The notes under the pieces are model-generated. The model worked only from the letters and a program-made list of their open reading frames with translations, was not told the origin of the DNA and ran no database searches. A program made the position numbers and the translations under genes. Positions 1 to 64,000 of a stretch of DNA of 64,000 nucleotides are shown one piece after another. Origin of the DNA: Pelotomaculum thermopropionicum SI. GTDB taxonomy: Bacteria; Bacillota; Desulfotomaculia; Desulfotomaculales; Pelotomaculaceae. Position 1 is the stretch's first letter. Every line of letters starts with the position of its first letter. The stretch covers positions 1,178,001 through 1,242,000 of the forward strand of contig AP009389.1 in NCBI GenBank assembly GCA_000010565.1, read 5' to 3'.

Positions 1-2
1 GC

Positions 3-815
3 CAAGATCTTCAGGCCTGGAGTTCCCTGCCCGTCGACCCGGGAATTATGACTGACCCCGACAAAAACAAGGAAGGGCTGGCCAAGCTCATCAGAAAAGC
101 CGTGGAACTGGCGGGGGCAGAAGGAAACCGGGTTGTTTCGGCCCTGCCGCACGGCCGCGTCATTACGGTTGTCGTTGATATGCCCAAAATGCCCCTGGAC
201 GAATTGTCCCAGGCTGTGAAGTGGGAGGCCTTCCGCCGCTTTCCGGAGTCCGGCAGGGCCGGTGAGATGGTGCTCAGGCATGTTGTCCTGGATGAGCTGA
301 ACAACGGCCGGCAAAAGCAGTTCCGGGTGTTGCTGGCGCTGGCCAGGGAGTCATTCATAAGAGCTTACTACAGCCTGTTTTCCCTGGCCGGGCTTGACCT
401 GATTGCCCTGGAATTGCAGGGCCTGGCTTTATGGCGCGTTTTCAGGTGCCAGACCGGCCTGAAGGGCAGGGATGAACCGCTGGCCGTTATTGACGCCGAT
501 GCGGCCGCGGGCCAGATGATAATTATTGATGGCGGAAAATTATGCTATTATAAAGTTTTTCCGGCGGACTTTACGCCGGAGATGCCGCTTGCGGCGGTGC
601 ATGAAATTCGCCGGGCTTTCGATTATTATTCATCCACCCGGCATAAGAAGATTAAAAGGCTGGTTTTAAGCGGCGGGGCGATTGCCGCCGGCGAGTTAAA
701 AGCACACCTTCTGGATGAACCCGGCTTGCTGATAGAGCCGGGCTGTCCGGCTGAAGGCCTGGAGCCGTCTTTTAATGTGGCAGTGGGGCTGGCCCTGCGG
801 GGGGCTGAGGGATGA
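3..815 (+). CDS. pilM: Type IV pilus assembly protein PilM (5'-truncated by window edge)
   Basis: Actin-like cytoplasmic ATPase-fold protein that docks on PilN and links the inner-membrane pilus platform to the motor. The reading frame is open to the left edge of the window. The ATG at 48 is preceded in frame by residues reading SSLPVDPGI, the usual PilM stretch after the missing N-terminal nucleotide-binding motif, so the gene starts outside the window and ATG 48 is internal. The middle part (VKWEA and following) and the C-terminal GGAIAAGEL glycine-rich turn match the family. It overlaps pilN by four bases (ATGA). It is the first of two pilM copies; the second, at 8065, is complete. Confidence in the family is good; the true start cannot be seen. 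Confidence 0.85.
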   Translation, partial: QDLQAWSSLPVDPGIMTDPDKNKEGLAKLIRKAVELAGAEGNRVVSALPHGRVITVVVDMPKMPLDELSQAVKWEAFRRFPESGRAGEMVLRHVVLDELNNGRQKQFRVLLALARESFIRAYYSLFSLAGLDLIALELQGLALWRVFRCQTGLKGRDEPLAVIDADAAAGQMIIIDGGKLCYYKVFPADFTPEMPLAAVHEIRRAFDYYSSTRHKKIKRLVLSGGAIAAGELKAHLLDEPGLLIEPGCPAEGLEPSFNVAVGLALRGAEG

Positions 816-1435
816 ACTACCGGCTAAACATGCTGCCAGACGATCTCGCTCCGGATGAAAAATCCGTAAATTCCGGGAATCCGGGCATGGCCGTGGCCTT
901 ATTGGCCTTATTGGCCGGTCTGGCCGTCTGGTACGGAATTTTTATTGCCGGCCTTTTTAAAATGAAAAACGATTTAAACGTTTTAAACTCAAAGATAGAC
1001 GAGCTGTCACCTGTTTACACTTACGTTTTGAAAACTAAAAATGAACTGGAAGCAAGCCGAAAGTATCTGGCCCTGCTGGAGCAAATGGCCGCGGCTTCCG
1101 GAAGCAGTTCGGCCGTTCTGGCGGGCATAAACGGCGCCCTGCCAGCTGACGTGTGGCTGAAAAGCCTGCAGATAATGAAGGGCGGCAGGGAAACCGGCAC
1201 GGGCGAAAAAAGCTCCGTCCCCGCCCAAAACGCCGCGCCCGGCGGGCAAATTGCGCCGCCCGAACGGCCGGACACGGTAATTATTGAAGGATACACCCGG
1301 GCGGCGCCCGCCGTCGGGGCTTTGGCCGGCAATCTTGGCCGGATACAATGCTTTACAGAAGTAAGCGTAGAAGAAGTAAGTTACAGCGATGAAAAAAAAG
1401 CTTTGAGCTTTAAGATTCGCGCAAAGTTCAGGTAG
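812..1435 (+). CDS. pilN: Type IV pilus assembly protein PilN
   Basis: Bitopic inner-membrane protein of the pilus alignment subcomplex. The N-terminus carries the short PilN signature YRLNMLPDDL that binds PilM. One membrane segment follows (about residues 26-50), then a coiled-coil-prone stretch and a C-terminal periplasmic-type domain (about 85-207), interrupted by a low-complexity Gly/Ala/Pro segment. The length of 207 residues is normal. It overlaps the upstream pilM by four bases and is followed closely by a PilO-like gene, the classical M-N-O order. Confidence 0.82.
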   Translation: MNYRLNMLPDDLAPDEKSVNSGNPGMAVALLALLAGLAVWYGIFIAGLFKMKNDLNVLNSKIDELSPVYTYVLKTKNELEASRKYLALLEQMAAASGSSSAVLAGINGALPADVWLKSLQIMKGGRETGTGEKSSVPAQNAAPGGQIAPPERPDTVIIEGYTRAAPAVGALAGNLGRIQCFTEVSVEEVSYSDEKKALSFKIRAKFR

Positions 1436-1442
1436 GTGCGTG

Positions 1443-2120
1443 ATGGTTATACCCAATTTTAGTTACAGGCAGGCCGTCATGGCTGTCTTGCTGGCAAGCG
1501 TTGCGGCGGCGCTGCTTTTTTACAGGTTCTTTTTTGATATTCAGTTGAAAAGCTACAACCAGACCAGGGCGGAAATAAAAAAGGCCGCGGAGCAATTGAG
1601 GCTGATGGAAAACGAATTGGCCCTGGCGGAGGACTACGCAAAAGAGCTCAAGGCGGCAAAGGACAGGGAAGCTTTTTTAAACCGGTATCTGGCGGGGCCG
1701 GCAGGAAACGGCGAGATTATACTAAAAATCGGGACGGCGGCGTCTGGAAGCGAAATCCAGGTTACCGGCTTTAAGCCCATGGAGGCCGCCCATATGGGAC
1801 AGTTAAGGCAGGAGCTGTTTTTGCTTAAGGTTAGAGGGGACTATAAAAATTTTGTCCGTTTTCTGGAAGATTTGGAAAACACCTCATTCTTCCGGGGCTT
1901 AAGCTTTAAGGAAATTAAAATCAGCAAAGCCGGGGCCGGCCCCGGCAGCCCGGAAGGTACGGTAGAAGCGGAAATGATTATAGCCTGGTGTACCGTTAAG
2001 CCCGCGGCGGAATACGCGCCGTCAGGGGAGGCCGGGGCAAGGAAGGCGGAGCGGAAAAACCCTTTCGAGGAAGTGGAATATATTTCCTTTTCTAATTCGA
2101 TTGATGGAGAGCGGGGTTAA
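1443..2120 (+). CDS. pilO: Type IV pilus assembly protein PilO
   Basis: Partner of PilN in the alignment complex. There is one N-terminal membrane segment (about residues 10-28), a long heptad-rich region (about 30-80) and a ferredoxin-like C-terminal domain; the phrase NFVRFLEDLEN is typical of PilO. ATG 1443 is chosen over the adjacent in-frame GTG 1440 because the AGGTAGG-type ribosome site is better spaced. The C-terminal 40 residues are charged and not family-typical. It sits between pilN and the prepilin peptidase gene, with two bases before the latter. Confidence 0.78.
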   Translation: MVIPNFSYRQAVMAVLLASVAAALLFYRFFFDIQLKSYNQTRAEIKKAAEQLRLMENELALAEDYAKELKAAKDREAFLNRYLAGPAGNGEIILKIGTAASGSEIQVTGFKPMEAAHMGQLRQELFLLKVRGDYKNFVRFLEDLENTSFFRGLSFKEIKISKAGAGPGSPEGTVEAEMIIAWCTVKPAAEYAPSGEAGARKAERKNPFEEVEYISFSNSIDGERG

Positions 2121-2122
2121 AA

Positions 2123-2875
2123 GTGTTTTTTCCGGAAATATTTGCTTTATTGCTGGGGGCCTGCGCCGGCAGTTTTTTAAACGTATGTATATACCGCATC
2201 CCCAGGCAGGAGTCGGTGGTTTTCAAGCCCTCCCATTGCCCTGAATGCCGGGAAAAGCTGAAATTCTGGGAACTGGTGCCGGTGCTGAGCTTTCTGGTCC
2301 TGCGGGGCAAATGCCGCAGCTGCGGCGCCAGAATAGCCCTGCAATACCCTCTGGTGGAAGTTATAACCGCCGTGCTCTTTTATTTCTCGTACAAAAGCTG
2401 GTCTTTTACATGGCAGGGTGCGGCCATGGTCTTATTCTTCGCCCTGTTGATTACGGCTGCCTTTATTGATTTCAAGCACCAGATAATACCGGACAAACTG
2501 GCTGTTCTGGGGATAATAGCCGGACTGCCCCTGGCCTGGCTGGTTTCGGCGGACAGGTTAAAGAGCGGCCTCTTAGGGTTCCTTGCTGCAGGCGCGATCA
2601 TGCTGGCCATTGCACTTGCATCCAGAGGGGGCATGGGCGGCGGGGACGTCAAGCTGAGCGCCGTCATGGGGCTGTTTCTGGGCTGGCCCGCCGTGCTGGT
2701 TGCCCTTTTCCTGGCCTTCCTTGCGGGGGGAGCGGTGGGCCTGTTTCTTCTTGCCACAGGGCGGAAAAGCAGGAAAGACGCCGTGCCGTTCGGGCCGTAC
2801 CTGGCGCTGGGCGGCGTGGTATCTGCCTTTGAAGGGTATAGGATAATAGAATGGTATCTGGGCATGGTTAATTAA
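2123..2875 (+). CDS. pilD: Prepilin peptidase / N-methyltransferase PilD
   Basis: Membrane aspartyl protease of family A24 that cleaves the leader of prepilins and N-methylates the new N-terminus. The N-terminal methylase domain keeps the two zinc-binding CxxC pairs (C39/C42 and C64/C67). Both catalytic aspartates are visible: one in the DFKHQIIPD stretch and one in GGGDVK. About seven hydrophobic segments fit the family, and 250 residues is the normal length. The start is GTG, directly after pilO. Its substrates are probably the pilin at 12475 and the minor prepilins at 14568-18266. Confidence 0.93.
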   Translation: MFFPEIFALLLGACAGSFLNVCIYRIPRQESVVFKPSHCPECREKLKFWELVPVLSFLVLRGKCRSCGARIALQYPLVEVITAVLFYFSYKSWSFTWQGAAMVLFFALLITAAFIDFKHQIIPDKLAVLGIIAGLPLAWLVSADRLKSGLLGFLAAGAIMLAIALASRGGMGGGDVKLSAVMGLFLGWPAVLVALFLAFLAGGAVGLFLLATGRKSRKDAVPFGPYLALGGVVSAFEGYRIIEWYLGMVN

Positions 2876-3047
2876 AAAAGTACCAAACAATTTTTTACGT
2901 TTTTGTTGAAATATTAATGTTTTTAGTAACAATTGCTGTTGTATGGAAATGGCATTTTATTTTATAATTAGCTTGTTAAAATTTTTTAATGATTGTATTT
3001 TTAACTAAATAAAAAATGTTTTTAACCAGTTCCGGGTGCAAAGTTTA

Positions 3048-3075
3048 TTTGACCGAATATTTAATTTAATATAAC
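3048..3075 (+). promoter_or_regulatory. Candidate SigA promoter for the riboswitch-pilB transcript
   Basis: TTTGAC and TATAAC lie 16 bases apart in a very AT-rich gap, about 50 bases before the aptamer. A second candidate is TTGTAT (2939-2944) with TATAAT (2963-2968), spacing 18. Either would place the c-di-GMP aptamer in the leader of pilB. No clear terminator was seen between pilD and this point. Confidence 0.35.
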
Positions 3076-3123
3076 CCGGTTAGTTTCATCTGGTTTTATT
3101 AACAATCTTTATTATCAAAACTG

Positions 3124-3201
3124 TAAAAGGCAAACAGTCCGAAAGGGCTGGGCGCAAAACCACGGGCCTAAGGCATTGCTGCTATGGTCGCCTGGTTGCC
3201 A
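3124..3201 (+). ncRNA. Cyclic-di-GMP-I (GEMM-I) riboswitch aptamer
   Basis: The segment has the diagnostic GEMM-I parts. GGCAAAC opens the structure and GGTTGCC closes it. A P2 hairpin AGTCC-GAAA-GGGCT carries the GNRA loop. The joining GGGCGCAAA and CACGGG segments follow. A second arm holds the 11-nucleotide tetraloop receptor halves CCTAAG (3167-3172) and TATGG (3183-3187). GEMM-I aptamers bind the second messenger c-di-GMP and control motility, pilus and surface genes. Here it lies directly before pilB, so pilus motor and platform expression is probably set by c-di-GMP. Whether binding turns the genes on or off cannot be read reliably. Confidence 0.93.
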
Positions 3202-3270
3202 GTGAACGGTTTTTGGATACAAGGCCGGTTTTTTATTTTGGCGGCCAATCGGCGAGGTTGTAAATATATT

Positions 3271-4953
3271 ATGAAAAACGGGCAAAAAAGCAATCTCCTG
3301 GGGGAATGGCTGGTCAGGGAAGGAGTCATTACCCGGGAGCAACTGGAAGAAGTTCTGAACAGGCAGGATTTTAAAAAACAAAAAATGCTCCTGGGGAAAA
3401 GGCTGGTGCAGTTGGGCTACTGCACCGAAGACGATGTCTCCCGGGTTATAGCCAAAAGGGCCGGAATACCCTTTGTCTCGCTGGAAAACTACAGCATCGA
3501 CGCCGCCGCCGTTTCGACGGTACCGCCGGACGCCATTAAACGGTATAAGGCATTGCCCGTCGGTTTTGACCAGGATAAGCTGGTGGTGGCCATACAGCAC
3601 CCCAACAACATTGTGGCCCTGGACGACCTGCGGATACTTACCGGATACGAGATAAAGCCTGTTGTCGTCCCAGACAGCGAGCTGGAGGTGGCCATAGAAA
3701 AATATACCAGGGCCGGCATGGATTTCGATCTCGAAAGCGAAGGGGAGCCCCAGCTCGAAGATGAAGCGATGGAGGCGGACGACCTGCTGGACAGACCGGC
3801 GGTGCAGCTTGCCAACATGATTCTTTCCCAGGCGGTTAGCGCCAAGGCCAGCGATATTCACATAGAACCCTTTGAAAAGCAGCTCCGGGTGCGCTTTAGA
3901 ATTGACGGCGTGCTGCACGACGTCATGCAGCCGCCCAAAAAGCTGCATCCCTCCCTTGTTTCCCGGATTAAAGTGATGGCAAACATGGATATTGCCGAGA
4001 GAAGGGTTCCCCAGGACGGCAGGATGTCCCTGAAGATAGACGGTAAGGCCGTCGACGTGCGGGTGGCTTCATTGCCGGGCAGTTTCGGGGAGCGGCTCAC
4101 CCTGCGCCTTTTGGACCGTTCCGGCAGCATAATGACCCTGGAAAAACTGGGGCTTGTGCCCGCGGTGCTGAAGAAGTTCCGCGCCCGTTTGAGTAATCCG
4201 TACGGCTTCATCCTGGTTACCGGTCCGACCGGAAGCGGCAAGAGCACCACTTTGTACGCCAGCCTGGCCTCCATAAATACGGTTGAGAAAAACGTCATTA
4301 CCGTGGAGGACCCGGTCGAGTACCGGATCGAAGGAATCAACCAGGTGCAAATCAACCCCAAGGCCGGCCTTACCTTTGCCACCGGCCTGCGCTCAATACT
4401 GCGCAATGACCCCGATATTATCATGGTGGGGGAGATCAGGGACAGGGAGACCGCCACCATCGCCGTGGAGGCGGCGCTGACGGGCCATCTCGTGCTGGCG
4501 ACCCTGCACACCAACGAAGCGGCCGGCGCCATCAGCCGTTTGCTTGAAATGGGCATCGAACCGTATCTCATCGCCTCATCGCTGGTGTGCGTGCTGGCCC
4601 AGAGGCTGGCCAGGGTCCTTTGCCCCAGTTGCAAGGTGGAGCACTACATGTCCCGGGAAGAGTTGAAAAACATTGAAGGCTTTCCTCTGGAGGAAAATGA
4701 AAGCGGGGTTAAAATATACCGCCCCGGCAGTTGCATGAGGTGCAGCAACACCGGTTACAGGGGCCGCATAGGGGTTTTCGAGCTGCTGGACGTTTCCGAA
4801 AAGATACAGCGCCTGACCCTGGAAAAAAGGTCGGCGGCAGAAATTAAGGAGGCCGCCGTCGGCGAGGGGATGATTACGCTCCGCCAGGACGGGCTGATGA
4901 AGGTAAGGCAGGGTATAACTTCGCTGGAAGAAATACTGAGGGTGGTTATGTGA
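3271..4953 (+). CDS. pilB: Type IV pilus extension ATPase PilB
   Basis: Cytoplasmic hexameric ATPase that powers pilus polymerisation. The N-terminal MshEN/GspE domain (about residues 10-150) is followed by the RecA-like core. Walker A GPTGSGKST is at about residue 318, with the Asp box, Walker B (DPDIIMVGEIRD) and His box after it. The tetracysteine zinc motif is complete (CPSC at about 451, CMRC at about 488). ATG 3271 is chosen: the earlier in-frame ATG at 3184 lies inside the riboswitch aptamer and would add a non-conserved leader. The 560-residue length is typical. The stop overlaps the GTG of pilT. Confidence 0.94.
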   Translation: MKNGQKSNLLGEWLVREGVITREQLEEVLNRQDFKKQKMLLGKRLVQLGYCTEDDVSRVIAKRAGIPFVSLENYSIDAAAVSTVPPDAIKRYKALPVGFDQDKLVVAIQHPNNIVALDDLRILTGYEIKPVVVPDSELEVAIEKYTRAGMDFDLESEGEPQLEDEAMEADDLLDRPAVQLANMILSQAVSAKASDIHIEPFEKQLRVRFRIDGVLHDVMQPPKKLHPSLVSRIKVMANMDIAERRVPQDGRMSLKIDGKAVDVRVASLPGSFGERLTLRLLDRSGSIMTLEKLGLVPAVLKKFRARLSNPYGFILVTGPTGSGKSTTLYASLASINTVEKNVITVEDPVEYRIEGINQVQINPKAGLTFATGLRSILRNDPDIIMVGEIRDRETATIAVEAALTGHLVLATLHTNEAAGAISRLLEMGIEPYLIASSLVCVLAQRLARVLCPSCKVEHYMSREELKNIEGFPLEENESGVKIYRPGSCMRCSNTGYRGRIGVFELLDVSEKIQRLTLEKRSAAEIKEAAVGEGMITLRQDGLMKVRQGITSLEEILRVVM

Positions 4954-6035
4954 GCAGCTATGAATCCGTGAGAATTGAAGAAATCCTGGCCGCGACGGTG
5001 AAAATGGACGGATCGGACCTTCACCTGACGGTGGGGATGCCTCCTGTGGTAAGGATCTACGGCAGGCTTGAAGCCCTGGATATGCCCCGGCTGATGCCCC
5101 GGGATGTGGAGATTCTGATAAATCCGATCCTCACCCCCAGGCAGCGGGAAGAGCTGGAGAAGAACCGGGAGCTCGATTTTTCCTTTTCGGTTCCCGGGTT
5201 GAGCCGCTTTCGGGGTAACATCATGTGGCAGCGGGGTACCCTGGCCGTCAATTTCAGGGTGGTGTCCATAAATATTCCCACGCTGGAGGAATTAAAGCTT
5301 CCGCCGGTAGTAAAGGAACTGGCCCACCTGCCCAGAGGCCTGGTTTTGGTTACCGGGCCGACCGGCAGCGGCAAGTCCACCACCCTGGCGGCGATAATCA
5401 ACCAGATCAACGAAGAGCGGTGCCTCAATATAGTTACCATAGAAGACCCCATTGAATTCCTGCACAGCCACAAGAAGTCCATTGTCAAGCAGCGGGAGGT
5501 GGGCAGCGACACCCATTCCTTTGCCAATGCCCTGAGGCACGTGCTGCGTCACGATCCGGACGTAATTCTGGTGGGGGAAATGAGGGATCTGGAAAGCATA
5601 TCCATTGCCATTACGGCTGCGGAAACCGGCCACCTCGTCTTTTCCACCCTGCATACTCAAACCGCGCCCCTCACCATACACCGGATCATAGATGTGTTTC
5701 CAAGCCGCATGCGCAGCCAGATCAGTCAACAACTGGCGGGATGCCTCCAGGCGATTCTGGCCCAGCAGCTCATCCCCCGGGCAGACGGCAAGGGCCGGGT
5801 GGCGGCGGTAGAGGTAATGCTCACCACCCCGGCGGTAAGAAATCTGATCCGGGAGGGAAAAGAGCATCAGCTTTACACTGCAATGCAAACCGGGCGCAAT
5901 GTGGGCATGCAAACCATGGACAGCGCTCTGGCGGACCTGGTCAATGCCGGGATAATTTCCAGGGAGACGGCCCTGGAGCACTGTGTGGACCAGGTTGAGC
6001 TGGAGCGGATGATCCGCCGGACCAGCTTGCTCTAA
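4950..6035 (+). CDS. pilT: Type IV pilus retraction ATPase PilT
   Basis: Hexameric ATPase driving pilus retraction and twitching. Walker A GPTGSGKST lies at about residue 136. The Asp box (VTIEDPIEF), Walker B (DPDVILVGEMRD) and the His box (HLVFSTLHTQ) follow, and the PilT retraction-associated AIRNLIREGK-like motif is present as AVRNLIREGK. The length of 361 is normal. The start is GTG, overlapping the pilB stop by four bases. Together with pilB it implies dynamic pili rather than a one-way secretion pseudopilus. Confidence 0.94.
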   Translation: MSSYESVRIEEILAATVKMDGSDLHLTVGMPPVVRIYGRLEALDMPRLMPRDVEILINPILTPRQREELEKNRELDFSFSVPGLSRFRGNIMWQRGTLAVNFRVVSINIPTLEELKLPPVVKELAHLPRGLVLVTGPTGSGKSTTLAAIINQINEERCLNIVTIEDPIEFLHSHKKSIVKQREVGSDTHSFANALRHVLRHDPDVILVGEMRDLESISIAITAAETGHLVFSTLHTQTAPLTIHRIIDVFPSRMRSQISQQLAGCLQAILAQQLIPRADGKGRVAAVEVMLTTPAVRNLIREGKEHQLYTAMQTGRNVGMQTMDSALADLVNAGIISRETALEHCVDQVELERMIRRTSLL

Positions 6036-6077
6036 GCCCGAATATTTCTTTTGCGTTTTCAGGGAAGAGGTGGGATA

Positions 6078-7286
6078 ATGCCCCTGTACGCCTATGAGGC
6101 ACTGGATAAGTCAGGTTCCTTCCTGCAGGGCAAGGTGGAAGCCGAGCACGAGTGGATGGCGATATCAAAGCTGCGCAAGATGGGCTACACAATTTTAGAT
6201 GTGGAGGAAGAAAGGCAGTCTTCCATCTTAAATCTGTTCAAAGCAAAGCGCAAGGTCAAACTGCCCGACGTCCTTTTTTTCACCAGGCAGCTTGCCGCAA
6301 TGCTGGCGGCCGGCATACCCCTTACCCGCTGCCTCAACACGCTGAGCAAGCAGTCGGAAAATGCCAGCCTTTCCGACATAGCCAGCGAAATGGCCAGGAA
6401 TGTGGAAGCCGGAATGAATCTTTCCGAGGCCTTGAAAGCCTACCCCGAGGTCTTTTCTGCGATGTACGTGGATATGGTCAGGGCCGGCGAGATAGGCGGC
6501 TCGATGGAAGAAATGCTGAACAGGCTGGCCGATCAGCTGGAAAGGGATAAGAGGCTGCGCGACAGCATCCGTTCGGCCACCTTTTACCCCGCTACGGTCA
6601 TGGCTTTTGCCCTGCTGGTGGTGCTGGTCATGCTGACCTTTGTGGTGCCCGTTTTCGCCGGGTTTTTCCCCGCCGGCATGGAATTGCCCCTGCCGACAAA
6701 GGTGGTGCTGGCCCTTAGCGAAAGCATCCGCAAGTACTATTTTATTTTCATGCTGGCGTTTATCCTGCTGGCGGCCGGCCTGCGGTTTTTCCTGGCCGGC
6801 GAAAAAGGCCGGGCAATCTGGGATAATGTTAAATTCCGCCTGCCCGTAATCGGGGTCCTGGTCAAGAAAACCGTTATTGCCAGGTTTTCCCGCACCCTGG
6901 CCACCCTGCTGGCCGGCGGCATTCCGGTCCTGCAGGCGCTGGAGGCGGCAGGCGCGGCGTCCGGCAGCAAACAGGTGGCGGAGGCCGTTAAGAACGCGGC
7001 AGAGGGCATCCAGGAAGGGCAAAGCATTGCCGCGCCGCTGGAGGAAAGCGGATTTTTCCCGCCGATGCTGATCGACATGGTCGGCGTGGGGGAGGAAACG
7101 GGCCAGTTGTCCGGCCTGTTAAGCCAAGTGGCGGACTTTTACGAGGAAGAGGTGGCCACCATGACCAAAGGTTTGACCTCCATGCTCGAGCCGGTTTTGC
7201 TGATAACCATCGGTATCGTTACCGGCAGCATTGTTATATCCATATACCTGCCGATTTTTACGGTTGTCACCTCGGTAGGGAGGTAG
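6078..7286 (+). CDS. pilC: Type IV pilus inner-membrane platform protein PilC
   Basis: Polytopic platform protein (GspF family) on which PilB and PilT act. There are two tandem T2SSF domains, with the first cytoplasmic domain and three membrane segments (around residues 170-195, 215-235 and 375-400). The N-terminus MPLYAYEALDKSG is typical and fixes the start at ATG 6078, after GAGGTGGG; an earlier in-frame TTG at 6051 is not needed. 402 residues is normal. It is followed after four bases by a sigma-factor gene. Confidence 0.93.
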   Translation: MPLYAYEALDKSGSFLQGKVEAEHEWMAISKLRKMGYTILDVEEERQSSILNLFKAKRKVKLPDVLFFTRQLAAMLAAGIPLTRCLNTLSKQSENASLSDIASEMARNVEAGMNLSEALKAYPEVFSAMYVDMVRAGEIGGSMEEMLNRLADQLERDKRLRDSIRSATFYPATVMAFALLVVLVMLTFVVPVFAGFFPAGMELPLPTKVVLALSESIRKYYFIFMLAFILLAAGLRFFLAGEKGRAIWDNVKFRLPVIGVLVKKTVIARFSRTLATLLAGGIPVLQALEAAGAASGSKQVAEAVKNAAEGIQEGQSIAAPLEESGFFPPMLIDMVGVGEETGQLSGLLSQVADFYEEEVATMTKGLTSMLEPVLLITIGIVTGSIVISIYLPIFTVVTSVGR

Positions 7287-7290
7287 GGGG

Positions 7291-8022
7291 ATGCTGTCGC
7301 CGGGGCCTCTGGGGCAAAAAGGGTGTGTGCAGGCCGGGAATATTGAAGCGGCCATGGCGGCATATTTACAGGACGGCAGTGCCGAGAGCCTGCAAAAAGT
7401 GGTGGAGGCCGGCACGAGGCTGGTCCACTATTTCGTCGGACTCTACGCGCCCGGCCATTCCAGGGAGGATCTGGTTCAGTCCGGCTTTGAGGGCCTGCTG
7501 AAGGCGGCAAAAAGGTACGACCCGGGACGGGGCGTTAGCTTCTCCACTTACGCCTCGCACTGCATTATGGGGGAGGTCCGCCACTTTATCCGCAAGGAGG
7601 CCTCCTTTAGCCGCCCCGGCTGGGCGGCAGGGCTGCAGGAAAGGGTGAACCGCTTTCTGGAGGAATATTTAAATGAAAAAGGCGAACTGCCCACGCTGGA
7701 TCAAATTGCCGGGGCGGTTAATATCCGGAAGGAAGGGCTGCTTCAGGTCATGCGGGTGGGCTGGGTGGCGCCGGACGAAATAGATGTGAGCAAGATCCGC
7801 AGCCAGCGCTACGAAAGCTTTCAATTGCCGGTAGAGGACCGCATCGTTCTCAGGCAGGCGGTGGAAAAGCTTACGGAACTGCAGCGCAGGGTAATTGCCA
7901 TGCTTTTTTTTAAAAACATGACCCAGGGCGAGGCGGCCGAGGAACTGGGAATCACCCAGCGCAAGGTGTCCAGGGTCCTGCACAAAAGCTTAAAGCTGCT
8001 GAGGGATATTATGTCCCCGTGA
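7291..8022 (+). CDS. RNA polymerase sigma factor, sigma-70 family (group 3-like), in pilus locus
   Basis: Alternative sigma factor of 243 residues. Region 2 is visible (SREDLVQSGFEGLLKAAKRY, then FSTYA and a GEVRHFIRK stretch), as are a region 3-like helix set (about 105-150) and region 4 with a helix-turn-helix (TQGEAAEELGITQRKVSRVL). This resembles the SigB/SigF/SigG group more than the ECF group, but it is not one of the named sporulation sigmas as far as can be judged by eye. It sits four bases after pilC and before the second pilM, so it is probably co-transcribed with pilus genes and may direct transcription of pilins. Target promoters are unknown. Confidence 0.85.
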   Translation: MLSPGPLGQKGCVQAGNIEAAMAAYLQDGSAESLQKVVEAGTRLVHYFVGLYAPGHSREDLVQSGFEGLLKAAKRYDPGRGVSFSTYASHCIMGEVRHFIRKEASFSRPGWAAGLQERVNRFLEEYLNEKGELPTLDQIAGAVNIRKEGLLQVMRVGWVAPDEIDVSKIRSQRYESFQLPVEDRIVLRQAVEKLTELQRRVIAMLFFKNMTQGEAAEELGITQRKVSRVLHKSLKLLRDIMSP

Positions 8023-8064
8023 AGTCGGCATAATTAATCTTTGCTTTGAGGGGGTAAAGGCTGC

Positions 8065-9111
8065 ATGGGATTTCTGAAATCCGGCGGTTCGGTGGGGCTG
8101 GATATAGATGCCGGCGTTATCCGTGCGGTCGAGCTGAAGGGCAGGACCAGAGCGGCAGCTTTGGCCGCCGCCGGCCGGATTGAGATACCCGCCGGTGCGG
8201 TGGAGGAAGGTGCGGTGGCGGATGTGGAAGTTGTCGCAGGCGCCTTGAAAGAGCTGTGGAAGGACGCCCGCATCGGCAGCCGCGACGTGATCGTGGGCGT
8301 GTCCAACCAGGTCGTTCTGATGAGGATAGCCAGGCTGCCGAAGGTGCCGGCAAACAAGCTGGAAAAAGTGGTCCGCTTCCAGGCCGGGGACTACTTCCCC
8401 ATTCCCCTGGAACAACTGGTGCTGGATTTCTTTTTGATCGGCGAGGTGGAGGGCGGGGACGGCCCGGAAATGGAGGTGCTGCTTGTCGCGGCCAGGCGGG
8501 AAAACCTGGGCGGGCTGCTTGATGCCCTCTCCGCTGCCTCTTTAAGACCGCTGGCAATCGATGCCTCGTCGCTGGCCCTGCTGCGCACGCTGCCCGGCGA
8601 GAGGCAGGCCGGTGCCGTGGCCATGCTGGACTTATCGACCGGCCGGAACTGCTCTTTCATGATTGCCGAAAACGGCGTTCCCCGCCTGGCCAGGTCCATT
8701 TTGCAGTTTCAGCCTGCCGCCGCGCAGAAAAACCCTGCCGGGCTGTTTGCCGGCCTGGGCGGCGGCGCCCTGGTGGCGGCGGCAGATGACGGGGGAGAAA
8801 AAGCGGCCGATGAAAGCGGCATCGGCGGGTGGGTGGAGGCGCTGGCAAACGAGGTCCGTGCGTCCATCGCCTATTACCTGTCGCAAAGGAACGTGGAATA
8901 CGTGGAGGCCATTGTTCTCAGCGGCAGCGGGGCGCGAATGGCAGGTTTGCCTGAGATGATTCAAGAGGAACTGGATGTTCCGGTTGAAATAATAAAACCC
9001 CTGGCCGTGCTTGGCGGCTCTGTTCCCGGCAGTTGCTCCTTTCTGTCTGCCGAGGAGCCCGATTTTGCCGTAAGCATAGGCCTGGCCGTGAGAGGTTTGG
9101 AGCACAGATAA
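8065..9111 (+). CDS. pilM: Type IV pilus assembly protein PilM, second copy
   Basis: Complete actin-like PilM of 348 residues. The N-terminus has the phosphate-1 motif (VGLDIDAGVIRAVEL). MPAxEL-like positions read KVPANKLEKVVRFQAG, followed by DYFPIPLE, and the C-terminal VLSGSGARMAGLPE glycine turn is present. A GAGGGGGT-type ribosome site precedes ATG 8065. It begins a second M-N-O set. The copy is clearly diverged from the one at the window start (different wording at every motif), so this is not a recent tandem duplication. Confidence 0.9.
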   Translation: MGFLKSGGSVGLDIDAGVIRAVELKGRTRAAALAAAGRIEIPAGAVEEGAVADVEVVAGALKELWKDARIGSRDVIVGVSNQVVLMRIARLPKVPANKLEKVVRFQAGDYFPIPLEQLVLDFFLIGEVEGGDGPEMEVLLVAARRENLGGLLDALSAASLRPLAIDASSLALLRTLPGERQAGAVAMLDLSTGRNCSFMIAENGVPRLARSILQFQPAAAQKNPAGLFAGLGGGALVAAADDGGEKAADESGIGGWVEALANEVRASIAYYLSQRNVEYVEAIVLSGSGARMAGLPEMIQEELDVPVEIIKPLAVLGGSVPGSCSFLSAEEPDFAVSIGLAVRGLEHR

Positions 9112-9113
9112 AA

Positions 9114-9812
9114 ATGGACATAAGAATTAATCTTCTACCTCCGGAAATGATTGCCCGGCACGGCCGGTGGCGCCGGCAGCGGCGGCTTTACCTGGCCGGC
9201 GGGGCTGGGCTGGCCGTGCTGCTGGCGGCCCATGCCGTTCTTTTTGCAGCCACCCAACTGGTCGGCCACAACGTCAACCGCTTGGTTAAAGAGCGCCAGG
9301 CCATAGAGGGGGAGATTCAGGCCTACCGGAAGTTTTCCGAAATGAAGGCGCAGGCGGAGGAAATTGAAAAACTGCTGCAAAAAGCCAGGGGCACGCCGCC
9401 GGACATTAAGAGAACGCTGGCCGAAATAAGCTTGCGGATACCTCTGAACGTCTGGCTGACCGAGATAACCGTAGGCGGCGCGGAAGGGGGCAAAAGCCCC
9501 GCCGCCGGTGCCAAGACGGAGGGGGCGGCAGGCGGCAAAGGCGGCCAGTCGGCCGGCGCCCCGTCCGCAAGCGGCCAGGGCAGGGCAAAGGCGGCTCCGG
9601 CCGGGAACGCCATGGAGGTTACCATCAAGGGCTGGGCCTTCGGTCATTCCGCGGTGGCCGTCTGGCTGGAGGACCTGGAAAAGGTGTACGGCCTGAGCGA
9701 CGTTCAGTGCCAGCTTTCAAACAGCGAAAAGCTCGGGGAGAGTTTCATGACCCGCTTTGAAATAAAGGCCGGACTGGTTTCAGGGACGGCGGGAGGGGCA
9801 GGCGGATCCTGA
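9114..9812 (+). CDS. pilN: Type IV pilus assembly protein PilN, second copy
   Basis: The N-terminus DIRINLLPPEM is the canonical PilN motif that binds PilM. One membrane segment follows (about residues 22-45), then a coiled coil and the periplasmic-type domain, with an Ala/Gly-rich insert of about 35 residues. ATG 9114, three bases after the pilM stop, is chosen because the motif starts there; the open frame extends upstream only by overlapping pilM. The stop overlaps the ATG of the PilO gene by one base. Confidence 0.88.
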   Translation: MDIRINLLPPEMIARHGRWRRQRRLYLAGGAGLAVLLAAHAVLFAATQLVGHNVNRLVKERQAIEGEIQAYRKFSEMKAQAEEIEKLLQKARGTPPDIKRTLAEISLRIPLNVWLTEITVGGAEGGKSPAAGAKTEGAAGGKGGQSAGAPSASGQGRAKAAPAGNAMEVTIKGWAFGHSAVAVWLEDLEKVYGLSDVQCQLSNSEKLGESFMTRFEIKAGLVSGTAGGAGGS

Positions 9813-10363
9813 TGGCAGGCAAAAGCCGCGAGTCCAAAAACGTAATGCCGGTTCTGGCCGGTGCGGCCCTACTTGTCCTTTTAGTCTTCCTGCTGAACGT
9901 GCAGGTTAAAGCTTACAGGAACGCCAGGGCCGCCCTGGAGAGGGAAAGGGCGGCCTGCCGGCAGGCGCAGATGATGCTGGCGGACCTGAAAGAGGCCGAA
10001 AAGCAGGCCGGCCTTCTGGCGGAAAAGCTGGCAAAGTACCAGAAGATGATGCCCGGGGAGCCTGAGCAAAACACCCTGATTGCCGAACTGAACGCCTGTG
10101 CCGCTGAGTCTGGCGTCAACCTGCAGCAGATCAGCTTCGGCAGCCGGCTGGCTAAAGAGGGGTATACCGAAATGCCCCTGGAACTGGTTCTGGAAGGGCG
10201 CTACCACGATCTCCTGGCCTTTCTGGAGGATATTCAGAGAGACGGGCGGCGGGCGGTTCGCCTCGACAGCATTAAAATGAGCCAGGGGCGTGAGGAGCAA
10301 ACCCTGGTCAGGGCCGATGTTGCCGCCAGCGTATTTTATATCTCGAAGAAAAAGACAAGCTAG
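9812..10363 (+). CDS. pilO: Type IV pilus assembly protein PilO, second copy
   Basis: PilO family, 183 residues. There is one membrane segment (about residues 10-30), a heptad-rich linker and a ferredoxin-like domain with the PilO phrase YHDLLAFLEDIQRD. It overlaps the preceding pilN by one base, which fits translational coupling. It pairs with the second PilN in the alignment complex. Confidence 0.86.
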   Translation: MAGKSRESKNVMPVLAGAALLVLLVFLLNVQVKAYRNARAALERERAACRQAQMMLADLKEAEKQAGLLAEKLAKYQKMMPGEPEQNTLIAELNACAAESGVNLQQISFGSRLAKEGYTEMPLELVLEGRYHDLLAFLEDIQRDGRRAVRLDSIKMSQGREEQTLVRADVAASVFYISKKKTS

Positions 10364-10396
10364 GGCAGGAGCATAAGGAAAGGAAGGAGCGGTAGG

Positions 10397-11011
10397 ATGA
10401 AGGGTTCCATGGAGCGGATGAAAAGCAGCCTGAAACTGGGGCAAATGACCGCTTTCTTGAAGGACTGCTTAAGCGACAGCAGGAAGAGGATTTATGTCTA
10501 CATCATAAGCGGGATTTTGCTGCTGGCAGTTTTGCTGGGAAGCATGGCCGCCCTGAAATCCCGGAGCAGCAAGGAGTTAAGCGGGACTCTCGGTGAGGGG
10601 GAGAAAAAAGCCGCCCAAAGCCTGACCTACCTGCCGGACACAGAAAGGGAGAAAGAAGGCCAGGGTAATGACTCAACAGCATCCCTGCGCGACCCGTTTA
10701 CCGGGGCCGTGGTTTTAAAGGGGATTATCAAGGGCGGGGATAAGGATTTCGCCATTATTGAAGCTGGCCAGGTGGCTTATGTGGTTAGCAAGGGGGACGC
10801 CGTGGCGGGAATATGGACGGTGAAGGGCATTGAAAAGGACGGCGTTGTTCTGGCGTCAGGTAAACAGGAGCTCCGCCTGGGCTTTGGCGGGCGGCTCAAG
10901 TCTGCTTCAGGGGCGGGGGCGGCCGGAGAGGCCGGCAGCAGCAGGACGGAAGGCGGCGAGCCCAGGCAAAGCCGGGAAAGCGCGGCCGGGCGGAACGGTG
11001 GTGAGTTTTAA
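10397..11011 (+). CDS. PilP/GspC-like periplasmic-type pilus protein
   Basis: 204-residue protein with one membrane segment (about residues 31-52), a polar linker and a C-terminal domain (about 95-170). The pattern DPFTG, LKGIIKG, AIIEAGQVAYVVSKGDAV is that of PilP/GspC homology-region domains, which in diderms bind the secretin. The last 30 residues are low-complexity Gly/Ser/Glu. It lies directly after pilO, the standard position of pilP, and before the STN-domain protein, its expected partner. Unlike typical PilP it is not an obvious lipoprotein. Confidence 0.68.
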   Translation: MKGSMERMKSSLKLGQMTAFLKDCLSDSRKRIYVYIISGILLLAVLLGSMAALKSRSSKELSGTLGEGEKKAAQSLTYLPDTEREKEGQGNDSTASLRDPFTGAVVLKGIIKGGDKDFAIIEAGQVAYVVSKGDAVAGIWTVKGIEKDGVVLASGKQELRLGFGGRLKSASGAGAAGEAGSSRTEGGEPRQSRESAAGRNGGEF

Positions 11012-11013
11012 GA

Positions 11014-12339
11014 ATGAGCAGGGAATTCATCAGTATAAATTTTAAAAAAGCCATGAGGAAGCTGCTCAGGTCCGCCGCACCGGTGCTTGTGTTTACGGCC
11101 GCCGTATTGAGTTGCGGGCCGGGCCTGGGGGTGTCCGGCGGCAGCCTGCCGCCGGCGGGGAGCGGTGTCTACGGCCAGTTCGATTACTACGCTGCCGGGG
11201 ACGGCGGCACCGTCAGCCTGGATTTGCGGGGGGCCGACCTGCGGGACGTGTTATCCGCCCTTGCCATTAAATTGGGCGTCAATATTGTGGTTGTGAACAC
11301 CAAGCCGGTTGAGGTGAATTTAAAGGCCGACGGCGTAACGGCCAGGCAGGCTTTAGAAATGGTTGTCCAGAGCAACGGCCTGGCCTACCTGCAAAGCGGC
11401 GACCTGATCGTTGTGGGGGAAGCCGGTTCGCTGCGCAAAGACTTTTTCAGCCAGATGATTTTGACCAGGTTTGACACCTGGTACGTCCCGGCCGCAAAGA
11501 TTATTGCCATGATTAAGGAACTGGGCCTGGACGATTCGCTGAAGGTGCTGTCCATCGACACCAACCCCAACGTCTTCTGGGCCCAGGGCACCGTGCAGTC
11601 CTTGAGAAAGGTGAGGGAACTGGTCAGCGCCGTGGATACGGCGGAAAACAGGGAAAGCGCGGTCTCTTCGCAGGTTCCGCTTGAGTACAGGACGCTTACC
11701 CTGACCCAGATCCCGCCCTCCAGAGCGGTGGAGCTGCTTAAGGAAGCGGGAGTGGAGATCACCCACTGCCTGAAGCTGGACAACAGGCTGCTGGTGTTCG
11801 ACCGGACCCTGTTCCCCATGTGGGACCAGGTGGAATCCCTGGTCGCCCAGCTTGATATCCAGCCGGCCAACAAATATAAAGTGTTCGTCTACCAGTTGAA
11901 AAACATAGTGGCGGCGGATGCCGCCGCCAGGCTGAAGGAGTTCGGTTTTGAGGACGTCAAGACGGTGACCTACAGCAACGACAGGTTCGGCCGGGAACTG
12001 CTGGTGATCTGCCCTCCCTACCTGGAAACCTCCGTCAGGAGCGCACTGAGCAGTCTGGACGGCGTCCGTTCCAAAACCAAGATGCCCGTGCTAACCATGA
12101 CCGGCACCAGTTCTTACGAAGGGCTCGTGGCGGTGCGCGAACTGCTCAGCGAGTTGTCTGACGTGCCCATAGGAAGCTTTTCCATATCCAGGAACCTGAG
12201 CGGGGACGAGGACAACCCGGTGTACGCCCTGTGGGTGGAAGAGACGCCGGACAGAATTATGCTGATCAAGGACTTGATTGGCGAACTGGATATAGGCGGA
12301 GGTAAAGGGGGCAGCAAGGAGAGCTCCGGCACGGAATAA
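11014..12339 (+). CDS. STN-domain (secretin N-terminal-like) exported protein without secretin pore domain
   Basis: 441 residues with an N-terminal signal-like hydrophobic stretch (about residues 14-38). An STN domain follows (about 65-130: VSLDLRGADLRDVLSALA), then two or three N-domain-like alpha/beta repeats that recall PilQ/GspD N0-N1 modules. The beta-barrel secretin domain with its GxPxLxxIP and VPLLGDIP-type motifs is absent. It follows a PilP-like gene, so it occupies the place of pilQ. In a cell without a normal outer membrane it may form a wall-spanning collar rather than a pore. The function is inferred. Confidence 0.72.
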   Translation: MSREFISINFKKAMRKLLRSAAPVLVFTAAVLSCGPGLGVSGGSLPPAGSGVYGQFDYYAAGDGGTVSLDLRGADLRDVLSALAIKLGVNIVVVNTKPVEVNLKADGVTARQALEMVVQSNGLAYLQSGDLIVVGEAGSLRKDFFSQMILTRFDTWYVPAAKIIAMIKELGLDDSLKVLSIDTNPNVFWAQGTVQSLRKVRELVSAVDTAENRESAVSSQVPLEYRTLTLTQIPPSRAVELLKEAGVEITHCLKLDNRLLVFDRTLFPMWDQVESLVAQLDIQPANKYKVFVYQLKNIVAADAAARLKEFGFEDVKTVTYSNDRFGRELLVICPPYLETSVRSALSSLDGVRSKTKMPVLTMTGTSSYEGLVAVRELLSELSDVPIGSFSISRNLSGDEDNPVYALWVEETPDRIMLIKDLIGELDIGGGKGGSKESSGTE

Positions 12340-12474
12340 ATTTGCGGTTTTGTTAAATTGATTGATACAAATAATTTTTTACGAATAAGCTGTCTAAAGA
12401 GGGCCGTTGCCGGTATAACAATTATAGAGACCAACATTTGTTAAAAGAATTTATTATCAGAAAGGAGGTGCAGT

Positions 12475-12867
12475 ATGTTCAACGCTGTATGCCGCACCTT
12501 GAAGAACAGGAAGGGCTTTACCCTGGTGGAGTTAATGGTGGTTGTAATTATTATCGGGATCCTGGCAGGAATTGCAATACCGGCTTATAACAATGTTACC
12601 ACAAATGCTATGAAAAAAGCCCACGATGCTAATGTTAGAACTCTGATGGGGGCTGCAACGACATGTGTTGCATCAGAAGGGAAGCCTTCAAGTGATGTGG
12701 AATGGAATGGAACACCATCCAGCGGTACCACTCATAAATGGGAAAATTATGTAAATCCGCCATGGCCTAAAGTTCCTGACGGTCATTCATCTGCCGGCGA
12801 TAGTTATTTAGTTACAATTGCAAGTGATGGCAGTGTTACAGTTACACCGGCTTTAGGTTCTTATTAA
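12475..12867 (+). CDS. pilA: Type IV major pilin (prepilin)
   Basis: 130-residue prepilin. A basic leader ends at Gly and is followed by FTLVELMVVVIIIGILAG, with the conserved Glu at +5 and the hydrophobic alpha-1 helix. After it comes a small globular domain rich in Ser/Thr/Pro with one Cys. A strong AAAGGAGGTG ribosome site precedes the ATG. It is set apart from the upstream operon by a 135-base AT-rich leader and is followed by its own terminator, as expected for an abundant pilin transcribed separately. It is cleaved by PilD. Confidence 0.92.
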   Translation: MFNAVCRTLKNRKGFTLVELMVVVIIIGILAGIAIPAYNNVTTNAMKKAHDANVRTLMGAATTCVASEGKPSSDVEWNGTPSSGTTHKWENYVNPPWPKVPDGHSSAGDSYLVTIASDGSVTVTPALGSY

Positions 12868-12962
12868 GCAGGAGCATGCGCTGGTCTAATACATTAAAAA
12901 TATGGTTCAGCCGTGCGTATTATATTTAACCTGCTTACATTTGATTGATAAAAAGTGTATTC

Positions 12963-12993
12963 CCCGCCCGACTAATGTGCGGCGGGTCTTTTT
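12963..12993 (+). terminator. Rho-independent terminator of the pilin gene
   Basis: CCCGCC and GGCGGG enclose a 12-base loop and are followed by TCTTTTT. It lies about 95 bases after the pilin stop. The rest of the gap to 13139 shows no further gene. Confidence 0.8.
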
Positions 12994-13139
12994 ATGCATA
13001 AGGCCTCGTTTGTTTGATACTGGTATATACTGTTACCACAGGGTAATTTATTCATTTAAATTGAGGTATAGATCCTTTAATATTGATGCAAATGGCTATA
13101 TATCCTGATTTATTTAGCCATGGGCGGCGGGGCCTCCTT

Positions 13140-14363
13140 TCAAAAGGCCTTCAGCCTGGCCAGGTAGGCCTGGATCCCGTCGCTCTGGTACTGGTTGTTC
13201 CGCAGGGGTTCGGCCCACCAGCCGGCGATAATGTATTCACCGTTCCCGGCGGGGTAGAAGGAAAACTCGCGGCTAAATTTGCTGTTCCCGTACTTTAAAT
13301 CCCGGGTTGGATTGCCGTCCGGATCGGTTTTAATGATACGGGCCTGCGTTTCGCTGCCGGAATCGGTCCAGCCGGCCACCAGGTAACCGCCGTCGCCGGT
13401 TTGCTGCACGGACTTTCCCGCGCCCCAGCCGCCGGCAAAGGCCCTTTCCCATTCCGGCGTGCCGCCGGCGCCGATTTTAGCCAGGTAGACGGCAAAGGCG
13501 CCGTCGTTAAAAGAAGAGGTCCGCCCAGTCAGGACATAGCCGCCGTCCTCCGTAGGGGCCAGCCATTCCGCAATATCCCAGCCTTTTCCGCCGAAGGTTC
13601 TTTCCCACTCTTTCCTGCCGCTTTCATCCGTTTTGGCCAGCAGGACGTCGTAACCGCCGTTTGCCGGCGAAAAGGCCCGGCCCGCCACCACGTAACCGCC
13701 GCCGGGGGCTTCAACGACGCACGCGCCCTGGTCGGTGTCCGGGCTGCCGAAGGTTTGCTCCCATAACAGCCGGCCGGACCGGTCGGTCCTGATCAGGTAT
13801 ATGTCGAAGTCGCCCGCCCCTGAGGAACTGGTGCTGCCGGCGGCCACAAAACCCCCGTCCGAGGTCTGCTCCACCCAGCAGAGGCAGTCCTCCCCCGGTC
13901 CTCCGTATCTTTTTTCCCACTGCCGCTGCCCGGAGGCGTCAATTTTGAGCAGGTATGCCTCGCTGTCTTTGCTGCTGCCGGCAGACCGGGTAGCGCCGGC
14001 AATGATGTAACCACCGTCGTCGGTCTGCCGCACGGACATACCGCTGTCGTTGCCGGTGCCGCCGATGGCCTTCTGCCACAGCAGGCGGCCGGCGGGGTCG
14101 AGCCTGATTACCAGCACGTCGTTGCCCCCGTTGCCGTGCAGGTAGCAGGAGGCGGTCTCGCCCACCGCGATAAAACCGCCGTCGCCGGTCATGCGGGCGT
14201 CAAAGCAGCGGTCGGCCTCCCGGCCGCCCAGCAAATTCTCCCATTCCAGATAAACGGCTTCGGACGCACCGGCCTGACAGTTTTTGGTTTTAGCGGCACA
14301 GGGAAAAAGGAACAACATCAGTATAAAAAAAGCGGGCACAAATCTTAAAAGAAACGAGCGCAT
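13140..14363 (-). CDS. Secreted seven-repeat beta-propeller protein
   Basis: About 407 residues on the minus strand. There is a signal-peptide-like N-terminus (FLLRFVPAFFILMLFLFP) and seven repeats of the form DGGYIVAGxTxS followed by aspartate-rich and W/GG motifs. These start near GDGGFIAVG and end with GNGEYIIAG, predicting a seven-bladed propeller. Such proteins are often annotated as outer-surface or WD40-like repeat proteins. ATG 14363 (preceded by GAGAAAGG) is preferred over ATG 14444, which lacks a ribosome site and would add a non-signal leader. It is divergent to the minor prepilin genes and lies inside the pilus locus, so a surface or pilus-tip role is possible but not shown. Confidence 0.75.
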   Translation of the reverse strand: MRSFLLRFVPAFFILMLFLFPCAAKTKNCQAGASEAVYLEWENLLGGREADRCFDARMTGDGGFIAVGETASCYLHGNGGNDVLVIRLDPAGRLLWQKAIGGTGNDSGMSVRQTDDGGYIIAGATRSAGSSKDSEAYLLKIDASGQRQWEKRYGGPGEDCLCWVEQTSDGGFVAAGSTSSSGAGDFDIYLIRTDRSGRLLWEQTFGSPDTDQGACVVEAPGGGYVVAGRAFSPANGGYDVLLAKTDESGRKEWERTFGGKGWDIAEWLAPTEDGGYVLTGRTSSFNDGAFAVYLAKIGAGGTPEWERAFAGGWGAGKSVQQTGDGGYLVAGWTDSGSETQARIIKTDPDGNPTRDLKYGNSKFSREFSFYPAGNGEYIIAGWWAEPLRNNQYQSDGIQAYLARLKAF

Positions 14364-14480
14364 TAGTAAAATACCAGCCTTTCTCAATTCCTCGCATTTC
14401 GGTACAAGCCGGATAATACAAACTTCTATCCTTTTTTCTTTCATTGCTTTATAATTAATTATATAATAACATGGAATTGC

Positions 14481-14525
14481 CTGGTTAACCGAAAAAAACT
14501 TTTTAAAAAAGTTTTAATTAACCAG
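14481..14525. repeat. AT-rich imperfect palindrome between divergent genes
   Basis: CTGGTTAA at the left is mirrored by TTAACCAG at the right, with AAAACTTTTT and AAAAAGTTTT near the centre, giving a near-perfect 45-base inverted repeat. It lies between the divergent propeller gene and the first minor prepilin gene. It could be an operator, a bidirectional terminator-like hairpin, or both. Confidence 0.55.
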
Positions 14526-14567
14526 AATAATGGCCTTTGTTATACTGGCAGTACGGGAGTGCTCCGG

Positions 14568-15656
14568 GTGAAGATTTTTGCCGGCGAAAAGGGAGCGGCC
14601 CTGCCTCTGGCGCTGGCCGTGATGCTCATCGTGAGCCTTCTGGCGGCCGCCCTCTGGCAGTACAGCATGACGGAAAACATTCAGGTGGAAAAGGAAAAGA
14701 AGAAGCTTCAGGCGCACTACCTGGCCCGGGCGGGGGCAAACGCCGCCATTGCCGCCTGGCTTGAAGCGCCGTTTAACGATAAGCCGGTGCAGATCGGCGA
14801 GCCGGCAAAATTGTACCTGGCCGGCGACGGGACCTTTACCGGCAGTCCGGAAAATGCGGCGGGCGAGGTGGAAATTTACGTCGAGCCCGATGAAACGGAG
14901 GAAGGCATAGTTCATATCACTGCTACGGGAAGGGTTGACGGAGTGGAAAGCAAGGTAACCGCCACTTCGGCGCCCTATGTAGACGGGGCCGAGTGGGAGC
15001 CGCCCCTTTACGATAAAAGTACCGGCCTGATCACCCCCGGTACCGTTACCTACAGTGCAACGGTGGACGGAAGAAAAAAAACCGTGTACGCCCACGAGCC
15101 GGTGGAAGGGGCGGTGAAATTCATTAACAGCGATTCCCAGCGCCCCCTGCACATCCAGAGCAACACCTGTGTGGAGCTTGCTTCCAATGCCATGGAGTTT
15201 AAAAGCCCGGTGGACCTGGTCCAGACCGGCGACAGGGATACCGGCGCCCTTTTCTTAAAGGCGGAGTACATCTCATTTAAAAGCAGCATTGCCGTTGAGG
15301 ACTACAGTTACTGGTGGTTTGGCAGCCACTATTACTACGGGACAATCATCTTAAAAGTTCCGGACGGTCTGGGGGTGGACGGCCGGGAGATCGGCGGCCA
15401 GGCCGGGAGCAGGTACGGAATGGTCTTTTTCGATGACGCTTACATCTGGGAAATGGGCTTACTTGGCTTTGAGGTGCGGCACGATTTGCACATGGAAAAC
15501 AAGGCTTATTATTTTAAAAGCAGGCCTGACGGCATCGACCTGATCAGGTGGCACAGGGGCGAGTATACCGAAGGCATCGATTACATAGAAATAGAGGATC
15601 AAGACGCGGCATCCCTGCCCCAGGGCAGCGGCCTGTTTTACTGGAGCAGGGACTGA
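14568..15656 (+). CDS. PilX-like minor prepilin
   Basis: 362 residues. A short leader ends in EKG and is followed by AALPLALAVMLIVSLLAA, the hydrophobic N-terminal helix of PilX/GspK-like minor pilins (no strict FTLxE motif). A helical KLQAHYLARAGANAAIAAW segment typical of the family comes next. The rest is a large beta-rich domain of unknown fold. The GTG at 14568 with GGGAG eight bases upstream is preferred; GTG 14559 is an alternative. It is the first of three adjacent prepilin-like genes. Confidence 0.72.
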   Translation: MKIFAGEKGAALPLALAVMLIVSLLAAALWQYSMTENIQVEKEKKKLQAHYLARAGANAAIAAWLEAPFNDKPVQIGEPAKLYLAGDGTFTGSPENAAGEVEIYVEPDETEEGIVHITATGRVDGVESKVTATSAPYVDGAEWEPPLYDKSTGLITPGTVTYSATVDGRKKTVYAHEPVEGAVKFINSDSQRPLHIQSNTCVELASNAMEFKSPVDLVQTGDRDTGALFLKAEYISFKSSIAVEDYSYWWFGSHYYYGTIILKVPDGLGVDGREIGGQAGSRYGMVFFDDAYIWEMGLLGFEVRHDLHMENKAYYFKSRPDGIDLIRWHRGEYTEGIDYIEIEDQDAASLPQGSGLFYWSRD

Positions 15657-15691
15657 CACGGCGGCTTTAGCCCGGAAAGGACGTGAAGATC

Positions 15692-17236
15692 ATGCGGGCC
15701 ATTAAAGCGGTTATGAAAAACGGCATGAGGCGGAACGGAGGCTTTACGCTGGCGGAGGTCCTGGCCGGCCTGCTCATTCTTTCCATTACCGTGATGGCCT
15801 TCACGCCCCTGCTTGCCAGAAGCCTGGAGGGCGTTTTCGCGGCCGGGGAGAAAAGCAGGGCCATTTTTGCCGAGCAGGGGGAAATGGAAGGCCGGATTGC
15901 CGGCGGAATTGCCTACGAAGGGGGGGTTGTTCCTCTTAGCCTGGGGGATGAGGATTTCGATATCCGGGGCGGCATAATCAAAACCGGGAATTTTACGAGC
16001 TTTCTGGCCTACATCCCGACCATGAGCCTGGATCCCGCCTGGCTGCTGGAAGGCTATCCGGATAATTTCCAGATTTCAGTAACAGGTACGGACACCAGCT
16101 TTAACGGATCGACCCGGTTAATCATCAGGGACAAGGACGGCTATAACGTGTCCACCGCCCCGCTTTACGTAAGCTATTCAAGAACCGTTCACGACCCGGA
16201 CAGCGCCACCATCCGCCTGGGGGCCGGACTGACCAATGAAAAAGGGCCGTATACGGTGATCATGAAAACCGCGGTGGACGGCGGGTACGAGGTGGTCCGG
16301 GCGGCGCTCAGCGTCATGCTGCCGAAATACGTTGCCGTGGGGGCCGGCGGGAAAATCCTGGTTTCTGACGGTGTTTTCTACGAAAATGGCGAGATCAGCT
16401 GGGTGGAGAGGCCGTCGGGCACCGGCCAGGACTTGATGGGGGTTGCCTGGGGTGCGGGTAAATTTGTAGCCGTCGGGGAAGGCGGAACGATCTTAACCTC
16501 GTCCGGCGGTTCGGCCTGGGTGCGCCGCAGTTCGGGAACGGCAGGCAGCCTGAACGCCGTGGCCTGGGGCGGGCAGGAGGGAAGCGAAAAATTTGTGGCC
16601 GTGGGCGACGGGGGCCTTATTCTCACCTCGGTTGACGGGATAACATGGGTGCAGGGGCCGCCGGCCGGCGAGAACCTGCACTGCGTCGTCTGGACGCCTG
16701 CGGGCGGGGGGATGTTTGTTGCCGCGGGAGGCGGCGGAACAATAATCACCTCCCCGGACGGCGAAAGCTGGACCCGGCAGCCCGCCGGGACGGCGGAGGG
16801 GCTTTTTGGCCTGGCCTGGGGCCTGCTCGGCCCGGAAGAGGCGGTGCTGGTGGCGGTGGGGGAAGGCGGGACGATCCTTGCTTCGCCTGACGGCCTGAGC
16901 TGGACGGCCTGCAGGAAGCCCGGCCCGGACGGCCCTAACTGGACGGAAGAGAACCTGCTGGGAGTTGCCTTTGGGGTAAAAGACGGGGACACCCCGTTAT
17001 TTGTGGCGGTGGGCAGGAGAGGCACAATCCTGGCCTCGGCGGACGGTGGCGCAACCTGGACCGGGCAGGATTCCGGAACGTCGGCGGCGCTTAACTATGT
17101 TGCGGCGAGCACAGATAAATTTCTTGCTGTGGGGGAAAACGGCGAGCTTGTTACTTCGCCGGACGGCGAGACCTGGACAGGCCAGCACACGGGAACGGCA
17201 TCCGCTTTGAACTGCCTGGCCGGGCGCGGCAAATAG
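15692..17236 (+). CDS. Minor prepilin fused to a seven-repeat BNR/Ycf48-like propeller
   Basis: 514 residues. The N-terminus is a class III-type prepilin signal: NGG followed by FTLAEVLAGLLILSITVMAF with Glu at +5. After a linker domain (about 60-205) come seven repeats of the kind FVAVGEGGTILTSxDGxxW, beginning at YVAVGAGGKILVS (about residue 213) and ending at FLAVGENGELVTS. They predict a seven-bladed propeller. ATG 15692 is chosen for spacing from AAAGGA; GTG 15683 is the alternative. PilD should cleave it and insert it in the pilus, probably at the tip because of its bulk. That makes it a plausible functional analogue of the propeller protein PilY1. Confidence 0.75.
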   Translation: MRAIKAVMKNGMRRNGGFTLAEVLAGLLILSITVMAFTPLLARSLEGVFAAGEKSRAIFAEQGEMEGRIAGGIAYEGGVVPLSLGDEDFDIRGGIIKTGNFTSFLAYIPTMSLDPAWLLEGYPDNFQISVTGTDTSFNGSTRLIIRDKDGYNVSTAPLYVSYSRTVHDPDSATIRLGAGLTNEKGPYTVIMKTAVDGGYEVVRAALSVMLPKYVAVGAGGKILVSDGVFYENGEISWVERPSGTGQDLMGVAWGAGKFVAVGEGGTILTSSGGSAWVRRSSGTAGSLNAVAWGGQEGSEKFVAVGDGGLILTSVDGITWVQGPPAGENLHCVVWTPAGGGMFVAAGGGGTIITSPDGESWTRQPAGTAEGLFGLAWGLLGPEEAVLVAVGEGGTILASPDGLSWTACRKPGPDGPNWTEENLLGVAFGVKDGDTPLFVAVGRRGTILASADGGATWTGQDSGTSAALNYVAASTDKFLAVGENGELVTSPDGETWTGQHTGTASALNCLAGRGK

Positions 17237-17327
17237 CGGCCGGACCGGTGCCGGTTACCTTTGCGCCCTCTTTTATTTGCGCCGTTACAGCCAGCCGCTT
17301 TTCGCACTGCAGGGGTGGTTGATATTG

Positions 17328-18266
17328 TTGAGATTTTTTGCCTGTAAAAGGGGCATAACTATAATCGAATTGATGATCGGAGCGGCCCTCCTGGGCACGG
17401 TCCTGGGTATCGGTTACATGTATTACGGTTATGTAAACGGTACGTTTAACAGGGGGGAAACGCGGTGGGAGATTCAGCAGGAAGTCCGGCGGGCCAGCGG
17501 CTATGTGATTGATGAACTGCGCTACGCCTACGAGGTCCAGTTGAACCCTGCCGTGCCGGACGGGGACATCGGCGACTACGACAATTATATTTTCTTTAAG
17601 GACGGCTTTTACATCCACAAATACAAGGACGAGAACAAGAACGTCCGGCAAAAAAACATTATAGACGGCTCTGAATACGCCATCTCCTTCAGCAGGGTGG
17701 AGAGAGACCCGGACAGCGGGGAGGCGGGTTACCTGGATAACGTCCTGGCCGTTGCCGTGGAGTCCAGGTCCACCGGGTACAGGATAGATTCAAAGGTCAT
17801 GATGCTGAACATGCCAAATACGAGCATTACCGGCGAAGCGGAGGAGGCCGGTAGCCTGAAATTTTCCACGGCTTCGCCGGAGGAAATTGAGGAGGAGCCT
17901 CCGCCGCCGCCCAGCGGCTGTTTCATTGCCACCGCCGCCTACGGTTCAGAGCTGTCGCCCGCGGTTGTGCTGCTTCAGGAATTCCGCGACCGTTACTTGT
18001 TGAATAATGCAATTGGCAAGAGTTTTGTGCGTTTTTACTATAAAGTATCGCCGGCGGCGGCCGCCCGCATTTCCAGCAGCGAGCCGTTAAAGCTCCTGGT
18101 TAGAGTGCTGCTCGTTCCCGTGGTTTTAGCGGTTTACCTGGTGATGCGCTGCGGGCCGGCCGCACCGCTGCTGGCAGTTCTCCTGCTGCCGGCGGCAGCG
18201 GCCGGCGCCGTGAAATTTAAGAACCGCGTCGCGCGCAATAAACATTCCAGAGGTGGTCAGATTTGA
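17328..18266 (+). CDS. PilW/PulJ-like minor prepilin with C-terminal CFI-box domain
   Basis: About 312 residues. The leader ends in KRG, followed by ITIIELMIGAALLGTVLGIG, a prepilin helix with Glu at +5. A pseudopilin-like domain follows, then a Pro-rich linker and a C-terminal segment starting CFIATAAYGSEL (about 205). This is the CFI-box found at the C-terminus of many secreted or surface proteins, here with FRDRYL, YYKVSP and hydrophobic helices after it. Start codons TTG 17328 or 17319 fit the AGGGGTGG ribosome site; an upstream ATG-like start at 17277 would give an unusually long leader. The stop overlaps the TTG of tldD by one codon. Confidence 0.72.
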   Translation: MRFFACKRGITIIELMIGAALLGTVLGIGYMYYGYVNGTFNRGETRWEIQQEVRRASGYVIDELRYAYEVQLNPAVPDGDIGDYDNYIFFKDGFYIHKYKDENKNVRQKNIIDGSEYAISFSRVERDPDSGEAGYLDNVLAVAVESRSTGYRIDSKVMMLNMPNTSITGEAEEAGSLKFSTASPEEIEEEPPPPPSGCFIATAAYGSELSPAVVLLQEFRDRYLLNNAIGKSFVRFYYKVSPAAAARISSSEPLKLLVRVLLVPVVLAVYLVMRCGPAAPLLAVLLLPAAAAGAVKFKNRVARNKHSRGGQI

Positions 18267-19681
18267 TCGAGAAACAAATCTTAAAAGAAGTGCTCGATAC
18301 GGCTTTAGCCAACGGCGGCGACTTTGCCGACATATTTATCGAAGAAAAAAGGAGCACGGCAATCGGCTGCGAGGACGGAAGAGTTGAGCGGGTTCACTCC
18401 GGCGTGGACATCGGCGCAGGCATCCGGGTCATTTGCCGGGACGCAACGGCCTATGCCTATACCAACGATCTTTCCCGCCAGGGCCTTATGGAAGCGGCCA
18501 CGATAGTCAGCCATGCGGCGCAGGGAAACAAAAAAGAATTAAACCTCGATTTGAGGACATTAAAGCCCCTGGTGGACTTTTCGTTTGAAGAGCGCCCGGG
18601 AGACGTTCCTACCGGGCGCAAGGTGGCGGTGGTGGAGGCGGCCGACAGAGCCGCCCGCGCCGTGGATGCCGGGCAGATCAAACAGGTCATCGTCGGTTAC
18701 GGGGACGTCGTTCAAAACGTGACCATAGCCAACAGCGAAGGGGACTACGTGGAGGACGAGCGCATCCGCACACGGTTCCTGGTTCAGGCCGTGGCCGCTT
18801 CAGGGCCGACCATCCAGACGGGCTATGAGGCGGTAGGCGGTTTATGCGGCTTCGAGCTGTTTAAAAGCTGCCTGCCCGAACAGGTGGCCGAGACCGCGGC
18901 CAGGAGGGCGGTGGAAATGCTTAAAGCCGGCCCCGCGCCGGCCGGCAAGATGCCGGTTGTCCTGGCCGGCGAGGCGGGAGGGACCATGGTTCACGAGGCC
19001 TGCGGGCACGGCCTGGAGGCCGATCTGGTTTTAAAAGGCCTTTCCGTGTACGCGGGCAAGAAGGATCAGGTTGTGGCCTCTGAGGAGATCAGCGTAATCG
19101 ACGACGCTACCCTGAGCGGGCGCTACGGCTCCTACCGCTTTGACGACGAAGGGGTGCCGGCCCGCAAGGTGAAGTTGATCGATAAAGGAGTCTTGACCGA
19201 CTTCATGTACGACCGCCTGAATGCTTTTAAGGAAAACAGGGGTTCCAACGGCCACGGCCGCCGCGAGTCTTACCAGCACAAGCCGATCCCGCGAATGGGC
19301 AACACCTATATCGCCCCCGGGAAAACCGAACCAGAAAAAATAATCAGGGAGGTAAAGAGCGGCCTGCTGGTCAAAAAAATGGGGGGCGGACAGGTTAACA
19401 CGACCACGGGGGATTTTGTTTTTGACGTGGCGGAAGGCTATTTGATCAGGGACGGTGAGGTAGGGCCGATGGTGCGCGGGGCCACCCTGACCGGAAACGG
19501 CCCGGAAGTGCTGCGGATAGTGGAGATGGTGGGGAGCGACCTGGGATTCACCATCGGCACCTGCGGCAAGGACGGGCAGGGCGTGCCGGTGAGCGACGCC
19601 CAGCCCACCATCGCCGTCAGGCAGCTGATAGTGGGCGGCACCAAACACGGCGAGCCGAACGGCAAAATAAGGCGCATTTAG
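18263..19681 (+). CDS. tldD: Metalloprotease TldD
   Basis: Active subunit of the TldD/TldE zinc protease (family U62/M103), which degrades unfolded peptides and matures some RiPP peptides. The HExxxH zinc motif (HEACGH, about residue 244) is intact. Typical TldD segments follow (GSYRFDDEGVPARKVKLI, SNGHGRRESYQHKPIPRMGN). 472 residues is normal. It begins with TTG overlapping the previous stop. Its partner gene is at 20167, separated by a small gene. Confidence 0.92.
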   Translation: MIEKQILKEVLDTALANGGDFADIFIEEKRSTAIGCEDGRVERVHSGVDIGAGIRVICRDATAYAYTNDLSRQGLMEAATIVSHAAQGNKKELNLDLRTLKPLVDFSFEERPGDVPTGRKVAVVEAADRAARAVDAGQIKQVIVGYGDVVQNVTIANSEGDYVEDERIRTRFLVQAVAASGPTIQTGYEAVGGLCGFELFKSCLPEQVAETAARRAVEMLKAGPAPAGKMPVVLAGEAGGTMVHEACGHGLEADLVLKGLSVYAGKKDQVVASEEISVIDDATLSGRYGSYRFDDEGVPARKVKLIDKGVLTDFMYDRLNAFKENRGSNGHGRRESYQHKPIPRMGNTYIAPGKTEPEKIIREVKSGLLVKKMGGGQVNTTTGDFVFDVAEGYLIRDGEVGPMVRGATLTGNGPEVLRIVEMVGSDLGFTIGTCGKDGQGVPVSDAQPTIAVRQLIVGGTKHGEPNGKIRRI

Positions 19682-19693
19682 CACTTCCAAAGT

Positions 19694-19733
19694 GCCGGCA
19701 GCTTTTTACCCCGAAGCGCGCCGGCCTTTTTAT
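19694..19733 (+). terminator. Terminator after tldD
   Basis: GCCGGC arms (19694-19699 and 19720-19725) with an internal loop are followed by TTTTTA. A smaller hairpin GCACTT-CCA-AAGTGC begins at the tldD stop. Confidence 0.6.
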
Positions 19734-19858
19734 TGCGGATTTTACACCTGCCGCAGCAATACACAACTTCTTTTGAAGGGGCATATGTTATAGGATAAGT
19801 AAAGCGTTAAACCGCCGTGTTTTGTTGCCTGCACTGATTTTTCACAGGAGGTATAGAA

Positions 19859-20071
19859 ATGAAAATAGGCGATATTGTAACCAGAAAAATATACGGTGAG
19901 GACATGCAGTTTTGCATTATCGGCTTTTATACAAACCAGGCTACAGGCGAGCGGGTGGCCATCCTGGCCCTTCTTGATCCCAGCCTGATAGTGGAGGCTT
20001 CGGTAGACGACCTGGCTCCCATTTCGGCCAGGCACCTTTTTGCCCTGACGGCTCCGCAATTTGTCCATTGA
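19859..20071 (+). CDS. Small protein resembling the N-terminal domain of sporulation protease YabG
   Basis: 70 residues. The sequence IGDIVTRKIYGEDMQFCIIG, then GERVAIL and a DDL ending, resembles the N-terminal SH3-like part of YabG, the spore-coat protease, but the catalytic part is absent. No continuation is found in any frame downstream, because a terminator follows at once. It has its own strong AGGAGG ribosome site. A SigK-like promoter pattern, AC (19763) - 17 bases - CATATGTT, lies about 70 bases upstream but is degenerate. It is probably a stand-alone small sporulation-linked protein rather than a truncated gene. The function is unknown. Confidence 0.6.
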   Translation: MKIGDIVTRKIYGEDMQFCIIGFYTNQATGERVAILALLDPSLIVEASVDDLAPISARHLFALTAPQFVH

Positions 20072-20097
20072 ACTGCCTGAGATGGCAGTTTTTTTAT
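20071..20097 (+). terminator. Terminator of the YabG-N-like gene
   Basis: AACTGCC-TGAGAT-GGCAGTT is followed by TTTTTTAT. The hairpin starts at the stop codon. Confidence 0.85.
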
Positions 20098-20166
20098 GCC
20101 TCTCAAAAGGAATATTTTGACTTCCATTGAATAATACTACTTGGAATACCGAAGGGAGCTGTTCTC

Positions 20167-21516
20167 GTGGACAAAGAAAGTATCTTTCTAAGAACTGCAG
20201 AAGCAGCTTTAGACAGGGCGAAGAAGCTGGGTGCCCATCTGGCGGAAGTGTATATAAGCAGCACCAAAGAACTGAATATTGAGGTAAGGGACGGCCGCGT
20301 GGAGACGATGAAGCTGGCGGAAGACCGCGGCCTGGGAATACGGGTAATCCAGAATGGGCGAATAGGATTTTCCTTCAGCACCGACCTCAGCCCGCGCGGC
20401 GTGGAGGATGCTGCCCGGAAGGCGCTGGACAACTGCGGGAAAGCCTCGGAGGATCCTTTCAACCGGCTGCCGCCGCCGGGCACGGACTACCCCGCACTGG
20501 ACATTTACGACCCCGCCATAAGGGAAGCCACCGTTGAGCAGAAAATCGAAATGGCCAGGTACATGGAAGAAACGGCGCGCTCTTACGACCCCAGGGTAAA
20601 GATAATAGAAAGCTCAACCTACCAGGACGGAGAGGTGCTGGTATGCGTCATCAACAGCCTGGGCATGCAGTTGAGCTACCGGTCGGCTTACTGCGGGATA
20701 TACCTGGCCCTGGCCGCCGGGGAGGGCGATGACAGCCAGACCGGGTTTGCCCTTGACTTTAAGCTGAAATACGATCAGTTGAAACCGGAAAAAGTCGGCC
20801 GGGAGGCGGCCCGGCGGGCGGTGCGGATGCTCGGCGCGGCGCCGGTTACCACCCGCAGGGTGGCGGTGGTGCTGGACCCCTTTGTAGCGACCGGTTTTCT
20901 GGGCCTGCTGGGGCCGGCACTTACCGGCGAGGCGGTGCAAAAAGGACGTTCCCTTTTTGCGCGGAAGGTCGGCGAGCGGGTGGCTTCGGACAAAATAACC
21001 ATTACCGATGACGGGGCCATGCCCGGCGGCATAGCCTCGGCTCCATTTGACGGGGAGGGCGTCCCCACGTCGAGGACCGTTTTGATTGAAAAAGGCATTC
21101 TTAAGGGCTACCTGCACAATACATATACCGCCTCCAGGGAGGGCGTGCGGTCAACCGGCAACGGGGTGCGCAGTTCCTTCAAGGGTACTCCGGAGGTGGG
21201 CGTTACCAACTTTTTTATTGAACCAGGCCAGGTGCCTCCGGAGGCGCTTATCAGGGAACTGCCGGACGGCCTGTACATCACCGAAGTAATGGGGATGCAT
21301 ACGGCCAATCCCATCTCCGGGGATTTCTCGGTGGGGGTGGCCGGCCTGCTGATAGAAAACGGCGAGCTGACCAGGCCCGTGCGCGGAATGGCAATGGGCG
21401 GAAATATAATGGATTTTCTGGCCGGCATTGATGCCGTAGGCAACGACCTGCAATTTTTCGGCGGCAGGGGGGCGCCGACCCTGCGGGTGGCCGGGATGAC
21501 CGTAAGCGGCCAGTAG
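20167..21516 (+). CDS. pmbA: TldE/PmbA, partner of metalloprotease TldD
   Basis: Second subunit of the TldD/TldE heterodimer; it lacks the HExxxH motif, as is normal for TldE. Family segments are VETMKLAEDRGLGIRV near the N-terminus, FDGEGVPTSRTVLIEKGIL in the middle and the C-terminal GGNIMDFLAGID. 449 residues is normal. GTG 20167 is preceded by GAAGGGAG. Confidence 0.9.
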   Translation: MDKESIFLRTAEAALDRAKKLGAHLAEVYISSTKELNIEVRDGRVETMKLAEDRGLGIRVIQNGRIGFSFSTDLSPRGVEDAARKALDNCGKASEDPFNRLPPPGTDYPALDIYDPAIREATVEQKIEMARYMEETARSYDPRVKIIESSTYQDGEVLVCVINSLGMQLSYRSAYCGIYLALAAGEGDDSQTGFALDFKLKYDQLKPEKVGREAARRAVRMLGAAPVTTRRVAVVLDPFVATGFLGLLGPALTGEAVQKGRSLFARKVGERVASDKITITDDGAMPGGIASAPFDGEGVPTSRTVLIEKGILKGYLHNTYTASREGVRSTGNGVRSSFKGTPEVGVTNFFIEPGQVPPEALIRELPDGLYITEVMGMHTANPISGDFSVGVAGLLIENGELTRPVRGMAMGGNIMDFLAGIDAVGNDLQFFGGRGAPTLRVAGMTVSGQ

Positions 21517-21595
21517 CGGGCAGGTACCGGCAGTTCTTCCTGGCGCCCGGATTAAAAATGTGGTAAAATGTCACCAGTTTAAGAGGTGTCAGTAA

Positions 21596-22030
21596 TTGAA
21601 GATCATGGTCCTGCACGGTCCTAATTTGAACCTGCTGGGAAAGCGCGAGCCGTCCGTATACGGCAGCGTTACCTTAGAAGAAATCAACCAGAAATTGGCA
21701 GAGCTGGCCGGGGAGCTAGGGGTGGAAATTTGCTGCAAGCAGTCCAATAGTGAGGGCGAGCTGGTCGATCTGTTACACCGGGCGGCAGAGGAGGCCGACG
21801 CCGTTGTTTTCAACCCCGGGGCGTTTACCCATTACAGTTATGCCTTGCGCGATGCGGTATCGGCCATCGGGATACCGACAATTGAAGTGCATCTGTCAAA
21901 TATTTACAGCCGGGAGGATTTCAGAAAGCATTCTGTTATTGCTCCGGTGGCGTCAGGGCACATCTGCGGGATGGGCGTCACCGGCTACCTGCTGGCCCTG
22001 CGGGCTGCGGCCGCCCTGGCCGGCACTTAG
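21596..22030 (+). CDS. aroQ: 3-dehydroquinate dehydratase, type II
   Basis: Dodecameric shikimate-pathway enzyme removing water from 3-dehydroquinate. The HGPNLNLLGKREPSVYG N-terminus, the catalytic Tyr in the flexible loop, NPGAFTHYSYALRDA and the EVHLSNIYSREDFR stretch are all present. 144 residues is typical. The start is TTG after GAGGTG. It forms the common clostridial run aroQ-pepP-efp. Confidence 0.95.
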   Translation: MKIMVLHGPNLNLLGKREPSVYGSVTLEEINQKLAELAGELGVEICCKQSNSEGELVDLLHRAAEEADAVVFNPGAFTHYSYALRDAVSAIGIPTIEVHLSNIYSREDFRKHSVIAPVASGHICGMGVTGYLLALRAAAALAGT

Positions 22031-22042
22031 GAGGAAAATTTA

Positions 22043-23119
22043 TTGCTGAAGAGGGTCGAAAAGCTGCGGGAACTCCTGGAAGGCGCCGGAGTTGAGGCAT
22101 TTTACGTCACCAGCCCGGAGAACCGCTTTTACCTGAGCGGGTTTACCGGAACGGCCGGAGCCGTTTTGGTAACCCGGGAAGGCTTGTGGCTGCTGACCGA
22201 CTTCCGGTATACCGGGCAGGCTCGCCGGGAGTGCCCGGGGTTTGAAATAGTCGAAGTTGCTGGCAGTTACCCGGAGGCGGTGCTTGAAATAAGCAGGGGA
22301 AAGGGAGGTTTTTCCCTGCTCGGCTGCGAGGGGGATCACCTGACCTACAGCCAGTTTATGGCCTTAAAGGAAGGACTGGCCGGGGTCGGGCTGAAGCCCC
22401 TGGGCGGCCTGGTGGAAAAGCTCAGGATTTGCAAGGATGAATCTGAAATAAATTTAATTGAGCAAGCGGTGCTGTTTGCCGACGAGGCTTTTAAAAGAAC
22501 CCTGCCTTATATCAGGCCGGGTGTTACCGAACGGGAGGTAGCGCTGCAACTGGAGTACATAATGCGGCGCATGGGTGCGGACGCGTCCGCCTTCAAAATA
22601 ATTGTAGCCTCCGGCAGCCGTTCGGCGCTTCCGCACGGGGTGGCCTCGGCGAAAACAATCCAGGCAGGCGACCTGGTTACCATAGATTTTGGCGCGGTAT
22701 ACGGCGGCTATCATTCCGATCTGACCAGGACCGTGGCAGTGGGCAGGCCGGATAAAAAGCAGGAGGAGATTTATTCTATCGTTCTTGAGGCTCAGAAAAA
22801 AGCTATTGCCGCCTTGCGGGCCGGCGTGCGCGCCCTGGAAGTGGATTATGCCGCCAGGCAGACGATACGGAGCAGGGGGTACGGCAGTTATTTCGGGCAC
22901 GGTACCGGGCACGGGCTGGGCCTGAGCATTCACGAAGGGCCAAGGCTTTCGGAAAGGGACGGAACCGTCTTGCAGACGGGTATGGTTGTTACCGTTGAGC
23001 CCGGAATATACCTGCCGGGATGGGGAGGGGTAAGAATAGAGGATACGGTGGTGGTTGAGGACGGCGGCTGCCGGGTGCTGACCAGGTCGCCGAAAGATGA
23101 ATTAATTGTCCTTTTATAA
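22043..23119 (+). CDS. pepP: Xaa-Pro aminopeptidase (M24 family)
   Basis: Metallo-aminopeptidase cleaving N-terminal residues before proline. It has the creatinase N-domain (about 1-130) and the pita-bread catalytic domain with metal ligands in ITIDFGAVYGGYHSD-like (VTIDFGA, HSDLTRT), GHGTGHGLGLSIHE, VEPGIY and the final Glu in GGVRIEDT. 358 residues is normal. A TTG start follows GGAGGAAA. Confidence 0.92.
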   Translation: MLKRVEKLRELLEGAGVEAFYVTSPENRFYLSGFTGTAGAVLVTREGLWLLTDFRYTGQARRECPGFEIVEVAGSYPEAVLEISRGKGGFSLLGCEGDHLTYSQFMALKEGLAGVGLKPLGGLVEKLRICKDESEINLIEQAVLFADEAFKRTLPYIRPGVTEREVALQLEYIMRRMGADASAFKIIVASGSRSALPHGVASAKTIQAGDLVTIDFGAVYGGYHSDLTRTVAVGRPDKKQEEIYSIVLEAQKKAIAALRAGVRALEVDYAARQTIRSRGYGSYFGHGTGHGLGLSIHEGPRLSERDGTVLQTGMVVTVEPGIYLPGWGGVRIEDTVVVEDGGCRVLTRSPKDELIVLL

Positions 23120-23154
23120 TTTAATTGCATTTTAAGCAGCGGGAGGCGTGAGAC

Positions 23155-23712
23155 TTGATTTCCACAAATGATTTCAGAACCGGGCTTACCATTGAACTGG
23201 AGGGAGAGGTTTACCAGGTTATTGAGTTCCAGCACGTTAAGCCGGGCAAGGGCGCCGCTTTTGTACGCTCCAAGCTGAGAAACATGCGCACCGGGGCGGT
23301 GATTGAAAAGACTTTTAACGCCGGGGAGAAAATTCCCAGGGCCAGGATTGAAAGGCGCGAGATGCAGTACCTGTACAGCGACGGAAAGGAATACAACTTT
23401 ATGGATATGGAGACCTACGACCAGGTTACCATGTCTGCCGCCCAACTGGGGGATGCCGTAAAATATTTGAAGGAAAATATGAATATACAGGTCCTGTTGT
23501 TCCAGGGCAAGTCCATCGGCGTTGAACTGCCCAACTTTGTCGAGCTGGAGGTAATTGATACCACTCCCGGCATAAAGGGTGACACCGCCTCGGGCGGCTC
23601 CAAGCCGGCCACTCTGGAAACCGGCGCAGTGGTGCAGGTTCCCTTCTTTGTCAACGTCGGAGACAAGCTTCAAATCGACACCAGGACCGGGAACTATATC
23701 AAGCGGGTATAA
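23155..23712 (+). CDS. efp: Elongation factor P
   Basis: Translation factor that relieves ribosome stalling at polyproline. It has the KOW-like N-domain with the exposed loop [10 protein letters not shown], whose tip Lys32 is the modifiable position, and two OB domains ending in [11 protein letters not shown]. 185 residues is standard. The start is TTG. The gene neighbourhood with pepP is conserved in Firmicutes. Confidence 0.97.
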
Positions 23713-23825
23713 AAGGTAACAGAGCAGTTTACCTCCGGCCGGTGTTTAAAACCCTCCTTTATGAGACATAATATAAAAGCCAAAATTAGCCACGGCGTTA
23801 ATTTACCAAGGGGGGTATAAAACCG

Positions 23826-24293
23826 ATGAGGGATTTAAAGTCCAGGGTGGCCTATCTGCAGGGCCTGTCTGCGGGGCTGGAGCTGGGCGCTGAGAGCAAA
23901 GAGGCCAGGCTGCTTAACGGGATCATCGAAGTTCTTGGCGAGTTTGCCGATTCCATGGGCGATCTTGAAGAAGCCCAGGAAGAGCTGGAAGATTATGTTG
24001 AAAGCATTGATGAGGACCTGTATTCCCTGGAAGACGAGCTGTACGATAAAAACGTGCTTGGCGATGGCGCCTGCTCAGAAGGCCAGCTTGAGGTAGACTG
24101 CCCTAATTGTGGCGAGACCGTATGCTTTGACTCCGATATCCTCGAAGACGACGATGTGGTGGAAGTGACCTGCCCGAACTGCAATGAGGTGGTGTTTATC
24201 AACGACGACACCTACCAGGCAGCGGACGAACCGGAAAGGATCGCCGGGCAGGCCGGTGAAGACGGTGCCCCTGCGGAGGACGAGGATATTTAA
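23826..24293 (+). CDS. CD1247-type acidic protein with zinc-ribbon
   Basis: 155 residues. The N-terminal helical domain (about 1-60: LKSRVAYLQGLSAGLELG) is that of the CD1247 N-terminal family of clostridia. It is followed by a highly acidic helix and a zinc ribbon with two CPNC motifs (about residues 97 and 119). The function is unknown. The strong AAGGGGGGT ribosome site and lone position with its own terminator suggest a well-expressed single gene. Confidence 0.8.
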   Translation: MRDLKSRVAYLQGLSAGLELGAESKEARLLNGIIEVLGEFADSMGDLEEAQEELEDYVESIDEDLYSLEDELYDKNVLGDGACSEGQLEVDCPNCGETVCFDSDILEDDDVVEVTCPNCNEVVFINDDTYQAADEPERIAGQAGEDGAPAEDEDI

Positions 24294-24306
24294 GCAGGCA
24301 GGATAG

Positions 24307-24337
24307 AGCGGCGGCGCTCCTGGCCGTCGCTTTTTTC
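24307..24337 (+). terminator. Terminator after the CD1247-type gene
   Basis: AGCGGCG and CGTCGCT arms (one G-T pair) are followed by TTTTTTCTTT. Confidence 0.8.
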
Positions 24338-24395
24338 TTTGCCCAAATAAATGAAAATTACAGAAACATGCTGAAAGAGGAGGGGCGGGGTAATA

Positions 24396-26090
24396 ATGTC
24401 GGGAAGGTTTAAAGTAGTTATTATCGGCGGGGTTGCGGCAGGGACGAAGGTGGCCGCCAGAGCCCGGAGGCTTCTGCCGGAGGCGGACATAACCATTGTC
24501 GAAAAGGACAGGTATATTTCCTATGCCGGTTGCGGCACTCCTTATTATATTGCCGGGCAGGTAAAGGAGTTCGACAGCCTTTTTAAAACCGCCTACGGCG
24601 TGGTGCGCGACGAGGACTATTTCCTTAGCGAAAGGGACGTTAAAGTGCTGACCGGCACCAGGGCCTCTTCAATCGACAGGGCCGGCAAAAGGGTTGAAAT
24701 TATCAGGCTGGCCACGGGCGAGCGTTCATTTTTAGAATACGACAGGCTTGTTCTTGCCACCGGCTCCACCCCGGTTGTTCCCCCCATCGAGGGGCTGGAG
24801 CTGAAAGGTGTATACCGCCTTAACCACCCGGAGGACGCCCTGGCCATAAAGTCGGCCGTGGAACAGGGCGTGAGCAGCGCCGTAATTATCGGGGCCGGCC
24901 TTATCGGCATGGAGGCTGCGGATGCCCTGAACAAGATGAACGTTCCCGTGAACGTAGTTGAATTAAAAAATCAGGTGCTGCCCGGGGTTCTGGACGAGGA
25001 CCTGGCCGCCCTGCTCGCCAGGAGGCTGAAAAGAAACGGGATCGGGTTAAACTTGGGGCGGAAGGTCCTCAGGATTGAGGGGGAAGGCGGCAGGGTAGCG
25101 GCGGTGGTTACCGACCAGGGCAGGCTGGAGGCCGGCCTGGTGATAGTGGCCGTGGGGGTGCGCCCAAACGTAGGGCTGGCCAGGGAAGCCGGCCTGGAAA
25201 TAGGCGAGACGGGGGCCATAAAAGTAAACGAGTACCTTCAGACCAGCGACCCGGATATTTACGCCCTCGGCGACTGTGTTGAGAACACCCACCTGGTAAG
25301 CGGGCGCAAGGTATACATACCGCTGGCTTCCACGGCCAGCAGGCAGGGCCGCGTGGTGGGGGACAACGTTGCCGGGAGGAGAACCAGGTTTAAGGGGGTT
25401 CTCGGCACCACCGTGCTCAGGGTGACGGGGATCAACATTGCCCGCACCGGGCTGGGCGAGGCGCAGGCCCGCGACCTGGGCTACGATGTTATCACCGCCC
25501 TGAACCCGGCCACCGACGGCACCCATTATTACTCCCAGCACGGCAGGATATTTCTGAAAATAATAGCCGATGCCGGCACGGGGCGCTTGCTCGGCGTGCA
25601 GGGGTTCGGCCCGGGCGACGTGTCGAAGAGGGTGGATGTGGCGGCCGCGGCCATTACTTTTGGCGCTACGGCCGGCGATTTGCACGACCTGGATACGGGT
25701 TATGCGCCTCCTTTTGCCACCCCCATTGACGCCCTGGCCCACACCGCCAATATAATCAGGAACAAAATGGAAGGGCTGGCGGAGGGGATTACACCGGCCA
25801 GGGTCAGGGAAAAACTCAGGCGGGGCGACGATTTCGTTTTTCTGGATGTTCGTACCGGACCGCAGTTTAAGATGAGGCACATAAAGGACGGCCGGGTAAT
25901 GCTGATCCCGCTCGGTGAACTGCGCAGGCGTCTGGATGAAATACCGCGGGACAAAGAAATAGTGGTATCCTGCATGGTGGGCGTGCGCGCCTACGAGGCG
26001 CTTAGAATCTTAAAAGGAGCCGGATTTGCCGACGTGAAATTCATGGAGGGCAGCCTGGAAGCCTGGCCCTATGAAACGGAAAAAGGCTAA
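24396..26090 (+). CDS. CoA-disulfide reductase with C-terminal rhodanese domain
   Basis: FAD-dependent pyridine nucleotide-disulfide oxidoreductase of the CoADR/NADH-oxidase group. It reduces CoA disulfides, CoA-persulfides or polysulfide. The FAD motif is VIIGGVAAGTKVAARARR. The single redox Cys is in SYAGCGTPYY. The NAD motif is IIGAGLIGMEAA, and the second FAD motif is YALGDC. A rhodanese domain is fused after about residue 470, with active-site Cys in VVSCMVGVRAYE. 564 residues matches the CoADR-RHD subgroup. It is transcribed alone with GAGGAGGGG before the ATG. Confidence 0.9.
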   Translation: MSGRFKVVIIGGVAAGTKVAARARRLLPEADITIVEKDRYISYAGCGTPYYIAGQVKEFDSLFKTAYGVVRDEDYFLSERDVKVLTGTRASSIDRAGKRVEIIRLATGERSFLEYDRLVLATGSTPVVPPIEGLELKGVYRLNHPEDALAIKSAVEQGVSSAVIIGAGLIGMEAADALNKMNVPVNVVELKNQVLPGVLDEDLAALLARRLKRNGIGLNLGRKVLRIEGEGGRVAAVVTDQGRLEAGLVIVAVGVRPNVGLAREAGLEIGETGAIKVNEYLQTSDPDIYALGDCVENTHLVSGRKVYIPLASTASRQGRVVGDNVAGRRTRFKGVLGTTVLRVTGINIARTGLGEAQARDLGYDVITALNPATDGTHYYSQHGRIFLKIIADAGTGRLLGVQGFGPGDVSKRVDVAAAAITFGATAGDLHDLDTGYAPPFATPIDALAHTANIIRNKMEGLAEGITPARVREKLRRGDDFVFLDVRTGPQFKMRHIKDGRVMLIPLGELRRRLDEIPRDKEIVVSCMVGVRAYEALRILKGAGFADVKFMEGSLEAWPYETEKG

Positions 26091-26098
26091 AGCTCCAT

Positions 26099-26461
26099 CT
26101 ATTCTTTTATAAAGATTTTGCGAATGGCAGAAAAAATCTGCTCCTTTTTGGTGCTCAGCAAAATAAGGATGAGGATTAGGAATAAGATAAAGGGGTTAAC
26201 GGCCGGGGGCCAGCTCTTTGCCTTGCCGCAGGGCGGATTGGCCGGCAAAAAGGGCGGAAAGGGCAAAAGGCCGGGATAGGCCGGGTAAACGGGAATGAAC
26301 ACAGGTGCATACTCCTGTTTTCCGTCGCCGCCCGGCGCCGGACTGCCGGTTGCCTGCGGCTGCAAGGCGCGGGCCCAGGCCATATACTGCCCCTTTAGCT
26401 GTTCGGGCAGGGGAAAAACAAAAGCAGCCGGTTCAAAGCTGTCATTTTTCAAATTCGTCAC
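26099..26461 (-). CDS. Small Pro-rich protein with one C-terminal membrane segment (hypothetical)
   Basis: Up to 120 residues on the minus strand. A polar N-terminus is followed by a Pro/Tyr-rich stretch (about 50-80), a very hydrophobic helix NPFILFLILILILLS and a basic tail. The family is not recognised. The composition recalls small spore-associated membrane or coat proteins, and it lies next to spoIIIA, but that is only suggestive. The start may be GTG 26461 or, with better spacing from a weak GGGA, TTG 26452. It has no clear ribosome site, so it could be spurious. Confidence 0.42.
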   Translation of the reverse strand: MTNLKNDSFEPAAFVFPLPEQLKGQYMAWARALQPQATGSPAPGGDGKQEYAPVFIPVYPAYPGLLPFPPFLPANPPCGKAKSWPPAVNPFILFLILILILLSTKKEQIFSAIRKIFIKE

Positions 26462-26502
26462 ATCCCGGAAATTTTTTCAAAAACCTATTATTAAGATATA
26501 CA

Positions 26503-26559
26503 AAAAAGCCGTTTTTGCTACTTCGAGCGGGAAGGAGCAGGCAAAGCGGCTTTTTATAT
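26503..26559. terminator. Strong hairpin with T-runs on both strands, upstream of spoIIIAA
   Basis: AAAAAGCCG (26503-26511) pairs with CGGCTTTTT (26547-26555), extended by TTTGC/GCAAA inside. It has the form of a bidirectional terminator, but no gene reads into it from either side: the left gene is transcribed away to the left and spoIIIAA starts to the right. It may act as a leader attenuator of one of the two divergent units. Confidence 0.6.
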
Positions 26560-26625
26560 TTGCCGGATCGATAATGGCATATCCTGCCGGCATTATCAAT
26601 ATTTATAAAAAGGGAGGGACAAACT

Positions 26626-27615
26626 TTGAGTGAGGCCGGCGTTCAAGCGCTAAGTGAAATACTGCCTTTTTTACCCGGCAGCATCCGCGCCCTGGTATCT
26701 TTGCTGCCCGTGTCAATCCAGAGCAAAGTGGAGGAAATCCGCCTGAGGCAGGAAAAGCCGCTGGCAATCAGCCTGCCGTCCGAAGATGTTTTCCTGGACC
26801 CGGAAGGCCGGATTACTGCAAGCGCCGAGCAGGCCTACCGGGTCACCTCTGCCGATATGGAGCGCCTGATTCAGTTAATCAGCGGGTCGTCTTTTTACGC
26901 CCTGGAAGAGGAGCTGAAAAATGGTTTTATAACCCTGCCCGGCGGCCACCGGGCGGGCATTGCCGGAAAGGCGGTGCTGGACGGGGGCAGGGTAAGAGCC
27001 TTGAAGTTCATTTCAGCTTGCAACATTCGCATCTGCCGCGAGGTTAAGGGGGCGGCAACAAAGGTTCTTCCCTACGTTATAGACCGGCACGGCGGCAGCA
27101 TTTACCATACCGTTCTGGTATCGCCGCCGCGCTGCGGAAAAACGACCATGCTCAGGGATATGGTCAGGCAGATCAGCAACGGCATTCCGGCTCTTGGCTT
27201 TCCGGGCCTGACCGTCGGCCTGGTGGACGAGCGCTCGGAAATTGCCGGCTGTTACAGGGGGGTGCCAAAACTGGACGTGGGGATCAGGACCGATGTTCTG
27301 GACGGCTGCCCCAAGGCGGAAGGGATGATGATGCTGCTGAGGTCGATGAGCCCCAGGGTAATAGCCGCCGATGAGATAGGCAGGCAGGAGGATGTTGATG
27401 CCCTGGAGGAGGTTTTAAATGCCGGCGTCAAGGTTTTAATTACCGCCCACGGCAGTTCTCTGGCCGAACTGGCCGAAAGGCCGGCCCTGGGGGAGGTGCT
27501 CCGCTCAAAAATGATTGAGCGCTATGTAATACTGGGCCGCACCCGCGGGGCGGGAACGGTGGAAGATATTATTGACGGGAAAAGTCTGAGGCCGCTGGGG
27601 GTGAGAAGATGCTGA
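26626..27615 (+). CDS. spoIIIAA: Stage III sporulation protein AA (SpoIIIAA, secretion-ATPase-like)
   Basis: Mother-cell ATPase of the SpoIIIA-SpoIIQ channel, related to type II/IV secretion ATPases. The Walker A-like SPPRCGKTTMLRD lies near residue 168, Walker B reads VIAADEIGRQED, and 329 residues is typical. The start is TTG after AAAGGGAGGG. First gene of an eight-gene operon that reads in the canonical order to spoIIIAH. Confidence 0.95.
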   Translation: MSEAGVQALSEILPFLPGSIRALVSLLPVSIQSKVEEIRLRQEKPLAISLPSEDVFLDPEGRITASAEQAYRVTSADMERLIQLISGSSFYALEEELKNGFITLPGGHRAGIAGKAVLDGGRVRALKFISACNIRICREVKGAATKVLPYVIDRHGGSIYHTVLVSPPRCGKTTMLRDMVRQISNGIPALGFPGLTVGLVDERSEIAGCYRGVPKLDVGIRTDVLDGCPKAEGMMMLLRSMSPRVIAADEIGRQEDVDALEEVLNAGVKVLITAHGSSLAELAERPALGEVLRSKMIERYVILGRTRGAGTVEDIIDGKSLRPLGVRRC

Positions 27616-28127
27616 AACTGGCCGGGGCCGCCTTGATTGTAGCGGCCAGCGGTTTAAGCGGAATGGCCGTGGCCGGCAGCTATTCGCGACGGCCGGGGGA
27701 ACTGCGGGCGCTGAGGGCGGCCCTGCAGATGCTGGAAACCGAGATTGCCTACGGGGCTTCCCAGTTGCCCGAGGCCTTCAGCCGGGTGGCCGGATGCTGC
27801 GAAGAAGCGGCAGCGCCCCTTTTCCGCCGGGCGGCCGCGGAGCTTTCCGCAATGAGCGGCATTACCGCCGCCGAGGCATGGGAAAAGTCGCTTGCCGGCT
27901 ATTACCCGGGGACGGCCTTAAAGCCCCGCGACCTTTCAATTCTCCGCAATCTCGGTTCATCCTTGGGCATTTCGGACCGGAACGATCAGATCAAGCACCT
28001 GAACCTGGCCAAGGAACAAATCGAGCTGGAGGCGGTGGCGGCGGAAGCGGAAGCGTCGCGCAACGTCAAGCTGTGGAGTTATTTGGGGTTTCTGGCGGGG
28101 CTTGCGGCAGTCCTGGTGCTCTATTAA
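27609..28127 (+). CDS. spoIIIAB: Stage III sporulation protein AB
   Basis: 172 residues with N- and C-terminal hydrophobic segments around a helical GspF-like core (LRALRAALQMLETEIAYGAS is the family hallmark). It is thought to be the platform protein for the SpoIIIA complex. It overlaps spoIIIAA by seven bases. Confidence 0.93.
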   Translation: MLKLAGAALIVAASGLSGMAVAGSYSRRPGELRALRAALQMLETEIAYGASQLPEAFSRVAGCCEEAAAPLFRRAAAELSAMSGITAAEAWEKSLAGYYPGTALKPRDLSILRNLGSSLGISDRNDQIKHLNLAKEQIELEAVAAEAEASRNVKLWSYLGFLAGLAAVLVLY

Positions 28128-28143
28128 GGAAGAGGGGGTAAGT

Positions 28144-28347
28144 ATGGAGGGCAGCATCGATTTAATCTTTAAAATTGCAGGCGTGGGCATCCTGGTGGCG
28201 GTTCTCCACACAATTTTGAAGCATGCCGGGAAAGAGGAGCAGGGTCACATTGTGACCCTGGCCGGAATAGCAATAGTTTTTATCTGGGTCATCCAACTGC
28301 TGGGCAGCCTTTTTGACCAGGTGAAGTCGGTTTTCAGGCTTTTTTAG
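28144..28347 (+). CDS. spoIIIAC: Stage III sporulation protein AC
   Basis: 67-residue membrane protein with two hydrophobic segments separated by KHAGKEEQGH, as in the SpoIIIAC/AD family. ATG 28144 after GAGGGGG is used; the frame runs upstream into spoIIIAB but the family starts here. Confidence 0.93.
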   Translation: MEGSIDLIFKIAGVGILVAVLHTILKHAGKEEQGHIVTLAGIAIVFIWVIQLLGSLFDQVKSVFRLF

Positions 28348-28374
28348 CTAAAACAGACAGGGGTAGTCAACTTT

Positions 28375-28761
28375 ATGGAAGTGCTGCAGATTGTCGCCAT
28401 CGGCCTGATTGCCGCCGTGCTGATTGCGGTGGTGAAGAGCCAGCGCCCCGAACTGGCGGTGCTCCTCAGCCTGGCCGCGGGGGTAACCCTTTTTCTGCTG
28501 GTGCTTGGAAAAATCGGCACGGTTATAGACGTTATCAGAGAACTGGCCCTGCGGGCCGGAATCAGCATGGTTTATCTGGGCACGATTTTAAAAATAGTCG
28601 GGATCGCTTACATTGCCGAATTCGGGGCGCAAATCTGCCGTGATGCGGGCGAGGGAGCGGTGGCGGCAAAAATTGAGTTTGCCGCCAAGATCTTGATCAT
28701 GGTGCTGGCCGTGCCGATTATCGTGGCCGTGCTGTCTGCACTGTTAAAGCTGGTTCCTTAA
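28375..28761 (+). CDS. spoIIIAD: Stage III sporulation protein AD
   Basis: 128 residues, four predicted membrane segments, SpoIIIAC/AD family (KSQRPELAVLLSLAAG and AEFGAQICRDAGE are typical). It is part of the mother-cell membrane complex. Confidence 0.93.
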   Translation: MEVLQIVAIGLIAAVLIAVVKSQRPELAVLLSLAAGVTLFLLVLGKIGTVIDVIRELALRAGISMVYLGTILKIVGIAYIAEFGAQICRDAGEGAVAAKIEFAAKILIMVLAVPIIVAVLSALLKLVP

Positions 28762-28855
28762 GAAGGGACTGCTTTTCAGGCTGAAAGCAACGCAAAGCCT
28801 TGCGTCCTGCCAGGAAGAAAAGCACAGTATAATCTCCGGAGGCGGTGTCTGACTG

Positions 28856-30016
28856 GTGGCCAGAAATTACTTTTTAATTTTGCTTTTGCTATTTTATTTT
28901 TTCTTTTCCGCACAGGCCGGCCAGGCTGTCGCGGCGGACAGCGGCGTTACGCCCGGTCCTGCACCGGAATCGGTGCAGGAATACATAAACCAGCTTGATG
29001 CAGAAATCAAGAAATCAGTTCCCCAGATCAACTTTAAAGAAATGGTGGGCCGGCTTGCCAGGGGAGAGCTTGACTGGGATCCCGCCGGGATTGTGAAAAA
29101 CATCCTGGCCCAGATGTTCAAAGAGGTTGTGGCCAGCTTTGACCTGCTGGGCAAACTGGTAATTCTGGCAGTTATCTGCGCCGTGCTGCAGAACCTGGTC
29201 TCCTCTTTTGAAAAGAGCACGGTAGGCCAGCTTGCTTACTCCATAACCTGCCTTGTGCTGATAACCATTGCCATCGGCTCCTTTTCCCTGGCCGTGAATG
29301 CCGGGAGGGAGGCGGTGGATACCATGGTTACGGTCATGCAGGCCCTCACCCCGGTTTTGCTGACGCTGCTGGTGGCGGTGGGGGGAGTGGCGTCGGCCGC
29401 GCTTTTCAGCCCGGTTATTCTGGCCAACCTGAGCGTTTTCGGCACGCTGATAAAAAACGTGGTCCTGCCCTTGTTGTTTTTTGTGGCTGTTCTCGGCCTG
29501 ACAGGCAGTCTGTCGGAGCGCTTCAAACTGTCCGGCCTGGCCGGCCTCTTGAAAACCGCGGCCATGGGCCTGATGGGGATTTATTCGACGGTGTTCCTCG
29601 GCATCCTGGCCATTCAGGGGGTGGCCGGAGCGGTAGGGGATTCCGTTACCTTCAGGACGGCCAAGTTTGGCGTGGACGCCTTTGTCCCCGTTGTCGGCGG
29701 CATGCTTGCCGACGCCCTGGAAGCGGTGGTGAGCACCTCGCTGCTGGTCAAAAACGCAATCGGTATTGCCGGAATAGCCGTGCTGGGCACGGTGGCGCTG
29801 CTGCCGCTGTTAAAGATAATGACCCTGGCATTTATTTACAAGCTGGCAGGGGCGTTAATCCAGCCCATCGGGGAGGACCAGATGGCGGGGTGCCTGAACG
29901 ATCTTGGCAACAGCCTGCTTTTAATCTTTGCCGCCGTGGCCACCGCCGGTTTATTATTCTTTTTTGCTATAGCCATTATGGTCGGCGTCGGGAATGTAAC
30001 GGTAATGCTGAGATAG
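28856..30016 (+). CDS. spoIIIAE: Stage III sporulation protein AE
   Basis: 386-residue polytopic protein with an N-terminal signal-like helix followed by an exported domain (VQEYINQLDAEI) and about seven membrane segments; it is the largest SpoIIIA membrane subunit. GTG 28856 follows GGAGGCGG. Confidence 0.93.
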   Translation: MARNYFLILLLLFYFFFSAQAGQAVAADSGVTPGPAPESVQEYINQLDAEIKKSVPQINFKEMVGRLARGELDWDPAGIVKNILAQMFKEVVASFDLLGKLVILAVICAVLQNLVSSFEKSTVGQLAYSITCLVLITIAIGSFSLAVNAGREAVDTMVTVMQALTPVLLTLLVAVGGVASAALFSPVILANLSVFGTLIKNVVLPLLFFVAVLGLTGSLSERFKLSGLAGLLKTAAMGLMGIYSTVFLGILAIQGVAGAVGDSVTFRTAKFGVDAFVPVVGGMLADALEAVVSTSLLVKNAIGIAGIAVLGTVALLPLLKIMTLAFIYKLAGALIQPIGEDQMAGCLNDLGNSLLLIFAAVATAGLLFFFAIAIMVGVGNVTVMLR

Positions 30017-30040
30017 TCCAGTTGGGGGAAGGGGTCGGCA

Positions 30041-30685
30041 ATGGAAACAATCCGCGGCCTGGTTTTGGACCTCACCGTTATTGTAGCACTGGCCGTATTT
30101 TTGGAGATGCTTCTGCCGCAGGGCGGAATAAGAAAATACGTCAGGCTGGTGCTGGGCCTTTTGATCATTATTGCCGTGGTTCAGGCAGCGGGGGAAATTA
30201 TGAAAATTGACGGTGCCGGAGAACTGCCTGCGCTTTCCCGGAAGGAGGCAAGAGCGGAGTTGCCGGGTATAATCGAGGCAGGCCGGAAAATAGACGGGGA
30301 ACACCGGCAAAAGGCGCTTGAACAGTACAGGAAGGGCCTTGCCGGACAGGTTATGGCCCTTGCCGGCCTGAACAAAGAAGTTCCGGTCATTAGCGCGGAG
30401 GTTGAGGTCCACTCCGGTGCAGACGATCCTGCTTACGGCCGGATAAAGGAAATAGTCCTGGTTTTAAGCCGCGACGCCGATCCTGCCGGGCGGAAAACCG
30501 GAGAAGGTGCAGCGGCGGAGGTCGAACCGGTGACTGTGCAGGTGGGCCGGCAGGAGCTCCGGTCAGAACAGCCTGGCACGGGGACGGCGGATGGCCCGCC
30601 CGGCGAGGCGGTGGCGGACCTGATCAATACGGTGGCAGGGTTTTATAACCTTAAGCCGGAACAGGTCAGGGTTGTTTATAAATAA
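30041..30685 (+). CDS. spoIIIAF: Stage III sporulation protein AF
   Basis: 214 residues. Two N-terminal membrane helices (LTVIVALAVFLEMLLPQGGIRKYVRLVLGLL is the family core, seen as two overlapping parts) are followed by a ring-building-motif-like soluble domain ending in YNLKPEQVRVVY. This is typical of SpoIIIAF. Confidence 0.92.
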   Translation: METIRGLVLDLTVIVALAVFLEMLLPQGGIRKYVRLVLGLLIIIAVVQAAGEIMKIDGAGELPALSRKEARAELPGIIEAGRKIDGEHRQKALEQYRKGLAGQVMALAGLNKEVPVISAEVEVHSGADDPAYGRIKEIVLVLSRDADPAGRKTGEGAAAEVEPVTVQVGRQELRSEQPGTGTADGPPGEAVADLINTVAGFYNLKPEQVRVVYK

Positions 30686-30704
30686 ATATTCTGGGGGTGT
30701 TGCT

Positions 30705-31325
30705 TTGCGAAGGGTACTCGATTTCTTCGGCCTGGCCGGACAAAGTAAGAACGGCGTGCCGGCCAAGGAGCAGGGCCGGCGGAACCTCTGGCTGGCCGGG
30801 CTGGCGGCCCTGGGAGTGATTTTGCTGGTTTTTTCCGGTACGGGCAGGAAGCCCGTGGAGAAACAGCCGTCCGGCCGGGAGGTGCCGGCAACTCCGGCGC
30901 GCCAGCAAGCCCGAAGCGGCATGACGGCGGAGGAAGAATTGCTGGGTAAAAAGCTCTGTGAAATGCTCAGGCAGGTTGAAGGGGCGGGCCGGGTGGAGGT
31001 TGCGGTGAGGCTGGCCAGTTCAAACAGGGCGGAATACGCCGTAAATACTACCACCGGTAAAAAGACAACCCAGGAAAAAGACCAGTCCGGCGGAACCCGC
31101 TTGACCACCGAAGATTCCGGCAGCGGTCAACTGGTAATGAACCGCAACGGTTCGGGCGGGGAGGAACCCGTGGTGGAAAGGGAAGTGGCCGCGCAAATTG
31201 CCGGCGTGCTTGTAGTGGCCGAAGGGGCGGCCGACTCGCGGGTGATGGCCAGGCTTTTTGAGGCAACGCGGGTGGCCCTGGGAATAGAGCCGCAAAAGAT
31301 ACTCGTTCTGCCGATGGAGAGGTGA
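30705..31325 (+). CDS. spoIIIAG: Stage III sporulation protein AG
   Basis: 206 residues. One membrane segment (about residues 28-45) is followed by a disordered linker and a ring-building domain (about 75-205) that forms the large SpoIIIAG ring in the intermembrane space. TTG 30705 after GGGGGTG is chosen because the upstream part of the frame overlaps spoIIIAF. Confidence 0.9.
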   Translation: MRRVLDFFGLAGQSKNGVPAKEQGRRNLWLAGLAALGVILLVFSGTGRKPVEKQPSGREVPATPARQQARSGMTAEEELLGKKLCEMLRQVEGAGRVEVAVRLASSNRAEYAVNTTTGKKTTQEKDQSGGTRLTTEDSGSGQLVMNRNGSGGEEPVVEREVAAQIAGVLVVAEGAADSRVMARLFEATRVALGIEPQKILVLPMER

Positions 31326-31903
31326 GCAAATTGTTATCGGTAGTTGTCAAAAAGCGCACCGTTTTGCTGATTGCCCTGGGCCTGGCCGGGCTGACCCTGC
31401 TTGCTTTTTGCTGCCGGGCGTTCGTGGGCGGGAAGGATGCCGCCCCGTCCGGTCTGGAGGTCAGCCGCCCGGCCGCGGAAAGCTTAAGTTTTAAAGATGA
31501 AAGCCGGCAGACGGCAGGCAGCACAGAAACCGGGGCCGGTGAGGCGGAAGGGCCGGACTTTTTTGTGGAATACCGCCTGAACCGGGAGCGCGCCCGCGGC
31601 CAGCGGGTGGAGTATTTAAGGGAAGTGATTAACAACGCCCACTCGGCCGGCGAAACCAGGCAGAAGGCGCAGGAGCACCTGATGGCTATAAGCCGCAATA
31701 TGGAAAAGGAGTTTGAGCTGGAAAACCTGATTAAGGCAAAAGGCTTCAAAGACGCGGCCGTTCTGGTTGATGACCGGGCCGTCACGGTGATAGTGGCCAC
31801 TGCCAGCCTGCCCGCGGAGGAATCGCAGCTGATTAAAGAGCTGGTTTCCAAGGGCACCGGGGTGGAATTGCAGAATATAGTTGTTATTCATAAATATCAG
31901 TAA
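31322..31903 (+). CDS. spoIIIAH: Stage III sporulation protein AH
   Basis: 193 residues. One N-terminal membrane segment and a C-terminal YscJ/FliF-like domain (GFKDAAVLVDDRAVTVIV, GVELQNIVVI) that binds SpoIIQ across the septum. GTG 31322 overlaps the spoIIIAG stop. Last gene of the operon. The gap to 32108 contains a terminator. Confidence 0.93.
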   Translation: MSKLLSVVVKKRTVLLIALGLAGLTLLAFCCRAFVGGKDAAPSGLEVSRPAAESLSFKDESRQTAGSTETGAGEAEGPDFFVEYRLNRERARGQRVEYLREVINNAHSAGETRQKAQEHLMAISRNMEKEFELENLIKAKGFKDAAVLVDDRAVTVIVATASLPAEESQLIKELVSKGTGVELQNIVVIHKYQ

Positions 31904-32045
31904 TATTAAGGCCGGTTTTGTATATTTTATCCAAAGGCAAGGCCTTTTCGAAATATTGTATACTTACATTAAAAAGGTTCCCAATCGCCCCGCTTTTTAC
32001 TATAATAATATTAAAGTTCTTTAATGATCATTAGTTAAAACATAT

Positions 32046-32080
32046 CAGGTTGTTACCTTAAAGTAGCAACCTGGTTTTTT
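32046..32080 (+). terminator. Terminator between spoIIIAH and the carboxytransferase gene
   Basis: CAGGTTG and CAACCTG arms with a 14-base loop are followed by GTTTTTT. It ends 28 bases before the next start, so it could also be an attenuator for that gene. Confidence 0.75.
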
Positions 32081-32108
32081 ATGTTATGACTGAAGGGGAG
32101 GGTCGGCA

Positions 32109-34088
32109 TTGCGCAGGGTGAAAATCACCGATACAACTTTAAGGGACGCCCACCAGAGCCTTTGGGCGACCAGAATGACCACGGCCGACATGCTGCCGGT
32201 CGCCGAAAAACTGGACAAGATTGGCTACCACTCCATTGAGGTGTGGGGCGGCACGACTTTTGACGTCTGCCTGAGGTACTTAAACGAGGACCCGTGGGAA
32301 AGGCTTCGCCAGTTAAAAAAGATCATCCGGCACACGCCCCTTCAAATGCTGATCCGGGGACAGTCTCTGGTTGGATACAAGCATTACCCGGATGACGTGG
32401 TTGAATCATTTGTTACAAAAGCCGTTGAGAACGGCATTAACATAATCAGGGTGTTTGATGCTTTAAACGATATCCGCAACCTGGAGACGGCAATGCGCGC
32501 CGGCAAGGCGGCCGGGGCCCACGTTCAGGCCGCCATGGTCTATACGGTCAGCCCGGTTCACACCGGCCAGCACTATCTTGAACTGGCCCTAAGGCTGGCC
32601 GAGATGGGCGCCGACTCGATCTGTCTCAAAGACATGGCCGGCCTGCTGGATCCCTACCGGGCCTACGAACTGGTTAAATTATTAAAGGAAAACCTGGATC
32701 TGCCCCTTCAATGCCACTGCCATTATATAGGCGGGCTGGCCTTCGGTACTTACCTGAAGGCGGTGGAAGCGGGGGCGGACGTTATCGATACCGCCACCCT
32801 GCCTCTGGCCTTCGGGGCCTCCCTGCCGCCTGTGGAGACGGTGGTGCGGGCCCTGCAGGGCTCTCCTTACGACACGGGGCTTAATATCCGCGAGCTTTTT
32901 GAAATAGCCAAGTATTTTGAGGAGTTAAGGAAAGAGAACGGATTTAAACGGGGTGTTACCAGGATTAACGATATGCGCGTTTTCGACCACCAGGTCCCGG
33001 GGGGTACAATTTCCAACCTGGTAACGCAACTGGAAGAGCAAAAATCGCTTTACCGCCTGGGCGAGGTGATGGAGGAAATTCCCAGGGTGCGCGAAGAGCT
33101 GGGATACCCGCCGCTTGTTACTCCGGCCAGCCAGATTGTTGGAACACAGGCCGTCCTCAACGTCCTGACCGGCGAAAGGTACAAGCTGGTTCCGGGGGAG
33201 GTGCGGGACTACATCAGAGGCAGTTACGGCACCCCTCCCGCCCCGATAAACCGGGAGATAGCCCGCAAGGTGCTGGGCGACCGCGAGCCGGTCACCTGCA
33301 GGCCGGCAGACTTACTTGAGCCGGTTATGGGAAAAATAAGGAATGAGGTGGGCGAGTTGGCGTTAAGCGAGGAGGATGTAATTTCTTATGCTTTATTTCC
33401 ACAGGTGGCCAGGCGCTTTCTGGAGTTAAGGCGCAGTGGCGGATTGGGCAGGCCGGAGCCCCAAAACGAAAAGAATGTAAACATGCGGGTAAATAATGCG
33501 GCCAGGGCGGGGGCCGGCGTCCCGGCAGGGACGGCAAAGGAAAGCAGTGCAAAAAAAGTTGCCCAGGTGCCGCCGGCCGAAGCCGGCAGCGCCGGAACAG
33601 TTGAAAAGGAGGCAGGCGAGTTGAACCTTCACGATATAAGGGAATTGATCAGGCTGATTGACGAAACCAGCATAACCGAAGTTTCGCTGGAGAATGCAGG
33701 GCTACGAGTAGCCATTAAAAAAGGCGGCACCTGCGGGGTAAAAGCGGCGGGGCCCGAACCGGAGCAAAAAGTTCAGACAGTTCCGCGGGATACAACAGAG
33801 GAAGAACCGGCCAAAACGGCCAGGCCCGCCGATAACCTCAAGGCCGGGGCGGTTCCGGTGGTATCGCCCATGGTGGGGACGTTTTACCGTTCGCCGGCGC
33901 CTGATGCACCACCCTTTGTCAAGGTGGGAGACAGGGTCCAGAAGGGACAGACTCTTTGCATTATCGAAGCGATGAAGCTGATGAACGAAATTGAGGCCGA
34001 GGTATCCGGGGAAATTGTTGAGATTCTGGTTGAAAACGGCCAGCCGGTTGAATACGGTCAGACTCTTTTTCTCATAAAAGAAAAATAA
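32109..34088 (+). CDS. Biotin-dependent carboxytransferase (PycB/OadA type) with BCCP-like C-terminus
   Basis: 659 residues. The N-terminal HMGL-like carboxytransferase domain (about 1-300) has the [15 protein letters not shown] start, the catalytic Lys in CLKDMAG and metal-binding HCHYIGG; the PYC/OADA conserved domain follows (about 300-455). After a linker comes a segment resembling the AccB N-terminus ([19 protein letters not shown]) and a biotinyl domain with biotin site EAMKLMNE. With the adjacent biotin carboxylase it should form a two-subunit pyruvate carboxylase, supplying oxaloacetate; oxaloacetate decarboxylase alpha is a less likely reading because no membrane beta subunit is nearby. 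Confidence 0.87.
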
Positions 34089-34113
34089 TTATTCTTTGGA
34101 CGGGGAGAGCGAA

Positions 34114-35481
34114 ATGTTCAAAAAGATTCTGATCGCCAACCGGGGTGAAATTGCCGTCCGGATCATCCGGGCCTGCCGAGAAATGAACATCAGCACGGTG
34201 GCCGTGTATTCCGAGGCCGACCGGGACAGCCTGCACGTCTGGTGGGCGGACGAGGCTTACTGTATTGGGCCTGCGCCCAGCGCAAAAAGCTACCTGAACA
34301 TAACCAATATAATCAGCGCAGCATTAATTTCCGGGGCGGACGCCGTCCACCCCGGTTACGGCTTTCTGGCGGAAAACGCCAATTTTGCAGAGATATGTGC
34401 CAGCTGCGGGCTTGTTTTTATCGGCCCGCCGCCGGCGGCCATGCAGCGGATGGGGGAAAAAGCCCTGGCCAGGGAGACCATGCTTAAGGCCGGCGTGCCG
34501 GTGGTGCCCGGATCGGAGGGTGTGATTAAGGACGCCGCACAGGCCCTCAAGCTGGCCGGCGAAATCGGCTACCCGGTCATAATTAAAGCCAGCGCCGGGG
34601 GCGGAGGGCGCGGCATGAGGGTGGTCCACGGCCGCGAGGAACTGGAGAATGCCATCGGCACGGCCCGGGCGGAAGCGCAGGCCGCCTTCGGCAGCGGCGA
34701 GGTTTACCTGGAGAAGTACCTGGTAGAGCCGAGACACATCGAATTTCAGGTGCTGGGCGACACGCACGGGAATATCATTCATCTTGGCGAGAGGGACTGC
34801 TCTATTCAGCGGCGCAACCAAAAGGTTATCGAGGAGGCGCCGTCAACCGCCCTTACTCCCGAATTGCGCGAGAGGATGGGGGAGACGGCCGTCCGGGCGG
34901 CCAGGGCGGTAGGGTATTACAGCGCCGGCACGGTTGAATTCCTGGTGGACAAGTTTTCGAATTTTTATTTTATGGAAATGAATACCCGGATTCAGGTGGA
35001 GCATCCGGTCACCGAACTGGTAACCGGCGTCGACCTGATCAAAGAACAGATAAGGATTGCGGCGGGTGAAAAACTTAGCCTGTCGCAGGAGGAAGTGGCA
35101 GTAAGGGGCCATGCCATAGAGTGCAGGATTAACGCCGAGGATCCGGACAAAAATTTCATGCCCCGGTCGGGCAGGATTACCGCTTACATACCGCCGGGCG
35201 GGCCCGGGGTGAGGGTTGACAGTGCAGTGTATAATGGATACACCATACCTCCGTTTTACGATTCAATGATCGGCAAGCTGATAGTATGGGGCAGGGACCG
35301 GGACGAGGCCGTGGCCAGAATGCAGCGGGCCCTGTCGGAGTTTGTAATCAAAGGGGTTCCTACCACCATCCCGTTTCACCTTAAGGTGCTGGGCAATGCC
35401 TTCTTTCGGCGCGGCGAAGTGTACACCAACTTCATCCAGCGGCGCATCCTGACAGAAGAAAAAACAAAAATTCGCCTGTAA
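34114..35481 (+). CDS. accC: Biotin carboxylase subunit (AccC/PycA type)
   Basis: ATP-grasp enzyme that carboxylates biotin. It has [17 protein letters not shown] at the N-terminus, the glycine-rich [14 protein letters not shown] loop, the [14 protein letters not shown] active site and a C-terminal domain. 455 residues is standard. ATG 34114 with GGGGAGAG is chosen over the in-frame start at 34096. It lies 25 bases after the carboxytransferase gene, so the two form one enzyme, probably pyruvate carboxylase; it may also serve acetyl-CoA carboxylase. Confidence 0.92.
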
Positions 35482-35491
35482 TTTTATTGGT

Positions 35492-35520
35492 TTGCGTTAA
35501 TTTGCCATCTTTGCTATAAT
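35492..35520 (+). promoter_or_regulatory. SigA-type promoter for the asp23 operon
   Basis: TTGCGT (35492-35497) and TATAAT (35515-35520) are spaced by 17 bases, about 90 bases before the Asp23 start. Confidence 0.6.
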
Positions 35521-35611
35521 ACTCATAGTGTGGCGAATAAGGAGATAATATTTAGTTTCCCGGGTTTATTTCATCTTTTCATAATTTTTTCCCCTTAACG
35601 GAGGTGAATAC

Positions 35612-36010
35612 GTGGAATCAGGCGAATTTGCCCGCGAGGAGAAAACCGGGCTCGGGTCGATCAGGATCGCGGACGAGGTGGTTAAGGTTATAGCCGGCCT
35701 GGCTGCCATAGAGGTCAAGGGCGTTGCCGGGATGAGCGGCGGTCTGGTCGGCGGCATAGCCGAAATGCTCGGCAGGAGAAACCTGTCTAAAGGGATTAAG
35801 GTTGAAGTGGGTGAAAAAGAGGCCGCCGTCGACATGTTCGTGATAGTGGATTACGGGGTGCGCATTCCCGATGTGGCGGCCGAAATTCAGGAAAGGGTAA
35901 AAGAGGCAGTGGAGCGGATGACCGGACTGGCGGTAGTTGAGGTTAACGTCAACGTCCAGGGCGTTTCCTTCGGGTCTGAGGCCAGGGAAGAAGAACACAG
36001 GGTAAGGTAA
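35612..36010 (+). CDS. Asp23/Gls24 family envelope stress protein
   Basis: 132 residues of the Asp23 family. The core reads VVKVIAGLAAIEVKGVAGM, with VDMFVIVDYGVRIPDVAAEIQ-type strands and a final VNVNVQGVSF. In Firmicutes these proteins polymerise at the membrane via AmaP. GTG start after GGAGGTG. It heads an operon with amaP, a DUF2273 gene and nusB. Confidence 0.9.
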   Translation: MESGEFAREEKTGLGSIRIADEVVKVIAGLAAIEVKGVAGMSGGLVGGIAEMLGRRNLSKGIKVEVGEKEAAVDMFVIVDYGVRIPDVAAEIQERVKEAVERMTGLAVVEVNVNVQGVSFGSEAREEEHRVR

Positions 36011-36060
36011 CCTTTTTCAACCCCCTTAACCGGGGGTTATGTTATAAGGAGGAATCCCGG

Positions 36061-36591
36061 TTGAACGTTTTTGACCGCGTCTTGCTGGGAGCGTATGCTC
36101 TTTTCTTTACTGTAACTGTGGTACTGTTTTCGGCCCTGATGATTGGCTGGACGGTGCCCATGTTTTTGTTCAGGGACGTATTTTGCCCGGACCGGTCAGA
36201 GGTATTCTGGCCGGTGGTGATCATATTGATCATTGCCGGGGCCAGGCTGTTCTGGCTGAGCCTGCGCGGGCCGCGCGGCAGGCACGTGGTACTGGCCGAG
36301 AGCGCGCTGGGCCAGATCAGGGTATCCCTCCAGGCCATAGAAAACCTGGTGGAGAAAGTGGTTTCTCAAATCAAGGGGGTAAGGGAAGTTAAGCCGCGCA
36401 TGATGTCCGTCCCCCAGGGCGTGGGCATTCAGGTGCGGGTGTCGGTTACACCGGACGTTAACGTTCCGGAAATATCGGTTGAAATACAGAACCGGGTCAA
36501 AGAGCGGGTTTTTGCGGTAACTGGCCTTTCCGTGAAGGCTGTAAAAGTATCGGTTGAGGATATTTCCGCGCACAAGCCGAGAGTGGAATAA
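36061..36591 (+). CDS. amaP: Alkaline shock response membrane-anchor protein AmaP
   Basis: 176 residues with two N-terminal membrane helices (about 10-30 and 50-70), then a soluble Asp23-like domain (GIQVRVSVTPDVNVPEIS, VKVSVEDI). This is the membrane anchor of Asp23. TTG 36061 follows AAGGAGGAA. Its position after the Asp23 gene is the usual one. Confidence 0.88.
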   Translation: MNVFDRVLLGAYALFFTVTVVLFSALMIGWTVPMFLFRDVFCPDRSEVFWPVVIILIIAGARLFWLSLRGPRGRHVVLAESALGQIRVSLQAIENLVEKVVSQIKGVREVKPRMMSVPQGVGIQVRVSVTPDVNVPEISVEIQNRVKERVFAVTGLSVKAVKVSVEDISAHKPRVE

Positions 36592-36613
36592 AACCCGGAA
36601 ATGGGGTGATTTC

Positions 36614-36826
36614 GTGGGAGTTATTCAGGAGATTATCGACAGGCACCTGGGCAAGGTGCTGGGGGTTTTAACGGGTCTTTTGTTTGGCTGGCTTGCCATC
36701 AAGTACGGCCTGTTTAAGGCGCTGTTTGTGGCGGCGTGCGCCGCGGCCGGCTATTACATCGGCAAGCGCCTGGATGAAAGGGTTGACTTCCGGCAGCTTT
36801 TGGCAAAGGTTTTCCGGGAGCGCTGA
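36614..36826 (+). CDS. Small membrane protein of DUF2273 family
   Basis: 70 residues with two hydrophobic segments (KVLGVLTGLLFGWLAI and ALFVAACAAAGYYIG) and a charged tail. The DUF2273 family is typically encoded beside Asp23/AmaP. GTG 36614 after GGGGTG is chosen; the longer frame upstream overlaps amaP. Confidence 0.88.
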   Translation: MGVIQEIIDRHLGKVLGVLTGLLFGWLAIKYGLFKALFVAACAAAGYYIGKRLDERVDFRQLLAKVFRER

Positions 36827-36871
36827 ACTTAAACCATTGCACAGGACGGCGAAAACAAGAGGTGTTACCGG

Positions 36872-37306
36872 ATGAGCAGGAGACAGGCCAGGGAAAGGGC
36901 GCTTCAGATTCTTTTCCAGGTTGACGTAGGCGGCGCGGATCCGGGCGAGGCGTTCCGGCTGATGGATGAAGGCTTTGGGGAGTTAAAAAAATACCAGGAG
37001 TTCGCCCGGCTGCTGGTCGGCGGCACGCTGGAGAATTTGGCGGCCATCGACCGGGTAATTGCAGGTGTAAGCAAGGACTGGAACATAAACAGGATGGCCA
37101 ATGTGGACAGGAATATCATTCGCATGGCGCTGTACGAGATATTTTTCTGCGAAGACATTCCTTACAGCGTCTCGGTAAACGAAGCGGTGGAGCTCGGCAA
37201 GACGTACGGGGGAGAAGAATCGGGGCGTTTTATTAACGGCATTCTCGGCCGGATTGTGGAAAGCCCGGAGGAGTACAGGCCTCTTATAAAGGGCAGCGCT
37301 TCTTAA
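36872..37306 (+). CDS. nusB: Transcription antitermination protein NusB
   Basis: 144-residue all-helical RNA-binding protein acting with NusE in rRNA antitermination. The N-terminal RRQARERALQILFQ and the C-terminal FVNGILG-like FINGILGRIVE are diagnostic. ATG follows GAGGTG. The asp23-amaP-nusB order is common in clostridia. Confidence 0.95.
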   Translation: MSRRQARERALQILFQVDVGGADPGEAFRLMDEGFGELKKYQEFARLLVGGTLENLAAIDRVIAGVSKDWNINRMANVDRNIIRMALYEIFFCEDIPYSVSVNEAVELGKTYGGEESGRFINGILGRIVESPEEYRPLIKGSAS

Positions 37307-37408
37307 CAAAGGCCTGCTCTTTATTTTCGCCGGCATTTAAAAGGATTTACGGGATTGATCCCGAATAACCAAACACGTATACACGGATTTTTTGGCGGAG
37401 GGATTGGG

Positions 37409-38272
37409 TTGTACAGAATAGTAAAGAAAGAAGTGCTGGCACCGTCGTTAAAGCTGTTTGTCATCGACGCCCCTCTGGTTGCCCGCAAGGCCCGGGCCGG
37501 GCAGTTTGTCATCCTGCGCATCCGCGAAGAAGGTGAGCGAATCCCTCTCACCATAGCCGATTTTGACCGGGAAAAGGGGACGATTACCTGTGTTTTTCAG
37601 GAAGTCGGCAAAACCACCAGGGAACTCGGCTTGCTTGAGGAAGGGGAAAGCATTAAAGATTTTGCAGGGCCGCTGGGCGTGCCGTCACACATTGAAAAGT
37701 ACGGCCGGGTGGCCTGCATCGGCGGGGGCGTCGGGGTTGCCCCAGTATTCCCGATAGCCAGGGCCTTGAAAGAGGCCGGGAACGAAATTACCGGCATCAT
37801 TGGAGCCAGGACCGGAGAACTTCTTTTCTGGGAAGACAGGATGCGCCAGGTGTGCGACGAGCTGCTGGTTGCCACCGATGACGGCTCTTACGGGCGCAAG
37901 GGTTTTGTGACCGACCTTTTAAAAGAGGCCATTGAGGAAAAGGGCAACTTTGCGCTTTGCCTGGCCATCGGGCCGCTGCCCATGATGAGGGCTGTCTGCG
38001 ACCTGACCAGAAATTACAGTATTAAGACAGTTGTCAGCTTAAACCCGGTTATGGTGGACGGGACCGGTATGTGCGGCTGCTGCCGGGTGACGGTTGGGGG
38101 AGAGACCAGGTTTGTCTGCGTGGACGGTCCTGAATTTGACGGACATCAGGTAGATTTTGCCGAGATGGCCCGCCGCTCGGTCATATACAGGCCGCAGGAA
38201 TTGCTGGCCCTGGAGAGGCACGGCGGCAGGGGCGCTCACAGGTGCAGTTGCAGCAGCGGAGGTGAAATGTAA
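37409..38272 (+). CDS. nfnA: NfnA-type NADH-dependent ferredoxin:NADP+ oxidoreductase, small subunit
   Basis: 288 residues of the dihydroorotate-dehydrogenase-electron-transfer/ferredoxin-NADP reductase family. It has an FAD domain (about 1-95), an NAD-binding domain with IGGGVGVAPVFPIARAL, and the C-terminal [2Fe-2S] cysteines in GTGMCGCCRVTV and RFVCVDGPEFDG. TTG 37409 after GGAGGGA is chosen; the upstream part of the open frame is not conserved. NfnAB bifurcates electrons between NADPH, NAD+ and ferredoxin. The stop overlaps the nfnB ATG. The alternative name is SudB (sulfide dehydrogenase subunit). Confidence 0.9.
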   Translation: MYRIVKKEVLAPSLKLFVIDAPLVARKARAGQFVILRIREEGERIPLTIADFDREKGTITCVFQEVGKTTRELGLLEEGESIKDFAGPLGVPSHIEKYGRVACIGGGVGVAPVFPIARALKEAGNEITGIIGARTGELLFWEDRMRQVCDELLVATDDGSYGRKGFVTDLLKEAIEEKGNFALCLAIGPLPMMRAVCDLTRNYSIKTVVSLNPVMVDGTGMCGCCRVTVGGETRFVCVDGPEFDGHQVDFAEMARRSVIYRPQELLALERHGGRGAHRCSCSSGGEM

Positions 38273-39678
38273 TGGCCCGGGAGAAAAAGACAGTAATTCC
38301 TCACAGGCACCCCATGCCCGTTCAGGACCCCGGCCTTAGAACCAGGAACTTCAACGAGGTGGCCCTGGGCTACGGGGAAGAAGCGGCAGTGGCCGAAGCC
38401 GCCCGCTGCCTTCAGTGCAAAAATGAGCCCTGCCGGCAGGGCTGCCCGGTAGAAGTGGATATTCCGGCCTTTATAAGGCTGGTGGCCGGACGTGATTTTG
38501 CCGGCGCCATAAAGAAAATTAAAGAAAAAAACGCCCTTCCGGCCGTTTGCGGGCGGGTTTGCCCCCAGGAAAACCAGTGCGAGAAGTACTGCACCATGGG
38601 AAAAAAATACGAGCCGGTTGCCATCGGCCGGCTTGAACGGTTTTGCGCCGACTGGGAGCTGGCCGGCGGCGTGCTGCCGCAGAAAACCGCCCCGCCCACC
38701 GGGAAAAAAGTGGCGGTGGTAGGCTCCGGGCCGGCCGGGCTGACCTGCGCCGCCGACCTGGCCAAGCTGGGCCACCGGGTAACCGTCTTTGAAGCCCTGC
38801 ATGTAGCAGGCGGCGTGCTGATGTACGGGATACCCGAGTTCCGCCTGCCAAAGGCCGTGGTTCAGGCCGAGATTAACAATCTTAAAAATTTAGGCGTGGA
38901 AATTCAGGTAAACGCTGTGGTCGGCAAGTTTGCCACGGTTGATGAACTGCTTGAAGAATGGGGCTTTGACGCCGTATTTATCGGTACGGGCGCAGGACTG
39001 CCGCACTTCATGAAAATACCCGGAGAAAATGCCTGCGGCGTCTATTCCGCCAACGAATTCCTCACCCGCACGAATTTAATGAAGGCTTATCTTTTCCCGG
39101 AATACGACACTCCCGTGCGTGTGGGGAGGAAGGTGGCCGTGCTGGGAGGCGGCAACGTTGCCATGGACGCGGCGCGCACCGCGCTCCGCCTGGGTGCGGA
39201 AGAGTCCTGGATCGTTTACCGGCGCTCCAGAAAAGAAATGCCGGCGCGTCTGGAAGAGGTGGAGCATGCCGAAGAAGAAGGGGTTAAGTTCATGTTCCTG
39301 ACCAGCCCCACCAGGATCCTCTACAACGAAGACTACTGGGTAACGGGGTTGGAGTGCCTGCGCTACGAGCTGGGCGAACCGGACTCTTCCGGGCGGCGCA
39401 GCCCGGTTGCAATTGCGGGCTCCGAATTTATAATGGAAGCCGACACGGTGGTGGTGGCCATCGGCCAGGGGCCGAACCCGCTGGTGCCGCGGACCACCAG
39501 GGGCCTGGAGTGCAATAAAAAAGGAAACATTATGGTCGATCCGCAAACGGCGGCCACCTCCAAGCCGGGCGTATTTGCCGGCGGCGATGTGGTGACAGGC
39601 GCCGCCACGGTGATCCTGGCCATGGGAGCCGGAAGGATCGCTGCAAAGTCCATCCACGCCTACCTGGAGAACAGATGA
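38272..39678 (+). CDS. nfnB: NfnB-type large subunit (glutamate-synthase-small-chain family)
   Basis: 468 residues. The N-terminal domain carries two [4Fe-4S] clusters (CLQCKNEPCRQGCP and CGRVCPQENQCEKYC). An FAD motif follows (VAVVGSGPAGLTCAADL), then an NADP motif (VAVLGGGNVAMDAARTAL) and a C-terminal FAD motif (GVFAGGDVVTGAATV). The shared start/stop with nfnA marks it as the NfnB/SudA partner rather than a stand-alone GltD/GltA. Confidence 0.92.
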   Translation: MAREKKTVIPHRHPMPVQDPGLRTRNFNEVALGYGEEAAVAEAARCLQCKNEPCRQGCPVEVDIPAFIRLVAGRDFAGAIKKIKEKNALPAVCGRVCPQENQCEKYCTMGKKYEPVAIGRLERFCADWELAGGVLPQKTAPPTGKKVAVVGSGPAGLTCAADLAKLGHRVTVFEALHVAGGVLMYGIPEFRLPKAVVQAEINNLKNLGVEIQVNAVVGKFATVDELLEEWGFDAVFIGTGAGLPHFMKIPGENACGVYSANEFLTRTNLMKAYLFPEYDTPVRVGRKVAVLGGGNVAMDAARTALRLGAEESWIVYRRSRKEMPARLEEVEHAEEEGVKFMFLTSPTRILYNEDYWVTGLECLRYELGEPDSSGRRSPVAIAGSEFIMEADTVVVAIGQGPNPLVPRTTRGLECNKKGNIMVDPQTAATSKPGVFAGGDVVTGAATVILAMGAGRIAAKSIHAYLENR

Positions 39679-39723
39679 CGGGCCTTGTTATGGCTGCCGC
39701 ATGCCCCAAAGGGAGTAGATGCC

Positions 39724-40923
39724 TTGAAAGTTTTCAGCGTTAAGGAACTGACCAGATACATCAAATCTTTAATTGAAAAGGACGTATTGCTGGCCAACGT
39801 CTGGGTGAAAGGGGAAATATCCAACTTCAAGGCCGCCGTCTCCGGGCACTTTTACTTCACCTTGAAAGACGACTTCAGTTGCCTGAAGGTGGTCATGTTC
39901 CGCTCCAGAAGCCGGCTTGTCCCTTTCCGCCCGGAAAACGGCATGGCCGTTACGGTGCGGGGATATGTCTCTGTCTTCGAGCGGGACGGCATATACCAGC
40001 TTTATGCCGAAGAGATTGAGCCGGACGGCACCGGCGCACTTTTTCTGGCCTTCGAGCAGTTAAAAGAAAGGCTCCAGCAGGAAGGACTGTTCGACCCGAA
40101 GCATAAAAAACCCCTGCCGCTTCTGCCGCGCCGCATTGGCATTGTGACTTCGCCTCAGGGAGCGGCAATCAGGGACATGCTGGAAATAATCAGGCGGCGC
40201 TGGAACGGGCGCGAGATTATTCTCGTTCCGGTGCAGGTGCAAGGGGAAGCCGCTCCTCCGGCGGTGGCCAGGGGCATTCAGCTTTTAAACCGGCTGGGCG
40301 GCGTCGATTTAATCATTGTCGGCCGGGGAGGCGGCTCTATAGAAGAGTTATGGGCCTTTAACACGGAAATTGTAGCCCGCAGCATCTTCAGTTCAAAAAT
40401 CCCTGTTATATCGGCGGTGGGGCACGAAACCGACTTTACCATTTCCGATTTTGTTGCCGACGCCCGTGCTGCCACCCCTTCAGCAGCGGCCGAAATGGCC
40501 GTGCCGGATAAAAGGGAGATGGAGAGGTATATCCAGACCCTGCGGACCAGGCTTGCCCGCGCCCTGGAAAAAAGGCTGGGCGATGACAGGCGGCGCCTGC
40601 GGGCCTGCCTGGAAAGCCGTGTTTTTGTCCGGCCGGCGGACGTTTTGTGCGGCGCCAGGCAGCAGTTGCTGGACTTTTTGTACCGCCGCCTGTCTCAGGC
40701 GGTGCGCGGCATCGTAGAGCGGGAGGAAGGGCGCCTGGCGGTACTGGCGGGCCGCCTGCAGGCACTCAGTCCGCTGGCCACGCTGGCAAGAGGTTACAGC
40801 ATCTGCACCACTCCTGATGGGAAAAGAGTTATCAACGACTCCGGGTCGGTTGAGGCCGGTGAGAGGCTGTCCGTCAGGCTGCATAGGGGACAGCTTAGCT
40901 GCATAGTTGAAGAAAGGATTTAA
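39724..40923 (+). CDS. xseA: Exodeoxyribonuclease VII large subunit
   Basis: 399 residues: OB-fold N-domain (FSVKELTRYIKSLIE, VWVKGEISNF), catalytic middle with IGIVTSPQGAAIRDML, VGRGGGSIEELWAFN and SAVGHETDFTI, then a coiled-coil domain. TTG 39724 with GGGAG upstream is used. The small subunit xseB lies far away at 52086, so the subunits are not co-transcribed. Confidence 0.94.
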   Translation: MKVFSVKELTRYIKSLIEKDVLLANVWVKGEISNFKAAVSGHFYFTLKDDFSCLKVVMFRSRSRLVPFRPENGMAVTVRGYVSVFERDGIYQLYAEEIEPDGTGALFLAFEQLKERLQQEGLFDPKHKKPLPLLPRRIGIVTSPQGAAIRDMLEIIRRRWNGREIILVPVQVQGEAAPPAVARGIQLLNRLGGVDLIIVGRGGGSIEELWAFNTEIVARSIFSSKIPVISAVGHETDFTISDFVADARAATPSAAAEMAVPDKREMERYIQTLRTRLARALEKRLGDDRRRLRACLESRVFVRPADVLCGARQQLLDFLYRRLSQAVRGIVEREEGRLAVLAGRLQALSPLATLARGYSICTTPDGKRVINDSGSVEAGERLSVRLHRGQLSCIVEERI

Positions 40924-40943
40924 AAGAAAGAGGATGCATGAAA

Positions 40944-41798
40944 ATGGCATTGATAATTGACGGAAGGAAAGTGGCTGCGGCGATCAGGGAAGAGGTAAAA
41001 TCGGAAGTGGACAGGCTGAAGGAGCGGGGAATTGTCCCCAGATTGGCGGTAATTCTGGTTGGAGAGGATCCCGCTTCTGTGCTGTATTCACGCTCCATAG
41101 AAAAAGCCTGCACCCGCGCCGGCGTTGAATATGAGCTGTTTGCCCTGCCGGCAGGGATACCGGAGGATGACGTGGTGGCTCTTTTAAGCAGGCTGAACGA
41201 AGACGGCAGCGTTCATGGGATTATGGTCGAGCTGCCGCTGCCGAAGCAAATGAACAGGCAGAAGGTGCTGGAAGCCGTTTCGCCGGTTAAAGACGTGGAC
41301 GGCGTCCACCCCGTCAACCGCGGCTATATCATGAGCAACAGCGAGGGGCTTTTCCCCACCACGCCCATGAGCTGCATTGAAATCATGCTGCGCAACGGAA
41401 TTGAAATAAAGGGCAAGCATGCCGTGCTGGTAGGGCGCGGCGAGTCGGTCGGCAAACCGCTGGTTTACATGATGCTCAATCAAAATGCTACTGTAACCGT
41501 CTGCCATACCTTTACCAATGACCTGGCCTACCATACCCGGCAGGCCGACATACTGGTTGTTGCCGTAGGAAAGGCCGGGATGATTACCGGCGATATGGTA
41601 AAGCCCGGCGCCGTGGTGGTGGACGCGGGCATTAACGAGGCCAAGGACGGCGGCATTTGCGGGGATGTAGACTTTGACAGCGTTGCCAGGGTGGCCGGCG
41701 CCATCTCGCCGGTGCCCGGCGGGGTGGGCAGCCTGACCACGACGCTGATTCTAAAAAATACCCTGAAGGCAATCAGGCTGCAAGGTGGTAAGGTATGA
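40944..41798 (+). CDS. folD: Methylene-tetrahydrofolate dehydrogenase / methenyl-THF cyclohydrolase FolD
   Basis: About 284 residues. The catalytic Lys region is YSRSIEKAC, VQLPLP is replaced by VELPLPKQM, and VDGVHPVNRG, PTTPMSCIE, GRGESVGKPL and PVPGGVGSLTTTLILKNT follow. ATG 40944 is better spaced from AGAGGA than ATG 40938. It overlaps fchA by four bases, joining two C1-carrier enzymes in one unit. Confidence 0.94.
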   Translation: MALIIDGRKVAAAIREEVKSEVDRLKERGIVPRLAVILVGEDPASVLYSRSIEKACTRAGVEYELFALPAGIPEDDVVALLSRLNEDGSVHGIMVELPLPKQMNRQKVLEAVSPVKDVDGVHPVNRGYIMSNSEGLFPTTPMSCIEIMLRNGIEIKGKHAVLVGRGESVGKPLVYMMLNQNATVTVCHTFTNDLAYHTRQADILVVAVGKAGMITGDMVKPGAVVVDAGINEAKDGGICGDVDFDSVARVAGAISPVPGGVGSLTTTLILKNTLKAIRLQGGKV

Positions 41799-42436
41799 GC
41801 AGGTTTTTTGACCGGAGCTTGCGGGAAATAATAGGGGCAGCATCCTCCAGTGCGCCAACCCCCGGCGGCGGCAGCGTGTCCGCCATAGTGGCCTGCCTGG
41901 GAGTGGCCATGACAGCCATGGTCTGCAATTTGACCATAGGGAAAGAAAAATACAGGGCGGTCGAACCCCAGGTAAGGGAGATACTGGAAACAGCAAACGG
42001 CCTGATCGGAAGGCTTGAAGACCTGGTAGATGCCGATATGGCCGTTTTTAACGGTTTTATGTCGGCCTACCGGATGCCCAGGAACAACGAAGAGGAAAAG
42101 GCGGCACGCCAGGCGGCCGTGCAGGAAGCTTTGAAGGAAGCTACCGGGGTCCCGCTGGAAATTGCCAGGGCCTGCCTGGATGCGTTAAAAATTACCTGCC
42201 GGCTTGCCGCCGTAGGCAACAAGATGGCCGTCAGCGATGCCGGCGTTGCCGCCCTGGTGCTCGAGGCCGCCCTGAAAGGCGCCCTGTTAAATGTCGACAG
42301 CAATATTCCGATGATTGATGAGCCTGAGTTCAAAACCAGGGCGGCGGAAGAAAAAGATGCTCTCATATTGGAGGCCGGCCGGCTCAAGGAGGCGGTAATG
42401 GCCATCGTGCGGGAAAGAATGAACAACCGGTTATAA
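41795..42436 (+). CDS. fchA: Methenyl-tetrahydrofolate cyclohydrolase FchA (cyclodeaminase family)
   Basis: 213 residues of the formiminotransferase-cyclodeaminase family. It has SSSAPTPGGGSVSAIVACLG at the N-terminus and helical bundles with DADMAVFNGFMSAYRMP and SDAGVAALVLEAALKGALLNV. It converts methenyl-THF to 10-formyl-THF. With folD it suggests one-carbon flow through THF, as in syntrophs and acetogens. Confidence 0.9.
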   Translation: MSRFFDRSLREIIGAASSSAPTPGGGSVSAIVACLGVAMTAMVCNLTIGKEKYRAVEPQVREILETANGLIGRLEDLVDADMAVFNGFMSAYRMPRNNEEEKAARQAAVQEALKEATGVPLEIARACLDALKITCRLAAVGNKMAVSDAGVAALVLEAALKGALLNVDSNIPMIDEPEFKTRAAEEKDALILEAGRLKEAVMAIVRERMNNRL

Positions 42437-42440
42437 AAAG

Positions 42441-42475
42441 AACCCCCAGTCCGGAGGCGGATACGGGGGTTTTTA
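42441..42475. terminator. Bidirectional terminator between fchA and gabT
   Basis: AACCCCC and GGGGGTT arms are flanked by T-rich tails on both strands, serving the convergent fchA and aminotransferase genes. Confidence 0.85.
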
Positions 42476-42492
42476 TAATAAAATTTAACTTT

Positions 42493-43827
42493 TTAATTTT
42501 TACCGCAAACCTTTTCAAAGGCTTTTTCAAGCACTGCCAGGGCCCAATTGAGCTCGTCGTCGCCGATGATCAGGGGGGGCAGGAACCTCATAACATTGCT
42601 GTAAATACCCGCGCTCAAGACAATTAACCCCTGCTTGTAGCACTCGGATATAAGCTGGCCGGTAATTTCTTTGGCCGGCTCCTTCGTTTTCCTGTCTTTT
42701 ACCAGCTCTACCGCCACCATGGCGCCGAGGCCGCGCACATCTCCAATGACCTGATACTTTTCCTGCAATTCCTTGAGGCTTTGCTGTATTCTGGCGCCGA
42801 TCCGGGCCGCCCGTTCGGGCAGTTTTTCTTCTTGCATGATGTCAATTACCTGCAGGGCGGCGGCGCAAGACACCGGGTTGCCTCCGTAGGTTCCGCCGAT
42901 TTCGCCGGGATCGGGGGAATCCATGATTTCAGCCCGGCCGGTCACCGCGCTTAGCGGGAAGCCGGCGGCCAGCGACTTGGCAATGGTGATGATGTCCGGC
43001 GCAAGGCCGAAATGCTCGCAGGCGAACAGTTTCCCGGTACGGCCGAAGCCGGTTTGAATTTCGTCGACAACAAACAGGATGCCGTATTTTTCGCAGATTT
43101 GTTTTAACCCGGGCAGGAATTCCGGCGGGGGAACGATGAAACCGCCTTCTCCCTGAACGGGCTCGGCAATCAGGGCGGCAATGTTGTCCGCAGGCTGTTC
43201 GGCCACGAAGAACCTTTCCAGGTTGCTCAGGCAGCGCATGTCGCAAGAAGGGTATTCCAGCCCGAAGTAGCAGCGGTAGCAGTAGGCGGACGGAATCTTG
43301 TACACTTCCGGGGCAAAGGGCCCGAATCCGTATTTGTAAGGCCTTATTTTGCTGGTCAGGGTCATTGTCATCAGAGTCCGGCCGTGGAAAGCACATTCAA
43401 GCGCGATTATGCCTGTTCTTTTGGTGTATTTGCGGGCGATTTTGACAGCGTTTTCCACCGCCTCTGCGCCGCTGTTGGCAAACATGGTTTTTTTGGGAAA
43501 AGAGCCGGGCGTTATCGCTGCAAGCTTTTCGGCCAGGCGCACGTAAGGCTCGTACATGATCACATTGAAACTGGTGTGAATATATTTATCAATTTGCTCC
43601 TTGGCCGCTTTAACCACCTTTTCGTGGCGGTGCCCCACGTTTATCACGCCGATGCCGGTTGCAAAATCGATGTATCGGTTGCCGTCCACATCGGTGATTA
43701 CAGCCCCCTCTGCCTCTCCCGCGAAAACCTGCCCGCTGTTGGAAATGCCTTTGGGAACGTATTTTTTTCTGAGTTCCAATAGCTCTAAGGACTTTGGTCC
43801 GGGAATTTCTGTTTTGATGTTAATCAA
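42493..43827 (-). CDS. gabT: Class III aminotransferase, 4-aminobutyrate aminotransferase type
   Basis: 444-residue PLP enzyme that moves the amino group of an omega-amino acid (GABA, 5-aminovalerate, beta-alanine or similar) to 2-oxoglutarate. It shows the ATGIGVINVGHRH start, SGAEAVENAVKIARKYT, AFHGRTLMTMTLT, DEIQTGFGRTG and the PLP Lys in TIAKSLAAGFPLSAV. TTG 43827 with AAAGGGGG upstream is chosen; the frame extends 31 codons further without family similarity. A sigma-54 promoter lies 65 bases upstream, and a sigma-54 activator is encoded at 50290. Substrate specificity cannot be fixed by eye. Confidence 0.88.
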   Translation of the reverse strand: MINIKTEIPGPKSLELLELRKKYVPKGISNSGQVFAGEAEGAVITDVDGNRYIDFATGIGVINVGHRHEKVVKAAKEQIDKYIHTSFNVIMYEPYVRLAEKLAAITPGSFPKKTMFANSGAEAVENAVKIARKYTKRTGIIALECAFHGRTLMTMTLTSKIRPYKYGFGPFAPEVYKIPSAYCYRCYFGLEYPSCDMRCLSNLERFFVAEQPADNIAALIAEPVQGEGGFIVPPPEFLPGLKQICEKYGILFVVDEIQTGFGRTGKLFACEHFGLAPDIITIAKSLAAGFPLSAVTGRAEIMDSPDPGEIGGTYGGNPVSCAAALQVIDIMQEEKLPERAARIGARIQQSLKELQEKYQVIGDVRGLGAMVAVELVKDRKTKEPAKEITGQLISECYKQGLIVLSAGIYSNVMRFLPPLIIGDDELNWALAVLEKAFEKVCGKN

Positions 43828-43892
43828 TGCTTCAGCCCCCTTTGAAATTGGCCCGTTTAAAGTTAATAAAGAATGGCTAACAAAATAAATGA

Positions 43893-43907
43893 GCAAATGT
43901 TGTGCCA
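43893..43907 (-). promoter_or_regulatory. Sigma-54 (RpoN) -24/-12 promoter of the aminotransferase gene
   Basis: Read on the minus strand the sequence is TGGCAC-AACAT-TTGC: an exact -24 TGGCAC and -12 TTGC, with the required ten bases between GG and GC. It is 65 bases before the TTG start. Transcription therefore needs RpoN and an AAA+ activator, for which the product of the gene at 50290 is the obvious candidate. Confidence 0.85.
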
Positions 43908-44108
43908 GCAAGAAGAGCATTTATTTTTTCCTCCGCAAATTGTGTTATTTGATACGTTTAATGAAAAATTCATTATATAACTGTAAAGAATGCTTTGTAT
44001 ACATAATGCAATTGGGCATGATTTTAATTTTTTTAAATAAAACTTTACAAAATTTGATGGTGATGTTAAAATCTAAATCAAAATTTATTTAATATCTATT
44101 ATGCATCA

Positions 44109-44155
44109 GTGCTCAAGGAAACAATGGGGTTTTAATTGAGTTGAGCACTTTTTTA
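44109..44155 (+). terminator. Orphan terminator in the gabT-pxp gap
   Basis: GTGCTCAA and TTGAGCAC arms with a 24-base loop are followed by TTTTTTA. No gene lies upstream on this strand, so it either ends a small RNA or is a relic. Confidence 0.65.
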
Positions 44156-44407
44156 ATGTTATTTATCGCCGGTTTTGATTACTGAAAAATGTAATTTTAC
44201 ATTAACATAATGTTATATTGCATTTTAACTGCAGCTTTGGTTTGTCCTGTATTGCCTTTTTAAAAATACCTAGGCGATAATGTGGTATTGCATTTTACAT
44301 TGTGGTTACAGGCCGTTAACTATTAATTCTTTTTATAAGCGGAACGGCCGGGCTGTAAATCGGATTGGGGAGGTTAATAGCCAAGGCAGGACGGTTTAGC
44401 ATGATTT

Positions 44408-44566
44408 TTGAAAGACTCTTCAGTTAAGAAGGGAAAAGGATCGTATAAAAAAATTTTTTTCAAAATTGATTTAATTCTAATTGTTCTGTTTGCACTGTCG
44501 ATTCTCGTTACCGGTTGCGGCGGGCGCAGCTCTGGCCGAAAAGAGAGCGGCTATTTTAAGCTTTAA
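44408..44566 (+). pseudogene. Remnant of a lipoprotein gene (N-terminal signal only)
   Basis: A 52-codon frame from TTG 44408 encodes a basic N-terminus, a hydrophobic stretch LILIVLFALSILVTG and the lipobox Cys followed by GGRSSGRKES, then stops. This is a textbook lipoprotein signal and linker with no mature domain. A terminator 160 bases later may be the original 3' end. Substrate-binding proteins of ABC or TRAP transporters begin this way, but the identity cannot be told. It may be a deletion remnant or a real tiny lipoprotein. Confidence 0.4.
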
Positions 44567-44722
44567 GGTAAGTGTTATTACCTCCCTGTATGTGAGCAGG
44601 AAAATCGTTTTCAAGAAGATAGTCTGCCAGGCGCCCTGGTACGAAAAGGGCAGGTTCATGGGGTTTGTATTTATATTAGGAGATACCCGGCAAGGTAACT
44701 TGCCTGTGCTGAATGTCTTATG

Positions 44723-44779
44723 TTACCGCCGGAAGAGGTTAGTTTAGCTGTCAACTCTTTTAAGGCGGTAATCTTTTTT
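44723..44779 (+). terminator. Terminator upstream of the pxp operon
   Basis: TTACCGCC (44723-44730) pairs with GGCGGTAA (44764-44771), extended by AAGAG/CTCTT, and is followed by TCTTTTTT. Confidence 0.8.
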
Positions 44780-45013
44780 AGAAAAGTGTTCCTGAGTTTT
44801 CTAAAATCTATGAAAACTCTCCTGTTCTTTGCCGCAGCACCCATAAGCCTGCCGTTCTGAGAATGTGCTTGGGAAGGAGGTAGAACAGCAAAACAAAAAG
44901 CATTTTTGAGCTTTAAGTCATGTTCGGATGGTTTGTTCTGGGCGCTTTCAAATTTTACTGTTTTACAGTGATGGCTTAAAAAATGTGTAACCGACAGGAG
45001 GTAAGGGTGATTT

Positions 45014-46000
45014 ATGGGACAGAGGGATTACAATGTTATTTTAGACAGGCTTCCCGAAGCCGGTTCCAGGCCGGAGGTGCTCTTCAGGCAGGCCGGCGAC
45101 GGATTTCTCCAGGTTGAATATGGGGCAGTCCCACGGTTTAATCTGGTGGATTCCTTTCGCGTTTTAACCATAAACAACGCCGTAAAAGCAAAAAAAATAA
45201 AAGGACTTTATGAAACCGTCCCCGGGTTAAGAACAAATCTTTTCCACTTTGATCCAGAAGCGCTTTCTGTTCGCGATTTAATCAGTGCTATTAAGGAAGA
45301 AGAAGAAAAACTGGCTCAAGTTGAAGACATTGAGTTTGAGTCCCGTCTAATTTTGCTGCCTATAGCCTTTGAGGACAGCGAGACCAAAAAAGCGGTGGAG
45401 AAATACGTCAGAGAGGTAAGGCCTGATGCCCCCAACGTTATCAACGGCTATAACATAGAATATATGGCTCTTTGCAACGGTGTGACGGTTGAAGATATAA
45501 AGCGAATGGTTTGCGGCACGGAATGGTATAACAGCGGCAACGGCTTCTGGCCGGGCGGCGGATTTTTCTGGCCTTTAGACCCGAGATGCGCCATTGTCGT
45601 ACCCAAATACAACCCGCCTAGAACATGGACTCCTGAGGGCACCGTGGGCATTGGGGGGCCTTGTCTTTACGTTTACCCCACTCCTACCGGCGGCGGTTAC
45701 CAGTTGTTCGGCAGGACCATCCCCATCTTTCAGTTTGCCCAGAAACACCCGCTTTTCAAAGAAAGCCCCACCTTTTTCCGGGCCGGCGACCGGATTAGAT
45801 TTCATGAAGTAAGTGAAGAAGAAGTCTTGTATATTTACAAGCATGTGCATGAAGAAACCGACTATGAGTATGACATAACCCCGGGTATTTTTAAAGTGAG
45901 GGACTGGCTTGATTTTTACACTTCTGAAGAGGTGCAAAGAGGGTATAAAGAATTGCTGGCCAAACAGGAAGCCGGGACAAAAATTGCGCCCAAAGTTTAA
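45014..46000 (+). CDS. PxpB-like carboxyltransferase subunit (allophanate hydrolase subunit 1 / KipI family)
   Basis: 328 residues, longer than the usual 220-250 of PxpB. Family landmarks are LRTNLFHFDPEALS, YNIEYMALCNGVT, the GFWPGGGFFWPLDPR loop (GFxPGFxY in most), the RTWTPEGTVGIGG stretch and YQLFGRTIPIF. In 5-oxoprolinase (PxpABC) this subunit works with PxpC and PxpA; in urea or guanidine carboxylases the same domain is part of the carboxyltransferase. Here it heads an operon that also encodes biotin carboxylase and biotin carrier, favouring a biotin-dependent role. GGAGGT precedes the ATG. Confidence 0.82.
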   Translation: MGQRDYNVILDRLPEAGSRPEVLFRQAGDGFLQVEYGAVPRFNLVDSFRVLTINNAVKAKKIKGLYETVPGLRTNLFHFDPEALSVRDLISAIKEEEEKLAQVEDIEFESRLILLPIAFEDSETKKAVEKYVREVRPDAPNVINGYNIEYMALCNGVTVEDIKRMVCGTEWYNSGNGFWPGGGFFWPLDPRCAIVVPKYNPPRTWTPEGTVGIGGPCLYVYPTPTGGGYQLFGRTIPIFQFAQKHPLFKESPTFFRAGDRIRFHEVSEEEVLYIYKHVHEETDYEYDITPGIFKVRDWLDFYTSEEVQRGYKELLAKQEAGTKIAPKV

Positions 46001-46029
46001 CTGCAAACATTAGAACAGGGGGATGCAAA

Positions 46030-47013
46030 ATGCTAAAAATAATCAACGGAGGAATTGAGACTGTTATAGAGGACTGGCCTGGCAGAATCGGGTACCTGGA
46101 TAACGGCATGTCTTCTTCTGGGGCTTTTGACAATGTTGCACTGGGCCTGGCCAATATACTGGTTGGGAACCCTCCCGGGGAAGCGGGCATAGAAATTGCC
46201 GGAGGCTATTTTCAGGCCGAGTTTGGTATTGATACCGTTATCAGCATTACCGGAACAGATATGAAACCCACATTAAACGGCGAACCCGTTCCTATGTGGG
46301 AGGCGGTTGAGGTTAAGAAAGGCGATGTTGTAAAGTTTTCCCATTTCGGCGAGTTAGGTTTCCGGGCTTATATCGGCGTGGCAGGCGGCATAGATGTGCC
46401 TTTTTACCTTGGCAGCAAGTCCACGTGCCTTTTTGGCAGCTACGGTGGTTTTGAAGGCCGGAAGTTGCAGAAGGACGACATAATCAAATTTGGCAAACCG
46501 TATCAGGCCCTTAGCGCTTTAGCCGGCAGAAAGCTCAAGAAGGAAGCTATTCCCCGGTACTCCAGGGAATGGGTTTTGAGGGCCATGCCCGGTCCTAACA
46601 CCTGCCCTGATTATCTGACTAAAGAAGGAATGGACTACCTCTATGAAAACTCATTTAAAATACAGCTTAATTCCAACCGTTCGGCAGTGCGCCTTGCCGA
46701 AGCGAAGGATCTGGCCTTCGCCCGGCCGGATGGCGGAGTGGCCGGAGGCCACCCGTCGAACGTTCTGGATCATGCCTACGCCATCCGGGGCACGCTGAAT
46801 ATTTGCGGCAATACACCGATTTTGCTTATTGCGGATGGGCCTACCCTCGGCGGGTACATGAATGCGCTTCAGGTGATTTATGCCGATCTCTGGAAGGTTG
46901 GTCAGGGAACGCCGGGCAGGGATTTCGTGAGGTTTATTTACTGTACGCAGGAGGAGGCTATTCAAGCCCGGAAAGAGCAAAGAGAGTGGCTCAGCGAAAA
47001 ATCCCTGGCCTGA
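46030..47013 (+). CDS. PxpC-like biotin-dependent carboxyltransferase subunit (allophanate hydrolase subunit 2 / KipA family)
   Basis: 327 residues of the AHS2 family, with VIEDWPGRIGYLDNGMSSSG (usual form QDxGRxGxxxxGVxxSG), GFRAYIGVAGGIDVP, the SNRSAVRLA motif and a C-terminal PTLGGYMNALQVI. With the preceding protein it makes the carboxyltransferase or amide-opening core. ATG follows GGGGATG-type spacing 30 bases after the upstream stop. Confidence 0.85.
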   Translation: MLKIINGGIETVIEDWPGRIGYLDNGMSSSGAFDNVALGLANILVGNPPGEAGIEIAGGYFQAEFGIDTVISITGTDMKPTLNGEPVPMWEAVEVKKGDVVKFSHFGELGFRAYIGVAGGIDVPFYLGSKSTCLFGSYGGFEGRKLQKDDIIKFGKPYQALSALAGRKLKKEAIPRYSREWVLRAMPGPNTCPDYLTKEGMDYLYENSFKIQLNSNRSAVRLAEAKDLAFARPDGGVAGGHPSNVLDHAYAIRGTLNICGNTPILLIADGPTLGGYMNALQVIYADLWKVGQGTPGRDFVRFIYCTQEEAIQARKEQREWLSEKSLA

Positions 47014-47053
47014 AATGAAGAACAAATAAAATAAAGAAAGAGGTGAAATTTTC

Positions 47054-47803
47054 ATGGATCTGAACGTGGATATGGGTGAAAGCTTTGGCAGGTATAAGCT
47101 CGGCAATGACGGCGAAGTGATGAGATATATTACCTCGGCGAATGTTGCCTGCGGTTTTCATGCCGGTGACCCGCTGGTGATGCATGAAACCGTCCGCCTG
47201 GCCAGGGAATACGGCGTTGCTGTAGGTGCTCATACAGGCCTTGAAGACAGGAGGGGGTTTGGCAGAAGGCGCGTGGAGATAACTCCTGAAGAATTGAAAA
47301 GCGACACGCTGTACCAGTTAGGGGCACTGGATGCGTTTCTAAAAGTAAACGGCATGAAGATGCAGCATGTAAAACCGCATGGAATACTTTACCGGATGGT
47401 TTCTGACGATGAAAAATACGCTTTGGCATACCTGGAAGCGGTTAAGTCGTATAATCCAGCATTATATATATTTGTTCCCAGAGGAACGCTGATCTGGCAA
47501 TTCGGCAAGGAAATGGGGCTTAAGATGGCTGCCGAAATTCTTGTGGACTTAAGCTACGACGATAACGGCAACTGGGTTTTAGAGCGGACCAAAAAGGCCT
47601 GGTCCCCTGATGAAGTGGCGGAAAGGGCAGTGATGGTTGCCAGGGACAAAAAGATAAGCACCGTTAGCGGAAAGCTTATTGACGCAGAGGCGGACACCAT
47701 TTGCTGCCATGGCGATTCACCAAATGCTGCTGAAGTGGTAAAAAGGATCAGGGAAGAATTTGAAAGGCTGAACATACCACTGCAAAAACTTGGCGAAGTT
47801 TAG
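47054..47803 (+). CDS. pxpA: PxpA-like LamB/YcsF family protein
   Basis: 249 residues. It starts DLNVDMGESFGRYKLG, followed by SANVACGFHAGDPLVM, GAHTGLEDRRGFGRR, VKPHGILY and a C-terminal TICCHGDSPNA. LamB/YcsF proteins are the ATP-dependent ring-opening partner of PxpBC in 5-oxoprolinase. Its substrate here may be 5-oxoproline or another lactam. Confidence 0.9.
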   Translation: MDLNVDMGESFGRYKLGNDGEVMRYITSANVACGFHAGDPLVMHETVRLAREYGVAVGAHTGLEDRRGFGRRRVEITPEELKSDTLYQLGALDAFLKVNGMKMQHVKPHGILYRMVSDDEKYALAYLEAVKSYNPALYIFVPRGTLIWQFGKEMGLKMAAEILVDLSYDDNGNWVLERTKKAWSPDEVAERAVMVARDKKISTVSGKLIDAEADTICCHGDSPNAAEVVKRIREEFERLNIPLQKLGEV

Positions 47804-47831
47804 GTTAACAGTAACGGGAGGAGGAACATAA

Positions 47832-48050
47832 ATGGAAGTAGTGGTAAAAGCTCACATGCCGGGCTTGGTTGCACGGGTGGTAGTTAATGAGGGAGAACGG
47901 GTTACAGCCGGTCAGGAAGTTGCAGTGATAAACTGTATGAAGACCGAGATATCGGTTATCACCGAAACTGACGGAGTGGTGAAGGACATTCTGGTAAAAG
48001 AATGGGATGAAATGGAGATAGGAAGCCCGATGATAGTTCTGGAAGCATAA
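47832..48050 (+). CDS. Small biotin carboxyl carrier protein
   Basis: 72 residues forming just a biotinyl domain. MPGLVARVVVNEGERVTAGQ is followed by the biotin Lys in NCMKTEIS (EAMKM in most carriers) and a closing half ending in GSPMIVLEA. It lies between pxpA and a biotin carboxylase gene, so it is dedicated to this operon rather than to general fatty-acid synthesis. AGGAGGA precedes the ATG. Confidence 0.88.
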   Translation: MEVVVKAHMPGLVARVVVNEGERVTAGQEVAVINCMKTEISVITETDGVVKDILVKEWDEMEIGSPMIVLEA

Positions 48051-48074
48051 GTATTAATCGTGAAGGAAGATGAA

Positions 48075-49463
48075 ATGGTGATAAAAAAGCTGCTGATTGC
48101 CAACCGGGGAGAAATAGTGCCCAGGGTTATGAGAGCCTGCCGCGAGCTGGGCATTAAAACCGTAGCGGTTTATTCCGATGCCGACAGGGGCATGTCTTAC
48201 CTGAACGAAGCTGATGAGGCATATAACATCGGTCCTGCCAATCCTCTTAAAAGCTATCTTAACATAGATGCAATTATTAATGCATTAAAAGCGTCCGGTG
48301 CTGATGCCGTTCACCCTGGATACGGGTTTCTTTCGGAAAACGCGTTGTTTGCAGAGACGGTTTCTGCCAGCGGGGCGACGTGGGTTGGCCCTCCCCCGCC
48401 GGTTTTAAAGGCCATTGATTCAAAATGCTTTTGCCGTAAGATTGCTACTGATGCCGGCGTGCCGGTTGTGCCCGGAACAATTAACACAATTAATGAAGTA
48501 AACGAAGTGTATCAGTTTGCGGCTCGATACGGATATCCCATTGTTCTTAAACTTGATAAAGGGGGCGGAGGCAAAGGCATTGAACTGGTAAAAGAAGAGA
48601 GTCAGGTTAAGGGTGCTTTTGAAAGGCTTTCGAGAATTGGATTGATGGCCTTCGGCCACCCCGAATGTTACATTGAAAAAGAAGTAAACAGCCCCAGGCA
48701 TATAGAAATCCAGTTTCTTGCCGACAAGTACGGCAACTGTATATGCCTGGGCGAAAGAGAATGCTCCGTCCAGAGGCGCTATCAGAAAATTATAGAAGAA
48801 TCGCCTTCTCCTGTGGTCAATGAAAATGAAAGGAAAAGACTTTTCGATTATACGCGCCAACTGGCTCTGGCTATGGGCTATGAAGGAGCAGGCACGATGG
48901 AATTTTTAAGGTCTGCCGACGGACATTTCTACTTCATGGAGATAAATGCCAGATTACAGGTCGAACACCCTGTCACGGAGTTAATTACAGGTATTGACAT
49001 TGTTAAAAAGCAGCTTTCGATTGCGGCCGGGGAAAAAATTGCCATCGGGCAGGAAGACGTAACCTTTCAAGGACATGCTATTGAAGCCAGAGTTTATGCC
49101 GAGGATCCCGTTACGTTCTGTCCATCTCCCGGAACTGTTAAAAAGCTGAGCTTTCCTGTTATGAACGGAAATGCCCTCCGCATCGATCACGCTCTTGAGG
49201 AAGGGGTTGCTGTCCCGCCCTATTACGATCCATTGCTGGCCAAGGTTATTGCCTGGGGGGCGACCCGCCGGGAAGCTATTGAAAGGCTGCGGGATGCTCT
49301 GGCCGGTTTTGGCATCGAGGGGATAAAGACGACCATACCGGTTAACCTTTTGATCTTGAATAACGAGAAATTTGTCTTAGGGGAAATAGATACGGGGTTC
49401 ATCGAAACTTTGAATTTAAAGGAAAACAAAGATTTGCTGAAACCATTATGGCCGTGTTTGTAA
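48075..49463 (+). CDS. Biotin carboxylase, second copy (pxp operon)
   Basis: 462 residues, ATP-grasp. The N-terminus reads [19 protein letters not shown], where most carboxylases have AVRIIRA. The ATP loop is LDKGGGGKGIEL and the active site [14 protein letters not shown]. It is distinct from the copy at 34114. ATG 48075 is better spaced from AAGGAAG than GTG 48060. It supplies carboxybiotin to the carrier encoded next to it. Confidence 0.88.
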   Translation: MVIKKLLIANRGEIVPRVMRACRELGIKTVAVYSDADRGMSYLNEADEAYNIGPANPLKSYLNIDAIINALKASGADAVHPGYGFLSENALFAETVSASGATWVGPPPPVLKAIDSKCFCRKIATDAGVPVVPGTINTINEVNEVYQFAARYGYPIVLKLDKGGGGKGIELVKEESQVKGAFERLSRIGLMAFGHPECYIEKEVNSPRHIEIQFLADKYGNCICLGERECSVQRRYQKIIEESPSPVVNENERKRLFDYTRQLALAMGYEGAGTMEFLRSADGHFYFMEINARLQVEHPVTELITGIDIVKKQLSIAAGEKIAIGQEDVTFQGHAIEARVYAEDPVTFCPSPGTVKKLSFPVMNGNALRIDHALEEGVAVPPYYDPLLAKVIAWGATRREAIERLRDALAGFGIEGIKTTIPVNLLILNNEKFVLGEIDTGFIETLNLKENKDLLKPLWPCL

Positions 49464-49504
49464 TGCGTTTTTAAGAGTGCTTCTTGAATGGGGAGGTGCA
49501 GGTT

Positions 49505-50101
49505 GTGGAAGAAAAAAGCAGCGTTAGTGTAAAAATTAATATTGCCGACGCCGGACCGGCAGGCTGGATTTCTTACTCTATAGCAACCTGGATGGCATGG
49601 GCTTTTCTATGTGGTTACGTCAACAACAAAGCACTTATTTTTATGTCGGCTGTTTCGCTGGCATGCACCATTCCGTACCTTGGAGCAGCAATTACCCAGC
49701 TCAAGCTGGGTAATCTGGCGGGCGGTGTAACCTGGCTATACTTTGGCTCATTTTTTGCCTTTGCCTCGGCCCTAAATTACGGGATAAGCTATTTTGCAGG
49801 AGTTTACAAATGGGAGCTGGATTCGCGCATCCTCGGTTATGAATGGTTAATTTTGGGGATAGTCCTCATTTTAACCACCCCTATTTTTGCCAGGCATGCC
49901 CCTGCCGCAGCAACGATTTCTGTAATCGGCGCAGATGTAGGAATTGTAACCCTTGCCTTGATCTATTGGGGGCTTAACCTGTCTCTGCTAAGCGGCTGGT
50001 CCTTTTTTGTGGCAGGGTTATTCGGTATCATTATGGCTGCCGGGGGTATTCTGGAAGGGGCTGGAATGAAATTTCCCATGGGCAGGCCGCTTTTCAAGTG
50101 A
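49505..50101 (+). CDS. Six-helix membrane transporter, GPR1/FUN34/YaaH-like
   Basis: 198 residues with six predicted membrane segments and a C-terminal FPMGRPLFK tail. The stretch PYLGAAITQLKLGNLAGG followed by VTWLYFGSFFAFA resembles the GxAQxxAGxWxxxxGNTFGAT-YGxFW core of the acetate/succinate transporter family. AmiS/UreI-type amide channels have a similar size and are an alternative that would fit an amide-using operon. GTG 49505 with GGGGAGGT is chosen over TTG 49484. Probably the uptake protein of the operon. Confidence 0.62.
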   Translation: MEEKSSVSVKINIADAGPAGWISYSIATWMAWAFLCGYVNNKALIFMSAVSLACTIPYLGAAITQLKLGNLAGGVTWLYFGSFFAFASALNYGISYFAGVYKWELDSRILGYEWLILGIVLILTTPIFARHAPAAATISVIGADVGIVTLALIYWGLNLSLLSGWSFFVAGLFGIIMAAGGILEGAGMKFPMGRPLFK

Positions 50102-50160
50102 AGGGGAAACGGCCGGCGGCCGGGATAAAAATAATTTTTAATACAAGCTTATAAGCTGAA

Positions 50161-50201
50161 GGGACCTCATCCCAGACATCCAACGGCTGGTGTGAGGTCC
50201 C
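50161..50201 (+). terminator. Hairpin after the transporter gene
   Basis: GGGACCTCA and TGAGGTCCC arms form a nine-base-pair stem. The tail CGTTCTC is weak in T, so it may be a weak terminator or a processing or stability hairpin between the operon and its regulator. Confidence 0.55.
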
Positions 50202-50289
50202 GTTCTCATGTTAAAACGGGCTTTAAAGCCCGGGCGCTGATATGCTATGATAAAGCAGAGAATGTTTATTGCTAATGAGGTGGAACTGC

Positions 50290-51978
50290 TTGCAGCGGGA
50301 AAAATTTTTTGACCTTGTACCTGTAGGGATAATATTTTACGATGGAAAAGGTTCCGTCATTGCAGCGAATGAGCTGGCCAGTAAGATAATTGAAGAAAAT
50401 AATATTGATATTAATGATGGCATCAGCAATAAACCCGGGGCATGGAAGATTATGGCAGGCAATAAAACTTATGTTGCCGGGCGGGTTGAAATAGGTGATG
50501 CCCTGGTCAAAAAGGCTGTTTTTTTAATTGACATAACCGGGTGGGAATTTTACTGGAACGAACTGAACGAACTTAAGGAACAGGTAAAGGAACTGGAAGA
50601 TACTTTTAACTCTTCTTTTGACGAGATCTATGTTATTGACGGTAAGGGGATTACAAAAAGAATTAACAAAGCGGGTGAGACAAATTACGGTGTGCCCGTG
50701 GAGAACCTTCTGGGCAAAAATGTCGCCGACCTGGAAAGGGAGGGCTATTATAATCCTTCGGTTTCAAGGATGGTCTTCCGGGAGAAAAAGCGCATTACCA
50801 TTACCCAGAAGACGAAAAGCGGCAAGCATTTAATAGCCACCGGAAACCCCATTTTTGATGAAAACGGGGAAATCATTAGGGTGGTGGTGAACTCCAGGGA
50901 TATCTCCGAACTGCTGAACCTGCGGAAGCAACTGGAGGACACCGAACAACTGGTGGAAAGCTACCGCCAGCAGCTTTTGAAGCTAAGCCAGGAAAGGATC
51001 AGGAGCGATGAGCTGATTGCCAGAAGCCCCCAGATGAAAAAGGTAATCGAAATGGTTGACAAGGTTGCCCAGGTTGATTCCACGGTGCTGATTATGGGGG
51101 AGTCCGGCGTCGGCAAAGGCGTAATAGCCTCGCGCCTGCATAGACTGAGCAGGCGAGCCAAGGGCCCTTTTATAACCATTAACTGCGGAGCCATTCCGGA
51201 GCACTTGCTCGAATCGGAACTGTTCGGGTACGAGGGAGGCGCCTTCACCGGTGCCCGCAAGGAGGGCAAAAAGGGACTCCTGGAACTGGCCAACGGGGGA
51301 ACCGTTTTTCTTGACGAAATAACCGAGCTGCCGTTAAGCCTGCAGGTCAAACTGCTGCAAGTCATCCAGGATAAAAAGCTGATCCGGGTGGGGGGAAGCA
51401 AATATATCAGTGTTGACATCCGATTTGTGGCTGCTACCAACAAGGATATCCAGCGCATGGTGGCGGAAGGGCTGTTCAGGGAGGATTTGTACTACCGTCT
51501 GAACGTCATACCTGTTATTATTCCCCCGCTGCGCTACCGGCAGGAGGATATTCCCGTCCTTCTGGAATATTTTCTTGAGAAATTAAATACCAAGTATGAA
51601 AAAAATAAGAAATTTACGCCCGAAGCAATAGAAATTTTGAGGAATTACAACTGGCCCGGCAACGTCAGGGAACTGGAAAACCTTGTGGAAAGGCTGCTGG
51701 TTACCAAGGAAGGCAATGAAATAACCGTCAGCCACCTGCCCGAATATATCTTTGAAGGGAAAAGCCGTTTTCCCAACAGGATTTATGTGCTGGACATCTG
51801 CCCGTTAAAAGAGGCCGTTGAGGAAATGGAAAAGCAGCTCTTTTCCATGGCCTATAACCGCTTGAAAAATACATACAAGGTTGCCGATGCGCTGGCCATA
51901 AACCAGTCGACAGTTGTGCGGAAAATACAGAAGTACAATTTGTTGAGCCGGGCCGAAAGGCGCACCGAGAAGAAGTGA
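50290..51978 (+). CDS. Sigma-54-dependent transcriptional activator with PAS domains (RocR/PrdR-like)
   Basis: 562 residues: an N-terminal PAS-like domain (about 1-105), a second PAS (about 110-225, TRKRINKAGETNYGVP-like start, then a VVNSRDISELL exit helix), and an AAA+ domain with Walker A GESGVGKGVIASRL. The sigma-54 contact GAFTGA is present, with Walker B GGTVFLDEI and the R finger in REDLYYRLNVI. A Fis-type helix-turn-helix ends the protein (YKVADALAINQSTVVRKI). TTG 50290 after GAGGTGG is chosen. It is probably the activator of the sigma-54 promoter at 43893-43907 and senses a small ligand through PAS. Confidence 0.9.
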   Translation: MQREKFFDLVPVGIIFYDGKGSVIAANELASKIIEENNIDINDGISNKPGAWKIMAGNKTYVAGRVEIGDALVKKAVFLIDITGWEFYWNELNELKEQVKELEDTFNSSFDEIYVIDGKGITKRINKAGETNYGVPVENLLGKNVADLEREGYYNPSVSRMVFREKKRITITQKTKSGKHLIATGNPIFDENGEIIRVVVNSRDISELLNLRKQLEDTEQLVESYRQQLLKLSQERIRSDELIARSPQMKKVIEMVDKVAQVDSTVLIMGESGVGKGVIASRLHRLSRRAKGPFITINCGAIPEHLLESELFGYEGGAFTGARKEGKKGLLELANGGTVFLDEITELPLSLQVKLLQVIQDKKLIRVGGSKYISVDIRFVAATNKDIQRMVAEGLFREDLYYRLNVIPVIIPPLRYRQEDIPVLLEYFLEKLNTKYEKNKKFTPEAIEILRNYNWPGNVRELENLVERLLVTKEGNEITVSHLPEYIFEGKSRFPNRIYVLDICPLKEAVEEMEKQLFSMAYNRLKNTYKVADALAINQSTVVRKIQKYNLLSRAERRTEKK

Positions 51979-52001
51979 GTTGCCTGTTTCGAAAAAAAGA
52001 G

Positions 52002-52040
52002 AGGCGCTTTTGGGAAAGTTGTCCTTTCCAAAAGGCGCCT
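52002..52040. terminator. Long hairpin between the activator gene and xseB
   Basis: AGGCGCTTTTGG-AAAG and CTTT-CCAAAAGGCGCCT nearly fully pair. The T-run lies on the minus-strand side (AAAAAAAGAG before the stem on the plus strand), and on the plus strand the tail is TACCGTATAAT, so plus-strand termination may be weak. The following TATAAT-rich stretch may be the xseB promoter. Confidence 0.5.
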
Positions 52041-52085
52041 TACCGTATAATATTATATAAAATGACTGGCGGAGGATAATTTAAC

Positions 52086-52349
52086 GTGGCAGAGAAAGAG
52101 ATGAATTTTGAAGAGGCGCTGGCCCGCCTGGAGGCTGTGGTAAAGGAACTGGAGGACGGCCGGTTACCGCTGCAGAAGGCGCTGGAACTGTTTGCCGAGG
52201 GAATCGGGCTTTCCAGGATATGCAACCGTTATCTGGAGGATGCCGAGCAGCGCATTGCAATTCTGACTGCTGACGAAAAGGGCGGTGTGGTGCTAAGAGA
52301 GCTGGGGCCTTCCCCGGCCGCAAGGGAGGACACAAATGATGAACTTTAA
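52086..52349 (+). CDS. xseB: Exodeoxyribonuclease VII small subunit
   Basis: 87 residues. [19 protein letters not shown] and [14 protein letters not shown] are the family core. GTG start after GGAGG. The C-terminal extension is longer than usual. It overlaps ispA by 14 bases. Confidence 0.93.
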
Positions 52350-53220
52350 AGAAGAGCTTAAAAAAAAGGCAGCCCTGGTGGAGGAGGCTCTTGAGCGTTA
52401 TCTTCCGCCGCCCGATGCCTATCCGCCTCTTATCCATCACGCCATGCGGTACAGCGTACTGGGCGGAGGAAAGAGGCTCAGGCCGGCTTTGGTGATGGCC
52501 GGAGCGGAGGCAGTTGGGGGGAACGCTGCCGACGTGCTGCCGGCAGCGTGCGCCGTGGAGTTGATTCACACCTATTCCCTGGTGCACGATGATCTGCCGG
52601 CAATGGACAATGATGACTACCGCAGGGGCAGGCTGACAAACCACAAGGTGTACGGCGAGGCGGCCGCAATTCTGGCCGGCGATGCCCTGCTGACCCTGGC
52701 TTTCGAGTTGCTGGCAAATAATGACAGGGCCAGGCCTGAAAACATCGTCAGGGTGATTCGCGAGGCAGCCGCGGCGGCCGGCACGATGGGGCTGATAGGC
52801 GGCCAGGTGGTGGACACCTTCTCCGCCGGCAAAGAGATAGACGAGTCAACCCTGGAGTACATCCACCGCCACAAGACCGGCGCCCTTTACAGGTTTTCCG
52901 TCAGGGCGGGTGCCATGCTGGCCGGGGCGCAGGAAGAGCAACTGGCTTCCCTTACCGCCTATGCCGAGCACCTGGGGCTGGCCTTTCAGATAAAAGACGA
53001 CATACTCGATGTTGAAGGCGACGAGAAAAAGATCGGCAAGCCTGTGGGAAGCGATGTCAGGAACAGGAAGTCAACCTATCCCTCCCTGTTCGGCATGGAA
53101 TATTCGCGAAAAAAAGCGCGCCAGGCGGTGGAGATGGCAAAAGCCGCCTTGCAGCCGTTTGGCGGGGAGGCGGACTTTTTGAGGATGCTGGCCCAATTTG
53201 TAATTGATCGGGATTTCTGA
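52336..53220 (+). CDS. ispA: Polyprenyl (farnesyl/geranyl) diphosphate synthase
   Basis: 294 residues. It makes C15/C10 prenyl diphosphate from IPP and DMAPP. The first Asp-rich motif is [14 protein letters not shown] and the second [19 protein letters not shown] and GGQVVD are present. ATG 52336 or 52339 both fit GGGAGGA. The xseB-ispA pair upstream of OLE RNA and dxs is the known OLE gene context. Confidence 0.94.
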
Positions 53221-53312
53221 ATGCCGGGTCAGCCATGGGGACTCCTGTTGCCCCTTTTTCTTAAGGCATCTTCCTATTGGTCAAAAGGGACGATTTAAAG
53301 AATAGGCGGCGT

Positions 53313-53342
53313 TTGAAAGCGAAAAGCCGTTTATGTTATAAT
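53313..53342 (+). promoter_or_regulatory. SigA-type promoter upstream of OLE RNA
   Basis: TTGAAA (53313-53318) and TATAAT (53337-53342) are spaced by 18 bases. The start would fall near 53349, directly at a 35-base hairpin (CTGACAGGCCTG / CAGGCC-GTCAG, 53349-53383) and about 70 bases before the OLE closing stem. Confidence 0.6.
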
Positions 53343-53421
53343 ATATTCCTGACAGGCCTGAGCCGGTTGCAGCAGGCCGTCAGTAATAAAAACTTATTTT
53401 TATTCAGTAACTAGCTTTTAT

Positions 53422-54019
53422 GATAAGTGACGCAGTATCCTAGTCAGATAAACCTTTTTGAAGGCGGGCCTAAAAATCCGTCAAGGGCACATCGATGAAG
53501 TTCCTGGTGCTGGCTATCGACGCCCAGTCGGGGGCTGGTACTGGGAGTTAAGGGGGTGGGGCGACCTGCAATGGCATGTGGGCGTTGACCCCGCCCCCGT
53601 GGAGACCCAAGTGCGTGGGCAGCCATGCCGGCTTTACCGGGTGGTCAACTATGGCTTGGGATTAAACCTGCATGTGGTTAAAAGCTGCGTGCAGCGTAGC
53701 CTGCCTTGAGTGGTATGGGTGGATATCGGTATTACATACGCGTCCGCCATGGGCCCGTGGACGGCCGTGTGGTGATTGAAACCTATACTGCAAAAGAGGC
53801 TAGAAAAGGTGTAATCTGTCGAGGAAAACTCCTAGGCTGTCTGGGGTACCAGGGCGGGCCGGGGATTAAAGTGTGGACTAAGTGGTAATCTAGCCCCGGT
53901 GCGGCAACGATCGGAGACAGCTTTAAAGGGAAACCGCCGGTTTGGCGACAGCCGGTAGCTGTTTGGGAAAACCTGCTAGACCTAAGCCACAATATTTACC
54001 CGGTCCGCTGTCACTTATC
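53422..54019 (+). ncRNA. ole: OLE RNA (ornate large extremophilic RNA)
   Basis: A roughly 600-base segment without a plausible gene lies between ispA and the gene for an OapA-type membrane protein, the exact neighbourhood described for OLE RNA in extremophilic Firmicutes. GATAAGTGAC at the left end pairs with GTCACTTATC at the right end, closing the structure. Inside are the conserved-looking GAAGTTCCTGGTGCTGGCTA and CGACGCCCAGTCGGGGGCTG blocks (53503-53543) and the GGTGCGGCAACGATCGGAG block near 53900. OLE RNAs form membrane-bound complexes with OapA and are tied to stress adaptation. Small open frames inside are artefacts. The assignment rests on context, size, closing stem and recalled motifs. 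Confidence 0.88.
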
Positions 54020-54094
54020 TAATAATACCGTTTCATTAATGTTATGCCCTGACGACGTGCGTGCCAACCGCCGTGCAGTATGAGGTGAATATTT

Positions 54095-54691
54095 TTGGGC
54101 AACAATAAATCTACTGTCTCCAGTAGATATATCTTTCTTGTAGGCACCGGCTCTTTTTTTCTGGCCGTTGTCTTTACCTTTTTTTCCGAGACCTTTGCCT
54201 CCAGGCTGAACAGCATTGTCCTGTCCCTGGTGTTTTTGATCCTGATCATAATTATCAACATGCTGGCAGACGTCCTGGGCACGGCGGTAACGGCTGCCTC
54301 GCATACACCTTTCAACGCAAAAGCGGCCAAAAAAGTCCGGGGGGCTCCGCAGGGACTGCAACTGATCAGAAATGCAGACAAAGTGGCCAATCTGGCAAAT
54401 GATGTGGTGGGAGACATTGCCACTACCGTCGGCGGGGCCCTCGGCATATCCATTGTGGTGCAGATTATGTCACTGGGGCCTGTCATAAGCCAGTTCTGGC
54501 TGAACGTTCTGGTTACCGCCTTAATTGCTGCCGTAATAGTTTCCTCAAAAGCCCTGGCAAAAAAAATTGCTTTAAGCCACCCCAACGAGGTGGTTTTCAT
54601 GGCAGGAAAACTGCTGGCCAGAATAGAAGAATTTACAGGATTCAGCCCTTTTCAAAAGCGTCGCGGCACCAGAAACAGGAAGGGCGGGTAA
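54095..54691 (+). CDS. oapA: OLE-associated membrane protein OapA
   Basis: 198 residues with four predicted membrane segments (about 12-34, 42-62, 105-125 and 130-152), a basic loop around HTPFNAKAAKKVRG and a basic C-terminus (QKRRGTRNRKGG) suited to RNA contact. The DxxxD motif noted for OapA is seen as DVVGD. It begins with TTG after GAGGTG, 75 bases after the OLE RNA and three bases before dxs. In Bacillus halodurans this protein binds OLE RNA and holds it at the membrane. Confidence 0.88.
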   Translation: MGNNKSTVSSRYIFLVGTGSFFLAVVFTFFSETFASRLNSIVLSLVFLILIIIINMLADVLGTAVTAASHTPFNAKAAKKVRGAPQGLQLIRNADKVANLANDVVGDIATTVGGALGISIVVQIMSLGPVISQFWLNVLVTALIAAVIVSSKALAKKIALSHPNEVVFMAGKLLARIEEFTGFSPFQKRRGTRNRKGG

Positions 54692-54694
54692 AAT

Positions 54695-56608
54695 GTGGGC
54701 AGGCTCTTGGAACAAATCAGCTCATCGCGCGACATCCGTTCGCTGACCTTTAAGCAATTAAACGAACTGGCCGGGGAAATCCGTCAGGTGTTAATAAACA
54801 CGGTGTCGAAAACCGGCGGGCATCTTGCCCCCAATTTGGGTGTTGTCGAACTGACCCTGGGGTTGCACCGGGTTTTTCATTCGCCGGTCGATAAAATTAT
54901 CTGGGATGTAGGGCACCAGAGCTATGTGCACAAGTTGATTACCGGACGGTACAAGGAATTTTACACTTTGCGCCAGTTCGGCGGTATAAGCGGCTTTCCG
55001 CGGCCGTCTGAAAGTGTCCATGATGCTTTTGGAACGGGCCACAGCAGCACTTCCATTTCCGCCGCCTTAGGCATGGCCATAGCCCGCGATTTAAAGGGAG
55101 AAAAATACTCTGTGGTGGCGGTGATCGGCGACGGGGCAATGACCGGGGGTATTGCTTTCGAGGCGCTCAACCATGCCGGTCACCTGAAATGCAACTTGAT
55201 TGTGGTGCTGAACGATAACGAAATGTCCATAGCCCAGAACGTCGGGGCAATGTCGGGCTACCTGACCCGCCTGCGCACCGATCCAATGTATTCCAGGGGG
55301 AAAGAGGAAATAGAACAGCTTTTGCGCAGGATTCCGATCGGGTCGGCCCTGCTTCGCCTCGGGGAGAGGGTTAAGGACAGTTTAAAATATCTTGTCGTGC
55401 CCGGGATGATTTTTGAGGAACTAGGCTTTACCTACCTGGGTCCGGTGGACGGGCATGACCTCAGGGCAATTACCACCGTTTTACAGCATGCCAGGGCCAG
55501 AAAAGGACCGGTTCTCGTTCACGTCCTGACAAAGAAAGGCAAGGGTTATTCTCCTGCCGAAAGCAATCCTGACCGGTTCCACGGTATAGGGGCGTTCGAC
55601 GTTGCCACCGGGGAAGCGGTAAAAAAGAGCAATATTCCGACCTATACCGAGGTTTTCGGCCGCACCATGGTAAAGCTGGCCCGCGAGTTTGACAACATGC
55701 TGGCCATTACCGCGGCAATGACGGGAGGTACCGGCTTAACCGAGTTTGCCCGCCTTTATCCAAAACGTTTTTTTGATGTCGGCATTGCCGAGCAGCATGC
55801 CGTAACCCTGGCCGCAGGCATGGCGACCGGCGGCTTCCGCCCGGTGGTGGCCATTTATTCTACTTTTTTGCAGCGGGCCTACGACCAGATCCTGCACGAC
55901 GTTTGCCTGCAGAACCTCCCGGTAACCTTTGCAATCGACCGGGCGGGCATAGTGGGCGAGGACGGCGCTACCCACCATGGCCTTTTCGACTTTTCATACC
56001 TGCGGCCCATTCCCAATATGGTTATTATGGCTCCGAAGGATGAAAACGAGCTGCAGCATATGCTTTACACCGCGCTCAGTCATCCTGGACCGGCGGCGGT
56101 GCGCTACCCCCGCAGCGCCGGAACCGGCTGCAGGATGGACGACAGCTTTAAAATAATACCGCTGGGCAGGGCTGAAGTACTGCGGGACGGGACAGAAGTT
56201 ACCCTGCTGGCCGTAGGGAGCATGGTCTGTCTGGCGGTAAAGGCGGCCGAAATTCTGGCCGGGCATGGCATCGATGCGGCAGTGATAAATGCCAGGTTTG
56301 TCAAGCCGCTGGACAAAGAATGCATACTCAGATATGCCAGGCGGACCAGAGAAGTCTTTACCCTTGAGGAAAATGTCCTGCAGGGCGGCTTTGGCAGTGC
56401 CGTGCAGGAACTGCTTTCGTCCTGCGGTGAAAGGGGTGTAAGTGTGCATTGTTTCGGCATTCCGGACAGCTTTGTGGAACACGGTAACCGGGCCCTTTTG
56501 CTGGCAAGGTACGGCCTGACGGTTGAACAGGTCGTCAGGGCTGTACTGGAAAGGTTTGCTCAAAGGCGGCACCCCAAAAAGCTCAAGGTTGTTTCGGAAA
56601 AAGCCTGA
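54695..56608 (+). CDS. dxs: 1-deoxy-D-xylulose-5-phosphate synthase
   Basis: 637-residue ThDP enzyme condensing pyruvate and glyceraldehyde 3-phosphate, the entry to the MEP isoprenoid pathway. It has [13 protein letters not shown], the ThDP motif [18 protein letters not shown], the catalytic Glu region [15 protein letters not shown] and transketolase C-domain FVKPLD. GTG start. It pairs functionally with ispA upstream. Confidence 0.96.
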
Positions 56609-56668
56609 AGTTTTTCTATTTAAGTGCCCGGCCGGTTGATGGCGTTTTATAAAGTGGAGGTATTTTGA

Positions 56669-57469
56669 TTGTCTCAGAAGAAGTTGAGGCTGGATGTCCG
56701 GCTGGCTAGAGACGGCTACTGCCCGAGCAGGGAAAAGGCACAGGCCGCCATAATGGCCGGCCTGGTTTTTGTTGACGGAGAAAGAGCCTGTAAGCCGGGC
56801 ATGATGGTAGATCCCTCGTCGGTCATAGAGGTGCGGGGCTGCCCGCTTCCTTATGTTAGCCGCGGCGGTTTGAAGCTGGAAAAGGCGATAAAGGTTTTCG
56901 GCCTGGTTCTGAACGGACGGGTTGTCATCGACGTCGGCGCGTCAACCGGGGGTTTTACGGACTGTGCCTTAAAGCACGGGGCCAGGCTGGTTTACGCGGT
57001 GGATGTAGGTTACGGTCAACTGGCCTGGCAGTTAAGAAAGGACCCGCGGGTGGTGGTGCTGGAACGTACTAATATACGCCACCTGACGCCCGGCTGTTTG
57101 ACCGAAACTCCAGATTTTGCCGTGATAGACGTGTCTTTTATCTCATTAGAAAAGGTTCTGCCAAAGGTGGGCGAACTAACCGCGCCGGACGCCGAAGGGG
57201 TTGCCCTGGTCAAGCCTCAGTTTGAGGCCGGGCGGGACCGGGTGGGCAAAAAGGGCGTGGTGCGGGAGCCGTCTGTTCATGTAGAAGTGCTCTTTAAGGT
57301 GGTGGCCCTGGTAAACGGTCTGGGATGGGCGGTAGGGGGCCTGGATTATTCGCCGGTTACCGGCCCTGAAGGAAACATAGAATTTTTATTGTTTTTCAGA
57401 AAAAAGGGAGAACAGATTGAATGCAGCCCTGCCGCGGTAGTTGAGCGGGCCCATTCTGAATTGAGTTAA
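56669..57469 (+). CDS. tlyA: TlyA family rRNA 2'-O-methyltransferase
   Basis: 266 residues. The N-terminal S4 RNA-binding domain ([19 protein letters not shown]) is followed by a FtsJ-like methyltransferase domain with SAM motif [20 protein letters not shown] and the catalytic [12 protein letters not shown] and KPQFE. TlyA-type enzymes methylate 16S/23S rRNA. Probable start is TTG 56669. Confidence 0.94.
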
Positions 57470-57494
57470 AAATACAAGCGGGAGGCCTGCCGTC

Positions 57495-58370
57495 TTGAAC
57501 GTTTTCGGGCTGGTGGTAAACTTAAATAAAAAAGAAGTTGACGAAGTGGCGGGGCAAATTATCCGCTGGCTGGAAATTAACGGGTGCAGGGTTTTGATGG
57601 AGGAAGAGACTGCCCGTTCCTTGGGCCTGGCCAGGCTAGGAGTGCCGCAAAGGCAACTGGTGGAGCAGGCTCAATGTATGCTGGTGCTGGGGGGTGACGG
57701 AACCCTTTTAAGGACGGCGCGCCGGGTTGCTTTCTCCGGCACGCCCGTAATCGGCATAAACCTGGGGCATCTTGGCTTTCTTACAGAAATAGACATTCCG
57801 GATACCTTCCCTTCCTTAAGAAAGCTTTTGGACGGGCAGTATTATATAGAAGAGCGGATGATGCTGGAAGCCCGGGTGATAAGACAGGGAGCCGCAGTTG
57901 AAAAGCTGCTGGGGTTAAACGATGCGGTCATAACCAAGGGGGCATTTGCCAGGATATCCTATTTTGAGATGTATGTTAATGACGAATACGTCAACACCTA
58001 TTCGGCCGACGGTATAATCATAGCAAGCCCTACCGGCTCAACCGCCTATTCGCTTTCAGCGGGCGGCCCGGTGGTAACTCCCGAACTGGATCTGATGCTC
58101 ATTACCCCCATTTGCCCTCATACCCTCTGGGCCAGACCTATGGTGATTGCTCCGGATAGCGTTGTCAGGGTGGATGTCCTTAAAGGCGGCGGGGAAATAA
58201 TGCTGACCATGGACGGGCAGCACGGTTTCAGCCTGCGCCGGAACGACCAGGTGGTGGTCAGGCGGGCAGAAAAAAGGGCCAGGTTTATAAGGCTGAAAAG
58301 CAGGGACTTTTTTACAGTGTTGAGGAAAAAGCTAGAAGGAAACAGGGACAATGCCAAGGGGACTGAATAG
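57495..58370 (+). CDS. nadK: NAD kinase
   Basis: 291 residues. The [13 protein letters not shown] motif, [12 protein letters not shown] and the [17 protein letters not shown] motif are diagnostic. It phosphorylates NAD to NADP. A TTG start follows GGGAGG. It overlaps the next gene by 20 bases. Confidence 0.95.
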
Positions 58371-58929
58371 CGCGGTTAAATTGGTACAGCTTCTTGTTTC
58401 CGGTTCCGTCAGAAACGGCGGAACGGCGGTGGATGCCACGGCCGGCAACGGCAACGATACCCTTTTCCTGGCCGGTCTGGTAGGGCCGGAAGGGCTGGTT
58501 TATGCCTTCGACATTCAGGAAAAGGCTCTGCAAGCAACCCGGTCCGCCCTCGAAAAGGCCGGAATGAGCGGGCGAGTGGTACTGGTCCGGGCCGGCCATG
58601 AGGAAATGGAAAAGATTGTGCGGGGCCCTGTAGATGCGGTTATTTTTAACCTTGGCTATCTGCCGGGCGGCGAGCACAGCGTGACCACCAGGCCCGGCAC
58701 AACCGTCAGGGCTTTGCAAGCGGCCCTAAACCTGCTCAGGCCGGGAGGCAGGGTTGGGGTGGTCGTATATACCGGCCACCCGGGAGGCAGGGAGGAGTGT
58801 GATGCGGTAGAAAAGATGGCTTCTTCGCTTGACGGAAACCTTTACAATGTGATCAGGATCAACTTCATAAACCGCTCCGGGGCGGCACCGGTGGTCGTAG
58901 TTATCGAAAAAGCGGGTGAGCCGCGGTGA
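58351..58929 (+). CDS. mnmM: tRNA mnm5s2U methyltransferase MnmM (YtqB family)
   Basis: 192-residue Rossmann methyltransferase. The SAM motif is [20 protein letters not shown], with FDIQEKAL, the NLGYLPGG motif IV and a [15 protein letters not shown] strand. These are characteristic of YtqB/MnmM, which methylates the wobble uridine nm5s2U. Older annotations call it rRNA methylase. It overlaps nadK and argR. Confidence 0.87.
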
Positions 58930-59381
58930 AAGCAAGGCGACAGCGGAAAATTCTCGAGCTGATAAAAGCCGGTCTGGTCAAGACCCAGGAAGATATGGTT
59001 AATGCCCTTAAGGAATGCGGCTTTAATGTGACCCAGGCTACGGTTTCAAGGGATATCAAGGAACTCGGCCTGATCAAGATACCAGGCGGCAATAACGCCT
59101 TTCGCTACGCCCTGCCGGGCGACCGGCCGTTCATTCGCGGCGAGGAGCGGTTGCGGCGCGTTTTCCGGGACTCGGTAATAGGCCTGGATTCAAGCGAAAA
59201 TTTAATCATCGTCAAAACCCACCCCGGAGGTGCCCAGGGTGTGGCCTCCGCTATTGACCAGGCCGGCTGGCGGGAGATAATCGGCACGGTCGGCGGGGAC
59301 GACACCATTCTGGTGGTGGTCAAGCCGAAACGGGCCGCAGGGGCCGTATTGAAAAGGTTTGAAGAGCTCAGCGGAGGGTAA
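58926..59381 (+). CDS. argR: Arginine repressor ArgR
   Basis: 151 residues. The winged-helix N-domain ([38 protein letters not shown]) and the C-terminal arginine-binding hexamerisation domain ([29 protein letters not shown]) are complete. GTG start overlaps the previous stop. Its position between mnmM/nadK and recN is conserved in Firmicutes. Confidence 0.96.
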
Positions 59382-59386
59382 AAAAG

Positions 59387-61075
59387 ATGCTTTTAAACCT
59401 CTACATAAAAAACCTGGGTATCATCGACACTTTGAAAATGGACTTTCAGGCCGGTTTTAATGTTCTTACAGGTGAAACCGGAGCGGGAAAGTCCATTATT
59501 GTTGAGTCGCTGCTGATCGCGACGGGCTGCAGGGCTTCTGAGGAATATATCCGCAGCGGGGCGGAAAAGGCGCTGGTGCAGGCCGCTTTTGACATAAGCG
59601 GGCTGAAGCCGGTGGCCTCCCTGCTTGCCGAACAGGGCCTGGAACAGCCCGAAGACGGCATTTTAGTCCTGCTCAGGGAAATCAACCGCCACGGGAAAAA
59701 TATTTGCCGGGTTAACGGCCAGGTTGTCCCGCTCGGCCTTTACCGCAGCATTGGCACCAGGCTGGTTGACCTGCATGTCCAGCACGAGCAGAATTCCCTG
59801 CTCGACCCTGACAGGCACGGCCGCCTGCTCGACCGTTTCGGCGGCCCCGCGGTGATCGGCGCCCTGGAAGAGGTTAAGGCCCTGTATGACAGGTGGAAAG
59901 AGGCCCGCCAGCGCTATGACAGGCTAAGGGCGGATGAGGGCGAGAGAAACAGGCGGATGGACATGCTGCGGTTTCAGGTGGAGGAAATTGAGCGGGCAGG
60001 CTTGAAACCGGACGAGGAGGAAGAGCTGGAAGCCGAAAAAAGGGTGCTGGCCAATGCTGAAAAAATCAGCCTGCTTACTGCGAAAGCCCGCTCTCTTCTG
60101 TACGACCGCGGCGGGGGGCAGGCATCGGCGGTGGACCTGCTGTCCGAAGCTGTCAGCCTGCTGAAAAGCCTTGCCGATCTAGACCGGCGGCCGGTGGAGA
60201 TTTTGACCGCCCTGGAGGAGGCTCTTTATCAGGTAGAGGATGCGGCGCGTGAACTGGCCGTCTACGGGGAAGGGCTGGAGTGCAATCCCCAGCGCCTGGA
60301 AGAGGTGGAACAGCGGCTTTTGCTTATAAAGAAATTAAAAAAGAAATACGGCGGCACCGTCCGGGAGGTGCTGGCTTACCTCGAGTCGGCGCGAAACGAA
60401 CTGGGCATGCTGGATAACGCAGAAGAGGCGCTGGAAGCGGCGGCCGGGGAGGCGGACCGGCTTATGGACGCTTACAGCAGAGCAGCGGAAGTTTTAAGCA
60501 GAGCCCGCAGGGAAGCGGCAAGGCGCCTGGAGGAGGGTATGGGCCGGGAGCTCATTTCGCTTGAAATGGGCCGCGTGGAGTTTAAAGTTGCATTTACACC
60601 TCTGGACGGGCCAAACAGGCAGGGGGCGGAGCGGGTTGAATTCCTCCTGTCCCCCAATACCGGGGAACCCTTAAAGCCGCTTGCAAAGATTGCCTCCGGC
60701 GGGGAGCTCACCCGGATTATGCTGGCCCTGAAATCATTGCTGGCAGAGGCCGACGATGTGCCGGTCCTGGTTTTTGACGAGGCAGAAGCCGGCATTGGAG
60801 GAAGAGCGCTTCAGTCGGTGGCCGAAAAGTTATCCCAGCTAGGAGAAGGCCACCAGGTAATCTGCGTTACCCATTCCGCCAAAGTAGCCAGCTATGCCGG
60901 AACCCACTACCGTATAGTCAAGGAATTTGACGGCGAGCGAACGGTGGCCAGGGTTAAGCTGCTCGACCGGCAGGAGAGGCTGGAAGAGCTGGCCAGAATG
61001 CTGGGCGGCAGGGATATTACGGAAATTACCCTGCTCCATGCCGGCCAAATGCTCCAGATGGCCTCGAAAAACTAA
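59387..61075 (+). CDS. recN: DNA repair protein RecN
   Basis: 562-residue SMC-like ATPase for double-strand break repair. It has Walker A TGETGAGKSIIVESL near residue 28, a long coiled coil (about 160-360), the signature ASGGELTRIMLALK and Walker B VLVFDEAEAGIGG. ATG directly follows argR. A terminator follows. Confidence 0.96.
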   Translation: MLLNLYIKNLGIIDTLKMDFQAGFNVLTGETGAGKSIIVESLLIATGCRASEEYIRSGAEKALVQAAFDISGLKPVASLLAEQGLEQPEDGILVLLREINRHGKNICRVNGQVVPLGLYRSIGTRLVDLHVQHEQNSLLDPDRHGRLLDRFGGPAVIGALEEVKALYDRWKEARQRYDRLRADEGERNRRMDMLRFQVEEIERAGLKPDEEEELEAEKRVLANAEKISLLTAKARSLLYDRGGGQASAVDLLSEAVSLLKSLADLDRRPVEILTALEEALYQVEDAARELAVYGEGLECNPQRLEEVEQRLLLIKKLKKKYGGTVREVLAYLESARNELGMLDNAEEALEAAAGEADRLMDAYSRAAEVLSRARREAARRLEEGMGRELISLEMGRVEFKVAFTPLDGPNRQGAERVEFLLSPNTGEPLKPLAKIASGGELTRIMLALKSLLAEADDVPVLVFDEAEAGIGGRALQSVAEKLSQLGEGHQVICVTHSAKVASYAGTHYRIVKEFDGERTVARVKLLDRQERLEELARMLGGRDITEITLLHAGQMLQMASKN

Positions 61076-61097
61076 CGCGCAAAAGCGCGTTTTTTTA
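61075..61097 (+). terminator. Terminator after recN
   Basis: ACGCGC-AAAA-GCGCGT is followed by TTTTTT. The AT-rich gap to 61331 shows no gene and should hold the spoIVB promoter. Confidence 0.88.
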
Positions 61098-61331
61098 TTT
61101 TTAAAAGGCAAAAAAAACAAAAAGTTTCAAAACCGTGCCGGAGCCTTTTTAAAACCCGTATTAGCAAGTTTATGCACATTTAGGCTGAATAAAAGCCAAT
61201 AAATAAGGTTATCTTAAATTTACGCAGATTATCTTTAATTTATTTGAAATATCTGCTCAATTTATAACAAACTTTTCTCTAGCAAATTTAAAGATTTTGG
61301 AGGTGGGTGAAAAAAACGGGAGGGGTGGTGT

Positions 61332-62624
61332 TTGAGGGGTAGGGTACGCAGATTATTTTGCGGCTTCATGGTATTTTTATCTTGTGTAATGACCTGGCAG
61401 GCTAAGGAAATTTCGCTGCTGCCGGACAGACAATACGTTTTTGCAGGCGAACCGTTAAAAATAAATTTTCCTGCTTTAGTTGAGAGAAGCCTGAGGATTC
61501 AGGTCTGCAATGAAGAACCGGCACAGGGCTTAAAGCCGGAGATGTTCCTGCCGGCTGGCGGAGCGGGACCGGTTAAAGTAAGGCTGAGCCTGCTGGGAGT
61601 TATTCCGGTTAAAGACATAACCGTCAGCGTATTGCCTCAGGTAAAGGTTATACCGGGCGGGCAGTCCATAGGGGTGCTTCTGCATTCCCAGGGCGTAATT
61701 GTAATGGGACGTTCCGATATTTTGAATCAAACCGGCCGCTTTGTTAACCCTGCCGCCGACGCAGGGATAAAGGAAGGTGACATAATTTTAAAAATAAACG
61801 GCGAAGCGGTAAGAGCCGAAGACCAGGTAAGGGAACTGGTAGCGCAGGCCGGGGCGGAGGGGCGGGAGCTTGCCCTTGAAGTAAAGCGCGGCGAAAAAAC
61901 GTTTCAGGTAAGAGTCAAACCCGTATTTTGCAAGGAAACCCTGCGTTACCGGATGGGCCTTTTAATCAGGGACAGTACGGCAGGCATCGGAACACTTACC
62001 TTTTACGATCCGGAAAAAATGATTTACGGGGCTTTAGGGCATGTCATAACGGATTTAAAAACAAACCAGCCCGTAGACCTGTCCGGCGGCAAAGTTACCG
62101 GGGCCAGCGTGCAGAGCATTCACCGGGGAAAGCGCGGTCAGCCGGGGGAAAAAATAGGAATGTTTACGGGTGACACGGATATTAGCGGGACGATTGCGAA
62201 AAATACGAAGATGGGCATTTTTGGCCGTCTTCAGAAGCCGCTGGAAAACCAGATTTTTCAAGAGCCTATACCGGTTGCCCCGGCCGTCCAGGTTCGCGAG
62301 GGAGAGGCAGAAATTCTTACCGTCCTGAATGGTGAGAAGGTGGAAAGGTTTACCATTGAAATCGTAAAAGTTAACCTGCAGGCCAGGCAAAACGGAAAAG
62401 GGCTGGTTATAAAAATTACCGATCCGCGGCTGCTTGAACAAACGGGCGGCATTATTCAGGGGATGAGCGGCAGCCCGATTATCCAGGACAACAGGTTGGT
62501 AGGTGCCGTTACTCACGTTTTTGTAAATGATCCAACGAGAGGTTACGGGGTTCCTGCCGAGTGGATGCTCCAGGAGGCAGACATGCTGCCAGAAGCGTCG
62601 GAAGGGCAAAGACTGGCAAGCTGA
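61332..62624 (+). CDS. spoIVB: SpoIVB serine peptidase (S55)
   Basis: 430 residues. Forespore-secreted protease that starts the signal to activate pro-SigK via SpoIVFA. There is an N-terminal membrane/signal segment, a PDZ domain (about 125-200: VNPAADAGIKEGDIILKING) and a catalytic domain with His in ALGHVITD and the catalytic Ser in IIQGMSGSPIIQ. TTG start after GGGAGGGG. It precedes spo0A, the standard order. Confidence 0.94.
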   Translation: MRGRVRRLFCGFMVFLSCVMTWQAKEISLLPDRQYVFAGEPLKINFPALVERSLRIQVCNEEPAQGLKPEMFLPAGGAGPVKVRLSLLGVIPVKDITVSVLPQVKVIPGGQSIGVLLHSQGVIVMGRSDILNQTGRFVNPAADAGIKEGDIILKINGEAVRAEDQVRELVAQAGAEGRELALEVKRGEKTFQVRVKPVFCKETLRYRMGLLIRDSTAGIGTLTFYDPEKMIYGALGHVITDLKTNQPVDLSGGKVTGASVQSIHRGKRGQPGEKIGMFTGDTDISGTIAKNTKMGIFGRLQKPLENQIFQEPIPVAPAVQVREGEAEILTVLNGEKVERFTIEIVKVNLQARQNGKGLVIKITDPRLLEQTGGIIQGMSGSPIIQDNRLVGAVTHVFVNDPTRGYGVPAEWMLQEADMLPEASEGQRLAS

Positions 62625-62638
62625 TATTAACAATATTG

Positions 62639-62680
62639 TTACCAATTGGAATATTTAGTTTCAATTGGTAATTTTTTTTA
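62639..62680 (+). terminator. Terminator between spoIVB and spo0A
   Basis: TTACCAATTG and CAATTGGTAA arms with a 13-base loop are followed by a run of eight T. Confidence 0.88.
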
Positions 62681-62698
62681 TATTAGACCGGAAATCAG

Positions 62699-62727
62699 GA
62701 AGGACTTTTTAACAGCCCGTCGAATCT
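62699..62727 (+). promoter_or_regulatory. Candidate SigH promoter with overlapping 0A-box-like site for spo0A
   Basis: GAAGGACTT fits the SigH -35 form RnAGGAwWW. After an 11-base spacer, GTCGAATCT fits the -10 form RnnGAATww. CGTCGAA (62718-62724) matches the 0A box TGTCGAA in six of seven positions, on top of the -10. It is 57 bases before the ATG of spo0A. In Bacillus subtilis spo0A also has a SigH promoter with 0A boxes. Confidence 0.55.
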
Positions 62728-62783
62728 GTTAGGTATTAGAAATCAATCTAATTATTAGAAATATGTAGGAGGCGGGAAATTTC

Positions 62784-63554
62784 ATGGCAAAGAAGGGTGT
62801 CAGGCTATTAATTGCAGATGATAACAGAGAATTCTGCGAATTGCTGAAAGAATTTATCAACCAGCAGGAGGATTTTAACCTTGTAGGCGTAGCCTATAAC
62901 GGCCTGGAAGCTATTCAGATGATTAAAGACAATAACCCCGATGTGGTGGTTCTGGATATTATTATGCCCCACCTGGACGGAATAGGGGTTTTGGAAAAGC
63001 TCGTTACGGGCAACTCCGGCAGCAGGCCGAAAATCATCATGCTGACCGCCTTCGGTCAGGAAAGCGTAACGCAAAAAGCCGTTGAACTGGGTGCCGATTA
63101 TTACATATTAAAGCCCTTCGATTTTAATGTGCTGGCCACCAGGATCCGTCAGTTGGCAGAAGGGGTTAACGTGTCCCAGTACATCACCCCGGTCAAGCCG
63201 AAGAACCTTGACGTGGCCGTAACCAATATCATCCACGAAATGGGGGTACCCGCGCACATTAAAGGCTATCACTACTTGAGAGATGCCATATTAATGGTAA
63301 TTAACGAGGTTAACCTGCTTGGTGCGGTCACAAAAGAGCTTTATCCGATGATTGCCCAGAAGTTCCAGACCACCCCGAGCCGCGTGGAAAGGGCCATCAG
63401 GCATGCCATCGAGCTGGCCTGGGACCGCGGAAACGTGGAAATGATGACAAAGTTTTTCGGGTACACCATCAACCTGGAGCGGGGTAAACCCACCAACAGC
63501 GAATTCATAGCCATGGTTGCCGACAAGCTGAGGATTGAGGCCAAGGTAAGCTAA
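62784..63554 (+). CDS. spo0A: Sporulation master regulator Spo0A
   Basis: 256 residues. The receiver domain has the acidic pocket DD at 12-13, phospho-acceptor Asp58 ([13 protein letters not shown]) and Lys in YYILKPFDF. The C-terminal DNA-binding domain (about 145-256) has the recognition helix [19 protein letters not shown]. Length and motifs are standard. AGGAGGCGG precedes the ATG. It stands alone between two terminators. Confidence 0.97.
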
Positions 63555-63571
63555 TAACGGATCGCTTTCGT

Positions 63572-63613
63572 CCACCGCCGTAAATTTACAAGAGAAGGCG
63601 GTGGTTATTTTTT
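63572..63613 (+). terminator. Terminator after spo0A
   Basis: CCACCGCC and GGCGGTGG arms are followed by TTATTTTTT. Confidence 0.87.
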
Positions 63614-63727
63614 AAAACGGCCAAGAAAGAGAAAGCTAAAGGGATTTTATAGAAAGCGTCGAATAAGAGCACTTGAGTTTTTTCTTTAAATGATATTAGA
63701 GATAGAAATTGCGGGAGGGATGACTTT

Positions 63728-63946
63728 TTGGCCAAAATAACATTCCGGGAAGAGCGCTGCAAAGGATGCGGGCTTTGTACAGCGGCCTGTCCCAGAAACC
63801 TGGTCGTTATGGCCGGGCACATCAACGAAATGGGCTACCACCCGGCTGCTGTACCGGAACAGGAAAAATGCACGGGCTGCGCCCTGTGCGCGCTGGTTTG
63901 CCCCGACCTGGTCATTGAAGTGGAAAGGGAGGAGAAGGCGTTTTGA
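63728..63946 (+). CDS. korD: Two-[4Fe-4S] ferredoxin subunit of 2-oxoacid:ferredoxin oxidoreductase (KorD type)
   Basis: 72 residues with two CxxCxxCxxxCP motifs (CKGCGLCTAACP and CTGCALCALVCP) separated by a short insert. It is the delta subunit that moves electrons in 2-oxoglutarate or related 2-oxoacid:ferredoxin oxidoreductases. TTG start after GGGAGGG. It overlaps the following partial gene by four bases (TTGA). Confidence 0.88.
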   Translation: MAKITFREERCKGCGLCTAACPRNLVVMAGHINEMGYHPAAVPEQEKCTGCALCALVCPDLVIEVEREEKAF

Positions 63947-64000
63947 GCAGGATGCTGATGAAGGGAAATGAAGCCATCGGCGAGGGCGCCATCCGCGCCG
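63943..64000 (+). CDS. korA: 2-oxoacid:ferredoxin oxidoreductase alpha subunit (partial, N-terminus only)
   Basis: Nineteen codons remain before the window ends. MKGNEAIGEGAIRA is the typical N-terminus of KorA-type alpha subunits. TTG 63943 or ATG 63952 are possible starts. With korD it probably begins a korDABC operon. Confidence 0.82.
   Translation, partial: MSRMLMKGNEAIGEGAIRA

Follow-up and report, generated by a model that had tools for sequence, protein, structure and literature searches.

In urea amidolyase, urea is made ready for hydrolysis by carboxylation. Urea carboxylase and guanidine carboxylase (TIGR02712; PDB 3va7, 5i8i) combine a biotin carboxylase, AHS2, AHS1 and a carrier, and the partner of urea carboxylase is an amidase, allophanate hydrolase. 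The 5-oxoprolinase PxpABC uses the same Pfam carboxyltransferase families together with a ring-opening YcsF/PxpA subunit. Caprolactamase CapAB and other ATP-dependent lactamases open lactams to omega-amino acids at the expense of ATP, as we propose below for a different set of proteins. In the excerpts of the CapAB report considered here (PMC8453981), the enzyme needs bicarbonate, and a carboxylated lactim intermediate is one of three options for its authors.

We analysed a window of 64,000 nucleotides, which is the whole stretch of Pelotomaculum thermopropionicum SI DNA presented here. In its ORF list, the six ORFs of the initial annotation were found intact, on the same strand and in the order first noted (45014–50101). 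They are separated by intergenic gaps of 9 to 40 bases, so the six genes are read as a single operon. All of them lie on the plus strand. The first two encode the carboxyltransferase subdomains C/D (AHS1/CT_C_D, 45014–46000, 328 aa; PF02682, 153 bits) and A/B (AHS2/CT_A_B, 46030–47013, 327 aa; PF02626, 258.6 bits). They are followed by LamB/YcsF, a PxpA-like protein and the proposed ring-opening hydrolase (47054–47803, 249 aa; PF03746, 300 bits), a biotin carrier (47832–48050, 72 aa; PF00364, 44.6 bits) with K37 as the acceptor lysine in NCMKTE, a dedicated biotin carboxylase (48060–49463, 467 aa; PF00289, PF02786, PF02785) and a membrane protein with six predicted helices (49484–50101, 205 aa). 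A PAS-containing sigma-54 activator (50269–51978, plus strand, 569 aa; PF00158, PF13426, PF18024) stands at the operon end. All parts of a biotin-dependent carboxylase in the broad sense are thus present, and the profiles bear out the claim that the operon joins a biotin-dependent carboxyltransferase to a LamB/YcsF partner. The biotin carboxylase had been called dedicated, and it is indeed the second of two in the genome, the other lying near 34–35.5 kb of the window. In the alignment, its ATP-grasp blocks agree with those of AccC and urea carboxylase. Five biotin carboxylase rows whose matched part contains a stop were left out of the sequence set but kept in the locus counts. The biotin/lipoate ligase family has one match in the genome.

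The carboxyltransferase subunits had been named PxpB and PxpC, which is the wrong subfamily. For both, the best NCBIfam match was the urea carboxylase model TIGR02712 (AHS1, 226 bits; AHS2, 290.4 bits), whereas AHS1 scored 55.7 bits against the PxpB equivalog TIGR00370 (cut-off 145.55) and AHS2 177.5 bits against the PxpC equivalog NF045499 (cut-off 500). The operon system is split into four proteins, unlike the fused carboxylases, and its pieces score 226, 290.4, 36.9 and 465.4 bits separately, below the whole-protein cut-off of TIGR02712 (1303.85). AHS1 aligns with residues 822–1116 of PDB 3va7. In trees of AHS1 and AHS2, the family to which the locus belongs forms one clade, with urea carboxylase and Thermomicrobium and apart from PxpBC. 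Twenty-six alignment columns are common to the family and 8/8 urea/guanidine carboxylases and occur in at most 1/13 PxpBC; they include the R..GG..G.HPSN loop (AHS2 residues 232–250). Five columns, two of them in the GF.P block, are shared with 13/13 PxpBC and 0/8 urea carboxylases. A further 25 are family-specific and differ from urea carboxylases; one is the start methionine, and residues of the W.NS.GF.PG block are among them. The substrate-side blocks differ. Judged by sequence, the pair is of urea-carboxylase type and not an ordinary PxpB/PxpC, which also explains why the supposed PxpB had seemed unusually long.

To compare loci across genomes, a family set of 52 was used, of which 15 lacked enough flank and 37 had 5.9 kb on both sides. 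Dropping the CT_C_D fragments L082 and L086 left 35 intact loci, that of the window among them. The carboxyltransferase pair, YcsF and the biotin carrier were present in 35/35, and a biotin carboxylase was linked in 31/35. An aminotransferase was linked in 17/35, an aldehyde oxidoreductase in 12/35, a biotin ligase in 9/35 and a CapA/CapB-like pair in 3/35. With thresholds unchanged, the stretches examined around 12 ordinary PxpABC loci from the same class contained none of the three further genes (biotin carboxylase 0/12, carrier 0/12, aminotransferase 0/12); a looser search gave a single biotin carboxylase match (40 bits, 26%, in L130). The initial annotation had named an unlinked distribution in relatives as the outcome that would speak against it; in this comparison of 35 family loci with 12 ordinary PxpABC loci, the linkage held. 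Since it recurs in most of 50 loci from a genome scan, in more than one phylum, it goes beyond chance. The gene set is a family; most of the relatives found live anaerobically, and an aminotransferase is linked in about half of them, which also sets it apart from the urea and guanidine carboxylases. Clostridium ljungdahlii and Acetobacterium bakii are among the anaerobes with the set. A pattern search of viral contigs picked out 36 stretches, none of which encodes an AHS1 relative.

We consider it somewhat probable that the five proteins act together as a biotin-dependent hydrolase, split into separate polypeptides, that activates an amide: it would open a small lactam to an omega-amino acid, which is then transaminated. 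The biotin carboxylase, whose catalytic parts are recognisable by sequence, would carboxylate the biotin of the 72-aa carrier at the expense of ATP and bicarbonate. As suggested by its subfamily, the carboxyltransferase pair would transfer the carboxyl group onto the ring nitrogen of the lactam. From the neighbouring genes, 2-pyrrolidinone or 2-piperidone would be the most likely substrate. The N-carboxyl group would make the amide a better leaving group for hydrolysis by YcsF, and the resulting N-carboxy-amino acid would shed CO2, so that CO2 would be a mere catalyst paid for by ATP; the logic would be that of urea amidolyase. GABA or 5-aminovalerate would then be transaminated, and the semialdehyde may be oxidised by aldehyde:ferredoxin oxidoreductases or reduced by alcohol dehydrogenases, the genes of which are linked to family loci. 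Excerpts of a study of gut anaerobes describe the formation of 2-piperidone from 5-aminovalerate and, by cross-feeding, from proline (PMC11196342); going by these excerpts, such lactams occur in the kinds of habitat of some family members.

The transamination step draws on a divergent, GABA-aminotransferase-like class III aminotransferase (PF00202, 462 bits; TIGR00700, 591 bits, cut-off 506.65) on the minus strand. Its ORF (42493–43920) looks over-called at the 5′ end; the true start is likely the TTG at 43827 behind the Shine-Dalgarno sequence AAAGGGGG, giving 444 aa (42493–43827). Sixty-four bases upstream of this proposed start lies the sigma-54 promoter TGGCACAACATTTGCT (43892–43907, minus strand), the sole site without mismatch in the window and one of 16 in the genome. 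It matches the sigma-54 activator that closes the operon. Only the perfect site was used, since the window has 47 sites with up to two mismatches where 62 would be expected; no recognisable sigma-54 site was found upstream of the window's carboxylase operon. Perfect sites precede the aminotransferase in six relatives, and sigma-54 promoters are found before the aldehyde oxidoreductase in one relative and before the carboxyltransferase in four. The suggestion that the aminotransferase points to an omega-amino acid product has gained strength from these promoters, in the window and in six relatives, and from the repeated linkage (17/35). Close homologues of the aminotransferase occur in 11/11 genomes of the class with an AHS1 gene (a fragment in one) versus 17/102 without. 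Being linked in only 17/35 loci and having homologues in 17/102 cluster-free genomes, it is not specific to the cluster; the linked aminotransferase of L074 is only 36% identical. Membership in the GABA-aminotransferase family leaves the chain length unfixed.

A lost aldehyde oxidoreductase was considered for the window, where no such ORF is listed in the 1.1 kb gap. Ten aldehyde oxidoreductases are encoded elsewhere in the genome, two of which share 57–59% identity with those linked at L033, L041, L061 and L039; at this identity, there is no clear orthologue in the genome. Fe-alcohol dehydrogenases beside L064, L077 and L080 were considered as 4-hydroxybutyrate dehydrogenases, and those of L064 and L080, which were scanned, scored far below every cut-off, so that this assignment is not made.

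The grouping of the carboxyltransferase pair with urea and guanidine carboxylases in scores, trees and alignment columns would also suit a split carboxylase of that type acting on a straight-chain compound, such as 4-guanidinobutyrate or a ureido acid, with YcsF cleaving the carboxylated form to GABA; the aminotransferase, too, would be in line with a product of the GABA type. We consider this unlikely. The genome holds no allophanate hydrolase above the TIGR02713 cut-off (best 221 versus 511.05 bits), and the UAAP1/UAAP2 genes that adjoin 7/8 fused carboxylases have no counterpart among the eight proteins scanned from the operon and its neighbourhood. The 25 family-specific columns also argue against it, and in the known case YcsF acts by opening a lactam.

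A slightly less likely alternative is a biotin-dependent 5-oxoprolinase, which would use the same chemistry to convert 5-oxoproline to glutamate. YcsF scores above two PxpA subfamily models (NF003814, 298.4 bits, cut-off 226; NF003816, 221.5 bits, cut-off 213), in keeping with this alternative, and below the PxpA equivalogs NF003813 (249.4 bits, cut-off 392), NF003815 (203.9, cut-off 337) and NF003812 (185.8, cut-off 378). No second YcsF and no second CT_C_D gene was found in the genome, which would otherwise be without PxpABC for 5-oxoproline. In a Lactiplantibacillus cluster, biotin genes are paired with an NRAMP-type transporter, and YcsG is NRAMP-like. In C. glutamicum, the transporter for 5-oxoproline, PxpT, is homologous to YcsG, according to an excerpt of its description (PMC13274462). 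On the other hand, two genomes (G010, G017) carry the biotin-linked cluster plus an ordinary biotin-free PxpABC, and the formation of glutamate would not need a GABA-type aminotransferase. The activator also differs: sigma-54 activators adjoin 4/12 ordinary PxpABC loci too, but the sensor half of the window activator was matched in 15/17 other family loci with an activator and in 0/4 of those beside ordinary PxpABC. The best NCBIfam match of this activator was PrdR, at 440.8 bits and below the cut-off of 795.

It seems improbable that the substrate is a cyclic ureide, either a hydantoin or a dihydropyrimidine, whose carboxylation and opening would yield beta-alanine or another amino acid. In favour of it, a ureide nitrogen resembles that of urea, on which the closest carboxyltransferases act, a xanthine dehydrogenase family gene lies in the Thermomicrobium cluster, and HyuA/HyuB genes of the hydantoinase/oxoprolinase family adjoin three family loci (L042, L045, L065). 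Against it, the one CapA-like and the one CapB-like protein scanned were both nearest to caprolactamase, and no dihydropyrimidinase was found among the neighbour proteins scanned, which are part of all neighbours. These CapA/CapB-like neighbours are a likeness to CapAB; CapAB itself is of the HyuA/HyuB family, unrelated to the operon proteins and without biotin, and a Pfam scan found no hydantoinase A or B subunit among the latter. Least probable is that the biotin genes are unrelated and merely lie next to a conventional, ATP-dependent 5-oxoprolinase that works without biotin; this would fit the database name of YcsF (5-oxoprolinase subunit PxpA) and an E. coli pxp locus without a biotin carboxylase ORF nearby, but not the sub-cut-off PxpB and PxpC scores, the linkage of carrier and biotin carboxylase in family versus ordinary loci, or the acceptor lysine kept in 47/47 aligned carriers (43 family and 4 references; the window carrier as query did not reach those of L073 and L084).

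The lactam reading in its simple version is challenged by four of the 35 loci (L042, L069, L073, L084), which have no biotin carboxylase in linkage. In the genomes of L069 and L073, the biotin carboxylase domain occurs only in pyruvate-carboxylase-sized proteins, and in the draft genome of L084 no such domain was found. L066, L069, L073 and L084 form a branch in which no biotin carboxylase is linked; their carriers have an EAMKMEN or ESMKMEN motif and might receive the carboxyl group from a different donor by transcarboxylation.

The membrane protein gave no direct Pfam, NCBIfam or PDB match. Relatives at 30–34% identity match PF01184 (5/5 scanned), so that the nearest family, reached solely via relatives at about 30% identity, would be GPR1/FUN34/YaaH. 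Proteins of this family are known as organic-acid transporters and not as amide channels, which speaks against the lactam reading; a role in transport is likely. The alignment of the membrane protein was made without L061, a plasmid search with it gave no match, and its six helices are taken from a low-confidence AlphaFold model (mean pLDDT 52).

Opening by carboxybiotin-driven N-carboxylation and YcsF hydrolysis would be a further ATP-paid way to open lactams, in addition to the phosphorylation on which PxpABC and CapAB are assumed to rely; we put this tentatively, at a little under an even chance. Such chemistry would be widely distributed among anaerobes and have archaeal cousins, and through it lactams derived from proline, GABA or 5-aminovalerate would re-enter fermentation. 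PxpABC, which works without biotin, would represent one branch of a wider family. If true, biotin would be the basis of a chemistry that opens unreactive amides, lactams such as 2-piperidone would have a fate in anaerobic communities, and the kinship of 5-oxoprolinase and biotin-dependent carboxylases would gain a clue.

The operon had been put forward as a candidate for an undescribed pathway. This stands insofar as the joint cluster was not found described in the literature searched, which excluded the paper of Niehaus 2017, reportedly the discovery of PxpABC; it does not stand insofar as similar split clusters are present in databases. In the database records examined, genes of this kind are named 5-oxoprolinase subunit and acetyl-CoA carboxylase subunit, so that a catabolic step may hide behind two wrong names. 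In the excerpts available of a 2025 Lactiplantibacillus pentosus genome paper (PMC12427679), the biotin genes are taken for an additional acetyl-CoA carboxylase, and pxpBC is presented separately; judging from a related plasmid, they probably form one cluster. The operon differs from PxpABC in its dedicated biotin carboxylase and carrier, its activator sensor and its neighbours. The lack of biotin genes is not a strict definition of PxpABC, as carboxyltransferase pairs of the PxpBC type are accompanied by biotin genes elsewhere. Although the YcsF partners of the family belong to four different groups, no locus is without one. CT_C_D, CT_A_B, carrier and YcsF also occur together in split clusters of Thermomicrobium, haloarchaea, Rhizobium/Thioclava, Bradyrhizobium/Burkholderia and Lactiplantibacillus, with a biotin carboxylase in all but Thermomicrobium. 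These clusters belong to deeper lineages with other neighbours, and in the trees the carboxyltransferases of Bradyrhizobium, Burkholderia and Lactiplantibacillus are of the PxpBC type.

The initial annotation had read 45014-50101 as one gene set for AHS1, AHS2, YcsF, a 72-residue carrier, a biotin carboxylase and a membrane protein, and this set was confirmed, with intergenic gaps of 9-40 bases. A gene for a PAS sigma-54 activator comes after the membrane protein gene, and an aminotransferase gene, whose start is most likely TTG 43827 rather than 43920, diverges from the operon. The family of the membrane protein, reached solely via relatives, is no help in naming the substrate. Among named organisms, Pelotomaculum propionicicum has the closest carboxyltransferase genes (84%). 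Genome-wide searches (single contig, 3,025,375 bases) found one YcsF, one CT_C_D gene, one gene of the biotin/lipoate ligase family and two biotin carboxylases, the operon's own and a second, which adjoins a carrier-like ORF at roughly 34-35.5 kb of the window.

AHS1 had also been described as a long PxpB. The length is real (328 residues; there is an insertion around residues 122-143, and the C-terminus is extended), but the protein is of the urea-carboxylase form and not PxpB. The NCBIfam urea carboxylase model gave 226 bits for AHS1 and 290 bits for AHS2; AHS1 scored 55.7 bits with the PxpB model (cut-off 145.55) and AHS2 177.5 bits with the PxpC model (cut-off 500). The closest PDB entry for both subunits was the fungal urea carboxylase 3va7. 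One tree was built per subunit (70 and 71 rows, several of them long-branched). In both, the subunits CT_C_D (AHS1) and CT_A_B (AHS2) of the window and its related loci form one clade, termed here the cluster family, near Thermomicrobium and the urea carboxylases, followed by alphaproteobacterial and haloarchaeal biotin-linked forms. This clade is separate from PxpBC of E. coli and 12 PxpBC of the window's class, and also from the biotin-linked PxpBC of Bradyrhizobium, Burkholderia and Lactiplantibacillus. Its join with Thermomicrobium is 93/83 in the CT_A_B tree; in the CT_C_D tree the branching order of Thermomicrobium, urea carboxylase and the cluster family is not settled (75/9). Residues of the family were compared with those of 8 urea/guanidine carboxylases and of 13 PxpBC: 26 columns matched urea carboxylase only, 25 were peculiar to the family (the start methionine being one) and 5 matched PxpBC only (CT_C_D G145, F178, P180, P202; CT_A_B T272). 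The pair thus retains urea-carboxylase features, together with blocks found in neither reference group and a slight resemblance to PxpBC. Judged by sequence, the carboxyltransferase pair is of the urea-carboxylase type.

Scanning a single genome of each species yielded 50 loci (L038-L087); by record title, most belong to Clostridia and their relatives or to desulfobacterial and related anaerobes. Together with the window and locus L033, 52 loci were examined; 37 had flanks of 5.9 kb or more on each side, and dropping L082 and L086 as gene fragments left 35 for counting, window included. CT_A_B, YcsF and the carrier were found in all 35 and a linked biotin carboxylase in 31. Further linked genes were an aminotransferase (17/35), a sigma-54 activator (16/35), a DUF1097 membrane protein (14/35), an aldehyde:ferredoxin oxidoreductase (12/35), a biotin ligase (9/35) and HyuA/HyuB (3/35). 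The acceptor lysine is present in all 47 aligned carriers (43 from the family, 4 references). In a quick tree, YcsF of the family forms four groups of 26, 15, 3 and 2 rows; well-supported branches alone do not require more than one origin, and replacement of the YcsF partner within the family is, from these sequences, likely rather than shown. The oxidoreductase gene lies directly upstream of AHS1 in three close relatives (L033 6153-7889, L041 654-2390, L061 6692-8581); at this position the window shows a 1.1 kb gap and no such gene. In L061 (Pelotomaculum sp. UBA3103, G109), the membrane protein gene carries one in-frame stop codon near 13242-13808. In L082 of Desulfofundulus thermobenzoicus, AHS1 is reduced to its first 92 residues (9001-9276) beside a related activator and looks like a gene remnant.

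As controls, all 12 ordinary PxpB loci among 113 genomes of the window's class were taken, 9 of them with 5.9 kb on both sides. Within the available stretch and at the thresholds of the family counts, none of the 12 had a biotin carboxylase, carrier or aminotransferase; a looser search gave a single biotin carboxylase match (L130, 40 bits, 26%). A sigma-54 activator was present in four controls, and aldehyde oxidoreductase (L127), biotin ligase (L126) and glutamate dehydrogenase (L134) in one each; YcsF was not found in the available stretch of L129. Genomes G010 and G017 have both ordinary PxpABC and a biotin-linked cluster.

No linked biotin carboxylase was found in four family loci, L042, L069, L073 and L084, all of which have carriers (motif EAMKMEN or ESMKMEN in the last three). 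Genome searches found one free-standing biotin carboxylase for L042, the domain only in pyruvate-carboxylase-sized proteins for L069 and L073, and no match to it in the draft genome of L084 (Anoxynatronum buryatiense). These assemblies may be incomplete; otherwise the carrier would have to be charged by some other route. In the related L066, on a short contig, both carboxyltransferase subunits, the carrier and YcsF are likewise retained, with no biotin carboxylase linked to them.

The aminotransferase is probably part of the carboxylase system. Homologues (E <1e-100) occur in 11 of 11 class genomes with an AHS1 gene, G067 with only a fragment among them, versus 17 of 102 without (Fisher p 3.7e-8, kinship between genomes ignored). 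Near the cluster the gene is absent in three of the 11, G010 (L057), G017 (L051) and G029 (L044). At E <1e-60, all nine genomes searched, including those of L042, L069, L073 and L084, gave a match, several distant or unlinked. The window's protein exceeds the GABA aminotransferase cut-off, as do those of L048 and L062, with L080 slightly below.

The sole perfect sigma-54 site of the window, TGGCACAACATTTGCT at 43892-43907, lies 64 bases before the proposed aminotransferase start; the genome has 16 perfect sites, versus 1 for the reversed pattern. Six relatives (L033, L043, L045, L061, L065 and L081) likewise have a perfect site before the aminotransferase. Others lie before the aldehyde oxidoreductase of L061 and before the carboxyltransferase of L065, and one-mismatch sites precede the carboxyltransferase in L039, L040 and L045. 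With at most one mismatch, sites before the aminotransferase were found in 6/11 loci that have both aminotransferase and activator (window added by hand) and in 1/11 that have the aminotransferase alone, the latter on a cut contig; before the carboxyltransferase, in 3/18 loci with an activator and 1/33 without. The activator's sensor half was matched in 15 of 17 other family loci with a relative (L082 included; some matches of only about 120 residues) versus none of the four activators adjoining ordinary PxpABC, which suggests, from sequence comparison, a different inducer. Two perfect sites at 497566-497742 of G000 contig 1 apparently mark a separate regulon: they precede a different aldehyde oxidoreductase gene, at about 497.9-499.8 kb, after which comes an ORF resembling alcohol dehydrogenase.

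Urea and guanidine carboxylases carboxylate an amide nitrogen, and PxpA is thought to hydrolyse activated 5-oxoproline. By analogy, carboxybiotin produced by the dedicated biotin carboxylase would serve the carboxyltransferase to carboxylate an amide nitrogen, YcsF would hydrolyse the activated amide, and CO2 would then be lost; the freed amino acid would pass to the aminotransferase and the semialdehyde to oxidoreductases. Such biotin-driven lactam opening is probably how the system works. A lactam is preferred to an open-chain amide because the product must be an amino acid, because YcsF in its known setting opens rings, and because caprolactamase-like genes adjoin three relatives; HyuA of L042 and HyuB of L045 (one each scanned) are closest to caprolactamase alpha and beta, below cut-offs. 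On these analogies, 2-pyrrolidinone or 2-piperidone would fit best. According to published work, gut bacteria produce 2-piperidone, with 5-aminovalerate and, via cross-feeding, proline as precursors (PMC11196342), caprolactamase requires bicarbonate, a carboxylated intermediate being one of three proposed options (PMC8453981), phosphorylation of 5-oxoproline by PxpBC is an assumption (PMC13274462), and the urea amidolyase reaction has two steps (PMC3073912).

Searches of the open-access literature, most subscription journals being outside their scope, found no description of a biotin-dependent YcsF system in the text available, so the cluster's function is, as far as these searches go, not in print. 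Biotin genes accompany the PxpBC type too, as seen from clusters in Bradyrhizobium (L092 3551-8197) and Burkholderia (L093 3363-8254), which hold PxpBC-type carboxyltransferases, biotin carboxylase, two carrier-like genes and PxpA, together with a NAC regulator and aspartate transaminase. On a Thermomicrobium roseum plasmid (L088 5695-9425), a carrier, both carboxyltransferase subunits and PxpA precede the biotin transporter BioY; an ABC transporter and a xanthine dehydrogenase family gene lie upstream, and the stretch has no biotin carboxylase annotation. A Lactiplantibacillus plantarum plasmid (L099 4262-10536) carries pxpB and pxpC, then genes for a carrier, a biotin carboxylase and a putative hydro-lyase, and finally pxpA and a gene for an NRAMP-type transporter, all flanked by two IS30-family transposase genes.
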